Positions 1 through 64,000 of a DNA stretch of 64,000 bases are shown here, in pieces (position 1 is the stretch's first letter; every line of letters begins with the position of its first letter). A program made the position numbers and the translations under genes. The notes beneath the pieces are model-generated. The model was not told where the DNA came from and made no database searches. It saw nothing but the letters and a program-made list of their open reading frames with translations. This DNA is from Spongilla lacustris. Its lineage: Eukaryota > Porifera > Demospongiae > Spongillida > Spongillidae. The stretch covers positions 11,225,109 through 11,289,108 of the forward strand of contig OX442419.1 of the NCBI GenBank assembly GCA_949361645.1, read 5' to 3'.

Positions 1-2260
1 AAAAGTGAGTTTTCGGTACCAGAATTCATAAAAACTTTCCTATGGTTAGTATATTTGTAATCTAAGTTAAATTCTCTATCCAACGGTGTTTAAATTATCT
101 CTCTAGCATGCATAGTTTGCCTGCAGCAGTCAAGGGAAGTTGGTTGTTCCTTAATAGGTTCCTTTGCTCTACTCAAATTCTGTCCACGGTCACCAGAATG
201 TTGGGGAACCAATCAGATTGGAGGTACTGTAGCGGCTCACAAAATGCGACTCTAAAGCACTTCATTTCAACCTCAAGTAAACTGTTAGTTTACACGAGAT
301 GCCCCGCGGAGGGGACTAATGAGTTCACGTTGTGACCAAAGTATACTCAACAAACCTTGACTGTGTCAACCTGCTGTTTGGATCCTAAGATTTTCTCAAG
401 AGATAGTTTCCTGGTGTACATGTAGGTGATTCGGTATTATCTGAAATCACCAAAGCAAGGTATGTGATTCGGTATTTCCAACAATCACCAAAAGCAAGGT
501 TTATGACGCAATCGGGCTCGCGACCTCAATTTTTTTGTATCTTATGGCGAGTTTTATGGAATCGACGAGAAGTAGATGGGAACGTGACGTGACCATCATA
601 GAACGCGACCCCGAACCGGAGCTAGAACGGACGGTACTGGTAGTACAGCTGGCCCCTCCCCCTGTGTATTATTTTATTCTTGCAACTGTACTAATACATG
701 TATAGAGAGACCTACGTTGCCCGCCACGGACTAAACCTGTGTACGTGTGCTCGCGTTAGGTACGGCTGCTAGTTATTCTGTTTGATGCGCACCATTGTCT
801 ACTTGTTGGTCGGGATCGGTCGGTTGCCCGTGGACCCCTCCCCCCCCCCCCCCCTTTTGTGAAACATGACTATGCATGCTATGATAATGTACATGTACCG
901 CTTTCCTGTTACATTAAACGAGTTCAATCATTTAGTCCATGTTCATATTAATTGCTGTGTATGTGTCTGTGCAGCTGTTAAATTGCTGTGTATGTGTGTG
1001 TGTGTGAATTAGTGCAGTTGCATTGCCTAATAAAGTACTCAACATGCATGTAGATATAGACTCCCTCTTCTCTAACCCTGCCTTCCTATGAAATGTGACA
1101 AAGTGACTAAGTCTGAGTACTGCTGTATCTAGTTGCCATGGTAACAAATAAGAACAATATGAGGCAGGTCTTATCTGTAGGAAGCTGTGACAATGTATAC
1201 ATCCGAGGTGACATCCTAACATATGCAAGGTGCAAAGGATGATCTGTCTCTGGGCTTAAAATGGGTTGTCAACTGCTACCAATGTAATGTATCTGTATTG
1301 CTTACTATGTAGTTTCTTGCATTTTTGTAAATCTAGGATCTCTAATGAAACTATATAATAAGAATAGAAAGCTTACAATGTATTTTCTTTTAAGACACAC
1401 AAGTATATTATATTTAAGTGCAAGAAGGCATGCATGCTCCATGCAATGCATGTGATGAATGTGTGGTGTGTATGTGTGTATGTATGTGTGTATGGTCTAT
1501 TCCATTGCGCAAGCTCTACATTATGCTTCTTAATAGCGTGCATCCTCTTTTTGCACCTATATCGAGACGTAATGCGCCTACAGTGCATAACATGCTAGTT
1601 GATAATATTTTTTTTTGCATCACTGTTACATTTGAGTGGACTTTTTAACAACAAAATTGGTTTGGGATATCCAAAATCTAATTACAGAATATTGTTTATG
1701 CATCATGTGGCATTAAAAGTACAAATCCACAACTGCTCACGTGACTTCCTGATTACATAGCGTTTCAATTTCAGTAACAAGAAAAGGAGAACGGCTGGTA
1801 AATGTTAACTGATTAAGAGTTTTTAATAAATATGTACAGTTGTAGATCTCTCTCCCTCTGCACCAAAGTTGCAAATGGGCTTGAGAAAATGAAGTAATAA
1901 GTTGAAACATGTTGTCTAGAAATTGATTCTCTGCAGATAACCTTCTGAAGGTGTCCAAGCAAACTTGTCTGTTTTTGTGCATTTCAAACACTAATGTATC
2001 AATTTGTAGAAGCTGTGTATTAATTAATTATGAGTATTAATCAATTGAACCATGGTCCAGGACCAGAACTGCCTCATCTGTGTTGTAAGTAGAGAGACCT
2101 GTTTTCATCTGTGTCTACCTTTCTCTATCACTGATACTTGAGTGTACAGTGATAGACCACACCCTCCTTCATCCCCCCAACCATTCCACTCCTCATGCCC
2201 CCTCCCACCAGCTGGTGTGTGCTGGCAAGCTACATGTAGGACATAACTCTGATAGCTGAA
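1..2260. other. Non-coding stretch, no gene recognised
   Basis: No open frame here looks like protein. Near 425-505 a short unit (GTGATTCGGTAT followed by CACCAAA and AGCAAGG) occurs twice in tandem. A C homopolymer lies at about 841-854. A short (TG)n-rich tract at about 955-1006 and another at 1460-1495 explain the low-complexity open frames there. Confidence 0.6.
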
Positions 2261-2267
2261 TGACCTC

Positions 2268-2395
2268 ACCATTCTCTGCACTCATGGTCACCCTTCTCTG
2301 CACTCATGGTCACCCTTCTCTGCACTAATAGTCACCCTTATCTGCACTCATAGTCACCCTTCTCTGCACTCATCCTTCTCTACATGGTCACCCTT
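2268..2395. repeat. 22-bp minisatellite, array 1
   Basis: Tandem copies of CTTCTCTGCACTCATGGTCACC, five to six units, partly diverged. The same unit recurs at 4446-4572 and 6675-6898. Because 22 is not a multiple of 3, every frame stays open, so apparent ORFs across these arrays are artefacts. Confidence 0.9.
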
Positions 2396-2716
2396 ATGAA
2401 CATTTAGCTGTGGAATAGAAAACGTTTTGTTTGTGTGAATGATACGTTATACTACTTCTGCTTGCTAGTTCTGTTTAGTGACCTCTATTCAATCAGTGTT
2501 GTTACTCTGTTCAGGTTCCACTACTGGTACTCTGTTGCTGTGTTGAGACTTTGTTGTGGATTGAGCGCTTATTATTAAACACTGAGCTTGTGATACCACT
2601 ACTGTCAAATATTTTCAAAGGTAAGGCTTGCTTGGATGAGGCTTTGATTATAACCACATAAATTGATGATGATGTTGGAGGGAGTGGGGTGTGCACATAT
2701 GTTTGGGGAGTGGAAG

Positions 2717-3871
2717 CAGGGCTCGAAATAACCTTTTCACTTGTACTGTCAAATTGCCAGTACAATGCTAAGTTTGTCCTGTCAAGTTTAAAACTTGACC
2801 TGCCAAATCCCCCAGTACCCATAAATAATCTTGTGTAGTAGGATCCATCGAAGAACGCAAGAAATGCGCGTCAGCGTGACGTCTAGTTGGGCGTAGCCCG
2901 ACCTTCGCGTATTGGCGGAAGGTCGGGTACCAAACCCGCACAGTTTTTGTACAGGCGTATTATGCAACACGTCAATGAATTGTGGCGTGTTATACAATCG
3001 GTATCAATGAATAATTGTGTAAAGGATGTCTAAATCAGATTGGCTTTACTACCAGCTGACGCAGAATGTATTTATTGGGCTCCTGCATTCTGATTGGACT
3101 GCAATCCCCGTTGCAGCTTGTACAAAAACTGTGCGGGTTTGGTACCCGAACGCGAAGGTCGGGCTTCGCCCAACTACGTGACGTCATAATTACATCCCGA
3201 GTATACACGAAATTGACGCTTGTTTTCTGCACTACACCAAACGTTCATTGGCACAGAAGGCTATTTAATACTATATACATACCACCTATTTACCAGCAAT
3301 CCTTGGAGGCTGCTACAATAACATACGCGCTAGAAAGCCCAATGAATTTAATTAGTGCTAATTATAACATTCCGAGGTGACTTCGCGAGCGCTATTACAG
3401 TATTAATAAAATGCCATTGCACGCGTGTGTGATGACTGTTACGCGTCGTCTTTAAAATAGGAGGCTCTGACATTACTTGTCCCCTCCGCGAACGCGGGAT
3501 GGTAGGCCTAGTTACGCATAACCGGTACGAACTTTACATGAAAGAGTATTTACGCGTTGTCGCGGGCTGGCTATTGCTATATAGTCTGGCGCTGCAGACT
3601 ATTGCTATAGTCTGGCGCTGCAGACTATACCTAGCTATAGCTGTCAAATTTAGCCAGACAGTCGTGTTGAGCGATCGATTGTTTTCTTTGATTCATTTCT
3701 CAACTGTTTTCTGGCAAACGGCACGCTTTCTAATCTTGGTTTAATATCACGGTCATTCACAGTACCGCCATTTTGTCCGGACATTACTTACCGATCAATA
3801 TTGATTTTGACCGGACATATTAATGATTTGTTCGGAAATTGCCAGTGTGTCGACCGCTATTTCGAGCCCTG
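2717..3871. mobile_element. Foldback/MITE-like DNA element with 5-bp target duplication
   Basis: The ends are exact inverted copies of CAGGGCTCGAAATA (2717-2730 and 3858-3871). They are flanked on both sides by GGAAG (2712-2716 and 3872-3876), a perfect 5-bp duplication. An internal inverted repeat pairs 2877-2953 with 3119-3184 and includes the palindrome-like GGTCGGGTACCAAACC. No transposase is encoded, so the element is non-autonomous. The superfamily is not determined. Confidence 0.85.
3567..3640. repeat. Short tandem repeat, about 26-bp unit
   Basis: The unit TATTGCTATAGTCTGGCGCT plus GCAGAC is present about two and a half times. It lies inside the foldback element at 2717-3871. Confidence 0.75.
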
Positions 3872-4445
3872 GGAAGCTTGTTTTGTGGGTAGTGAAAATA
3901 AAATGCATGGATGTGAATATCAACTGAGCACATATGCAGGTTAGAACCACAAGGGGCCTTACATACATATGACATACTACATTAGTTCCACTATTTCACT
4001 ATTGGTTCCTCTGTTTAGTCTGGAGGTTGTTAAGTATTGTGTTCCTGTTTGGTGACTACTGGTTCCTCTGTTCAGTCTTGTTACTCTTTTCCTGTTGGAG
4101 ACTTATTTGTGGATTGAGTGCTTATTGAATATTCAGCTGTGAGGCTGACCAGCTTTATTGCTATTGATATATAGGTGATGATGTTGGGGAGGGGATGTGT
4201 ACGTGTATGTCTGCAGAGGGAATTGTATGGGCACCTGCAGAGGGAATTTTATGGGTGTCTGCTGCACATGGAAACTTGCACCTCATAATTTTCAATCAGT
4301 ATGCCCTAACTGCATCAATTTGGTTTGGTCGATTAATAATAATTAGGTAGTGTGGACGTACCCCCAATCCAGATTGATCTGGATTGTGGTTGCTAGTGAA
4401 GTAATGTAACACATTTATGCATGTGTATACGTTGTGCAGATGGAC

Positions 4446-4572
4446 CCTTCTCTGCACTCATGGTCACCCTTCTCTGCACTCATGGTCACCCTTCTCTGCA
4501 CTCATGGTCACCCTTCTCTGCACACATGGTCACCCTTCTCTGCACACATGGTCACCCTTCTCTGCACTCATG
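4446..4572. repeat. 22-bp minisatellite, array 2
   Basis: Near-perfect copies of the TCTGCACTCATGGTCACCCT unit, about six. The following DNA (TGGAGTGCACCTGAC...) recurs about 304 bp further on (4884 onward, TGGAGCGCACCTGACC), so the array sits in a larger, diverged duplication. Confidence 0.9.
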
Positions 4573-4576
4573 GTTT

Positions 4577-4960
4577 TATATGGAGTGCACCTGACTAGTC
4601 TTGGAAACTGTTGTCACAATAACATTGCAAAGGGTTGGTCACTGTTGGCTGCCTTAGAAAACTAGGGCTGGGTATTGAGGAATGGGATGGGCAGGAAGTA
4701 AATACATGTACCTAAAGTTTGTTAAATAGAGGGGTGGAATTGGTGTTCATGAGAAGGTCATGTGGTAGATGTGAAGGTTATTGTTTTAACGGGTTGTGCA
4801 CCATGTGTGTGTACCATTTTGGGTGGTGCTTTGGACAGAAGATTATCCTTACATGTGTATGTCGGCGCAATACTGTTATAAATGGAGCGCACCTGACCAG
4901 TCTTTGACACCTGTTGTCACAATAACATTACTACCTTAGAAACCAGGGCTGGATATATAG
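4577..4960. repeat. Imperfect direct duplication, offset about 304 bp
   Basis: The stretch starting GAGTGCACCTGACTAGTC at about 4580 is repeated from about 4885. Both copies continue into TGTTGTCACAATAACATT and then CCTTAGAAA. The copies have diverged by substitutions and a small deletion. No coding content is visible. Confidence 0.65.
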
Positions 4961-5629
4961 TGATGTAGATAAATCCTTTCTGATAGGCAGGAGGAAGGCT
5001 AGAGGAGATAGGAAGATATGAATAATAGAGGGACATCTGGTATCTATGGACAAAGACCATATTGTTTTCTATTGCGATTGATTGTTCTGTGATAGTGGAA
5101 GCAATTTTATTTCACTTGTCTCTATATGCAGTATGAATCATAATGCAACCATTCAAGAGGCGATGTTACTTAAAAGTCTTCTCCAATACGGCAATAAACT
5201 TTATATCTCACTGCACTCTAAAGAACAAAACATAAAAACTCTTACTCAAGTATGCATGCAGTTTTCTTTAAAAAGTATGCATTGATCAATCTATGTGATT
5301 AAACATGAAAATGATCTATGAGCGATCGAGGCACCGTATACATGTAAATGGTCATGGAGAGCGCTTGCTAGATATCACCGAAGTAGCTAGTTAATCAATG
5401 AGAAGGATCAAAACATATGCAACATCTTTTGGCCGGCTTTGATTTCCATGCATGCGTGCACATAAGCAAAGAGTACCTGCGGATGAATCTGTGAGCACAT
5501 CCCAGAAAACTGTTTCAAGCATCCGATTGTAGTACATAGATAATCGTAAATTGCTGAATTATTCGATTCATGGCCCTTTTTGCACGCAGTTTTATGTAGT
5601 GTTTTGAGCATGATATAATAAAAAAGCGT

Positions 5630-5790
5630 TAGCATCTAGGGCTCCACCCCAGACCCCGATGGGGGAGCTTACAGCGCTCCCCCAGGTCCCCTAGCTGGGC
5701 AGGAGGGGTACCCCCTCTCGCACCCTCCCCCTCTTTATCCATTAACAACTCCCCTTTTTCTGAAATCCTGGATCCCGCCCCTAAAGTCAT
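5630..5790. repeat. Dispersed repeat ending in CTGGATCCCGCCCCT
   Basis: GC-rich segment containing TGGGGGAGCTTACAGCGCT and a C-rich tract, ending in CCTGGATCCCGCCCCTAAAG. A related copy lies at 62780-62960, and the terminal motif appears again at both ends of the element at 59060-59282. It is likely a non-autonomous DNA element. The family is not assigned. Confidence 0.6.
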
Positions 5791-5850
5791 GGCACGAGAG
5801 ACTAAGATCATACATAGAGCTTTTTAAGGGAGGGCAAGAAAATTTATTAG

Positions 5851-5980
5851 GGCCAACTATACGAGCCTAACAAATGGGTTAATATAGTTTACACTGCAAG
5901 CGCTATTGTTTAGATAAGCAACCGCTTATCTAAACAAGGTAAACTATAGTAACACATTTGTTAGGCTCGTATATTTGGCC
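5851..5980. mobile_element. Hairpin MITE, about 130 bp
   Basis: Almost the whole unit is palindromic. Arm 5851-5890 (with ACGAGCCTAACAAATG) pairs with 5940-5980 (with CATTTGTTAGGCTCGT). An inner hairpin pairs GTTTAGATAAGC with GCTTATCTAAAC at 5908-5935. No coding capacity. Confidence 0.8.
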
Positions 5981-6674
5981 ATATCTCCATAACCCACAGA
6001 GGTCCCCATCTAACTATTGCTTTTCCTGATCACTCATAGTCAGAGGATGGTTCCAGTATAAAATGGAAAAAACCCTAATTAAAGTCGCACACATTAAAGT
6101 TTAATTTGTAATGAGCATTATTAATAGGGATAATAATAGACATACCAAAACAAGCATGCAAGGACACTTTATGCATTGGCATGTTTGTTTTGATTATTAA
6201 AGACTTTATAAATAGAAATGCCCCCTGGTTTACATTACATAGTCATAAATGGTCAAAATGTCAACAAGCTGTAGTTAAAAAGTGGTTAGTGTTACAGAGC
6301 TTACTGTATGGTACATACAAGATGGTTAATAATGAACAAGATTTGGTTGAGTAGAACTGATGTGACTTGACCCTTATGCAGCATTTAAGGCTACTAGACC
6401 TAATTGGTGGTGTTCCGACTAATTTTTATAAATTCCGTTCGACAGAAAAAGTATCAAATTCTCACTGAACCGGTGTTAAATGAACTCGTTTAAGTTTCAC
6501 TTGGGTGTCCTGTCATCATCTGTTTCTAGTTGGGTACCTACAAGGGTTTGTGTGGCAGTGTTTAAAATAGCATTCTATTGCAAGCACCTTATTTGGACAA
6601 GTTGACTACACTACCAGTTTTATGGGACAAGGATCTTTATTCACACAGCCTTATGCATGTGTATATATTATTAG
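5981..6674. other. Non-coding stretch
   Basis: AT-rich DNA with no recognised exon, repeat array or RNA gene. Confidence 0.5.
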
Positions 6675-6898
6675 CCACCCTTCTCTGCACTCATGGTCAC
6701 CCTTCTCTACAGTCATGGTCACCCTTCTCAGCACTCATGGTCACACTTTTCTGCACTCATGGTCACCCTTCTCTGCACTCATGGTCACCCTTCTCTGCAC
6801 TCATGGTCACCCTTCTCTGCACTCATGGTCACCCTTCTCTACACTCATGGTCACCCTTCTCTGCACTCATGGTCACTCTTCTCTGCACTCATGGTCCT
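6675..6898. repeat. 22-bp minisatellite, array 3 (longest)
   Basis: About ten copies of the CTTCTCTGCACTCATGGTCACC unit, with only scattered substitutions. Three overlapping frames across it give repetitive proteins rich in H, S and W, which is expected from the unit length and is not evidence of coding. Confidence 0.95.
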
Positions 6899-6899
6899 C

Positions 6900-8031
6900 C
6901 TGACTATCGTTTGCCTTTTTTGTATTCAAATTTTGTCTTCTTTCTTTATGAAGCATCCATACATTATTCACACCAATCAGTCTGTGCAGGTGTTATGTCT
7001 AAAATTGATTTATCAAGTTTTTGTGAAGTGTACCATTTCTAGCAGGGAACATATAAGTGCATGTGCTTGCCATTATTTACCTCAGTGTACTTTTTGTACC
7101 TGTAAATCAATCGAAATCAATCAATCAATCAAAGGAGCTATTTGCCGTTCAACTTTCCAAACCTTAGCTACAAAACACGTACATGTACCTTCCATAGAAT
7201 GTTCGCGCGGAACATAATGGATAAGTGGCTGGTTTCACGGGAATCAAAAGGAGTTAAGCCTTCCATATCTCGGACAGATCCTAAAAAAGCCTTACACTAG
7301 CGTTGAATGAATTTAGGTCCCTTCAGTGACTGAACAGCAAAAACGTTTTTTGCTGTACACAGTTGTCACCCCGGGTGACCAAGCTTTTACCTAAACATTG
7401 AAAACAACTGTATTTCAGAAAGTCAAACAAATTGGGCAAGAAGTTCCTATACAAGGGGGTGCATGGCACCTTTGTGTGTCACAATAAGTTACAACAAACA
7501 GACCGCACTTTTATGGTCACAATGATGCTACATGTATATAGCTTGTGCTTTATACTACTGCTGATTTATTAAAATCAATCTTTCACCTACACTATGAAAT
7601 TTGTAATGAATGTTCTAGTTCAGAGAAAGTCATAACACCATACAAACTCGGCAGTAAGTTCCTACATGTAACTTGCCTTCTCCAGTGCCTTTCCATAGCC
7701 ACAAACGTTTGGCTGAAATTGCGAGAATAATATAGCACTTAATACGTCTTATACTGATCGAGTATTTACTTATAATTGGCAGAAGATTTTAATTGGCAGA
7801 AGATGCCTTTTTTCTGATTTCTGCGTTGGAGAGTGGGAACGGATTCACTTTCTAAGTACAAATGTACATGCAACTTGACTGCACTTCTCGTATTAGCCGG
7901 CTCTATCTATACGCTTAATAAAAAGCCGCGTTAAGTTGACAATTATGGGATCGGGGTTTTTGCTAATCGTATTCACTAGAAACATGTTATATCCTCTGAA
8001 GTGGTGGGTAAATTTAATCTTCATATTTCAG
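6900..8031. other. Non-coding stretch upstream of the first exon cluster
   Basis: No recognisable exon. A TCAATCAATCAATC run is at about 7110-7130, and AATTGGCAGAAGAT is duplicated at about 7776-7804. The start of the gene whose exons begin at 8032 should lie here or further upstream, but I could not identify it. Confidence 0.4.
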
Positions 8032-11017
8032 TAGACATGGACATGGATGTGACCACAATGAATGGGCCATATTGGAAAGTTACTGGAAAATCTGGTTGGC
8101 AGAAACTTACAGTTAAATTTGATGGCTCTGTTCCACTAAATGCACTAAAAGAGTTGGTGGGAAAGGAGACAACAGGATTGGCATACAGGTATTGCACATT
8201 CATCTCATTTATCATTAGCCATTGGTCCTCACTGTAGTAGGGAAAAGGGAAGAAAAGTTCTGAAGATAATTGGTGATAGTGTACATGCACCTAAGAGTGG
8301 CTGGAAAACACGTCAGTATTTAATACTGCCAGAAGGTAATCCTGTTAAATGAATTGGTAGGCTATGCATAGAAGGAATTAACCCTTGCACTGCTTCTGTT
8401 GGTCTATTAACCCCTGCAGGCCTGTTTTCTAACCATTGCATTCCTACTGTGTGTCTCCGTTAATCGATTTATTAACCCCTAGTGTGTCTTAGTTGAAAAT
8501 GTACTTTTTGCTTCAAATATCGATAAGTAGGACCATTATATAAAGCAGGAATTCTTTTAGCGTATAAATGTGTAGTACAAACCCTGTTAAAGGGATGCTG
8601 ACATGATAAATGTCGTGTTAGGGTTACATGTAGTAAATTGCCAAAAGGATGGTGGAATCAAAGAACTTGTGCTTGTATGCCATACTAGAGCACCCATTAT
8701 TGACTAACGGCATGCATGCATTTGAACAATGGTTTTGAGCCTTCATTTATAAAGGGAGTCGTATGGAGCTGGGTGGGGCAAAGAAGCTATTCAAGCTTTT
8801 TCTCGGAATGCATCACACCTTGCAGTCCAGTGTTGTCTCCATCCTTTATGGTTGCTGCAATATGACTGCCAATGCCTGGGCCCTAGTCTCATAGCCTCTT
8901 CATAACTTGTGTAGCTAATAAATGTGTTTTGCTGTGAAAATGTTTTAGTCTGTCTATTAATAGTCATCTGTTATATGTATATTGATGGATCCAATTAAGT
9001 GATGCTACAATGTATTGTATTGTCACATAACTAATTTCGTATTCCAAAGTTCAATCACACAAACGAAGTTACATGTAAATAAAGAAACATTAGCCTATAC
9101 ATGTATATAGCTTGGGTTCAATCTTATTGTACTGCACTATAGGATGTGTAACTTTTATAAATTAAAAAGCCAAAATCGACTAAAGTAAATTCTGAAATTG
9201 GTTATCCCGATTACCACTAAATGCAGTCAACTAAATAGGTAATTGCAAATTAATTGTAACTTTTTAAAATCATTATTTTGATTTTAAAGGTAAATTCTGA
9301 AATTGGTTATTCTGATTAGCATTAAATGCATAGTCGACCAAATAGAATCACAAATACATGTAATCAAACAACCTTAAAAACCTGAAAATACTGCACTACT
9401 GGCTGTTTTGAATCTATTATTATTTCTATAGCTTACAGAATGACGGTGGATGGACCATATGTGGATGTTGGTGGCTCAGAACATCCACTTACAGTTAATG
9501 CTGATGGCACTATTTCAGTAGCAGTATTGCAACGGTTTGTGAGTACAGCAACAGGATTGAAATATTCCAGGTACATTTTCTGACATTCATCTCATTGAGG
9601 CATTATGATGTTTTTGTACATGTGGTCACAGTAATGGGAAGGAAAAGGTGCTGAACTTTCAAGGACAAAACGTATCTGCACCTAAGCATGGCTGGAAAAG
9701 ACGTAACTATACTTTTGTGTCAGGTAATGATGTCTAAATTGGAACTATCGTATCAGCTTTCATATACTATGTTGTTTGCACGCATTAAGGTTGATTTACT
9801 AGGATATGTAAATGGAAATTGGTGAAGTAGAATTTCTATGCAACATTTGAGTAGGGTACAAAGTAAAGAAGCAAGGATACAGTATGTAATGAGGAAATGC
9901 ACATGTGTGTTACTGATGATAATATGTAAAGCGATACATGTATAAATCTGCAACTATAATGCTTGCTTAGACTATTGGTATTGCTATTACATGTAATTGT
10001 GGCAATGCGGGCATTGAGTGGCAATGCGGTTACTCACTGGAGTAACGGGCATCGAGTGGCAATGCAGTTACTCGCTGGAGTAACGGGCATCGAGTGGCAA
10101 CGCGGTTACTCGCTGGAGTAACGGGCATCAAGTGGCAATGCAGTTACTCTTTGGAGTAACTGGCATCAAGTGGCAACACGGTTACTGAGTAATGGGCATC
10201 AAGTGGCAACGCGGTTACTCTCTGGAGTAACGGGCATCAAATGGCAATGCGGTTACTTGCTGGAGTTCACAGTTTATATTATTATGTTACATGCTCATTT
10301 TGGTTGTATAGCCCATGCATCTGTGCAGTTAGATTTTCAATATAACATGTGGTTATTGTTTTAAATTCTAATTCATGTCTTGTATAACTACATGTATTAC
10401 GATAGCTTGGTCAACTTTTGAGTGTTGTCAGTTTTCATAAAGTTATGTATATATTTATCTACTATATCACAATTTGTATTCATGCTCATCTTGTAAACAC
10501 CCATCCACCCATGTAGAGGGACCACCTAGCAAGAGGACTAAGACTAGCAATGATACTACTGCAAGTAAGTAATTTATGTCTATTACAATAAGAAGTGATC
10601 ATATGGCCTCTGTGTAGAGTACTTAAAAAAAAAAACACATTGTGAGCTCAAAGTCTACTTTCATAATCTTTTATAACATTATAAAAACATGGGACAATTT
10701 TCTCTGAAACAGTCCCATACAGTCTACCTTCGATATTACAGGACTTCACGGCTTTAATAATACACAAGGCATTTCCAAAATTAAGATTTGATACATGATT
10801 CTCGACCATAGAGAGTCATTGTAATGCTAAGGTTCTGTTTAAGAGTAAACAGTGTTTAACGGCATTTCGATTATAGAAACATTCACCTAACCAAAACAGA
10901 ATGTCTGTTTTGTTGTGGGAAAAATCAGTTGTTTAAATGTATAAAATTTTCACCAAAGGTGATATTAAAGCACAGGAACAGGAAGTACTGCAATTGGAAA
11001 GTGGAATTCAAATAAAG
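8032..11017 (+). CDS. Partial multi-exon gene with a duplicated two-exon module, function unknown
   Basis: Six exons are supported by splice sites and phase: 8032-8188, 8238-8335, 9432-9570, 9632-9723, 10517-10564 and 10959-11017. Exons 1-2 and 3-4 encode two copies of one module of about 80 residues. Shared features are NGPYW/DGPYV near the start, L.V..DG in the middle, TGL.Y at the first intron, then a VL...G....AP..GW..R.Y segment. Both modules begin and end in phase 1 with an internal phase-2 intron, as expected for duplication of a symmetric unit. Exon 5 encodes a basic stretch (PPSKRTKTSND) that could be a nuclear localisation signal. Exon 6 encodes SDIKAQEQEVLQLESGIQIK. The phase-0 end at 11017 would fit a possible exon at 11523-11619. 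I do not recognise the module as a named domain. Neither the start codon nor the terminal exon is identified. Confidence 0.6.
10008..10266. repeat. 38-bp minisatellite in an intron
   Basis: About six to seven tandem copies of a unit containing GGCAATGCGGTTACTCGCTG and GAGTAACGGGCATC, with scattered substitutions and one shortened copy. It lies in the intron between the exons at 9632-9723 and 10517-10564. Confidence 0.9.
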
Positions 11018-11522
11018 GTATTCGTATGTATTGATAGTAGTGTGTGGAGGGGGGAGGTCAAGAAAGAGAGGGTCTTGTTACATGCACATATAAGGTGCGT
11101 AATGAAATTTATCATATTGCAATGCATGCTAGTTACCATCTCGTTGGCCTTTCTGAATAATTGCTATATTCTGGGTGTTAACAGATTAGTGCCCACGGGC
11201 GCGTTCACGCGTCAATGTACTGAAGTCCCACGGACGCGCGGAAGCGTCCAAATGCAATAGTGGACTGTACAATAGCGGCGTTACGCAACGGTTAGCTTTC
11301 AAGACCTAATATTAGATACGAAGCTTCGCCACACCTAGGGCTTCAGTTTCCAAGGTTCTGTTTTAAAGGTTGCGTTGAAAAAATTCCCACAAAAAAGGTG
11401 ACAATTACCGCAATAAATCAGCGGCATACACAAATAATGAATTTCCATATAGCAGCAGCTAAACAAACGGAAGCGAACATTCACAATGGAGGATGCCAGG
11501 GCATGTTTCCAGATACTTCCAG

Positions 11523-11619
11523 CTTGTCCAGCGAGCAGTAGTAGGGATGGAAAGTGTAACCTATGATGGAGGGAAATTAGCATTTGAAATGTTTGAAGTG
11601 GGCTTCACATGGGATAAAG
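11523..11619 (+). CDS. Possible exon, unrecognised
   Basis: An AG at 11521-11522 opens a clean reading frame containing VVGMESVTYDGGKLAFEMF and ending FTWDKG at a GT donor (11620). Its phase 0 matches the end of the exon at 11017, so it may continue that gene. The donor is weak and no family is recognised, so this could also be chance or the start of a different gene. Confidence 0.3.
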
Positions 11620-11689
11620 GTTATACTTTGAGCCACAATCCAGTGCTTCACATCACCAGATGTCACTCTGTATTCCTCCCTCCTACACA

Positions 11690-12830
11690 CATGAGCACAC
11701 TAGTACCATCACATATACACACTGATACCATCCCTACAACATGTGCACACTAGTACCCAAACTACACACATGCACACACTTGTGCCATGACACTACCCAC
11801 ATGCACACACTTGTACCATCACACTACACACATGCACACACTTGTACCATCACACTACACACATGCACACTTGTACCATGACACTACACACATGCACACA
11901 CTTGTACCATCACACTACACACATGCTCACACTTGTACCATGACATTACACACATGCACACACTTGCACCATCACACTACACACATGCACACACTTGTGC
12001 CATGACTACACACATGCACACACTTGTGCCATGACACTACACACATGCACACACTTGTGCCATGACACTACACACATGCACACACTTGTACCATTGACAC
12101 TACACTCATGCACACTTGTACCATGACACTACACACATGCACACACTTGTACCATCACACTACCCACATGCACACACTTGTACCATGACACTACACACAT
12201 GTAGACACTTGAACCATCACACTACATACATGCAACCATCACACCACACACATGCAACCATCACACCACACACATGCACACCTACCATGACACTACACAC
12301 ATGCACACACTTGTACCATCACACTACCCACATGCACACACTTGTACCATCACACTACACACATGTAGACACTTGAACCATCACACTACATACATGCAAC
12401 CATCACACCACACACATGCATACTTACCATGACACTACACACATGCACACACTTGTATCATCACACTACACACATGCACACACTTGTACCATCACACTAC
12501 ACACATGCACACACTTTGCCATGACACTACACACATGCACACACATGCACCATCACACTACACACATGCACACACTTGTACCATCACACCACACACATGC
12601 ACACACTTGTACCATCACACTACACACATGCACACACTTGTGCCATGACACTACACACATGCACCCACTTGCATCATCACACTACACACATGCACACACT
12701 TGTACCATCACACTACACACATGCACACACTTGTGCCATAACACTACACACATGCACACACTTGCACCATCACACTACACACATGCACACACTATTACCA
12801 TCACACTTCACCCTACTCCACACTTGCGCT
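11690..12830. repeat. 31-bp minisatellite, about 1.1 kb
   Basis: About 35 tandem copies of a unit containing CACTTGTACCATCACACTAC and ACACATGCACA. Variant types alternate (ACCATCACACTAC and GCCATGACACTAC). The unit is not a multiple of 3, so the His/Thr-rich open frames across it are not genes. Confidence 0.95.
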
Positions 12831-12839
12831 ATTATTAGA

Positions 12840-13842
12840 GCATACATGTACGTACATACCAGCTGCCACCATCGTGGACATAGAACGGTCAAAAATAGCT
12901 AGTGCAAAGTGTTGCAGCAAGAGTAAATAAACTCCCCTGCTACTTCTTAGCAATCAATACAAACCCGCTAATTGCTACGTACAGAACGATAGGATTAGCC
13001 AAGGCCTATGCGATAGGTGCGCGTCTCATAGACCCACTTTCATGCACGAAAGATACATGTAAGTAGTTTGAAGTGAATACCAAAGTCAATATAGTGCACA
13101 CAACAAAGTTACGCACTAACCTGTTTGTTCAAGCCGCCATGACAGTCGCGAGCGCTACTTGATGGCTTCGTTCCGTAGTTGTATCTGTTTCACGAGTAAT
13201 CAAACCGATCGGTTTGCACCGTCAGAAGGCCAAACTCTCGTAGCATCGTTTTTCATAAAGTTCACAATACAAAACTTTCATCGTTTGAAAGTTATATGAC
13301 GTGTCGCTCCGACTATATTAAAACTAAGAATATTTAAAATTTAATCTGGGCCATAACGTATTCAATAACGTAACGTAATCTGGGCCCTAATCTGTTAATT
13401 GAGTTCAAACCATCTGGTATAATCTTGTGCAGTATAATTTGTATGTATACCATCATCTAAACAATACGGGCATGAATGTGCACCGAATTGTATATCTACA
13501 GCCGAATGCCTATGCATAGTATCGTACCATCTTTAGCCCCTTTTTTGCTCTTATTTTGATACACAGTTGACACATTCTTCTGTTTCTGCATCTGATCGCT
13601 GCTGAGCACTTAATGTACGAACAGACAGCATAGTAGTTCTAAAGTGTATGCACAATTTCTGCTGCTTTTAGTGCGAATGTATAATTGGTATAGTGATGAT
13701 CCTGTTCTGATATTTATTTTAAATATATATTTTGTATTTTCGGGAACTGAGCGGGAACCAATGTTCCTGCTCGAGAACCATCAATACAATGTGAAAAAGG
13801 TGTGGAAGTGCAGGTTATTGAAAATACCATGCATCAAGCACA
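12840..13842. other. Non-coding stretch with a doubtful exon-like end
   Basis: Mostly featureless. Just before the transposon insertion point (about 13742-13842) one frame reads REPMFLLENHQYNVKKVW, which could be an exon interrupted by the insertion. No convincing splice acceptor precedes it. Confidence 0.3.
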
Positions 13843-13884
13843 TACAGTAGACGCCAGAAAAAAAGTCACGTTTCGTTTTAGTGC
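13843..13884 (+). repeat. Left terminal inverted repeat of the two-gene Tc1 element
   Basis: 42 bp starting TACAGTAGACGCCAGAAAAA and ending TTTTAGTGC. All 42 positions match the reverse complement of 18269-18310. Confidence 0.95.
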
Positions 13885-14053
13885 AACGATTGCTGCACCA
13901 TGCAGTTTTTATATAAAAACAATATTAGCACGATTATCTCCTTTCACCCTTTGGTATGTGTTAAATGATTCGCGTGAACTGCGCAACTCCGTCTAAACTG
14001 GTTTTATCGTTAAGCACGCGGCTTCTTTTTAATAGTATCGATCAGTTTAGACG

Positions 14054-16422
14054 ATGACGCTTCGAAAAGCACTGAAAGAGCTGAGTAAGTACATGTAACT
14101 TTTTAACATAATCGAAATGGTTTATCATATTGTTCTTGTTGCGAAGAACCGTTTTTTCTAATATTCTGGTCCGAGGAGAATTCGGTAACGAGGGTGCCGA
14201 AGGAGAAGGTGTTGCCTTCGGTAAAAGGAGATGCGCATGAGGTCGGCAGCACGGTACAAGTGAAAGATGGAAAAAATGTTTTTAGCGGACAGATTGCAGC
14301 AACAGGTAAGAAAAACAGCTAGGTCTACTACTATTTACATGGCACGTATATTATTTAGGCACAGAACAAGAGATGAAAGATTTAGAGGAGCAATTTGAAG
14401 CGGGTCGATGGAATCCTTTAGAAGTGACACCAGCAGCGGGCGAGAAAAGAAAACCTACGACACCTCCGAACGAGGCGAAGAAGAAGAAGCGAGACGAAGA
14501 AGCGGATGATGGAGCGGATGGAAAGGAAGATGACGCGAGAACGTCGTTAGTAGCGGAAGGAAAGGAAGCGGGAAAGGAAACGGAGAAAAAGGAAGATGAC
14601 GCTAGGATGAAAGGAAAGACAAAAACGAAAGGAAAGAAAGGTAGCACGATGGCAAAGGGAAGGCGTGGAGCGGTAAAAAATGACGGAGCAGTAAAGAAGA
14701 AAGCTGCAGCAAAAGTAGTTAAGAAAAAAAAGGAAGATGGTAAATGTAATAAATTTGCTCTATATTTTAAAATTACATTTTTCCTTTCTTGCAGGTAAAA
14801 TACTTGTTGTTGGCAGGTAGCCTGACACCACTCAGGTATATATATTTAGTGGTTTACTTACTGTCTTGCAAACGTTACCTTCACAGTTTGCAGAAGTTGT
14901 CCCAGGATGTACCGTTCCACAGCCAGTGCCTATTACCATCCAACAGCCTACCATCCAACAGCCTACCATCCAACAGCCTACCATCCAACAGTCTACCATC
15001 CAACAGCCTACCATCCAACAGCCTACCATCCAACAGCCTACCATCCAACAGTCTACCATCCAACAGCCTACCATCCAACAGCCTACCATCCAACAGCCTA
15101 CCATCCAACAGTCTACCATCATCCAACAGCCTACCATCCAACAGTCTACCATCCAACAGCCTACCATCCAACAGCCTACCATCCAACAGCCTACCATCCA
15201 ACAGCCAGTGTCTACTACTGTCCAACAGCCAGTGTCTACCCCACAGGTAATGTAATGATCAATTCCAATACATATAGTTCCATTGCATTCATCCCTAGGT
15301 CATATCCTCTCCTATCTGTGGTGGTGATGATATTTACACCCATTTACCTAATGAGGATATTTCAGGTGGCTCATGCTCACATGACAGTGATGACAGTGAA
15401 AAATTGGATGAATCTGGTTAGTAGTGCAATGTGAAATAATGTGTTTCAACATACAAATTGTACTTTTAGATCCCCTACTGCTTGAGCTAGAGGTTATGGA
15501 GACAAGACAGCAACTGGAAGAGCTCCAGAGACAGCATACCAACCTGCAATCCGAGCACAATGAAATGAAGATGAAAGTAGAGGGGATGCTGGGTGCACAA
15601 AGATTAATGGAGGAATGCTTGAACGATCTCTTATGCCAATTCAACACATTCCCCCGACTCAACTATGGAGCAACTGTGCACAGTTTTGGCACCACATCAC
15701 CTGGTCTAAGTCCTGGAGTGCTGCCATTTACAGGCCTGAACTGCACTAGCAATTATCCAAGTACCTCCTATGGTCCATCGATTTCTGACACGTCCACGCC
15801 AGCCCGTACATATTTGCCTAATGCCAGAGCTCGGCTACCTAGAACTCAACTTCACTTCATGGATCCTGAGTCTCTACAAACACCACCCATCCAGCCACCA
15901 TCTATCCAGGCACCACCTACATGTATCCAGGTTCCATCTATCCAGGCTCCATCTATCCAGGCTCCATCTATCCAGTCACCAACTCCATCACCAGCAGCAG
16001 CTAACCAACTAGGACCAGCTAACTACCAAACACCACCACAGCCACTACTACCTACAAGGCAGAACACAGCGAAGTGCTTAGACTCATGTGAAATCAGGAA
16101 GGAACTGTTGAGGCCAGTCGATGAAGTGCTGTTCATCAATGCCAAGTACCGGGTTCTAAGTAAAGCCTCTACGTTAGCTGTCAAGTTGGCCAAGGAGGCC
16201 TTTTTTGGTGATAATGTCCTGGTGCGGTGCACAGTGGCCGGAGGGAGAGAGTTTCCAGGGTTACCTCAAAAAGAGATGCAGGAGTTAAAAGGTGTAATGC
16301 TTAGGCAATTTCCGCAGTTCTGGCAAGCGCCAGTTCAATTTGAGCTCACATGGAAAGATTGTTGTGAATCAATCGGCCAAGCGTGTAAGAGACTAAGAGA
16401 TAAACATAAGAATGTGCAGTGA
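14054..16422 (+). CDS. BEN-domain protein encoded inside the Tc1-type transposon
   Basis: Six exons join in one frame (14054-14084, 14147-14305, 14359-14739, 14894-15246, 15299-15416, 15470-16422): 1995 nt, 664 residues, with introns mostly 52-62 bp. Order: an N-terminal segment with FFLIFWSEENSVTRVPKEK and EVGSTVQVKDGK (about 11-63); a K/E/A-rich basic region with likely nuclear signals such as EAKKKKR (about 64-190); a Q-Q-P-T-I repeat (about 205-300); an acidic linker with DSDDSEKLDE; a coiled coil (LELEVMETRQQLEELQRQ, about 350-405); a Pro-rich part with PSIQAPSIQ repeats; and a C-terminal BEN-like domain (about 556-660) with RPVDEVL, LAVKLAKEAFFGDNVLVRCT, QFPQFW and SIGQACKRLR. BEN domains bind DNA or chromatin proteins. 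The role in transposition is an inference. The domain call is by pattern, not a profile search. Confidence 0.8.
14941..15205 (+). repeat. 15-bp coding minisatellite (Gln-Gln-Pro-Thr-Ile)
   Basis: About 17 tandem copies of CAACAGCCTACCATC inside exon 4 of the BEN gene, with a CCT/TCT variant about every fourth copy and one 3-bp insertion near 15119. Because 15 is a multiple of 3, changes in copy number keep the frame. All forward frames are open here. The QQPTI frame is chosen because it joins in phase at both splice sites. Confidence 0.95.
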
Positions 16423-16591
16423 AATATGGGTGATGGGTGTTTGTGTTGTGCATATCTTTCGTCCTGAATGATAACCTTGTGTGTACAAGAACATACATGT
16501 ACTAACTTTGGGATACAGTCCTGGGTATATGACCTCACTGTTGAAGGGTCTAAGGGATGATACCTAGTGTACACAAACCTTTAAAGGCTCT

Positions 16592-16960
16592 ATAAGGGTA
16601 TGGACCCCTCCACCCGTCCAAATGCCTCCTCCCCTTTGAAAGGTCTAAAAGTATGGTACCCTCCACCCGTCCAAATGCCTCCTCCCCTTTGAAAGGTCTA
16701 AGGGTATGGTACCCTCCACCCGTCCAAATGCCTCCTCCCCTTTGAAAGGTCTAAGGGTATGGTACCCTCCACCCGTCCAAATGCCTCCTCCCCTTTGAAA
16801 GGTCTAAAAGTATGGTACCCTCCACCCGTCCAAATGCCTCCTCCCCTTTGAAAGGTCTAAGGGTATGGTACCCTCCACCCGTCCAAATGCCTCCTCCCCT
16901 TTGAAAGGTCTACCCTCCACTGGTCTATATGCCTCCTCCCCTTTGAAAGGTCTAAGGGTA
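16592..16960. repeat. 53-bp minisatellite between the two transposon genes
   Basis: About six and a half copies of a unit containing GGTCTAAGGGTATGGTACCC, TCCACCCGTCCAAATGCCTC and CTCCCCTTTGAAA. It fills the short space between the BEN gene stop and the transposase stop. Confidence 0.95.
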
Positions 16961-17050
16961 CAAAGTTGTAAATTCTGGGTCTATTAACAGTACATGTTGT
17001 TGATGAGACCATATATGTACATGTAACTCTACCAAAAAAAAAAAGAACAA

Positions 17051-18104
17051 TCAGTATCCAGTAGCACACCCATTAAGTTCTATTATTTTTGGCAGTACTT
17101 TGCGCAAGTGTCCAATATAACGCCTGCACTTTTCCCTGTCCACAGTGTTCCAGAAGGCAAGAATGCCATCTATAAGCTCCTGCTTGATCTTTGGCTTCAC
17201 CTCCCTACGGATGTATTCTTTCAGCTCATGCCACAAATTCTCAATGGGATTAATGTCCGGGGACTCTGGAGGGGTTTTCCACCAGTTCACTCCATTGTCC
17301 ACCATCCACTGTGTTGCATACCCTGAGGTATGCTTGGGATCGTTGTCTTGCATCAGACGATGACCATTGGGGTAGAGAACTTGGATGGAGTGCAGCAAAG
17401 ATGAACTCAGAATGTCAACAAACAGCTCCTTTTTCATTATACCATCAAAAATACATATGGCCGCCCTCCCTTGCATACTGATGCCAGCCCAAACATGAAC
17501 CTTTAGAGGATGCTTTGGCCTGTGAAATATAAAACAAACATGATAAAATGAACATTAACATATAATAAGCTCACCTTGGCTTTGGCTTTGGAGCGTGTCC
17601 TATTTTTCTGCAGCAAAACCTCCGGTGCGACTCCATTTGAACAGTGCATTCGTCTGTCCAAATGACATCATCAAAGGAATCGTTGAGATTATCTCTCGCC
17701 CAAGCCAACCTCTTCACCTTGTTGACATCACGTATCAGCTGGCAATACGCGCTGCCTCGAAAGGTCCACCCAAGAGCCTTTCTACAGCGCAAAACAGTAC
17801 GAGCACCGATCTTGTAGCCACGTGATACCAAAAGTTTGTGCAGTTGAAACGCTGTGGTTTCATCGTCCTTTTGCATCTGCTGCTCCACCAGCGCTTTGAT
17901 CTCTGCCGTGATGGCTGACAGGCGACCTGACCCAGGTTTTCGACGGATCGAGTGGGTAATTTCATAGCGTTTCAGGAACCTGTGAATATTTTCACGCGTA
18001 CATTCCATGCCCTCCAATTGAAGACGCTTGTAGATCGTTGGCGCTTTGAGCCCTTTCCGATGATAAAAAAGGATACGAAGCTTGATGTAATCGCTGTAGA
18101 CCAT
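17051..18104 (-). CDS. Tc1-type DD34E transposase, one 55-bp intron, apparently intact
   Basis: Exon 1 runs 18104-17575 and exon 2 17519-17051. The intron 17574-17520 has GT/AG ends. The joined frame is 999 nt, 332 residues, the usual size for Tc1 transposases. The N-terminal half has paired helix-turn-helix-like segments (KLRILFYHRKGLKAPTIYKR and a later LHKLLVSRGYKIGARTVLR) linked by a basic RRKPGSGR stretch. Catalytic residues are visible: Asp in VIWTDECTVQ, Asp in LMQDNDPKHTS and Glu in SPDINPIENLW, with 34 residues between the last two, giving DD34E. The splice restores KPRPKHPLKVHVWAGIS, a standard Tc1 sequence. The start codon lies about 165 bp inside the right TIR. It should bind the TIRs and carry out cut-and-paste transposition at TA. 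Confidence 0.93.
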
Positions 18105-18268
18105 TTTCGAATTTCGAACATATTAATAAGTTAACTGACGCGGTTTAAAAAAAAAAACTATGACGTCTAAAAGCGATTAACAAGATCCGGTGCTAATATG
18201 AACCGTGCAATCGATTCGAAGACACAACTAAGACAAAACGGAAGCCATACATTCGTGCAACGGGCGTC

Positions 18269-18310
18269 GCACTAAAACGAAACGTGACTTTTTTTCTGGC
18301 GTCTACTGTA
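18269..18310 (-). repeat. Right terminal inverted repeat of the two-gene Tc1 element
   Basis: 42 bp ending TTCTGGCGTCTACTGTA, the exact reverse complement of 13843-13884. The final TA is the target duplication. Confidence 0.95.
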
Positions 18311-18855
18311 TTTATATATAGAAACATAATGTTTAAGTTACCTGACATAAGGGTAGATCTGGATGGTTAAGCATTTAGATCAAAGTTCAATGAGTACCTT
18401 TGTTTCATTGATGAAAACCATTGATCAATGCTTTTATCAGTGACTAATTTATCGTTTTTCTCAATGATTGAACTATGACTGTACATATACAACGTGAGTG
18501 TCTTGCGTGCGAGTGTAAACTTGTGGGTGAGCGTACTGTATGTGCATGCATCTGTTGGCTTTCTAGTACACATGTGCCTGATACAACAGCATGTTCAAAA
18601 CAGTAACAAAATCCAAGCAGAATTATACGGCTGCAAAAATGCTTCAATTTCTAGAAGACATATTGCAAAGTGCCTGCAGTTTTTATATGCCAATTCGTAT
18701 GCTTCGATTCCATCCTATCGGTAATTAAATTGATACTAAAGTTCAAAAGTTCTTATCGTACGGGGATTCTGTTCAATTTTCCATATACACATTGCAACTC
18801 TCGTCCACTCTGACGTCAAAACAGTGACGTTATTTTGGTGCTGTTGAACGGTTTC
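18311..18855. other. Non-coding stretch right of the Tc1 element
   Basis: No gene or repeat array recognised. The inverted pair TTTGATCTAAATGC/CATTTAGATCAAA near 18370 is too short to call an element. Confidence 0.4.
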
Positions 18856-19773
18856 TGCAGTAGTGGGTGTTTGTACTCCTGAATTGGGTCCATCTACGTC
18901 TGGTACTGGTTCTTTTCAGAACCTCACAGGCCTATCTGAAGGTACCAATGCTATTAGAAAGCATAAAAAACGTGTAGTGTCAGTCAACGGCCCATCATTG
19001 CGCACAGTGCTCCAGCAAAAAGAGCTATATCAGGCTTTGTTACTCCTCTAAAGCGGGTGGTTAGACATGTGCAGCGAAGACACTGTATATACTCAAAGTA
19101 TTTTCTAACTAGTAGAGACTATGAAAATGCGTACCGTTCTGGGGCCAGGCTAATAATTAAGGAAAACGTATCGAAGAGCAAGTAAAAGTCACATAGACAT
19201 GTTTTTGAAGCATAAAGCAGTTTAGGGATACGCATACGCACATGTACATGTATCATGCAGCTCATATAATACGATGACTTGCTCATCGTAGTATTATTAT
19301 TGCAAGCGGTAGTTACGTATTCTAATAATGTTGTAACGTCCCTGAAATCACAATCATCCGTACGATAAAACGTAAAACAACTTTGGTGAATGTTTTATAA
19401 TCACAGCATAAATAGTAAAATAAAAATTGGCGTATAAAAATGGCAGGCATTTTGCAATATGATTCCTGCCTAAGTTGAATTTTTGCAGCTGTAAAGCCCT
19501 TAGTCCCATTAGACCTCCAAATGATCAGTAACCGATCTTCATAACTAAAAAGAATTTGAAGCAATTGGTTTGGCCTCCAGACAGAAAAATAGACACTTGG
19601 AGACTATGATGTTTATTGTCTTCTAAAAGCACAAACAAGTCACTTGATAATGCTGTTGCATATGATGTGATGCAGAAATACATACTGATTATAAAAATGT
19701 AATTTGCATGTTCTTGTGGAGATATTTTAGAAAGACCAATTTTGGCTTTCTAGTGTTTGTGACAAGCACTGTA
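18856..19773. mobile_element. Member of a Tc1-end repeat family, copy 1, with a possible coding exon
   Basis: About 920 bp aligning with 45985-46780 in the same orientation. The right end, GTGACAAGCACTGTA, matches the right TIR of copy 2. The left TIR is not found here, so this copy is either truncated or is the source locus. After an acceptor-like TTTCTGCAG at about 18860 a 60-odd-residue frame reads PELGPSTSGTGSFQNLTGLS and later VLQQKELYQAL before a stop. That frame is broken in copy 2. The downstream ~700 bp are non-coding but conserved between copies. Confidence 0.6.
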
Positions 19774-19946
19774 CAAGAAAACGGCCCAAGCTTAACCGAA
19801 AGTTGGGAATTGTATACTATGTATATACATGTATATGTTTAGATTTAAATTGATTTAGAAACAATTATGAGTGTAGTTGAAGGTGGAGAAAAACGACACA
19901 TCCAATTATTCTATCTGTCAAAGTTCCAAATCATGCGTTGAATGAG

Positions 19947-20393
19947 CTTAATGTCTAATGTCCTGGGCGTGCTCCGCAGGGTACTTTTGTACATCGTGAG
20001 GTACGCGAAACAAAGTTTTTTGCGTTCCGCCATTTCACCATTCTAGTGAAGTTCGACTGTTTTGCCACGTTGTATAAGTCCTTATCTGTTTCGGCCGAAG
20101 CTTTGAAGGCCTAAGCCCTTCTCCTGCTCTTACAGCAACGCATCATAGCAAAGGTACCTGGTAAACGGTATCGCGCGTAACACGCCTGAGGGAACAGATT
20201 GAAAACCATGCGTTGCTCTAAGAGCAGGGGAAGGGCTTAGGCCTTCAAAGCTTTGACCCAAACAGATAAGGACTTATACAACGTGGCAAAACAGTCGAAC
20301 TTCACTAGAATGCTGAAATGGCGGCAAAAAACTTTGTTTCGCGTACCCCATGATGTACAAACGTACTCCGTGCCCAGGACAATAGACATTAAC
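19947..20393. mobile_element. Foldback element, arms about 195 bp
   Basis: Arm 19947-20145 pairs with 20208-20393 in inverted orientation, starting TTAATGTCTAATGTCCTGGGC and ending GCCCAGGACAATAGACATTAA. Shared landmarks are ACGCGAAACAAAGTTTTTTG, GAAGTTCGACTGTTTTGCCA and AAGCTTTGAAGGCCTAAGCC. No coding capacity. The family is not assigned. Confidence 0.85.
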
Positions 20394-20409
20394 TAGCTCT
20401 TCCAGCTCC

Positions 20410-20729
20410 TACAGTATGCACCAGAAAAAGTAGGCGCCACGTATTACATTATGATCGTAGTACGTTACGTTAGTAATTAATTACGTTATGCTCCGTTCGT
20501 ATTCGTTGCGCTATAGCCGATGTGTTACGTTATTACTTCAAACGCAGTTTTATGTTTTGTTTGTACATACGTAAGCGTTTCTGTTTTGTTTTGACAACGT
20601 GGTAAAGTACCCCCGCGCGTAACTTATCGTAGGTGTTTTAGCAATTAACGTAACGCACTCCGATGCAATCGTAGTGTAGTAAAACGTAACGTAATACGTG
20701 GCGCCTACTTTTTTCTGGCGCATACTGTA
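20410..20729. mobile_element. TA-flanked MITE with ends resembling the Tc1 element
   Basis: The inverted ends begin TACAGTATGCACCAGAAAAA on the left and TACAGTATGCGCCAGAAAAA on the right (read inward), continuing into GTAGGCGCCACGTATTA. TA bounds both sides. The outer CAGTA..CGCCAGAAAAA pattern resembles the TIR of the Tc1 element at 13843-18310, but the inner sequence differs. No coding capacity. The last ~90 bp of a similar unit lie at 34040-34131. Confidence 0.85.
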
Positions 20730-20744
20730 TAAGAACCTTTTGTT

Positions 20745-20942
20745 TGTGTCAATGTGTATGGTCAATGAGTGAGAAGTTGTGGGGTTAATCCATGGGTGCG
20801 GTCAATAAAAGAGAAGTTTTGGGCTTAATGAACACTCTGGCTAAAGAGGACCAATGGGTGTGGTCAATGAGTTAGATGGTGTGGGTTAATGAACTAATTG
20901 GTGTGATCTTAAGAGGGCCCATGGGTGTGGTCAATGAGTGAA
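20745..20942. repeat. Diverged array of a ~63-bp unit, left block
   Basis: Three to four degenerate copies of GGGTGTGGTCAATGAGTGAG followed by a TTGTGGGGTTAATGAAC segment. It is the reverse complement of the unit in the array at 27760-28141. Confidence 0.8.
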
Positions 20943-21033
20943 ATTTTCAGAGTTAACGGTTTACCAATTAAATTGTCACCCCTTAACTGTGGAATTTATT
21001 TATTGATATTTGCTATTTTTCGATACCGTCTCA

Positions 21034-22082
21034 TTAAAGATGTGACACATAGTAACTCGGTACCGTTTTTAATGATGACTTTTAAGGTGTTTTTAAAGTG
21101 TTATATTTCCACAACCATACATCCTTTTCTTGCCAAATTCGAGAAACACATTGCCCCATCCCTTAGTACGATTTTGATGTTATAGAAGCACTCTGCTGGC
21201 TGTATCCGAGGCCTGATAGGTCCCTGAGGTAAAACGTATCATAACTCCAACACCGAAAATACTTCTTATGCCAAATTTGAATCACTGGTAGGACTTTTTG
21301 CAATACCTTTATAGCGATAGTTCAGGCGAGGCTTAGTGTCAAACTTAGTGCAGCGGTGAACCATTTTGTAAATTTACATACGTGCCACACCGCCATTTCT
21401 ACGTGACGTCATGTGGAATAAACACGGAAGGCTTGGAGAGTTCATGAAGCGAATCAGAAGATAACATTGACGAGGGGTCTGAACTTAATGAAGATAGCAC
21501 CGAATCTGACGACGATGGAGCGGGAATATAATCGTGATTTTATTGTATGCCATTTGTTTTCATTGAATTAAACTTTACCCGAATTTGGCAATGTAAGCCT
21601 TTATTTTATGAAGTGTCTTTTCTACCTAAACACTGACAAATACGCATCTCTTTTACGTGGAATCGTGCCTTAGCCGTCCATTTATGCATAGGCAATAAAT
21701 GTTTGACGTCACGTAGAAACGGGGGTGTGGCGCGTATGTAAATTTACAAAATGGTTCACCGCTGCACTACGTTTGACACTAAACCTCACCTGAACCAACG
21801 CTATAAAGGTATAGCGAAAAGTCACCGTTTGTTTCGATACCATTTTCCTACCAGTAATTAAAATTTGGTATTAGTATTTTTGGTGTTGGAGTTATGATAC
21901 GTTTTATCTCCGGGCCTCGGATACAGCCAGCAGATTTGCTTTTATAACATCAAAATCATACAAGATGTATGTAAGTGATGGGGCAATGTGTTTCTCGAAT
22001 TTGGCAAGAAACGGATGTATGGTTGTGGAAATATAACGTTTTCAAAAACACCTTAAAAGTCATCATTGTGCCACATCTTTAG
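21034..22082. mobile_element. Foldback element, arms about 380 bp
   Basis: Arm 21034-21416 pairs with 21704-22082. Outer ends are TAAAGATGTGACACA and TGTGCCACATCTTTA. Long shared blocks include TTTGCCAAATTCGAGAAACAC-like, GGCTGTATCCGAGGCC and CACATGACGTCACGTAGAAA-like stretches, with a small left-arm insertion. The unpaired centre (about 21440-21540) has a short acidic frame (EGSELNEDSTESDDDGAG) that could be captured coding DNA. No transposase. Confidence 0.85.
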
Positions 22083-22690
22083 CACCAAATAACTTTTGAA
22101 CTGAACTAGAGAAGTGATTTTCTCTACGCTGGTATGAGCTGATTGTTTGTAGCACACTGGTAAGGTACCCATAACCTACACTGAGCGAATGGGTCAGTTA
22201 CAGAGACGCTCCCATTGTCATAGACACTATGAACTTGAAATCTATCTACTATTGTCGTTGGACTGTTAGGCAAGTATTTAATGATGAAAGCATGTATTTT
22301 ATAGACGATTTGTGTGTGAAAACAGCTGAACAGTGCAAGCGTACGTACGAGCCCCATACTCACAATTGTCCCAACATTATTTATGATGGAGCGCACTTTC
22401 AACTCCTGCTGTTTTCTTTCTTTTGAACACTATTAACTCATGACATGTTGTCCTGAACCTGAGTCATCTTTGTGATGTTTCAAGACACCAATAAACGACT
22501 CGACACGGCCATACCATCTGTCCTCACATGATGCTTGGACACACCCAAATTTGGTATAGATACGTATTTTTGTGAATTGAGTGATACTCAAACCTTGTTG
22601 ATAGCTGTTCGCATACCTGTCCATAGGTTTGGCTAAATACAAACAATTCTGTGCAATGTTGTCATGTTGCATTTTAAAGCAAAAGATTGA

Positions 22691-25600
22691 TTGCCCAGTG
22701 ATGAATGGTATGACAGGTTCGTTCACAGGATGTCAGTGAAACATGGTATCAACCTGACGCTACGCGCTCCCAACGTTTTATCTCGCTTGAGGGCTGCTGC
22801 TGGCAATGAAGTAGAATGTTACCCACTACTATCAATTGCTTCAGCAGATAGTGCAAGACTACAACATTGGTGTTTCGAAAAACGTGAGTAACTTGGATGA
22901 GACCTTTGTACGCTTTGATATGAAAAATCGAAGAGTGGTAACGGAACGCAATGCAAAGACTAGGTACTTGAATATATTGCGGATGAGTACCGAAAATCCG
23001 TGACCCAAAAATTGTGACACAATTTTTCAGAGACATTGCGAAGCCCGAAGAAGAGAGAAGCTGTACACTACGAGTAACACCAAATTTGGCAAAACTGCTG
23101 TACGATTTAGGTAGCACACTGGTGGACTTAAGTTTTTAAGAGTATTTCGTACAATTGATTTGCTCAATTATTTGTATAGGGCATGCTCAAACAAATGCCT
23201 TCATCTGACAACGATAGAATTTTAAGTATGAATGAGAGGCGCAAACAAAAAGCTGCCCAAACGCTCTGGTAGAGATGGTTTTGTATGCTGTCCAGATTTC
23301 ACAAACATTGGCTGATGCGCAAGGTGGTATTTAGTGTGCAACAGCATTCGAACACAGATAACGATAAAGCTTGAGGTAATCGCGTTAGCTTTGTATTTAT
23401 CATACACAGAGCACTCATTTACATACGTTTCCGTGCATACCTTTGATTATCCAAGTTGCTCTGTTGAGTAAGTTGCTTTTTAAGAGATCACAAAACAGTG
23501 TTCCAATTAAAACGCATCCGTACTCTCATCGGGCGTTCCCTTCCACTTGCGAATTATGTTATGCTTCCTTTGTGTTACATGCCTTATAAAAATGGTTAAT
23601 ATTGGTTGATGCGCAGGGTGTATTTTGTTGGAAAATATAGAGGTGATGAATATTCATTACATAATATCTAGCATGGCAACGTAAACGGTTCATCGCATTC
23701 CTTTGTAATTTTCACAGCACAATGAAGACTTCTAATGACTTGACGGCATACATTGATGGTTTTAAGAATAATATCAGTGGAAATAATGTACTACTAGTCC
23801 CATTTATCAGGAATGGTTTAGTGCTCTGTGTTCAACAAGCTAAGTAAATGAAGCTGCTGAAATACTGGCCTTATTGCAAGGAACGCATATCTTAACATTG
23901 ATGCTTTAAAGAGACCAGTTCTTCGTTTAAATGAAAAAAACAAGAGCTTGGAATTAAATTGTCAAGCTTCTGAGAGCAGCAGTAAAATAATCCACTTTCT
24001 GAATCTGAAGACTCACAAATACTTGTCGTTGTACTTAACAGGTTTTCGTTCAGCATTACAGAAGGACATGAAAAATGAACAGATCTTGCTGCAGTTGCAA
24101 GCACTAGGCTTGATGGGAAAATTAGTGACTGACCCAAGGATGCAGCAGCTGTACAACCAACATCTCAAGAACCTTGGTTGCATATTGTACATCAGAACTT
24201 GTTTGCAAAACTTGTAAAAGAGCTGAAGTGCTAGCGTTAGAGACAAGATCTGATATGCCATTACATCCTTTTGAAACAGTACTTCAAAGTGTGCAAAATA
24301 GGGGTTGTAGTGAGCCAGAGAAGTAAAGGATATGCAGTTGAATGAATACCTTGAAGGAAATTTCCAACCTTTCTCCAGAATTATCTGCCCAATGCAGTTC
24401 AGCTCCAGTGCATAACATGTTTGCAGAGCACACTTTAGCTCTGTCTGACTCTCATCTCCGAAGAGCATGAAATGGATTTGTTGATGGAATTGTATAAAGT
24501 AAAATCAATGGTACTATGGCATGGCTTTCTTATATAAAAGTCAAGCAAAGCAAGACACAGTTATTGCATTTTCTATCATACAGGCTCAATGGGCAAAACA
24601 AAGCACATATTGCTAACATTCAACAGAAGCGTCGTGTATAAAAAAAAAAAAGAAAGATGCAAGTTTTAGAAGGAAACTCAGTGGAGAAAAAAAAATAAGC
24701 TCATTTTTGAATGGATTTGTATAATGAACCAACTATAGAGGTCAAGTATCAAAAGCGACCTATACTTTGCGCATATATAGTTTATTGATGGCCAAAATCT
24801 TATGTATAATGGTCATATAATTTCAGTTAAGACCTCAGGAAAATATAAAATTGCAAAAGTGACTGCTTGAAACAGAAGAACGAGAACACGCTATAACTTT
24901 AATATGACTTTGTGGGCGATATTAGTGGATTTGGTCACTGGTGACCTTTCTATGAATGCAATTGACAATTAGGTACATAAAATATGATAGAAGTGTGTAC
25001 CAGAGATGTATAAAAAGTTTCAAGTGATTATATATCATTCTTCCATAGATACATCTAAACCGAGCGTAACCGTCACAGTTTTTATTTTCAGTCCCCAATC
25101 AAACCTCGTACATTAGCGGTCACGCATAAAATTGTCTTTGGCGCTTTATAACTCCATTTTCTGAATGCCTAAATTTATGAGTAAAGTATCGTTGTGCAGC
25201 ATTTATTGCCCTCATTAATGTGATATGATAGTTTTATTATGATTTCTATTTTGAAAATTTTGTTCAAGTACCTACAAAGACCGTCTACCAGCTGTCAAGC
25301 ATTGTCGGGGAACAGTTGAAATTTTGGCATTCGTAACAGCTGATGGCAAATGCTTTCCTCCCTTGTTCATTTTTAAAGGAAGTGCAGGGATGCTATGACA
25401 TATTATTCGCAGTGTGAAGGAGTTCGATGGGCATGCTCAAATATGTGTAACCCCAAACGGATGGATAGATGACGACTCCTTTATTTTCAGCATGCGTACG
25501 TTCTTATCTCAGCTTCGTCAGGAGTGACCTTTTGAAACACATGATGGTTTCTACTTGTTCTTGATGGCCATGGTAGCCATACCCCGTTAGAATTTGCGAA

Positions 25601-26400
25601 GCTGTGCTATGACTATAAATTTGAGCTATTGGTTTTACCACCACACTGTAGCCATATCCTTCAACCATTAGACCTCAGTTGCTTTGGAATTCTAAAAAAA
25701 GGGATACAGAAAGCACAATAAGTGCTTGCCAAATCATCACCCGTTCTGATGTACCTGCACTAATTAAGGATGCTTGGCAGATTGCATTTGCACCAGAAAA
25801 GATAGTAGCATCATTCAGGAATGCAGGCATTTCCCCATTGACTGGATTGAGTGCAGCAGGAAGGGAAAAGCTTTCTCCCGGCTTGGCAATAATGGCAGCA
25901 ACTGGTAATAGGTCAGCACAGTTGGACCAGTCTGAGCTCCTTGGAAGTGCAGTGACATGAAGCAAAGAGACGCTCACAATTGCACCTTCACCCACTGACT
26001 AAGATGCAAAGGCTGGAGTTGGAGAACAGGGAATTGAAACAAGCCCTATCTGCATTGAAGATTGTGCAAAGCTTGCACCCAGAACAGACTAGTGACCACA
26101 ACATGCACGGTGATGTTGCACAAAGCTCACATTTGTGTGCAGGAAGAAGTGAAGGGATCATTCGAGCACCAGGTGCACAACATGCCACAGCAGATGAGTG
26201 GATTGCACTGATGGAAGAAGAGGAAAGGAAGAACTAAAAAAGAGGGAAGAAAGAGCCAGATTGCGTGAAGAGCTGCAAGCAAAACAAGAAGCCAAGCGTC
26301 CGTGCACTGCTTTCTATAAAAGTGGGCCAAAGAGGAGTCTGCAATGCACAACGTTGTGCCTGCCTGATGCAAAGGGTGTCTTCCTATGTGGACGCCATTA
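22691..26400 (+). pseudogene. Decayed pogo/Tigger-type transposase
   Basis: Three pieces in order. At 22691-22880 a frame reads WYDRFVHRMSVKHGINLTLR then APNVLSRLRAAAGN, the pattern of the second helix-turn-helix (CENP-B-like) of pogo transposases. At 25262-25660 comes part of a DDE domain: ILAFVTADGKCFPPLFIFKG, then NGWIDDDSFIFSM. At 25690-26390 follows a C-terminal region with EKIVASFRNAGISPLTGLS and a charged helical tail (EELKKREERARLREELQAKQ). In-frame stops at 25396-25398 and 25525-25527, later stops and frame changes make it inactive. The 2.4 kb between the first two pieces holds no convincing transposase sequence. Family assignment is by motif only. Confidence 0.65.
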
Positions 26401-26598
26401 AAATAAAGAAAATGCACTTCCTGATCTGGTGGCACCTCTTGAAGTGGAAGCACCTACTTCATCTCAATTTCAGCAGGCTTCACCAGTGGCATTGGAGTTT
26501 GAGTGTCAAGAGGAAGAAGAGTTGGGGGTGTCTACATGTCCTTGATCTTTTTGCTATTGTTTGTTTAGTGGCTTCTTGTATACAAACTCTAAATCAAT

Positions 26599-27529
26599 TA
26601 CCGTAAAGTACCACGAATAAGTCCCCCCCCCCCCCTCCGCCCCCAACGCGAGATCTTACAAAAAATAGCATGTTTTTTAAACGAGCGTATCTCCGTAACC
26701 ATAAGCGCTGGGACTAACCTATTTCAAACTCCAATAAAAGAACCATTTGTTAATCGAAAAAACACTTTTGATGTCCTTCTATTTTACCTGATTCGTCGTA
26801 GCAACTGCTGATATTCACTGTGATTTAGGGCCATCATATTTCTTGAACGGCACATCTCCAAGCGAGTATGAGTATTGGACATGAAGCAAGAAACATTTCT
26901 AAACACATGCGAGGTATTTTGAGGGAATTTACCTTTAATAGTCTGCTATTAATTATGTATTGTGCATTAAGCAAGACAATAACAGTGCAAGATGCATGTC
27001 AACATGACTGCACCGCACCGACTATACAGTAATGAATGCTTTCAAGTGCAGTATACCCATGCAAAATCATATCGTCGCCAGGACGAGACTCATGGTCATG
27101 GTTCGGAACCAGGGTTTTAGGTAGTGTTGTATAACCAAAATGGCGGAGCGAGAGAATGTGTTTTAGTAACGACATATTCTTCATCAAAAGGCAGAGGTAA
27201 ATTCCCCCAAAATACCTCGCATGTGTTTAGAAATGTTTCTTGCTTCATGTCCAATACTCATACTCGCTTGGAGATGTGCCGTTCAAGAAATATGATGGCC
27301 CTAAATCACAGTGAATATCAGCAGTTGCTACGACGAATCAGGTAAAATAGAAGGACATCAAAAGTGTTTTTTCAATTAACAAACGGTTCTTTTATTGGAG
27401 TTTGAAATAGGTTAGTCCCAGCGCTTATGGTTACGGAGATACGCTCGTTTAAAAAACATGCTATTTTTTGTAAGGTCTCGCGTTGGGGGCGGAGGGGGGG
27501 GGGGGCTTATTTCGTGGTACTTTACGGTA
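26599..27529. mobile_element. TA-flanked foldback element, arms about 335 bp
   Basis: Arm 26599-26935 pairs with 27195-27529 almost perfectly. The outer ends are TACCGTAAAGTACCACGAA and its inverted copy, with TA at each end, followed by a C (or G) homopolymer in each arm. The two arms are very similar, so the insertion is young. It sits just downstream of the pogo remnant. Confidence 0.9.
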
Positions 27530-27759
27530 GTCGTGGTTGCGGGATATTTGTCTCGAGAGGCGGATTATTGCAATATGGCATTCGATCGGCATTTTTTTTC
27601 CAGTAATGCAAGGTTTTACTACTTTGAACTTGCCAAGCGCTTCGACTGTGGTACGGCTTCATGGTGTATATGTTTTATAATTTTTAACACAAATAGTTAG
27701 ACACATATAACTAGGAATACGTCAAAACTCACCTTAATATGCAGGAGCACTCTAAGTGA

Positions 27760-28141
27760 CCTCTTAGCAGAAGAGTTCATTAACCCCACAACTTCTCACC
27801 CATTGTCTTAGCCAGAGAGTTCATTGACCACACCCATAGGCCCTCTTAGCCGGTATTCATTAACCCCACACGATCTCACTCATTGACCACACCCATTTAG
27901 TGAGAGACATCTCACTCATTGACCACACCCATAGACCTATTAGCCAGAGAGTTCAATAACCCTCAAAATCTCACTCGTTGACCACACCCATGGGCCATCT
28001 TAGACGGAGAGTTCATTAACCCCACAACATCTCACTCACTGACCACACCCATGGGCCATCTTAGCCGGAGAGTTCATTAACCCCACAACATCTCACTCAC
28101 TGACCACACCCATGGGCCATCTTAGCTGGAGAGTTCATTAA
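27760..28141. repeat. Array of a ~63-bp unit, right block
   Basis: Five to six copies of a unit with CTCACTCACTGACCACACCC, ATGGGCCATCTTAGCCGGAG and AGTTCATTAACCCCACAACA. The last two copies are nearly identical and the left ones are diverged and shortened. It is inverted relative to the array at 20745-20942. Confidence 0.9.
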
Positions 28142-28239
28142 CGGTCATAAATATTTAGACACATAACTGCCAGTGATGGATTTATTCGTCACGGCAACAC
28201 AGGGCTAAAAAGCGCGTATCTCTTGCATCAGCCAAATCT

Positions 28240-28478
28240 TCTTAAGGCGCACTTTGTCCATAGGAAGACCGCGATCCTTTAGCCAGTTGCGAGCCCCATT
28301 TCCTCTATCGTCGGTGGGCCATTGTCTCTGTCTATGAGCTCGGGTTTCATCTTATACCTCCTTAACGATGACTTGGGAATCCCGGAAGCCCTAGCAATGG
28401 AGTTCAAACTTTCACCCTTTCAAGTGCGTTTCGCACCAACAAAGGGTTGTGCTTCCTACGAATTTTTGCTGACGCCAT
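28240..28478 (-). pseudogene. Psq-type helix-turn-helix fragment of a pogo-like transposase
   Basis: From ATG at 28478 the minus strand reads MASAKIRRKHNPLLVRNALE. After a frame change it continues SLNSIARASGIPKSSLRRYK and MKPELIDRDNG. This fits the N-terminal Psq-type DNA-binding domain of pogo/Tigger transposases. It is in the opposite orientation to the remnant at 22691-26400. A frameshift near 28412 and a stop near 28262 show it is broken. Confidence 0.6.
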
Positions 28479-28499
28479 TTGAACCAGGCTAGATATACA

Positions 28500-29403
28500 A
28501 ACAACATGAGGCTTTGTGGTCTGTTGTGAATTTAATTTGATGTCAGTAAGTAGCTTCTAATGAAACGATGAGTTCATGCTGAATATTAACAACTAGAGAG
28601 CAAATTCACTATTTATAGTACGTATGTACTTAGGCAAGCTTCGTAGAATAACAAGAATTAGAAAAGAATAGCGTCGAAAGCCTTGAATGAGCCTTAATTG
28701 TAGCTGAATCTGTTATCGCAGGTGAAAGATAACAGTGACTTTCCACAACTATGCACATAAGCTGGACTGCAATGTTGTGGTATCGTAAAGTATAATGTTA
28801 GGTGAGCTGATTTCGGAACTAACCCGTAGGCCAAGAGGATAAAGCACTCTAACAGTTTTTGATGTAATGAAACAAAGGTAATGTTTTGTATAGACTTGCG
28901 GTAATAGCTAGTGCTTAGCACCCGTTACTTGCGTATGTGATACGTGGTGAAAATTGAACTATTTTATAATCCTATTGCCTAATCATGCAACTACAGTGTA
29001 GAGTTGTCAGAATAGCTTAATAGCATAAGAAACGACTGTTAATTGAAAATCTACCCCCTTCGCCACGAGACCCGGGAGCACTCTACTGCAAAGTGCAGCT
29101 GGCTCATAAACAAATTGTTAATACCAATACATACACCTGTTTAAGTCCATATATAGACTTGGGATGAAGAACTCATTCTTGATAAATCAGAGGGTGCAGA
29201 TCCATCAACTGCAGTGCTTTAAGTCGATCCTAACTACAATCTAATGAAGCCATTTCTAAGGGAAAGTATAATTTTAAAATGTAATTCATAGTAAATCACC
29301 CCATGACTCTATCACTTGCATATGTTGCACGAATAGATGTACAGGGTAACAAGTCTAGGTGTACATATAGATACATAGGTTGCAATAGTGTCCCATGTAT
29401 GGA
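28500..29403. other. Non-coding stretch
   Basis: No gene, array or inverted repeat recognised. Confidence 0.45.
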
Positions 29404-30341
29404 TACTGTAGGGCCAAAAAATTTCGCATTGCAAATATGATATTTACATATTTAGCACATACCGTAAATAATTTAGCATAACTTCCCGCCTCTCGCTGCA
29501 GATACGGTAAGTGGTCAGGATTACCGAGGCTAACAGCGGGCAGGTAGAAACACTCATGAAGCAGAGAATTCTCATAATTAACTCTTTGACAGTCAACACG
29601 GATAACGTAGTTAATTGATTATTTGCCAGTAATGTTTTTAATTATGGCTACCCGTACGGTCGTTGCGTAGTAGTCGCTGTTCTCGAAGAATCTCGCGGTT
29701 AGCCTCCTTAAAAAGATACTATCTATGATAGAAGAGTGTTTTATGATGTTTGTTATGATATATGGTATACTAGCTTGAAAACAATTGGCAGATAACAAGA
29801 CCCGATTTCGGTGGAGTGAAGCGGGCAGGGATTCGAAGCCGTGTATTGCGTATACTACGAAACAGTCGATGAAAACACCATAGTTCTATCCCTTGTTGTT
29901 ACATCTAAGGTCCAGACGTTTTAAAAGGCTTCGCTCGCCCATGTTTTAGTAGAAAAGGCAGGTGCTAATTCGAAGCCGCTGGTGACGATAGAGACGCTAT
30001 TACGTGTACACCTGCAGCTGTTCGTTCCCGCTTTCCTTTCAATTAAAAACCAACGCTCCGGTCATAGCTCTATACCACTAGGGCTTATTGGTACACGGAG
30101 CGTGTAACCGTGCGACACAGACTGGTTTTCTATATGTGTGCATATATATATGCACTTGGCGGTTAACGCGAATTAATTTTTAGTATATATATATATATAT
30201 GCACTTGGCGGTCAAAGAGTTAAACTTGTACTGGTATATTTTCGAATGCAGGTATTATAAAATTACTATAAGTGGTTTTGAATATGCAAATAATTGCCAT
30301 CCGAAAATATTGTCCATCCAAATTTTTTTGGCCCTACAGTA
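29404..30341. mobile_element. TA-ended element hosting a nested TTAA element
   Basis: The outer inverted ends are TACTGTAGGGCCAAAAAATT (29404 onward) and the matching reverse complement ending at 30341. The TA-ended, CTGTA-type ends are Tc1/mariner-like. Most of the interior is the separate element at 29578-30223, so the outer element without it is only about 290 bp. Confidence 0.8.
29578..30223. mobile_element. TTAA-flanked non-autonomous element (piggyBac-like ends)
   Basis: TTAA at 29578-29581 and 30220-30223. Inverted ends read TTAACTCTTTGACAGTCAAC and TTAACTCTTTGACCGCCAAG. TTAA duplication is typical of piggyBac (also some Kolobok) elements. The right 410 bp have a second, inverted copy at 50294-50691. 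The sub-end has two copies of a TATATATATGCACTTGGCGGT motif. No coding capacity. Confidence 0.8.
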
Positions 30342-31015
30342 AAATTATCAGTGTAAATGCCATGTTGTTATCCTATACATGGATAATGTTAAATCAATGC
30401 GCAATGGGCAATCACATTAGATAGTTTCATAGGTAAACATGTCAGATGTTCTGCATATGAACTTGGCATCTCTGAGGCCTGCGTGTGCTTAGTACACATG
30501 ACAACCTTAGTCTTGTTTAAATAATTAGCTGATTAATATTAAAATGGGGCAGTGTTTCCCCTAGCGCCATCTATAGCATGGCGCATTCCAAGTGATAAGA
30601 GCATGGTTATGAAATTAATTATCATTTGGCTGCTTTGTCATCTGTGGTTTCTTACAATTTCATTTACATCTACACATTTGTACCACAAGGGTAATCATTT
30701 TTGCCCATAAATGGGTCAATCTTTATCACCTATCTACCAGTTTACCTGTACTTGATGATTGATTATCTTTGTTCATAAGCGTGGCTTCAAGGAGGAAACG
30801 CGCTATAAAAGGACAGGATCGGATCAATTTTGGCCGGAAAACCGGCCAAATTTGCGGTAAATATGGCGTACATGTATTAGGGCAAGCAAGCAGCACCTAT
30901 CCATTAGTCAACCGTGCCATGTGATAAAGGCATAAAGTTGGTTCACACAATTTCACAGCCAGCTGTCTGGTCATAAAAAGTTCAAAGGTCACACGTGAGG
31001 AGAAGGTAGCTAAAA

Positions 31016-31170
31016 ATGGCGGTCGACATGCTGATAGCAGTGTTTCGATTCTCGTTCAGCGTAAATTTTGCTTCACAAGAGGACAAGGATGCGTTCCTTC
31101 GTCGGCTGGGTGAAGCAACAAGGGTTCTTAAACAGCCTGACAACACTGCGCTATTGAGTGTATACTGTAC
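31016..31170 (+). CDS. Candidate first exon, function unknown
   Basis: An ATG in the context AAAAATGG opens MAVDMLIAVFRFSFSVNF, then SQEDKDAFLRRLGEATRVL and NTALLSVYC, reaching a GT donor at 31171 (phase 2). Composition and length suit a real first exon. I do not recognise the family, and following exons are not clear. Confidence 0.4.
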
Positions 31171-32118
31171 GTACTGGTATAGCTAGATCAGGTGTTGGCA
31201 AACCCTTCGACCGCATCTAGTACGGGGCCCACGGTGGCTTCACCCTTGTAAGTAGTGTGTGCCAGCGTGCTATAGCTTATACGTTCACGTGGACATGTGC
31301 TACGCAAACGTACTCAGCCCGATCCGACTCGTGCAGTTTCAGCAGTCCTTTAGTTACAGAACCTATTTGATGTATCAGAAAGAGTTAGAAGGGCTAGAGT
31401 ATGCATATGGATTGGTTGTTTTGTGTTTTCCCTGTACTGCGAGCTGAGTAAAGCAACACCCAGAAAGACACTTCGCCGCCCAAGTGTACATGAAAATTCA
31501 TCGATCGGATTTCCCGCTTTTATACCCGTATTTGCGCATCGAGAGGCGCAGCGGGTATTTACGTAGCGTCTCCTCCTTTCAGTAGCGCAATGCTCTGGGG
31601 GAAACACTGGGGGGCGTACACATAATTAGCGTGTCCGTATGCTGGATATGGGGTTTAGTGATGCTGTAGCGTACGCTTATGCATAAGCTTATTAGTGCGT
31701 CAATAAGATGGGGGATTTAAAGTCGAGTTAGTGATGGTAGCGCATGTGTGTGCGTATGTACATATAGGATCCACAACCTTCCAAATACGCTGCAATCAGA
31801 TACAATCCGTACACGCTCAAGCCTAGTGGTTTTCATATTTGCTAATGTACATACATGTACTTGTATAAGATAACATGTGAAACCACAACTGATGGCTGTA
31901 TATGATAGTCTAGCCAAGGCTGTATCACGGTTGTTCGGAGTAGGAAACTAGGTTGCGTATTAAGAACATACGGTACGGGCTCTTAACACAACTTTTAATG
32001 AGCTCATTATCGCAGTCGTTTTATCGTACCTTTTCAGAGGTCTATTTCTTACTGTATTAACACTCTTATTAAAAACCAAATATAGTTTCCACATCTTCTA
32101 ACATTCCTCTGCTAAAAT

Positions 32119-32455
32119 ATGTCTGCATGTGTTGATCTCATGTCGTCTAATGTGTCAGTAAACAAGGAAGTCATGACATTATGTGCGCGTGTATTGGAAT
32201 ATGACTTTCAGTTGTGGATGTTGTACGGGCAGCTCCCGCAAGAACTCAGGGTAAGTCTGGCGTTTTCGTAAAGAGAAAAGATGGGGGCACAAGGTTATGT
32301 ATACCAAAAGACGAGAACGATAATTTTTCTCTTGCTGCATTTTCATGAATAAATGACACGCTTGCGACTTAATATGTAGGGCAAATGGATTACCGCATCA
32401 AGCAACTTGGTAGAATGTGTAGGAAACGAGTGGTTGACCATCGTGGGAAGAGAAG
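32119..32455 (+). CDS. Candidate first two exons of an unrecognised gene
   Basis: ATG at 32119 opens MSACVDLMSSNVSVNKEVMT to a strong donor at 32251 (AGG|GTAAGT, phase 0). An acceptor at 32378-32379 begins a second exon, read in phase as GKWITASSNLVECVGNEWLT to a donor at 32456. In another frame the second exon reads MDYRIKQLGRMCRKRVVDHR and then YTVYQCKEVAEQLLIAQ before a stop, which also looks protein-like. The correct frame therefore depends on the true upstream splice site. No family recognised. Confidence 0.4.
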
Positions 32456-32732
32456 GTACACTGTATATCAGTGTAAGGAGGTGGCAGAACAGCTTCTTAT
32501 AGCTCAGTATCAGTCAACATAAACGATGATGTACCACAACTCTCAAAAATGAAGGGCGTTCCGAGAAAAAAAAAAAAAAAACAAGTCGCCTCTGGCTAGC
32601 TAACCGAGCTCAGGAGTGTAAGGTACAAGTCATATTAAGATGTGCAATTGAATAACATGGCATATACTATTCACCTCGTAACAAGTATCAAAGGCAGACG
32701 AAAACATCATCACACCCATGCATCAATCGCAG

Positions 32733-33128
32733 GAGTACTTATCAGACACATACATATGTACATCAACTGTACACTGTCCTGATTGTCCTGGGCCCCCACT
32801 GGCATCCTCTGTGTTTGGAACGCCTCTCACAGCCAGTAGCCGGCCCATGCAATGCACTTGTTTGTGCTAAGTGCATCATCATGTGGCTGACAACGTCAGC
32901 CAGTACATGGTGTCAGTGCTGCCACTTAGAAAAGCCCATGTCTCCATCAGAAGTGAAATGTGCACCAGAATTAACACTGCTGCTTCTGAGTGATGTGATG
33001 GCTCACTGCGTAGCCAGTACATTTGAAGTTGATCTCCCTACCAGAAGTGAAATGCATATAGCAGTTGATGTAGCAGCCCTCCTAGCTGATGAATGCCTCT
33101 TGCAAGTCCCTACCTGTGGAACAGTTAG
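32733..33128 (+). CDS. RING-finger-like exon, possibly degenerate
   Basis: After a possible acceptor at 32731-32732 the frame reads LCLERLSQPVAGPCNALVCA then KCIIMWLTT and WCQCCH, followed by SPSEVKCAPELTLLLLSDVM. The spacing of C, GPC, VC..C and C..C resembles a RING finger, with two expected ligands absent: the first Cys of the opening C-x2-C (His-Pro-Leu-Cys here) and the His of the C-x-H pair (Ala). RING domains usually act in ubiquitin transfer, and similar ones occur in RAG1-like and other transposon proteins. Missing ligands suggest decay or a non-ubiquitin role. The exon may end at a GT at about 33129. Confidence 0.45.
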
Positions 33129-33833
33129 GTTTGTCAACTATTCTTTTTTTAGTTAATAGTATTTTCCAACGTGAGGTAACTACAGGATATGGCCTACTTG
33201 GGGACCTTGCAAAGTTCAGCGGGTTCACCCAGTACCACACCATACGAGTACCACACCATGCATGAATGTCAAGCTCTAACGACTTGTGTCCATATAGTAA
33301 AACACCACCTTCTAACACTTAGTACAATATCACTTCAGTTGTACCACCACCCAAAAAGATAAAACAATAACAACTCTTTATCAACGCTCGAAAACTGCTA
33401 AAAAATGGCTAGTTTTGTTCGTGTATAACTTTGCAACAATTATCGTTCTCGATTAGCCTACACAAAAAAACAGTACACACATGCCTTAGCTGTACCTTCC
33501 ACGTTGGTTTTTCGGTGTTTCTTGCTGGAGGTCGTGGGAAATCCATTCATTCTGAGGGGTGTTCTTTTGAGGTAGGCTGTTGTCGAAGGCCACAGTTCTT
33601 TGTGGGAGTGCGGCCCGAGCACGGGATTAGCAACATACAAAGTACACAGGTCACAGTACTACACCGTGCAATAAACTTGTCAATAGAACATGTAGTTATC
33701 GTGTTTTGCTGTACATTCCAAAAGGTCATTTCGTTGTCGGGGTGGTTGCTAAGGGATGACGCAAGTACATTCAATATTACTTTTCTAAACCTAGTTTCCA
33801 ATGTTTCAATGGAATTGAACAACCGTAGTATAT

Positions 33834-33858
33834 GATAGTCTAGCTTGGCTAGACTATC
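33834..33858. repeat. Short perfect hairpin
   Basis: GATAGTCTAGC, a 3-base loop, then GCTAGACTATC. The left half, with TATAT before it, also occurs at about 31899-31916. It may be the remnant of a palindromic element end. Confidence 0.6.
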
Positions 33859-34039
33859 TTATACTGGTTTGTCGGGCACCTGTTTATGCTCGGAGGCTGG
33901 AGGGGCATGCCTGTTTACTACTCCAATTATGCCGCAAATTATCTTTACAGCTGCCTGCAGTTTCTGGACATGTGTTTAGATTTTATTTTGTTTACGCCTT
34001 TTAGTGAGCGTAACTATTTACTTTTGCAGCGTATGACAT

Positions 34040-34131
34040 TTAACTAATTCCAATCGTAACGCAACGTGAGCGCAACGGAGTATGCTCGACTGTAATGCAT
34101 GGCACCAACTTTATTCTGGCGGATACTGTGT
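34040..34131. mobile_element. One end of a CAGTAT..CGCCAG-type MITE
   Basis: Read on the minus strand it begins CAGTATCCGCCAGAATAAAG then TTGGTGCCATGCATTAC and continues into repeated GTAACG-like motifs, as in the element at 20410-20729. The other end was not found, so it is truncated or diverged. Confidence 0.55.
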
Positions 34132-34443
34132 CTCAGTATGATACCATACAGAAGGATCACTCAAGCTGAATACCATGACTTAGGTTTTCTAAAATTAAAA
34201 TCCACAGCCAATTTTTGAGACAGCTTTGGAATACTTAGATGTACATCAATCTAGTGTTGTAGTCATGGCTCAGTGCAGCTGATTAGTTTTTGGCCACACC
34301 TTCACAATTATACATACATACATGTACATACGTACATATGTTGTGTTTATAGAGAGTCGTAAGGGACTGGAATTTGTTTTGTTATTAGTACATCCGTTCA
34401 TAAATTCATATGTAGACGCCTCCCTTATTTGTATTTTGATTAG

Positions 34444-37400
34444 GTAGATGAGGAACAAGAGGAAGAGGCAGTCATAGTGGACAAGAAAGCTGAAGTTAAA
34501 AGCAAGATAGCTGAGATTAATGACATGAAAGCTGAAATTAAGGGCAAGATAGCTGAAATTAAGAGCAAGGAAGCTGAAATTAAGCAGTGTGGAAAGGTAC
34601 AGCATAGATTTACAATGTATGATCCTTTTGATCAATGAGACCATGAGTTAATGTGGTGTTGTGACTAGCTGAAAGACAAGGTAAAACAGTTAACAAAAGA
34701 TAAAGATGAGGTACTGAAGCAGATAACTGCGCTACAGAATCAGCTAACTGCGCTACAGAATCAGCTAACTGCGCTACAGAATCATCTATCTCAGCTACAA
34801 GCACAGCAAACTGCACTGATAACTCACCAAAAAGGTAAGAAGCTGAAGAGGGATATGAAATATAAATATAAAACTAAATAGATGTGCTCTCTAAGTGACC
34901 ATCCATCCATAGCAACCTTCAATGTAGTGTAGGAAAGCAAGTAGGGGGGGGGGGGGGGGGGGAAGAGAGAGAGAAAAGAGAATACAAGTAAATAAAGACA
35001 TTCTCTAAGCGTAAGTTGGTGGTATATAGGATTTGAAGCCAATGGTGGTGTAAAAAGGAAGGAAACAAGGGTCAAATAATAAGGGAAAATGGAATAGTCC
35101 TATATTTAGCACACGAACAACATACTATATCCTATACATGTAGAAATGTGCTAAATATAGGACTATTCCATTTTCCCTTATTATTAGACCCTTGTTTCCT
35201 TCCTTTTTACACCACCATTGCCTTCAAATCCTATATACCACCAACTTTCTCATAGAGAATGTTTTTATTTACTTGTTTCATTGCTTTTTATTCATAATTG
35301 GATACTTTCAACCATCATGCTACATCTAAATATATTCACTTCGCAACAGACATTTCATCACTATTAATCTTATATAACCCAATAGTGGAAAGAGAGTACT
35401 TTGCATTTAAAAATACAAAGAGAACCATTAAATAATAGCCTCCGATGTTGCAATTATGATATCATAGAGAAACACTGATCACTTAGCTACGATCTGAACT
35501 TGGTATATATGACATTTACATAGTAATCATGTATATCTACATGTCATAACTCAGCCATGGATGATACATATTGTTCAGTACATAAACAATGTTATGCAGT
35601 GAAACTTTTACTCTCTCCAACTCTCTTGATATGACAGCAACAGGTGTGTCCACCATCTCTTCCTTTGTTAGTGTTCTGTAAATTAAAGTGATCTATGTCA
35701 ACTCAACTTGTAAACAGTATCCATGTAGATATGTTTCATACTCTGGCAGTAGTGAATCAGTGAATTCGTCATCATAACATACGCGACCATTGAGGTCACC
35801 TGACTCAGGAGAATAGTAGAGGTAGTAGTAGGTAAGGGGAGGAGTAGGGGTAGTAGTAGGTAAGAGGAGGAGTAGGGGTAATAGGTCATGGGTGTCCCCA
35901 GGGGGGCCATGCCCACCCCCCCCCTTGCACTTCTAATAAAACGTTAAAGTATTCAGTATTATGAATCGGCCGAAAGCGGACAACACCCCCATAGTAATAT
36001 TTGGCTGTCAAATGGCACCCCCTGGCCCCACCCTTCCAGAAATGCTGTGGGCGCCCATGGTAGTAGGTAACTGGAGGAGTAGGGGTAATGGTAGGAGTAG
36101 TGGTAGGTATTGGGAGGGGTAGGGGTAGTAATTAAATCGGTAAGGGGAGGAGTAGGGTACATAAGGGTAAGCAGGTATTTTGTCCGCCATTACACACACC
36201 TACCATTAGAGTACCAAGCTTCCGTATGTGGTTGTAAGAGGCATCACAAAAGAAAGGTTCTGTGATTTCAATAGCATGAATATCATGTAGAAATTCACCT
36301 AATTTTTCTATGCACACTCAGTGCCTTGTTAAGCAATGCACCTGCATTAACTTCACAAACAGCTGACCTTTTGTGCTAACCATGGGTGGGCATCATTTAG
36401 CCCATTTAACAGTATGCTATTCCTTACAATAGCCTACCTTTATATTCCATATGTTGTTTTTTTTGGTTCATTCAGGGAGAAGCTAAAAGGTACAGAAAAT
36501 GAACACATGCAATGAAATTACAATTACATGTACTCACAAAATCGTGTACATGTATCTACAAAACACCTACATGAAAATCTCTACTTGATAAACAGAAGCC
36601 ATGTTAAAACTGTTAATTGACCTGGGCAGACCTTTTTTTAGAACAAGTACACAATGAATTCTGACCTCTAGTTTACATAGGATAGCCCTAGTGCTTCTGC
36701 TTGTAACACACTTAGTATAGCCACACATCAATGTAAAGAATAGTGATACCACACTAGCGTGAATGTATAGATTTACATGACATCTGTACACGTGTACAAT
36801 GTATGCGTGTGACCTCTCAGTCACGTGGATACACTGATGTACATCTAACCCAAATACTTATTGTATCATGCACTCAGTCGAATTCGAACGTACCTATTGG
36901 GTTTGGTAGCTTTTCAAGTCTATTACCCCTGCGGTAGCATTTTTTCCAGCAGCATGCATGTTTGGCTGTCGGTCGTGCGTTCTTGGAATCGCATTCTTTT
37001 CGCTGAAGGAGAAGCGATGGAATCGTCCCGATGTTCTGCACTCTTCATGGCTCGTTGTATCGTTGCCTCGTTAATAGGCTCGAGGGTTCCGTCGATGTTT
37101 AGTAAATAGTGCTAATAGTGCCCAAACCGGATATGTGCCACAATTTCACTAGGTTAATAGGTGTAGTGCCCAGACCAAACACATTGGATTACAGATATGT
37201 ATACAGCTACAGTGTACTGGAGCCAAATATGACCAAGTTCTTAACTATTTGATCGTTTTGAGTCCTGTCAGATACAGGATGCTTAAATATACGTCATTTG
37301 CTGACATAACCACCGATATATACTATGTAGGCCTCGAGACGTTTTGACCACAGAAGCGAGAATGCCAATAAATTCTGAAGCCATTGGTGTGATTTTCATT

Positions 37401-40400
37401 TCTTAAAAGTGTTCCTATCCCGAGTTACGCGTGGTCAAGAAGAAGAAGGAGAAATACGTGAGACTGGGTACGAGTTTTGAAAATAGTTTTGTTTCTACAA
37501 CCACGCGGTTTTGTGATATCAAACAAACACAAAAGTGCTCGTTGTTGCCTTCTTGTACAATGGCAACAACAAGGTAAGCCATCCGCTCGTCAGGAGTCTT
37601 GTTAGAAGCGGGTCGCGTTTTAATGACATTCATAATCGGGGTCAAATCCTATATGAGTAACGTAACTCTCGATAACCTGTATGGCCATGATTTTCAAAAC
37701 AGTGAGGTCCCCAGTTATGTGGATAGCTGGAAAAAACCACAAGTTGTGACTGTTGTGATAACTGTTAATGATAGGTGATGATAGTCCTACCTCCAAAGTG
37801 ACCACAGAGGTGCACACCAGTTGGGGTCATAGCTTCCGGTTCATCATCTAATGTGGTCGTCAGGCTCAGTATCTAATGTAGGTTCAGTATCTAATGTGGT
37901 CATCAGGTTCATCATCTGATGTGGTCATCAGGTTCAGTATCTAATATACATTAAAGGATGACCAAGATGACCACATTATATGATGAACCTGATGACCACA
38001 TTAGATGATGAACCTGATGACAGTAGTCAGGTTCATCATCTAAATTTTGTTGTATACAATGTGCTCATCTGTCATCAAGTATGTTCATTGAGTACATGTA
38101 TGTACTTGTAGCAGAACAGTATTGTTTAGTCTGTGATTAAATACATTATGTAGTAATGTGCAATGATAGATCATTAATTGGAATAGAGTTCTACATTGGT
38201 GACTGATGCAGCAAAACACTTTGTGTAGGTGCCACGTGGTTCCGTGTTTAGTGATTTTGCTCATTTTGTGCCCCTGTTGTCCAGAGTACCTCTGCTTCAC
38301 TTGTGCAAGTCCATTTAAAAGAGCACATGGATATGGGGAGTTAAGCTCTCATACTACCTTGACACAGCACAATTTTTCTGTGCCAGCAAGTTTGGCATGG
38401 AATGGTTCAGTTAAAATTTGACATGAGAATACTGTCCGTGCCGGGCCGGAAGAGCAGGGTTTGCTGTTTGGCATGACACAGCACGGCTCGATTGTGGGGG
38501 ATATTATAGCAATTTAGCATGCATAGGAACTTGTTTCCTAAGTATTAAAATAGCCAGTTGGACCATGAAACAAACAGTTGATAAGGATTTGGGGGGTGTA
38601 ATCGATACCAGTGCAACTGGAAAGCTGTAAATGAAATCAATTGGTGTACAGCAAGATTGGTACTGAGGCCATTTGAGGTGTATTGCCATAATACTGTGTG
38701 TTATGAGAAAATGAGAAACCATGATTGCTCTTCTGTGCCTCTGATGGTTTATTTTCCTCGATTGCACAGATTTCTGGTAATATTGTAGCTATTTAAAAAA
38801 AAAAAACAATCGATACCACATAGCCACAAATGCGTATGAATGATGCTCAATAGTCGTGCCATGCTGAGCTGTTCTGCCATTGTCGTGTGTGAACGTGGTA
38901 TCAGTTTAAATTTTGAATTTTGGGTATTAGATCCATCATCTGTCAGGTTTATCCCATCATTAGGGAGGGCGGAATGAGCAGGGTTTCTGCAATCTATGTC
39001 AATAACAAGATATATAATGTTGTAATAGCATTATTATGACATGAGTATTTTGTCTTGCCATTAGAGCCATGTTTTTCCACTTCCATTTATTTAGAACGCC
39101 GATACATGTACCTTTACCTCTTACACCTTCACCTCTCCCTTTTACACCTTTGTAACTTAACATTTATGGGGTTTTGATTTTCACATTCAAGCAAGCATCA
39201 ATGATGAAGTATTATGTAGTTATTAAATGACGAAGTTAGTAAATAAGGTATGGAAGACACTGGCAAATAAAGCTACATGCATATCATTGGAACATGATTA
39301 CCCATTCTAATGGCATACATCCATCCACTCACCCACCTTTATCCATCCAATTTATCTATCCCACCCACCCACTCAAATTTTAGACAAGGGGGAATTGATT
39401 GAGAAGTTCAGAAAAGAGTCAGAGAAATTGATTGAGAAGTTCAGAAAAAAGTCAACCAAAGGTGAGTAAAAGATGTGGCATAATTATGCCAGTGCACAAA
39501 ATACATTATAATGGTTGATTTGGTAGCATAATTGCTAATCAAAAATGAGCCTAAAGGTCTGCCTTCTGCAGTGGTACATTAATTTCAACATGTAACATGA
39601 ATGCCTGCACATGAAATTTTTATCAGCGTTCGTTGTAGTGCTGAATGCTTTACCTAATGGTATCTTAATCTTAGCACACTTGTGACTACGTTCCTGTTTC
39701 ACAATGGACAGTGTTAAGCACTTAGGGCTACTTGCCCTGTAGGGCCAGCGGTTGATGGAACCTACCAATTTGCATGACCCCACTGCCATTTATTATTGTT
39801 GTTACCAAGTATTAATTTACCTTAATAGTCTGCAGATGATGTACTTTAACCGATTATTTGCTAAGCTTTCCATGAACTAATTCACTTCCGTGTAGCTTAA
39901 TGTTTTTAAGCTGATTAGGTATCCCGTGCATTTTTTGACACAGAATGGTAGGACATTTGAATACGCAACCTGTGTTCAAAAAACTCTAAGAGTCCAAGGG
40001 CTAACCCTAGGCTGAATTAGTTTGTTTCCAGCACGTTGGCTAGTGCATCATTGATTAGATAGCCGCTCGTGCAAAAGACTGCTTTCCCAGTTGGGGCTTT
40101 TTACTTCCTCTTGGTTGTTAAGCTTATGTTCACTCATATTAGTCGGCACTATAACGTTCTAAGTACTCGTTTAGCCTGTGCTTGGTTGTACAAAGTCGAA
40201 TCTCATTTATATTGTCATACCGTGCCGTGTTTACATTCAACGTAGGCTAACTATAGCCTTACCTACCATTGTTTCTACGTGAAAGTAGGGTCCTTGCTGA
40301 TTACAAAACATGCATTTGAAGCACAGAATACGTAGCCATTTGTTTTATAGTATGTATGACACACAGCTGGACACAAATTTGTGTCTACCGCGTTCACGTA

Positions 40401-40896
40401 ACATAATTAAACTGACGCAAATTTGCATCTTCCGCGTATAATTGGTTAATAGTATGGGATTTAGAGATAAGGGGTGTATGGATGGAAAAGGATATGAAAT
40501 TTTGCACTATTCTCTGAACTATTTACCTATCGTAATTATAATGATGTTTATTAGCATTAGTTTGAACTAGTTTTGGATCTTGAAGATGTGGGTGTTGATT
40601 TTCAAATTGAAAGGTTAGCTGTGTAACTTATAATAGCACCACATCCGCGATTTGGGGGCGATAGGTCCTTTTTTATTGAAATCTCAGAGAGTTCGGTAAT
40701 ATTGACATCCATTAGAAAGGAATGATATTAATAAAACATATTGAGATTTGTTCTCCATTGATTTAGGCTATGCTCAAGAGGAACGCAAGAAATATAGTAA
40801 GTTAACTGTCCATCCTTGCTTACAACATTTCACTAGGATTTTGGATTTTACTTCTGTTAAACAAACATGCAGATTCTGTCCAAGACATTATGTCAG
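34444..40896 (+). CDS. Series of small coiled-coil exons, possibly the 5' part of the CRN-like gene
   Basis: Five exons with matching phases: 34444-34596, 34669-34834, 39384-39461, 40767-40796 and 40873-40896. The first is acidic then repeats an 11-residue pattern (K.KIAEI..K.AEI). The second contains tandem QNQLTAL heptad-like repeats ending in LQAQQTALITHQKG. The third duplicates ELIEKFRKES as EKLIEKFRKKS. The last two encode GYAQEERKKY and NSVQDIMS. Together they predict a long parallel coiled coil. The last four share phase 1, which also fits the exon at 48298, so all could belong to one gene with the Crinkler/RHS-like domain. The start codon is not identified. The 4.5-kb intron contains foldbacks and tandem repeats. 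Confidence 0.6.
34986..35275. mobile_element. Foldback element, arms about 128 bp, in an intron
   Basis: Arm 34986-35113 pairs with 35148-35275. Shared blocks include AGTTGGTGGTATATAGGATT and GGAATAGTCCTATATTTAGC. A G homopolymer (about 34946-34962) precedes it. It lies in the intron after the exon at 34669-34834. Confidence 0.85.
35820..36165. repeat. GTAGTAGG/GGAGGAGTAGGGG-rich tandem tract with an insertion
   Basis: Irregular copies of GGAGGAGTAGGGGTAGTAGT on both sides of a foreign segment at about 35888-36059. That segment begins CATGGGTGTCCCC and ends GGGCGCCCATGG, so its ends are roughly inverted, like a small MITE inserted into the tract. Confidence 0.6.
36200..37830. other. Non-coding intronic stretch
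   Basis: No exon or repeat recognised. Short open frames lack splice support. Confidence 0.4.
37838..38043. repeat. Short tandem repeat with internal inversion
   Basis: Copies of a ~26-bp unit (ATCTAATGTGGTCATCAGGT plus TCATC or TCAGT). The unit switches to the opposite orientation near 37966-38020, then back. This makes a local palindrome. Confidence 0.8.
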
Positions 40897-40942
40897 GTAA
40901 GATGGTGTTAAGATTCCATTAGCCAGGCATGCAAACACAAAG

Positions 40943-42467
40943 CGAGACAATCCATAGTAGAGCACCACAACTTTTGCCACGACCCTTTTCATTTTTCAAC
41001 AATCTAATAGGGCTCATTGATATTAGTTGTTATTCACAGTTTCACTTTCGGATACACTTCAGTTAATTGACAATATTTTGTCAACTTCGTAAGCACCATG
41101 AAATTTTGTGATCACTATGACTGTTTTGCAAAGCTACAGTAATGTGTTCATATGGTTTTGATTGAAACTGTTACTAATACTAGAATGCACTCACCTCATG
41201 GGTTGTGTGAAAACCTTAATAATGACTAGTTGTTTTACACTTCTCAAATTATCTCAAAACACCCCTATTCATTTCTCTATTTCAATTTAACCCCATGACA
41301 AGAAAGGTTATGAAGTAGTTAATGCATTAAAATTAATTTTTGGTATAGTAAGTTTTGTGTCAAAAACATGTTTCTTTGAGCTGCCGCTTGACCACATAGT
41401 TTACACAGACGTAATGATGCTGTTAAAACAGACGTAACTACGATAGAGGGCGTAGCCCAAGTTGCAAAAGAACGAGAAGGTCACGTTGCACTCTGCGCTA
41501 AGCTTCGTACGCTTGCTAATTAGCACATGAGTGTCCCGATACAACAATAGTAGCGCCCTAAGCAGGTTTATCCGCAGACTCAGAATATTCCCGTCATTCC
41601 AGCTTCAACTCTTGTTGACCCCCACTGCTACAGGCTTAGTGATACTGTATCGCTCGAAGAGCCCTTCAAGTTAGACTGAGTAGTTTTTTTTTGCTTTTTT
41701 TTTGCTGCACTACACAAATGGTGTGGTCTTTGTGCACATGTATATGAGTAGCATGTACAATTTTGCTATGCTTTATAGAGTGCTACTATTGTTGTAGCGG
41801 GATCAAAGTGTCATGCGTGCTAGAAGTGCATATTAGCAAGCGTACGAAGCTTAGCGCAGAGTGCAACGTGAGTTATGTGACCTTCCCGTTCTTTTGCAAC
41901 TTGGGCTACGCCCTTCTATTGTAGTTACATCTGTTTTAATAGCATCGTTACGTCTGTGTAAACTTTGTGGTCAAGCGGCAACTCAAGGAAACATGATGTT
42001 TTTGACACAAATCAATTTATAACTTACTAGCGGAACGGATACCCAAAATTAATTTTAATGCATTAACTACTTCATAACCTATCTTGTCATGGGGTTAAAT
42101 TGAAATAAAGAAATGAATAGGGGTGTTTTGAGATAATTTAAGAAGTGTAAAACAACTAGTCAAAATATTAAGTTTATTAAGGTTTTCACACAACACATAC
42201 ATATGTGTACCACCATGAGTTGAGTGCATTCTAGTATTAGTAACAGTTTCAATCAAAACCTTTATGGACACATTACTGTAGCTTTGCAAAACAGAGTGAT
42301 CACAAAATTTCATGGCGCTTATAAAGTTGACAAAATATTGTCAATTAACCGAAGTGTATCCGAAAGTGAAACTGTGCATAATAACTAATCTCAATGAGCC
42401 CTATTAGATTGCTGAAAAATGAAAAGGATTTGAGAGGGTCGTGGCAAAAGTACTATGGATTGTCTCA
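40943..42467. mobile_element. Large foldback element, arms about 600 bp
   Basis: Arm 40943-41523 pairs with 41831-42467 through its whole length. Outer ends are CGAGACAATCCATAG and CTATGGATTGTCTC. Shared landmarks include GTTTCACTTTCGGATACACT, CAATATTTTGTCAA, AACACCCCTATTCATTTC and GCTTCGTACGCTTGCTAAT. The 300-bp centre carries no recognised gene. It is the largest palindrome in the window. Confidence 0.9.
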
Positions 42468-43498
42468 AGCATGATTTTGCTATGTATATACAATGTAAGA
42501 ATGTAGTAAGTATAAATTTGTAATGGCATCAAATCCATAATCCCTTGTTTGCTTACTTTTTACTCAATTGATACTAAGAAATCCTATATCATTTAAATGG
42601 AGAATGATTTATAACTGCTATTAATAAAATCAATTGTAATAAAATCAGAAAGTTGTATCTAGGATTTTGTTGCTGAAAGGAGGGATTATTTAAATTGTAA
42701 CATACAAATAGTGCTAAATTAGCTGTATCGGAAGCACTGTAACATGCTTTTATGGTTGTTGAATTGCAGGGTCTCTGTGTTTCGTTTCTTTTTTATTTCT
42801 GCACGGTCACTTATATGTACACTAATTAATGTGTGCAGCTATCGATAACACGAAGCTGCACCACTTCTCAAAAATGTGTTGTACACCAAATAAACACTGG
42901 AAATGTATACAAAAGCCAAAAATCATTAATAGCGAGGTCTATCATCATAGTGGGTGTAGCCCAACTTTCAAATTGTGAGCGTATAGGTTGGGCTACATCC
43001 ACTCGTGTCTTGCAGAGCTACCACCTCGTATGTGTTCCGTGAGATTCTATGACTTTCACTTCTGCCATAATCTATGGTGGTCAACCTCTAGAGTCAGCTC
43101 TACACTTGTTAATTAGATGTATGCGTCAGTACATATGAACATGACCACCTATTATTTTGCTCATAGTTATTAGTACATGTATTTTCTCTTCTCGTAAAAG
43201 CCGGACTAATTAATGGGCCTTGAACCACTGTGCATACTACACATATGTTAGCTGTTGTATGTAAGCACCATTGCACGCGCACTGTGCAGCTGCTGGTTGT
43301 TTTATATCAACCGTACTCCTATTTGTAAGGTCTGATAGGTTTTCTGTGACCGGAGTATGATTTGAATCAGGTTCGGTGGACAATCGAACCGGAGAGCAAC
43401 TGTACTCCGCTTCCAGTACAGCTAAATTTTATTGTTGCATTCTGTATATGTTACTGAACCCTAATATAAATTGATATGTTATTATTACTTTTACAGTA

Positions 43499-44720
43499 TT
43501 AACCCTATACTGACTAATTAGCAATTAACGGAAATGCCCTCCCAGCAAAATTAAATTTTAACAGTTAATCTCAATGGAGGCTTATAGTTATACAGACGCA
43601 TCCAGCTGCCAAAACTAAAAGACTTTTTAATGGGCAAGTTAACCTTTAATCTCCCTTTGGCCTACGCATAGGATTAGCATCCTACGCGTAGGAAGCAAGT
43701 TAAAATTAATTTTTAGCAAACTCATAATCAAAAAATAAACCAAAATTTCATTGTACTGTAGAAATGGTTATTAATTCAGAAAATATCTTGCAATTCTTCA
43801 AAGATTGTCAAATACAATCTATACTGCATTGCTAAAACATATATTTGCGGTAAATTGCAAAACAACTTAAAGTACCAAAAAGTAATGTTGGGAAGATCAG
43901 AGCTACATTTTAAAAGGAGGTAGTAGGACAGGTCTTTTGCACTAAGCATATTAAAAAGTACATTGTAGATTTGGAAATTGCTAGCTCCACAAGCTTATGA
44001 ACGATAGATATTTGTCAGACGCATGTTGCGGGAATAGCCAAGTGAATGGACAAACATACAGTGCATTTTCGGTAAAAATGGCAAAATCAATTAGAGTTAA
44101 AAACACTGCCGTAGAATGTATAAAGTAGCCAACACATCATGCTTCAAAAACATTCAAAAAAGTTGTACTTGTCGTACTTTTTTCTGTGACAATTAAATTC
44201 TCTACATAATGCATTTTTAAGAACCGTATCTGTTTATTAGCATTGTGTAAACCAAGGGTGTGATTTAAAAAATAGACTGACAATTGGTAAATTTAGCATA
44301 GAGAAATGGATATCAAAAAACTGCATTTCTATTTATAATGAATTTTCAAATATTGGTCCTACGCGTAGGACTTGGACCTGGAGAATTAAGGTTAATAGCG
44401 AAGGTTGTATAGTTGTTTCTTAATGTACTGTCGCTAACAAATCGTTCGTTAGAAGTGTTACTATGAAAACAGCGCTTCATATGGTACAGCTGCTATTGTC
44501 ATAATTAAGCACACTTTTCAACCCGCGTGTGTTGTCGTACAGTTTCTCATACAGCTGTATCTGTTGCCTACATTGAATATGTGTTACTAAAATCAAGGTA
44601 AAATGACTTAGGGAAGGGATACTTTAAAGTTGTTTGTTATGCAATAATCGGAGGCGCCGTTTAATGTCATTTGCTGGGAATGGGCTAATAATTTGACGTC
44701 AACTGCTGTGATAGGGTTAA
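43499..44720. mobile_element. TTAA-flanked element containing a second TTAA element
   Basis: TTAA at 43499-43502 and 44717-44720. Both ends begin TTAACCCTAT reading inward and share an imperfect inner part around CCTCCCAGCAAAATTAAA / CATTCCCAGCAAATGACATT. This suggests a piggyBac- or Kolobok-type non-autonomous element. It is split by the element at 43639-44395. Confidence 0.7.
43639..44395. mobile_element. Inner TTAA-flanked MITE with CCTACGCGTAGG palindromes
   Basis: TTAA at 43639-43642 and 44392-44395. Inverted ends are TTAACCTTTAATCTCC and TTAACCTTAATTCTCC. Each sub-end has the palindrome TCCTACGCGTAGGA (about 43680-43692 and 44357-44370). The AT-rich interior has no gene. Confidence 0.75.
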
Positions 44721-45453
44721 TGTCTAGGTGCATATGTCTACTGTGGTGTACAGAAAATAAATTAATTCCTATTCTGCCAGTTTAACACCTTTTACATTTG
44801 ACATTGGATGGTGCATGCTTGTTGTAAAGATCCTTTGGAGCTTGGTCGGATATTGCCTAGCCCTAATTCTGTTTCTATGCTACCAATTTAGTGCGTCAAA
44901 GCAATGTTATTTGACTGCAGTCACAGTATAAAAAAACGTGTCAAATCAAAGTTTGATTTGAAATTGATATATAACACCAATGTTATTGTAACCATGTGTG
45001 GCGGTGTATCACAACCGAACTGCTTCACTTTGATGCACTAACTTGAGACCAGAGAAAAGATATTACAGTCAGCATGTCGGATAACAGCTGGACATCGGAC
45101 ATTTTCTGATCAATTTTGCAACTTGTCTGGGTAGTTTTGTGCATGTGCGGTAATAATGTTTGTGCGAAGTATTAATTGAGCGCGAGTGGCTGCGATAGCA
45201 ACTCGGCAATATTGCACATGCATGAATTATCAAAACAGGTGTTTGTTATTTTCATTAGCTTTGTTAGTCATCCTAGATTAAATTTTAAGTACGCAAGTTG
45301 AATTCAAACAACTTAGGAGTCCAAGGGTTATCGTTTGGCTGAATTAAAGCGTTTCTACACTAGCAACCGCAATCCGGATTGAGAGTGTGTCCACACTAGC
45401 TAATTAGCATTCGTACCCATGATAGAAAATGGCTGCTGTTTAATTCACTTTAG

Positions 45454-45680
45454 AGTTTGGAGGAAACTCGCACATTTGGGTGGGGGGCAGATGTGCAACA
45501 ACAGCTCGATGGACTTGTACGCGACAAGTTAATCTATCAGCGAATAGCTACTGCACTGCGAGTACGATCGTGCGTGGGAGCAGTGTGTCCTGGAGATGAA
45601 AAACCTAGTGCAGAAATACAAAAAGGTTGCAAGCATGCATGATCCATACAATTATATGAGACGTAAACGTGCACAGGTTA
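45454..45680 (+). pseudogene. Frameshifted Myb/SANT-like DNA-binding domain
   Basis: One frame reads LEETRTF, then DVQQQLDGLVRDKLIYQRIA and TALR. A +1 change then continues as EYDRAWEQCVLEMKNLVQKY then KKVASMHD. Together they follow the trihelix/Myb-like pattern common in transposon-encoded accessory proteins (W...E...L.......QR.A..L.......A.EQC....K.L...Y). The frameshift near 45555 and the lack of a following exon mark it as broken. It lies 250 bp left of the TIR element at 45934. Confidence 0.5.
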
Positions 45681-45933
45681 AAAGGACTGTAATGGAGGTA
45701 GTAATGGTATATACATGTAACAGGACAACGCTATGTGTCCCTTTTTTTTCTAAGGTGACTTTTGCGTAGCTCCATGTATGCCGCTAAGCAAATATATGCC
45801 ATTCCCAACGGGTTTCATGTGGACTCGAGACAGCGGCCATTAATTTTGTCCTCTCACTCCAGGTGGAGTTGGCAGCCTGCACAATTTCACCAAGCCATAC
45901 ATGTACCCCCAGCATTACCAACCCCCCTAGAAC

Positions 45934-46780
45934 TACAGTGCTTGTCACAAAGAGAGTAGAAAACCAAACATTTCTGTGATGTCGAATGGTTGCTGCAGTA
46001 GCGGGTGTGTTCGTACTCCTGAATTCGGTCCTGGTTCTGGTTCTTTTTAGAACCTCACAGGCCTACCCGATGGTGCTGATGTCAGAAAGCATAAAACCAT
46101 AAGGTAACAGACCATCGCTATTGCAACACAGCGCTCCAGCAAAATTGCTGCAAAAAGAGCTATATCAGGCTTTGCGAAAGCGGGTGAAAAAGCCAAAAGT
46201 AGTAAGCACGTGTTGCGAATTGTCTTTGAGTATTCGCCACCACTATACTGTAGTGACGTATCCTAATAATTAAAATCATTCTTGCAAGGTCAGGGAGATC
46301 ACAATAACCCATACGTTAAAACTTAAAACAACTTCTGCGAATATTTTATACCGACAGCATATTAAAAATTGGCATATAAAAACTGCAGGCATTTTGCAAT
46401 ATGATTCCTAAAAAGTGGAGCTTAACTCGAATTTTTGCCCTTAGTCCCAACAGACCTCTGAAATACGATGATCAGTAACTGATTTCCATAACCGCTGGGG
46501 GCGTATAGCTCAAATTGTTACCAGAGATGGCTACCAAGGCGTTGAACTTGCAAAAATAATTTAAGGCCTTAACTGTAATTGGTTTGGTCTCCAGACACAT
46601 AAATAGACACTAAAAGATGGAGCTTGTTTATTGTTGTATAAAAACACAAACAAGGCACGTGATATTGTTGTTTTCATATCATGTGATGCAGAATTCTAAA
46701 ATTGTCATTTGCATCCTTATAGCGGAGATATTCCTGTGAAAACATTTTGGTTTTCTACTCTCTTTGTGACAAGCACTGTA
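45934..46780. mobile_element. Tc1-type non-autonomous element with perfect 34-bp TIRs (copy 2)
   Basis: Identical inverted ends, 45934-45967 and 46747-46780, beginning TACAGTGCTTGTCACAAAGA. TA is at each end. The interior from about 45985 aligns with 18856-19773, including the remains of the exon-like segment, which here is frameshifted (GTACTCCTGAATTCGGTCC). The element is 847 bp and encodes no transposase. Confidence 0.85.
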
Positions 46781-46876
46781 AGCAATTCCAACCCAAATGA
46801 GGGTTGGAAGGTCAAACTTGAGCAAGCACTGCCACAATTCAACAGATAATAAACATTATTGAACTTGCTATTCTGT

Positions 46877-47683
46877 ATGTGGGACAGTTTCCGGGAAAAT
46901 GTCGTATCTTTTATATATTTATAATGTTATAAAATTGCCTTGCATTTGAATCGTTATAACTTCTGAACGGTTAAGGCTATTGACTTCCTATTTTCAACAC
47001 TTTATACCACACCATTTCTCTATGTTAAAGTACATTTGGGTCCTTGAACTTTGCTATGTGCCAGTATTGCAACTTTTGATACTCCACCGGGTTCAAACCC
47101 GCCATAACTTTCAGTAGGAGTAATCAAATAGGTAGAGAGGTCCTTTACCTATAGATTCGTTATGTTCGTTGATTTACATGTCATCCGCTACAGAGATACA
47201 GTTAAACAAACTACGTCCACGTTTTCCCGCTTAATTCGTGCCAATGTTATATAATCACCGCCTCCCCATACATCGAGCGGGACATGATTTGTCCAAATCA
47301 TTGGCGTGAATAGAGTGCCAAAATGTGCACGTAGTTAGTTCCGTAACGAATGGCATAAAAATTAACGAACAGAACGAATCAATAGATGAAAGACCTCTGT
47401 ACCTGAAAACCGATTTTGAAGCGATTTGATAACTCTACTGAAAGTTATGGCGGGTTTGAACCCGGTGGGGTATCGAATGTTGCAATACTGGCATGGAGCA
47501 AGTGCAAGGCCCCAAAATGTATTTTACCATAAAGAAATGGTGTGGTATGAAGTGTTGGAAATAGGAAGTTGATAGCCTTAACTGTTCGGAGGTTATAATG
47601 ATTTAAACGCAAAGAAATTTTATAACATTATATATATGTATATAACAGATAAAGATACGACATTTACTCGTAAACTGTCCCAT
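46877..47683. mobile_element. Foldback element, arms about 300 bp
   Basis: Arm 46877-47177 pairs with 47360-47683. Landmarks in both arms are GGGACAGTTT, AATGTCGTATCTTT, GGTTAAGGCTAT-like, ACCACACCATTTCT, and the very well conserved CGGGTTCAAACCCGCCATAA. No coding capacity. Confidence 0.85.
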
Positions 47684-48096
47684 GTATAGTATGATAATCA
47701 AAATTAAGCTGTTTGTTTATCATTGAAATGTTTAACCAGTTAGCTAACAATAAGAGAACTACATGTAGAACGACACAAAATGAACTGATTTTACAACAAT
47801 TTCAGCCTAATGCAGGAAGCAAGTCGACTCTTCATGAATAAGAAATACACAATCGGTTATTGTGACTTAAGTCTGAAATAGTTAACTTCATTTAGCACAA
47901 AATGCATAATTGACTGAATGCAAATAACTGAATAACCTTTAGAAACCTGAACATTGGTAGTATGGGCTACTATAGAGTTTTTTTATCTTCTGTGCAAGGA
48001 GTTGTTATTGCTTACACTATTGACTAGGATGTTCAAGTATAATGTAGTAGGATTTATAACATCCAACTGACTAACACAGCATCTTTTTACATCCAG

Positions 48097-49952
48097 GCAC
48101 ATTGGTATAAAGGTATGTGCAGTCTAAATTTGCACCAACATATGTATATTCACATTGGGAGATTTGAAGGTTTAAAGGCAATATTTATACCCTTTTGGGT
48201 TTTTAGGAATGTTTATATTCGATCTCAAAAACTCGTATTTTAAACCATGTATTTCACAAGCCACAAATTTGTTATTGTTTCCATGTGTTTCATATAGCTA
48301 TACAGAAGCAGAGTGACTACACAGGTATTGATAAGTCATCACTAGACAATGCAGTGCAAAATACATGTCAAGTTGGGCAAATATTGAAATTAACTGCGGA
48401 TCGTAATTCTGATTTTTACCAGATCTACATTCGATATGACTATGTAAATATTTTGAAAAAAATTGAGACTAAAGTAAAAGAAGGAGTACAGCGTTTCATT
48501 ATCACTGGCTCATCAGGGATAGGAAAAAGTTGTTGCATAGGTTTTTTTATTGTTCAACTATTGAAGTCAAACTACTATACTGTCATTGTTTATTCTGAGC
48601 TTGGGGAAACTGATCATAAAACAGACTATTATGTAATCACCAAAGACTATATAAAGAGAGCTGATGAGTTACTAATTCATATTTTGTTGACAACTGCCCC
48701 TATGGATGGACTTAATATTATATGGTTGATGGATGCAAAGCAACATGGACCATATCGGTGTCTAAATTCCAACGTTATTGTGGTGTTGTTTGCATCATTC
48801 AGTGACAAAAATTATAAAGATTTTCAGAAACATTCGGGTTTTATTCCAACTATAATGTATATGCCTTGGTGGAGCCAAACTGATGAAGGAGAACTGGTGG
48901 GACTTCATGCACATCTTATACCTGATGAGGAACTTACAGATTCAACTACAGAAGATTCGAATCAAGAACATTTAAAAGTAAAAGCTGCTATTTATCAGGA
49001 ATTTTTAGACATGTTTGATCTATATAGCTGTCAAAATGCTAAGTCATATAAAATGTATGAAAAAAATTACCAGTTAGCTGGTCCAAATCCTCGATTTGTA
49101 TTTAAGACAACAGACTTTCATACACTGAAACATGGCATACGTTTAAAACCTACAGATTTGCAACTTGCTCATCTTGCTTATTCTAGTGAGCAGTATGCTG
49201 AGGTTATAGAAACAGAGGATGCCAGTAGCAAGATATTTTGCGTGATTATTGAACGGGAAAATTATCAGCCAACTGGAAAGGTTGTTTATGTGTCACAGTT
49301 TGCCTGTTATATGCTAAGCGAAAAATTGAAAAGCCGGTCATATAATGATCAGATAAAATATCTGACAAGCAGACGTATTCCAGATGACAGTATTAAGTTT
49401 GGACAGACATTTGAATGCCATATGCATACATATTTGAATCAATGTACATCAAAATCCTTCATTGTTACACGATTAAACCCTCCAAGAACATTGCATTCCG
49501 CTACAAAAAACACAGCAAAATTGACATTACCATCATTTCATGCGATCAAACATTTTCTTGAACGTGATGTAAATCTGACTCCATACACATATTATCAACC
49601 TATGTCTCGTCAGCATATTTCAGTTGATAGTTTCTATGTGGACGGAATGACCAACACCCTAAATTTCTTTCAATTTACAACACGGGAATATCATCCTGTA
49701 ATGGCTCAGGGTTTACAGTCACTTATAGCGAATGGAAATTATGGCACAGTGAATTTAATATTTGTTGTTCCTGATGTAAAATATTGTTTACCAAATAAGC
49801 AATGTATCATGAATAAGCAGACATTAACAAATAAGAAGACTCAATGGCATACAGAACTTCCAGTGGAAACATATAGTAACTTGCTAAGTGTTATCAAGCA
49901 GTGGAAATTAATAGTGGACATTGAGAAAACAAGGAATGTATGCACTTTTTAA
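48097..49952 (+). CDS. Crinkler/RHS-type P-loop protein with C-terminal nuclease-like region
   Basis: A single long exon, from the acceptor at 48296-48297 to the stop at 49952, encodes about 550 residues. A possible 16-nt microexon lies at 48097-48112 (AHWYK), joining in phase 1. Seen in order (numbered from the in-frame ATG at 48285): a Walker A motif, GSSGIGKS (75-82); a hydrophobic strand IIWLMDA (about 145-151) at the Walker B place; VIVVLFASF then YKDF and YMPWWS (about 164-197). That series is typical of Crinkler/RHS-family ATPase domains, where it reads roughly SSP...Y..F....YMP.WS. From about 435 the DSFYVD, FFQFTTREYHPVMAQGLQ and NLIFVVPD segments fit the restriction-endonuclease-like C-terminus of such proteins. 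Members occur in oomycetes, fungi, trypanosomes and some other eukaryotes. ATPase and nuclease activity are inferred. The 5' end may lie in the coiled-coil exons at 34.4-40.9 kb. The ATG at 48285 lies before the splice acceptor and is probably not the real start. Confidence 0.7.
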
Positions 49953-50293
49953 AATGTGCATCTAAATGTAGCGGGTGTTGTATTTTTTGATGTGCAAATT
50001 TGTCAAAGTTTTTCCTTCACGAGTTTGGGTTGTTCTATAACATTTCAAATATGTTAATCGAAAGTGTAATAAACCAGTTAGGTTTCCCCTGCGGGGCACG
50101 TTTATACACTTAGAGGCATGGGAAAAAAATTGTTTGGTGAAGCTTTCCAGTGATATTTAATGGTTTTGCCTAGTTGTACAAGTCCCTGTATTCACTGCTC
50201 TTACAATAGCTTGCAAATTCGATTCAAGGTACCCAATACAATTGATGTGTGTAAATAAAAATTTAAACTGGTTCGTAATCACTAAATGTGTAT
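49953..50293. other. 3' flank of the CRN-like gene
   Basis: Contains candidate polyadenylation signals (AATAAA at about 50069 and 50257). No other feature recognised. Confidence 0.4.
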
Positions 50294-50691
50294 TTAACTC
50301 TTTGACCGCCAAGTGCATATATATATATATTCGCGTTCACCGCCAAGTGCATATATATAGAAAACCAGTCTGTCTCGCACGGCTACACGCTCCGTGTACC
50401 AATAAGCCCTAGTGGCATAGAGCTATGACCGGAGCGTTGGTTTTTAATTGAATGGAAAGCGGGAACGAACAGCTGCAGGTGTACAAGTAATGCATGGCGT
50501 CTCTACCGTCACCAGCGGCTTCGAATTCGCACCCGCCTTTTCTACTAAAACATGGGCGAGCGAAGCTTTTTAAAAAGTCTGGACGTTAGATGTAACAACA
50601 AGGGATAGAACTATGGTATTTTCATAGACTGTTTCGTAGTATACACAATGTACGGCTTCGAATCCTTGCCCGCTTCGCTCCCCCAGGAAAA
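50294..50691 (-). mobile_element. Truncated, inverted copy of the TTAA element
   Basis: From TTAACTCTTTGACCGCCAAG at 50294 the sequence is the reverse complement of about 29810-30223, with shared blocks GGAGCGTTGGTTTTTAATTG and AGCGGGAACGAACAGCTGCA. Similarity stops near 50691 and no second TTAA end follows, so the other third is missing. Confidence 0.8.
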
Positions 50692-50693
50692 AA

Positions 50694-50842
50694 TTCTTGA
50701 AAGATCATGCATGATACTGCATGGGATGCATGACGCATCTTGAAGGGCGCAACAACTCATGAATGATCATTCATGGATCATGTATGATATTCATGAATGA
50801 TATCAATGCCGCTCATTCATGCATGCATCATGCATGTCAATC
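50694..50842. repeat. Cluster of ATGCATGA/TCATGAATGA palindromes
   Basis: Overlapping short inverted motifs (GATCATGCATGATA, CATGAATGATCATTCATG, CATGCATGCATCATGCATG) in about 150 bp. Several alternative hairpins are possible. No coding sequence. Confidence 0.7.
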
Positions 50843-51715
50843 TTGTAAGTAATAAGTGTTTTTTTATTTTTAAATTTACCCCAAACTTATAACCAGCGGC
50901 ACCAACTACACATGCAGATTTACGCGTGTACATGTGTTGGGATTGCAATTATAATTGATGATCATGCTTCTTGTAACGTGGTAGGCACCACATTTCATGA
51001 AGAAATATTACGTACGAGAATATTACTACTTAGAAATATGGCTTTCGTCACCGGCTTCATTCTTAAGTCCAAGTTGCCTGTGAGATTTACACACTCCAAA
51101 TTTGTAGTCGTTAAGGCGAGTCCATCTTAATATACACCTGCGCATGCATGCGTAGTATAACAAATGTTGAAGATGCAAACAACTCTCCTGGAATGCAAAT
51201 TAGTAAAATCAACATAAAAACAAGCATTATTAAAAAGTTCCTTAGCATGCCATTTTTAATGACATCATGATGTAGTTACATCTATCACATCAGTTTTACA
51301 TATTATATTGTATGTAATGTTGCCCATATGGGGTATGGGAAACAAAACCCCACTTCATATCATACACATCAGAGCAAATTTTCATTCCATCACAATACTA
51401 TACATATACAATACTACATATCATACATTATTCTGACTTTTGTTGATCATCTTCTTCGCACAATAACACGTAACTCTCCCAAAGCCCAACATCTAAGGCT
51501 TGGGACTCATTCAGAATTTTCCATATCAACTTCTTTCTTTCAGCAAGAGATAACTTGATATTCTGTTACTTGCTGTCATATATGTATATATTTATATATG
51601 TTATATGCTGTCTGTTATTATATCATGGACATGTAACATTGTAATTTCTTTCCAGTAGTCTGTGAAATGAAAATACATATACCTAATAAGCAGATAATAC
51701 TTGTGTTATAAATAT

Positions 51716-51859
51716 AACACAAACAACACCCTCAATTCAAACCTCCATAATGTACATGAAATGGACTTACTTGATACAATAGTGTATAACACAAACAACA
51801 CCCTCAATTCAAACCTGCATAATGTACATGAAATGGACTTACTTGATACAATAGTGTGT
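51716..51859. repeat. 72-bp exact tandem duplication
   Basis: Two adjacent copies starting AACACAAACAACACCCTCAA, differing at one clear position (CTCCAT and CTGCAT). The peptide frame across it (NTNNTLNSNLHNVHEMDLLD repeated) has no other support. Confidence 0.9.
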
Positions 51860-51981
51860 AGCGTTTTGTTGAGAGGTATATGGGCAAATTGACCAAAACT
51901 GATGTCTGAGCTGTGACATGTGTCACAAGTTTGTAATCAATCATCAATGAAGCATTGGCACACACAGCAGACCTTTGTAAC

Positions 51982-53277
51982 TTTTTTTTTTTTTTTTTTG
52001 TTTTCTATTTTATTAAAATGAATGACACAAGTTATAAAACACTATAAAAACTACACACCCTAAAAGTCAGTAAAAGAAGGTGAAAAAAGTGTTCCTAGGA
52101 TGGAGGCAGCATTGCCCCTTTGTACAGCCACTGAAAGACGTTGGAGCAGGTAGCTGTAACTTTTTGTGTCACCAGTTGTGGCTGAGAGCCTGTGACCTAG
52201 CTCCTTCAGGAAGATCTGGGAAAGAGGACCAACTACTCCTGATGTCTCATAGGCAATAGGGGTAAAACATATGCCCGGGTGTCCATCCAGATAAGAGTAT
52301 TTGACCTTTTTCCGGTCCTCTGCCTGACTGGCAACAGCACCTGCTACCATAGTGGACTGTGCCAGGTGAGATGGGGCATAGGTGTCGGAACAGGTGGCAT
52401 CCCAAACCAAAAGGTTCCCGTTCTTCCATGGAACCATGGTGATACCGTCAGGACGTTTCCCATCAGAGCGGTCTAGGCCTGTGGGTTCTAGTCTGGATGG
52501 GATGTGGGAGGTGGTCAGGGCTCGATGGATAATTTCATTTAGAGCAGCATGACGATAATGACGACCAGTACTAAACCGACAGCTGAGACCATGAAGTCCA
52601 AACTGGTCAACTGCTGCACCACAATGCTGGCAAGAATGTGGGCTACATAGAGCTACTCCAAGGCGGAGACCAACTGCCACCCTAATCGTCTCATTGTCCA
52701 TTCTAAGGCCCAGTGAAGAGTTAGGGACAGCATGAAGCCAGGCACCAGACTCCTTCCTGGAGACAGCCAGTAGGCGAGCCCTAGTGATGGCATCAGAAGC
52801 TTGGTCTAACAAAGCTGCAGAGACTGCCTCTACCCTTGGAGAGTCCCATGCCTTTTGCGAAAAAGATGCTTTTTCCTGAGGAGGAGATTGTTGATGGCCC
52901 TGTGACCACACAGAGATTGCTGTGTCCTTGTGAAGCAGGTCTGTGGAAAGGAGACGTGGTGGTAGGATCTTGTTAACAAGGTCCTGAGAGCTGTGCAAAG
53001 AAGCAAGGAAAGCTGATGGTGCTAGCTGTACAGCACTCCGAATGCCAAGGCCCCCAAAACGAACAGGAAGTGTGGCCTGGGTCCAGGCTGCTTCACCAAG
53101 GCAGATGTTTGTGATGGAACAAAGAATTTTTCGAAGTTCATCATCATAGGATTGCAGAGTGGGTGACAGAAAACAGGATGATGTCCGCAGTAGGTACAAT
53201 AGCTTTGGGATGGCAAAAGCATTGCGGAGTAGGAGGATTGCATCATGTGAGAAAATGTGCTGCAATCTCTCACCCAT
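51982..53277 (-). mobile_element. 5'-truncated non-LTR retrotransposon end with poly(A) tail
   Basis: On the minus strand the unit ends in an 18-nt poly(A), seen as T at 51982-51999. About 60 bp before it is the stop of the C-terminal part of the reverse-transcriptase ORF (52060-53277). The upstream half of the element is missing at 53277, the usual result of incomplete reverse transcription. No clear target-site duplication was found. Confidence 0.75.
52060..53277 (-). pseudogene. C-terminal part of an RT-type ORF with zinc knuckle and restriction-like endonuclease domain
   Basis: 405 codons open to the stop. The N-terminal part (AIPKLLYLLRTSSCF, LPVRFGGLGIRSA) matches the thumb/connection region after the reverse transcriptase in many animal non-LTR elements. 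Around the middle is a CCHC motif (CQHCGAAVDQFGLHGLSC) followed by GRHYRHAALNEIIHRAL. Then comes RPDGITMVPWKNGNLLVWDA, the PD...D core of a restriction-like endonuclease domain that nicks target DNA in R2-type elements. The reverse transcriptase catalytic motif itself is absent because of 5' truncation, so this copy is inactive. The ATG shown is not the true start. Confidence 0.75.
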
Positions 53278-53797
53278 TAAACTTAGTATCTTTTGTTTTG
53301 GAATTAAAATGCTTAAAAAATGTTTTAACTTTATAAAAAGATTTTGGAAGTAGATTTACTGCTGGACACAAAACTTGTAGTAGAGCAAGGAGTTTTACAA
53401 TACTTGCATAATTCAGGTTGCTTGCTATTGCATACTGCATTATAAAACAGTATGCTCCAAGTACAGAAACTGTGGCACCACTGTAAATAGGCTGGTTTAG
53501 GTAGTCATAGTCAATATTTGAGTCCGCTTCTTGAAGCATATCTGGAACAGTCTCTGCATTGTCATCACCTATGTGTACCAATTATGACATGTTTTGCACT
53601 ATGATTACCATGAATAGCGTGCAGCACATCATCAAATACAGTGTTGAAATAAGGATCACAATCATCTGCACCTATACACATGGATATGTGCATCAGTGCA
53701 TGTGTATCCGAGTGAAACATTTGTTAACCATTAATTGATGAAGTAAAGGATTCGTTACATTCTGCCATGTAAGAGACTGAATCTGTGTTTTCAACAT
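53277..53797 (-). pseudogene. N-terminal exons of a CACTA/Tnp2-like transposase gene
   Basis: Three phase-1 exons: 53797-53729 (ENTDSVSYMAECNESF), 53673-53611 (ADDCDPYFNTVFDDVLHA) and 53570-53277. The third holds IYSGATVSVLGAYCFIMQYA and LLALLQVLCPAVN, the pattern (Y.GA..TV......+.FA+.....+...+.L+.L+..LCP.VN) seen at the start of Tnp2-like (CACTA/EnSpm-related) proteins of marine invertebrates. It abuts the truncated retrotransposon at 53277, and the rest of the protein does not follow. It lies downstream, not upstream, of the matching middle and C-terminal exons at 54.9-58.3 kb. Confidence 0.6.
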
Positions 53798-53879
53798 CTA
53801 GATGAGTGACTAATCATTCAGTCATGCCTTGCATATCAGTAATGCATTGCTATACATCTCAAGTTTCATAACATAACTG

Positions 53880-54230
53880 TTGGAGGTAATGAAAAAGCAC
53901 ATCCTGTTGTCACTGCTGTTGGTAATTGGGCATGTATCAAGGGGGGGGGGGGGAAACACCCATCAGTTATGCAACATTGGTGAAGACCTTCTAGTACCAA
54001 ATGCCAATGAAGCTCTTCTAGCACATGTGACATTATTAGAAAAGCTGAATGATAACAATGAAGTTAATCCTAAGGATATACCAAACTTATTGATTGTTTA
54101 CCAACAACGTTTCTTCTTCCTCCAATTGCAAAGAGTCGATCTTGGTACTCGTTTTCTGGATTGCCTTAGATACTCTTTGTATTCACCTCTACATCTAGGC
54201 TTCTCCATGTTGAGCTATGTGATTTGTTAA
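53880..54230 (+). other. Uncertain open frame
   Basis: A frame with PNANEALLAHVTLLEKLNDN and DIPNLLIVYQQR has protein-like composition but runs through a G homopolymer at 53941-53952 and has no splice support. It could be a remnant exon. No family recognised. Confidence 0.2.
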
Positions 54231-54726
54231 ACAAACAATGCTAATTGATTTGAAGTATATAGCGAATGGTAATTCACCCATTCATGCATGGGAAGCATAT
54301 GGATTGTTGAAAGGAGACTTTGTTTAAGGGTTAGCAGGTCAAACCTGCATGCCTCCCTGTCTGCAACCCTCCCCTCTTAATACCGTAAATATCTTCTAAT
54401 TAGCTAGTGATTGTCTAGAGAGTTCGTATGCATTTGCCTAAGATAAGTATACTGAGCAGCATTCCAAAGTATGCTTGCATGAAGAGAATAACCATTTATA
54501 TACTATACCATCCGCATGTAAACATATCTTAGTCTCTTTCACGGTGGTGAGTTACGAGACTAAAAATGTATAAACAGATTGGAAACTAATGTTTAATTAT
54601 TTATTTAGCATACATACATTTTTTTCTTGAAGATCACGTGCCTTCTGACAAATTCTGAAACGTCTAGCTGGCTCGCAGAGAATGGAAAGGTTGGGAAACG
54701 TTCAAGGCCTCCAAGCGCGAAGTTAC

Positions 54727-54885
54727 ACTGTAAAAAATAAACACACCAAATTGTCATCACACCTATGGTGTGACGGCACACTCTAGTGTTTTAGGTGTGC
54801 TGGGCACACAACCACATAGGTGTGACAGTGAAATAGTGTGCTATGCACACTGAGGAGAAATTTTGATGATTTACACAATTTTACA
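54727..54885. repeat. Cluster of CACACC/GGTGTG palindromes
   Basis: Contains CACACCTATGGTGTG and GTGTGCTATGCACAC plus further GTGTG-rich copies. It is probably the interior of a small palindromic element, but clear ends were not found. Confidence 0.5.
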
Positions 54886-54903
54886 CCAATTTAAATTTCC
54901 CAT

Positions 54904-57900
54904 TTAATCTTCAATATTATATTTTGGTACAATGTACATTGCATCAGTAAGTTTGTACAAAGCAAGTGGATGGTAGTCAGACAAGTCTCTTTGCTTACAA
55001 AATGCTATAGGAGTAGGTTTTTCTCTGGCAACTTCATATGCATGGAGGTGTTCTGCATATCTTTCCAATTTCAATGCCTCACATACAAACAAATGTTCAT
55101 CTACATCTGTCAGCAAAATGTCAATAAGAAGACCAAATGTAGGAGATGAATTCAGAACAATGATGCAGCCCACAGAATATCGTGTTCCTTTCAACTCTAT
55201 CCATTTTGTTCTGCACAAAAAGATAGTACAATTCTTCAATGCATGTTTTCTTTTTATACCTTGGCAGTATTTACCTATGGAGATCTGTACATAAAATAGA
55301 TGCCTCAGATAGCAAATCCACATAGGAAAGTTCTTCTACTGAGGTTTTTGTTGCTATGAATAAAGGACAATAATAGAAGGAATTAAAAAAAACTGATAGT
55401 AAAACCTTTTTATGAATATACCAGTATGCATGTACACAAAGTAATGGCTAAATGTGTGCCAGCATATCATCTCAAAGTGCATACAAACTAAACTTCTTTT
55501 GATGAAATTTATTTCATTGAAATCTAATGCAATAATGTAAAGCAAGGACACTGCAATTGGTTATATCCTATATTCAGCTAGCCAAGCAAGAAAATAGCAG
55601 ATCCTTTGATGAAAATAAAACAATTTTGGTCTTGCCAGGAAAGTTCATGTACAAAATCCAAGGATGGTCTACCATAAGGCTACAAGCATCTAATGTATTG
55701 AAGTACCCAACTTACACTTTCCTGTCAACATTTCTTTTACAAGTGATTGTTGTCCAAGAAGTTGATAGCAAACCAGCCGTTGGTGTCTCTCTGCCAGTGA
55801 CTTTGAAATGTTTTTGAAGCATCTAATCTTACGAGCAAGATCTTTAAAATAGCTGTGTTTTGCTTCCTACCTCATGCACCAATATCTTGTCATTGGACCA
55901 CACCTACAGAGGAGCAAAGTAAGGTATACCAAGTGCCCAACAAAAGAATGCAACACTTTTAAACTCAGCAATTTATAAACCACTTCATGTTTGTAATATA
56001 GAATAACATTTATAGCCCAATTAAATTAATATTGTAAGTGGTTAGGAAATTCTATCAGTTAATATCAAGGTTCAAGCTGTAATTAGATAACTAATTTTAA
56101 CAGGCTAACTAATTATTCCCTATTATCTAAATTATGAATCATCATTTCATTAAAATTGTGTGACAGTAAGTTATTACAATTTGAAGTTCATTAAAATTGT
56201 AGTGGCTATTTAGATAGTTTTGATTTTTGTGTTGAATACTTTAATAATCTGCAGTTTATAATTCTAACCATAAAAAGTGATTGTGTAAATTGCAAGTTAT
56301 TTGATTTACACCATTCATATTTGTGACTGCATAATTAATAAATTCATTTAGATTGATAATCTTATAAAGAAACATGTACATGCAATATAAGTTTACAACC
56401 ACTATTACATACATGTGCATGTACCTTTCCATCCACACAGGAATGTGCACCATGTAATGCATTTTGGGGATTATAGGGCTGTCAGGATACAGAAGCTTGA
56501 ACTTTGTATGGTGGTCTCTAATTAATAGTCTGACATAGGCGACATCATCCAGTGATGCCCTTGGAGCAAACACGTAGTCTATGATAGTTAGCAGCAAGAG
56601 GAAGAGATCCCAGTTTTAATTATTCTCAGGAATAATATCACCTATCATAAGAGGTAGCAGTCTTCCTAAGCACTACATCTTTGATGCTGCAGAAAGAGGT
56701 ACAGTATAAAATCATTTCTCACACACATATTTTACCTTCTAGTTTCAGGTGATGATCATTTTTCTTCAATGTGTCAGATGAAATTGGGTTGGGCTTGTTG
56801 TCCTTGTCTGGGTATAAGTATGGGAACGTTTCTATCCTTGTGTTGAGTGTTGATAGATCAAGAATTTTTTAGTCAATGAGGTATTTCAAAAGTTCCTTAA
56901 TTTCATACTCAAGGGTGCCTTCCAACACATCATGCATAATATCTTGAGGCAAACCCTCGGTCACATGAGAGAAACGAGATGTATTCAATATTGAGTCATG
57001 ATGTATCCCATACGTTGTAGCCATGTGGTCATGAAGAGCGCCATTTAGATTCTGACAATGTTGTTTGTGAATTTCTTTAGTTCTTTGTTGAAAGTCTTCC
57101 GCAAAAAACTAATAAAAATGAGGCAGAAAAAAAATGCACCTCGGTTGAACTAAATAATGATCTCAAGCCGTAGTATGCAATGAGCACTTAGTATATGAAC
57201 ATGTATAATTGTGCATATATCTTTGTAGCACACAGTCCAGCTCAATAATTTTTGTATTGGTGGGCAAAACAATTTTTGGCAATGGTATTTAGCTATAGAA
57301 AGCGTACCTCAAAGCACCATTAAATTTATTAACTACAAGTTAAATTTTACAAACATGGAGAGTGAAACTCAAGATAAAATGAGCAGAGGATTTTTATGCA
57401 AGTAGATGCCCAGTAATATGAAATAATGTATTACAATGCATTTTTCAATAACAGAGATGTATACCTTTTCACACATATCACTTGCAGTAGCCATACACAG
57501 CCGACACTTTCTAATGGCAGATGACAGTTGCTTGAAGCCGCTTATGTAATTGCTGCCTAGATTATCTCCAGACACCAATGTTAGTGTCCCTCGAAAAGTG
57601 CACTCTTCCTTTAAAGCAAAGGCAATGCCATTATCCTGAGAATTAAAACATCATTAAACCTTGTAACCTATATGTAATTAGTACATTTTACCTGCTCTAG
57701 TTTATGTATGTCAGCCATAAATGGTTCCAAAATCTTGTTACTTCCATATTTGGCAATAACAGCTGATTCAGCAATGGCTATAAGCTGAATACTCCGCAGC
57801 AATGATCGATATTGAGGGGATATGTTGCCAAGTTGATAGTAGAATACACCTACATGTACGAACCAATGAAAAGTAGTGGCATGGTACATTATGACAGATG

Positions 57901-58318
57901 CACAAACCAAGTTTGCGAATGTTTGCTATTGATCCAAGTGGGTTGCAGATCTCCAGTTCATCCTAATATAGCATAATCTGTAAGGAATGAGGTTCAATAG
58001 AAAAAAGTGGATGTTCCTTAAACTGCAGTCCATCACAATAGTCCTCCATTATATCATCTTGTCTGGAGTGACCTCTCAGAACCTATAGGAGTAAACTTAA
58101 TTGGCAAGCATATTGTAGCTTGGCATTAATTTTAAATGCATGGATGCAAAGGTAAATACACAGCTTACTTCATTTAAAATATGATCATCAGAGAGCAATT
58201 GGTGCAAGGAACTCAGCAGAGGAACATCATAGACAACATCCCATGTCAGACCAACAAGTGAATTGTTTTGCTTTGTGATGCGTCTTGTGGTTACACCAAG
58301 CTTCCGTTCAACAGGTTC
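54904..58318 (-). pseudogene. CACTA/Tnp2-like transposase gene, middle and C-terminal exons, with nonsense mutations
   Basis: Exons on the minus strand: 58318-58169, 58082-57908, 57849-57692, 57635-57466, 57108-56736, 56686-56425, 55338-55275 and 55210-54904. Splice sites and phases agree. Key segments in order: VVYDVPLLSSLHQLL; HSRQDDIMEDYCDG; FYYQLGNISPQYRSLLRSIQ; GDNLGSNYISGF with CRLCMAT; ILNTSRFSHVTEGLPQDIMH followed by DVLEG; LLLTIIDYVFAP with SPIIPKMHYMVHIP (DUF4218-like part); and a C-terminus with HAYEVAREKPTPIAFCKQRD and YIVPKYNIED. Such proteins derive from CACTA/EnSpm-type transposons. Four in-frame stops are visible: 57963-57965, 56869-56871, 56673-56675 and 56616-56618. Exons between 56425 and 55338 are eroded. 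The first exons are missing here. Confidence 0.7.
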
Positions 58319-58319
58319 C

Positions 58320-59055
58320 TGTAATACAATTTCAGTTATGATGTTCTCTACAAGACATTGCTGAAATTAAAACTAGAGTGCATTTTTTTTATAAGCCATA
58401 CATTAAAATTGAGGTGTTGATCCCCTCGCTTTCTTTTTCCAAAAAAAAAATCAAATGTATACCAGGATAAAGCATTACAAGGGCAACACTTACACTTTTG
58501 TAAATGTATATAGATAAATAAATAAAATACGTACCCTATATAATTATTCCAATTTCAGTGTAAGAATCATGTAGCAGAGGATCCAGAAAATTAAGAAAGG
58601 TCAAAAACGTACATAAAAAATCATTATTGCAATTAAAACTTACTATCTAGTTAAAATGATTAGAATAGAATTTCATTTGCAGATAAGCTGTTTGGAGGCC
58701 ATCAAATGGATCTTTGTATTCATCAAACTATGGAACGCCCGAGCCGCCAAAATTCAACAAAAAACGCACAATTAGAAATTTTAATAATCCATTATAAAAA
58801 AGTTTTTGTACTAGAAAAAAAAAATTCTCTGTAAAATATAAAATACGATGCTGTGGTTTGCGGAGGGAAGCGAGGAGTGTATCTTAGTTTACGGACTAAT
58901 GGAGCATTGGCCGTATCTGGTCTTTGGTGGACTGCGTGCAATAACCGATGCGCGACTTTACATCGTTTATCTTTTATACGCCGGTCTTGTTTTCAGCGTC
59001 ATTTCGGGTTCGTAGCAGCACAGTGCGTAACGATTTTCAAAAGCACTACCCTTCT
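58320..59055. other. Non-coding stretch upstream of the Tnp2-like remnant
   Basis: AT-rich, with several A/T homopolymers. No additional exon of the Tnp2-like gene was recognised. Confidence 0.4.
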
Positions 59056-59059
59056 TCAG

Positions 59060-59282
59060 CAGAGGCGGATCCAGGCGGGGGGGGGGGGGGGTTTGGGGGT
59101 TGCAACCCCCCCCTTTCATATATGGTAACGCCCCCTCTTCTACTAAACAGCCCCCCCCCCCCCTTCCCCGCATTTTGTATCGGGCCTGAAGCGCCGGACA
59201 GCATCCCCCCCCCCCCCCCCCCCCCGCATTTCGTATCGCGGGTCTCAACCCCCCCTTTTGGAAAATCCTGTATCCGCCCCTG
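59060..59282. mobile_element. Small MITE with GGCGGATCCAGG-type ends
   Basis: Begins AGAGGCGGATCCAGG and ends with the inverted CCTGTATCCGCCCCTG. The interior is several G and C homopolymers separated by short words (ATTTCGTATCG, CATTTTGTATCG). The same end motif occurs at about 5768-5783 and 62945-62957. No coding capacity despite open Pro/Gly-rich frames. Confidence 0.7.
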
Positions 59283-59629
59283 TTCAGGGTCTTGGTCCCT
59301 TGAGGCAATCTCATTACCAGGATACTAACTTTCAGAAACTTTGGTCGCTTAGCTATGTACACTCCCGTGCACTGACCTAACTAGAGCCTGAGGAGTACAA
59401 TCATTAATCCACATCAACACCATCAAAGTAATGGCGCTACTGTGGAGGCCTGCAAGGCTGCAAAGAGAAAACAATTTTATTTTTAATGGCTGATTAGTTT
59501 AGGTGTGCCCAGAGCTGCACTCCTTACACTAGTTGATACCATACCCACCTACTCATCAACCCTCCCTCCCCTCACACCACACCTTCTTTTGTCTTCACAC
59601 ACACCACTACTGTGTAAGCACACAACACA

Positions 59630-59743
59630 TCATTGTACACACACACATACACACACTTCACACTCATACTCACACAAAGTGTAGACACCCTGTACACACA
59701 CACTAGTGTAAGCCCTCTGCACACACACACTAGTGTAAGCCCT

Positions 59744-59793
<50 letters not shown>
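59630..59793. repeat. (CA)n microsatellite with a short CACTAGTGTAAGCCCTCTG repeat
   Basis: Two to three copies of ACACTAGTGTAAGCCCTCTG lead into an uninterrupted CA run of about 23 repeats (59747-59793). Confidence 0.95.
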
Positions 59794-59794
<1 letters not shown>

Positions 59795-60353
59795 AGTGTA
59801 GTGGAGTACTCAACATGTACTGACCATAGGCTGTGTGATGAAGATGTTTGCCTTACAAGTACACTGGGCTCAGTATAACCTAAATATAAAAAAAAATAGA
59901 ATTTTTCAACTCACATTGAAATCTTGTTTATGTTACATAGGTCTTCAGGTGGGATAGCCACATGTACTTGCTGTGATTGGAGATGGCTGAAGATAAAGCC
60001 ACAAATTAATAATCATTGTATTACGTACCCATTTCCTCAGGTTCTGGGACACATTCTTCTGCTTCCCATCATGCCACATGTTCATAGCTAAACTCTTTGT
60101 CACTCCCTTACATTACAGGTTCATCAACAGCTTCTACTTTATTATCCTTGTGTAGGTTATGTATTATATACCGTGACGTCAAGGCATGTAACAGGTACCT
60201 GCCTTCTTGCATACACAACATGAAGTGTGGATACGATCAGGATTTCTTTGCTTACTATGTACGCAATTATCTTAGTAAGAATAGTTTAGTATGTTCTGAC
60301 CTTTCTGTTTTGAAAAACTACTATTCCAACTGATATGTTTCTGAAACCCACAG

Positions 60354-60958
60354 CATACATTTGCGGATTGGTGAGCTTATAAATGTGCATTCCAATCTTG
60401 CTGGAGATGAAGTATTGCATTTGCTCAACAGAAGACCAGGGTTAAATCTACTCAGCAAAAACCAGAATGGAAACATCGCTTTGTTTGCCTTGCATATCAC
60501 CAACATTATCAAGCTCCTAGTAGTGAAGATGAAAAAGATAAACTTCATATGGCTGGGTTAGGGGAGAAAGTTATAGAATTTCCTGTTTTGAATGTTGATG
60601 CAGAAAGCTTTAGGGAAACCATTCATTCCCAAAGTTGCGCCTTTCAGGTGGCTACGTCATGTGCAAGGCAAAACCTAATTCAGCACAGTTGGAACCATTG
60701 TCAAACCTGACATATAGTTCACCAGCAGTCTTAAAGGAAAGAAGTGGATGCTGCAAAACATATTTGGTCCCACTGCAGCAGGATTTAGACATATCATGCA
60801 TGAAATCAGGTTCAACTAGTGTAAGCAGCTTGTTTTTCATAACCAATTAATGTACATACAGTCTGTTGATATGTTTCAGATGATGGAGAAGTGTTTGAAA
60901 TGTGGGCTTTGTCTTCCTATGGGTGATTTATTGACCCATGTGGAACTGTGCAAAAAAT
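60354..60958 (+). pseudogene. Broken 3' part of a gene ending in a C2HC zinc finger
   Basis: After an acceptor at 60352-60353 the frames give WKHRFVCLAYHQHYQ, then EKVIEFPVLNVDAESFRET, and, after a frame change near 60625, KLRLSGGYVMCKAKPNSAQL followed by YLVPLQQDLDIS. A last exon from about 60880 reads CLKCGLCLPMGDLLTHVELC and ends KK-stop at 60958. The final C-x2-C...H-x3-C fits a UBZ-like zinc finger. The FPKL..GG....C....LE...P part resembles a segment of G2E3-like, HECT-associated proteins of fishes and cnidarians, but that is a weak match. Frame changes show this copy is damaged. A possible upstream exon is at about 60119-60161. Confidence 0.4.
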
Positions 60959-61009
60959 GAACAAATATTGTATTACGCCCTCGGCGTTTTTAAAGATACG
61001 AGTACGAAA

Positions 61010-61468
61010 TAATGACACGGACCTGAGCTTAATAACCTCGGGATATCTAGAAAAGTAGTCTACTATGACCACATAATTGACCCCATTCAGCACAAAAAGA
61101 TCCATTGCCACACTCTGCCATGGGTAGTCTGGTAAAACTGTTGGCATTAATGGTTTACGATGAGGTGTGGAATGCTTCACACACACTGAGCAGTGTTCAA
61201 TCACATCCTTTATTCGTTGAGATATGCCAGGCCACCAAACAGAATTCTGTGCTCTAAGCCTGCATCTCACAATGCCTTGATGCCCATGGTGGAGTTTTGC
61301 AAGTGTCTCCTGCTGGAGAGACTCTGGCACCACAATACGCTTTTGGAAAAGAAGCAAATCGTTGTGTACCGATAGATCTCCTTGAACTTTCCAGTAAGGC
61401 TTTAGGACAGGTTCAATCTTGTGTCTCTCTGGTACTTTTTGTATTTCGACTAAGTTAATATGTCTGTT
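61010..61468 (-). pseudogene. Ty3/Gypsy retrotransposon integrase fragment
   Basis: The minus frame contains LSVHNDLLLFQKRIVVPESL, then the HHCC zinc-binding part of retroviral-type integrases (LHHGHQGIVRCRLRAQNSVW to EHCSVC: His, His, Cys, Cys) and the start of the catalytic core (WQSVAMDLFVLNGVNYVVIV, with the first core Asp in MDLF), then DYFSRYPEV. Similarity ends near 61010, before the remaining catalytic residues. The 5' side is closed by a stop at 61469-61471. No LTRs or other pol parts were found nearby, so it is an isolated fragment. Confidence 0.75.
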
Positions 61469-61474
61469 TCATAG

Positions 61475-62400
61475 TATCCATTAACATAGCAGTTATTTCA
61501 GTGAGCTAGTGCTTGCGCACAGAAAAGGTCTTGAATGTCACCAAGTAAATTTTATGCAGACAAGACATTTTAACTGTACTGCAATTTTTTAATATGTAGG
61601 GATGCTAGCTTGTTAGACCATGTATATTGTTACATTTGCTAACATCTGTTTACTGTTGTCATATACTATTTTTATTTCATTTGTAGTTAAAATACATACT
61701 GCCAATATATATTTTTTTCATTGGTGAAGAATGGGTTCTTCATCTTATGATGAGTATGCATTTCTGCCGTTCCTTTTCACTCTTTTGTATTTGTATTACA
61801 TGTTCCATGCATTATGAATATACATGTATATACATGTATAAAGATGCAGCTGAAATGAACACACCCTCCCTCCCCCACACCACACCTTCTTTTGTCTTCC
61901 CCCACCCCCAGATTCACCATTGAATAGAGCTTTCTGACCCATAGTGGAAAAACTGGTGAAACATCTACAATGACTTCTTATGAGAGGAACTGGGACATTC
62001 TCTCTGCCCCGTAGCAGTAATAATGTACGCAGCCCCATCATGACATAGTGGTTGTCGCTTACTGTACTACTACTACTGGTCAGTAAGGGCGTTTACTTTA
62101 AACGGAGGGTTCTGGGTGTCCATTTAAATAACTGGTAACACTTAACTAATGGGTCATATCAAGTGCAAATGAAGTGATTAGTCAAATAACTTCATTTCTA
62201 AAAAGAGACATTATAGTACTACTGTGGATGCAATGAATGAACAAACAGTTTAGCCACCATGAATAGAAATTAAATATTCATAGCCAAGGGGCGGTGCCTT
62301 ACACAATTAATAGTATGTGCGAAAATGACTAAATGTACGTGCAAAGGCACAGGCTGCAGTGCCAGCCGGTGCGGCGCCATGCAGTCTAGAACATCAGGCA
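61475..62400. other. Non-coding stretch
   Basis: No confident gene. At about 61860-61900 a CACACCACACCTTCTTTTGTCTT segment repeats one at 59573-59598. A small Cys-rich frame (MTKCTCKGTGCSASRCGA) lies at about 62325-62380 but is unsupported. Confidence 0.4.
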
Positions 62401-62419
62401 GGCATACACGTGCTCTAAA

Positions 62420-62623
62420 TTAAAACTTCCGCGATAGCTGGAATTGTGTTTGAGTGAATTGCAAGGCGCCTATACAAAATTTCAAGTCAAATCTTTCATC
62501 CGTAACGTCAAAATTAATATTATAGTTCACTGGTTCTTCTGACGTTGAAGTAACTCTGGACTGACCAGATGGAGCCTTGGAGTCGAAAGCGACCAAGCAA
62601 AGTAGGTTTGCCATTGGATGCAT
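62420..62623 (-). CDS. Possible first exon, unrecognised
   Basis: ATG at 62623 opens MHPMANLLCLVAFDSKAP then EEPVNYNINFDVTDERFDLK. The composition is protein-like, but the frame simply runs to a stop at 62420 and no donor or family is convincing. It may be chance. Confidence 0.2.
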   Translation of the reverse strand: MHPMANLLCLVAFDSKAPSGQSRVTSTSEEPVNYNINFDVTDERFDLKFCIGALQFTQTQFQLSRKF

Positions 62624-62779
62624 GATACCGGTATTATAAATCGTTTGTACACAATGCTGATAACACCACCAGCCAACTTTGGTGTCACTTCACGCAAAGA
62701 TAATAGAGTTTATCTGCGTAGATGAGTTATAACGTTTTTGGTGCAGTTTTTATGTACTTTTGGGGGGTTTACAACGCAA

Positions 62780-62960
62780 AAAGCGTTGGCTTCTGGGGCT
62801 ATGCCCCAGGCCCCGCTGGGGGAGCTTACAGCGCTGGGTGCCACCCTCCCGCACCCTCCCCGGGGTGGCTACGCCTCCTGATTTGCCCCACCCCCTGCCA
62901 CACCCTCACCTTTGCCCCCCCCCCCCCCCCCCCGCTCCCAATTCCTGGATCGGTCCTGCG
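62780..62960. repeat. Second copy of the GGGGGAGCTTACAGCGCT repeat
   Basis: Shares GCTGGGGGAGCTTACAGCGC and the terminal CCTGGATC...CCTG with 5630-5790. It includes a C homopolymer at about 62917-62933. Open frames rich in Pro are low-complexity artefacts. Confidence 0.65.
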
Positions 62961-63234
62961 TATTTATCCCAGTAAAGTAGGTAAATTACATGGGAAGAGT
63001 CAGTCCTTTAATTGGTAAAACGCCCACGAACACTACCTAGTGCACCGAGACGACTGATCAAAACATACGTGAGAGTTGGAGTCGACAGACCGGTTGTCAT
63101 CACTCAGGAGATCTGGAAAGAACAATTGAGTGACCATAAACTATTAGCTAGTGATAACTACTGAGTAGCATGCACGCGTGTTAGCATACACAGGCAGCTT
63201 CAGAATGAAATGCAATTTACACCGTCATTCTAAA

Positions 63235-63459
63235 CGTTAGCCTCACCTCCAGCTTCCTTGAGCTTGTTGGTCATACTAGGGTGCAATAGTAAATGATAAA
63301 AAACTTTCCTCGAAGACAAGTCCAAAGCGTGGCCATGTTGTTGTATACGAGAAACAAAGAGGAATGTCTTTGGGCTCATCTCCAGATTGAGCCGCCTGCC
63401 CAGCCTTATGGTGGCCCGGTAGGTCGCGCACTATGGGGTGTAATTCGTGCCAAAACTAC
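63235..63459. repeat. Direct repeat, copy 1 (offset 541 bp)
   Basis: 225 bp beginning CGTTAGCCTCACCTCCAGCT, repeated almost identically at 63776-64000. A 113-codon open frame at 63293-63634 starts in this copy and continues into the spacer. It contains PYGGPVGRALWGVIRAKTTP and is not recognised. Confidence 0.9.
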
Positions 63460-63775
63460 ACCACACATTGTTTACGACGCACACCATACCCAAAATTGCA
63501 CAGTCTGGGGACCAGACCGATGCAAGTTGGGTCCCTATACCGGTCGCATGTGTCGATCGTGCCAAAACTCGCGATGTCATTTCAAAATTTCTGTACTTTT
63601 TTATAATTTAGGTGGGAACTTATTTACTGTCTAATTTAATACTTCCAGATGACAGGAAATTGTATATTTAAATGGGTGGTGTATAATAGCTGCTTCTCAT
63701 CCTAGTTTTATATAATTAAGCGTTTCTAAGTTATCAATGTTCAGTTCCATGTACAATTGAATAAGCTTTTTTTTT

Positions 63776-64000
63776 CGTTAGCCTCACCTCCAGCTTCCTT
63801 GAGCTTGTTGGTCATATTAGGGTGCAATAGTAAAAGATAAAAAACTTTCCTCGAAGACAAGTCCAAAGCGTGGCCATGTTGTTGTATACGAGAAACAAAG
63901 AGGAATGTCTTTGGGCTCATCTCCAGATTGAGCCGCCTGCCCAGCCTTATGGTGGCCCGGTAGGTCGCGCACTATGGGGTGTAATTCGTGCCAAAACTAC
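63776..64000. repeat. Direct repeat, copy 2, cut by the window end
   Basis: Matches 63235-63459 apart from very few substitutions (TACTAGG/TATTAGG, AAATGAT/AAAAGAT). It may be the next unit of a 541-bp tandem array or the second long terminal repeat of a short element. The window ends before this can be decided. Confidence 0.9.

Follow-up and report, generated by a model that had tools for sequence, protein, structure and literature searches.

A sponge Tc1-type transposon lineage with a putative Tudor-BEN gene alongside its transposase

The window, that is, the whole 64,000-nt stretch of Spongilla lacustris DNA analysed here (C5:11225109-11289108), contains an element at 13843-18310, which is 4,468 bp long when the TA at both ends is counted. 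The left end is a TA plus a 40-bp terminal inverted repeat (TIR) at 13843-13884 on the forward strand, and the right end is the same repeat plus TA at 18269-18310 on the reverse strand. The two are exact reverse complements, so the perfect 42-bp repeats given in the initial annotation are 40 bp long, or 42 bp including the TA. From left to right, the element consists of TA, TIR, a BEN-domain gene on the forward strand, a transposase gene on the reverse strand, TIR and TA; the two genes lie tail to tail, as first described. Between their ends is a 53-bp tandem repeat in six copies (16593-16912, strand not assigned), the number of which appears to vary among copies of the element. In the genome (248.6 Mb, 51 contigs), the leading 31 bp of the repeat match 15 sites with at most three mismatches, compared with 0 for a reversed-pattern control. 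The left flank, at about 13630-13826, is an interspersed repeat with at least 38 further matches at 74-79% identity.

The transposase gene is read from the reverse strand. Spliced translation places exon 1, with a putative N-terminal HTH-like region and the first catalytic D, at 17575-18104 and a 55-bp GT..AG intron at 17520-17574; exon 2 (17051-17519) supplies the remaining DDE core, as seen in the DDE_3 match on the joined protein. The reading frame is open for 332 aa across this single intron. The joined protein matches Pfam DDE_3 with an E-value of 3.9e-18 and a score of 66.1 bits (cut-off 28.6), and the DD34E spacing is present when counted by eye on the translation; these features agree with the intact DD34E transposase originally reported. 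The match to HTH_Tnp_Tc3_2 (E 4.3e-4, 20.9 bits) is under the cut-off of 31.5. Public proteins matching this transposase (P0004) number 2,280 at E <=1e-3, the best with 65% identity, and nearly all of the listed ones are unnamed.

The BEN gene can be spliced from the sequence as the proposed model of six exons and 664 aa, with forward-strand exons at 14054-14084, 14147-14305, 14359-14739, 14894-15246, 15299-15416 and 15470-16422. Exon 1 has the N-terminus of P0002, an independent gene model from the freshwater sponge Ephydatia muelleri (taxid 6052) that also agrees with the junction of exons 1 and 2. Exon 2 encodes a candidate Tudor-like domain (14149-14304), exon 3 a Lys/Glu-rich linker, and exon 4 holds a 15-bp coding repeat in 18 copies (14934-15206). 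The BEN core of 120 aa (16060-16419) lies at the end of exon 6, and the C-terminus (residues 550-664) is a 99% match to the E. muelleri gene model Em0025g21a. What the six-exon model leaves out is a 41-nt exon (14795-14835, forward strand) found in the gene models of relatives: in P0001 and P0002, both from E. muelleri, it encodes an additional stretch, GKILV.G.LPDTTQ. In the window copy, this exon contains an in-frame TAG at 14818-14820. The sister copies L024 and L025 do not have this TAG; L024, for its part, is missing 8 bp just downstream, which puts it out of frame at that point unless its splicing differs. Because P0001 and P0002 include the exon that carries the TAG here, the BEN gene of the window is likely to be a recent pseudogene, unless the 41-nt exon is skipped. 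The initial annotation described two intact genes; that description holds for the transposase and probably not for its neighbor.

A match to the BEN profile (Pfam PF10523) had been predicted near residues 556-660. It is weaker than foreseen, as the score of the core, 19.1 bits, is below the cut-off of 23.2. On the BEN side, Pfam was run on the last exon, on the core and on three relatives, P0001-P0003; among 10 relatives scanned singly, two are above the cut-off (24.5 and 25.9 bits) and four are without a match. A sequence-only search of the PDB with the BEN profile returned zero BEN chains at E <=1 and six weak matches to a ribosomal protein. The core modelled at a pLDDT of 92.9 matches the BEN fold, including BANP, NACC1, BEND3, BEND6, insv and Bsg25A, and the BEN domains in the matched structures were mostly solved DNA-bound, according to the structure titles. 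The fold and the two relatives above the cut-off together support a BEN domain in the window core. The candidate Tudor-like domain is proposed from its fold, and a related stretch is found at 35% in a second family of elements (family B, below).

Elements were counted from tables of TIR ends and genes, in which the presence of a gene was scored rather than its intactness. At least 13 TIR-bounded elements with both genes, 3.7-12.3 kb in size, are found among the listed part of 192 ends. Three belong to the family of the window (family A) and are 4,468, 4,876 and 3,650 bp long, the shortest being deleted within the BEN gene; seven, of 10.2-12.3 kb, make up family B; and three further lineages have one element each (5.8, 6.0 and 10.2 kb), with ends that are exact 14-bp matches. 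In the 10.2-kb element of these single lineages, the match to transposase exon 1 is split into two pieces. For the initial annotation, the mark of a lineage would be a set of full copies in which identical TIRs enclose this pair of genes, and TIR-bounded copies with both genes do occur several times over. TIRs of the lineage start mostly with TACAGTA, and one family B copy has a perfect TIR of 31 bp. The family B copy at C17:3002952 (L062, L060, L058) owes its length to a 165-bp repeat arrayed in tandem inside it, in about 26.6 copies with 99% matches.

Two family B copies are 99.7% identical over 8.1 kb, and thus the family has been active recently. Direct evidence of movement comes from L024, which sits in a host tandem repeat: when its flanks are joined at one TA, they match uninterrupted neighboring units at up to 97.9% identity. 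Thus, in this copy, the two-gene unit was inserted whole at a TA. For the window copy, no uninterrupted homologue of the joined flanks was found among 40 scored matches. Other copies are reduced. L025, L026 and L028 are internally deleted and without a whole BEN gene, L028 being a 607-bp derivative that retains a remnant of BEN exon 2, and L063, 8,655 bp long, has a broken transposase. Among the listed ends, a number of TACAGTAGCGGTCA ends also face each other across 0.4-0.6 kb, for example at C1:11251097-11251703; these pairs are MITE-like derivatives.

Across the genome, 105 matches were obtained with the BEN exon and 89 with another BEN query; for the transposase, exon 1 gave 162 and exon 2 gave 146. 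Collapsed by table, these are 100 BEN loci and at least 149 transposase loci. A transposase lies within 10 kb of 51 of the 100 BEN loci, downstream and convergent in 48 cases (44 of them within 4 kb) and otherwise placed in three; the chance expectation for pairing within 4 kb is 0.48. Taken from the transposase side, a BEN locus lies no more than 10 kb from 25 of the best 27 exon-1 matches (E <=1.3e-64), in convergent orientation for 24, and the top exon-1 matches that have none are C17:4854968 and C1:21251254. The pairing and orientation of the two genes persist across lineages.

For the other 49 BEN loci, no transposase is listed at a distance of up to 10 kb, and therefore a host BEN orthologue may be among them. 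Stop-free BEN frames of 309-456 aa with no listed transposase occur at C1:26970117, C13:3041272, C1:13113588 and C1:13215713, the last with a TACAGTAGCGGTCA end 1.9 kb upstream; these could be host genes or more diverged elements. Elsewhere, at C1:22700299-22717375, seven BEN-core fragments of the same strand form a tandem array, with spacings of about 2.9-3.2 kb among the first five, again with no listed transposase.

The transposase tree was built from 69 sequences: 24 of 28 rows extracted from the sponge genome, and 45 taken from the 120 public matches that were listed out of 2,280. BEN-linked rows fall into three groups with public sequences in between. Separated from them at 100/100 are L064-L068, five intronless transposases of the sponge genome for which no BEN locus is listed in the surrounding 10 kb; two of the five have long branches. 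In the BEN tree, built from 16 paired loci, two of the three transposase groups reappear (100/100 and 96/92), while the group of the window is not resolved. BEN and transposase distances correlate (r 0.78, p 5e-5) in 10 of the 16 pairs, taking one pair per close cluster and leaving out L073, in which the BEN match is cut; identities among these pairs are 47-83% for the transposase and 37-96% for the BEN core. Since BEN-bearing lineages go down to 37% identity in the BEN core and 47% in the transposase, the association does not stem from a single recent capture. This divergence, with the 13 or more TIR-bounded elements, supports the earlier proposal of a two-gene Tc1 lineage with a BEN partner. 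Points that weigh against the proposal are the ciliate Tc1/mariner elements that also have extra genes (below), the probable breakage of the BEN gene in the window and the 49 BEN loci that might include a host orthologue.

Different Tc1 lineages could also have captured host BEN genes repeatedly and independently, which would suit a BEN tree that is resolved in part only and BEN-linked transposases that do not form one exclusive clade but have unnamed public transposases among them. We consider this highly unlikely: the common orientation, the related N-terminal domain in the BEN partners of families A and B, the partly congruent trees and the correlated distances fit one origin better.

Changes in the BEN core between diverged copies lie mostly at silent sites. 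For pairs with dS >0.2, dN/dS is 0.12, 0.20, 0.12 and 0.15 between the window copy and four decaying relatives, and 0.17 and 0.30 for single pairs from two other lineages; a seventh pair, at 0.12, is non-independent. The 11 pairs with dS <0.04 have values from 0 to 1.13 or undefined, based on at most 13 changes, and five of them are at 0.89-1.13. Transposase pairs have dN/dS of 0.15-0.47 except for two split matches at 1.11 and 1.57. Three BEN and two transposase pairs are saturated, and stop codons were excluded from the counts. Were the BEN gene a functionless passenger, a host gene captured once, the unconstrained BEN core among young copies and the lack of a complete BEN gene in the internally deleted L025, L026 and L028 would be accounted for. 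The values of 0.12-0.30 in six pairs from three lineages speak against this, as does the retention of the gene in unchanged orientation by diverged lineages, and we regard it as extremely improbable.

Candidate binding sites of the BEN protein were sought in the element ends. The motif GTYTARAC has four occurrences in each end of family B; in the related family C, one end has four and the other two. The left end of family A has two, those of L028 and L032 have one each, and the 59.5 kb of the window flanking the element have 0. The motif is missing from the left end of L037 and from 15 of 17 right ends, and we do not take it as evidence of BEN binding. Sub-terminal 8-bp palindromes number 30 versus 17 expected, and sub-terminal repeated 8-mers 93 versus 25 over 15 ends. 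The repeats are equally enriched in two BEN-less relatives and thus do not identify BEN sites. The ends tested for the BEN-less related transposases L064 and L065 contain sub-terminal CTCGCGAG palindromes, in three copies and one copy, respectively.

In our reading, the element is probably one copy of an old, diversified Tc1-type lineage (IS630-Tc1-mariner, DD34E) with a transposase and a Tudor-BEN gene, and we infer that the partner serves it as an accessory DNA/chromatin-binding factor. The BEN domain would bind DNA, either sub-terminal sites of the element or target DNA, the Tudor-like module would bind chromatin, and the protein could thereby tether the complex of transposase and TIRs to chromatin, in the service of synapsis or of choosing a target. 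The initial annotation had likewise suggested that the BEN protein might bind the ends, guide integration or shield the element.

The partner may instead act on expression, as a self-encoded anti-silencing factor or insulator, or as a repressor that limits copy number. The matched BEN structures are largely DNA-bound, several BEN proteins are co-repressors or insulator factors, a Tudor-like module fits the reading of histone marks, and low dN/dS is expected in this case too; however, no regulatory site was identified, and selection for a self-repressor in several lineages would be unusual. We regard action on expression as possible, if somewhat unlikely.

An accessory factor of this kind could have a wider history. 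An ancient animal Tc1 lineage may be a two-component transposon whose Tudor-BEN protein directs the transposase by reading chromatin and binding DNA; close public transposases from other organisms (<=65% identity) would then carry or have lost the partner, and some host BEN chromatin proteins might descend from it. We put this forward tentatively, as a rather doubtful extension. A Tc1 lineage with a likely chromatin-reading or DNA-binding partner makes self-encoded chromatin targeting or anti-silencing by a cut-and-paste element testable, and a transposon source for some BEN proteins is conceivable. BANP, NACC1, BEND3, BEND6, insv and Bsg25A have the BEN fold in common with the protein of the element, and we know of no description of these host proteins as transposon-encoded. 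Relatives in the DNA of other organisms were sought in viral contigs with P0004 and the BEN alignment, in genome contigs with P0027 and in both with the transposase alignment, and none was confirmed.

Among transposons that need one protein only, Tc1 is the textbook example, and Tc1 elements are usually 1.3-1.7 kb long. The sponge element shares with DD34E Tc1-like members of Tc1/mariner the TA target, the TIRs and a DDE_3 transposase with DD34E spacing; an HTH-like region at the N-terminus, with its Pfam score under the cut-off, is a possible further likeness. Unlike them, it has a multi-exon, putative Tudor-BEN gene, an intron in the transposase and a size of 3.7-12.3 kb, and the single-gene content typical of Tc1/mariner gives way to two genes in at least 13 TIR-bounded elements. 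MuDR, CACTA (En/Spm) and Harbinger likewise combine a transposase with a DNA-binding helper, but they belong to other superfamilies and differ in target duplications and helper folds.

No Tc1 element with a BEN or Tudor-BEN partner was found in searches of the open-access literature, in agreement with the initial annotation, which knew of none. The E. muelleri genome paper gives 47% repeats, and neither Tc1 nor mariner nor BEN domain is matched in its main text. Multi-gene Tc1/mariner elements as such do have precedent, in the TBE and Tec elements of ciliates. The TBE elements of stichotrich ciliates are described as having a Tc1/mariner transposase and accessory genes under purifying selection, in fixed orientation and with tandem repeats between two genes (PMC4724952, PMC7325037). 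They differ from the sponge element in having three genes, including a 22-kD ORF and a 57-kD zinc-finger/kinase ORF, a ciliate host and telomere repeats in the TIRs; no kinase or zinc-finger Pfam match was found in the last BEN exon, the transposase, P0001 or P0002. Tec elements, also multi-gene Tc1/mariner (PMC7325037), differ in having three ORFs, one for a site-specific recombinase, and TIRs of about 700 bp.
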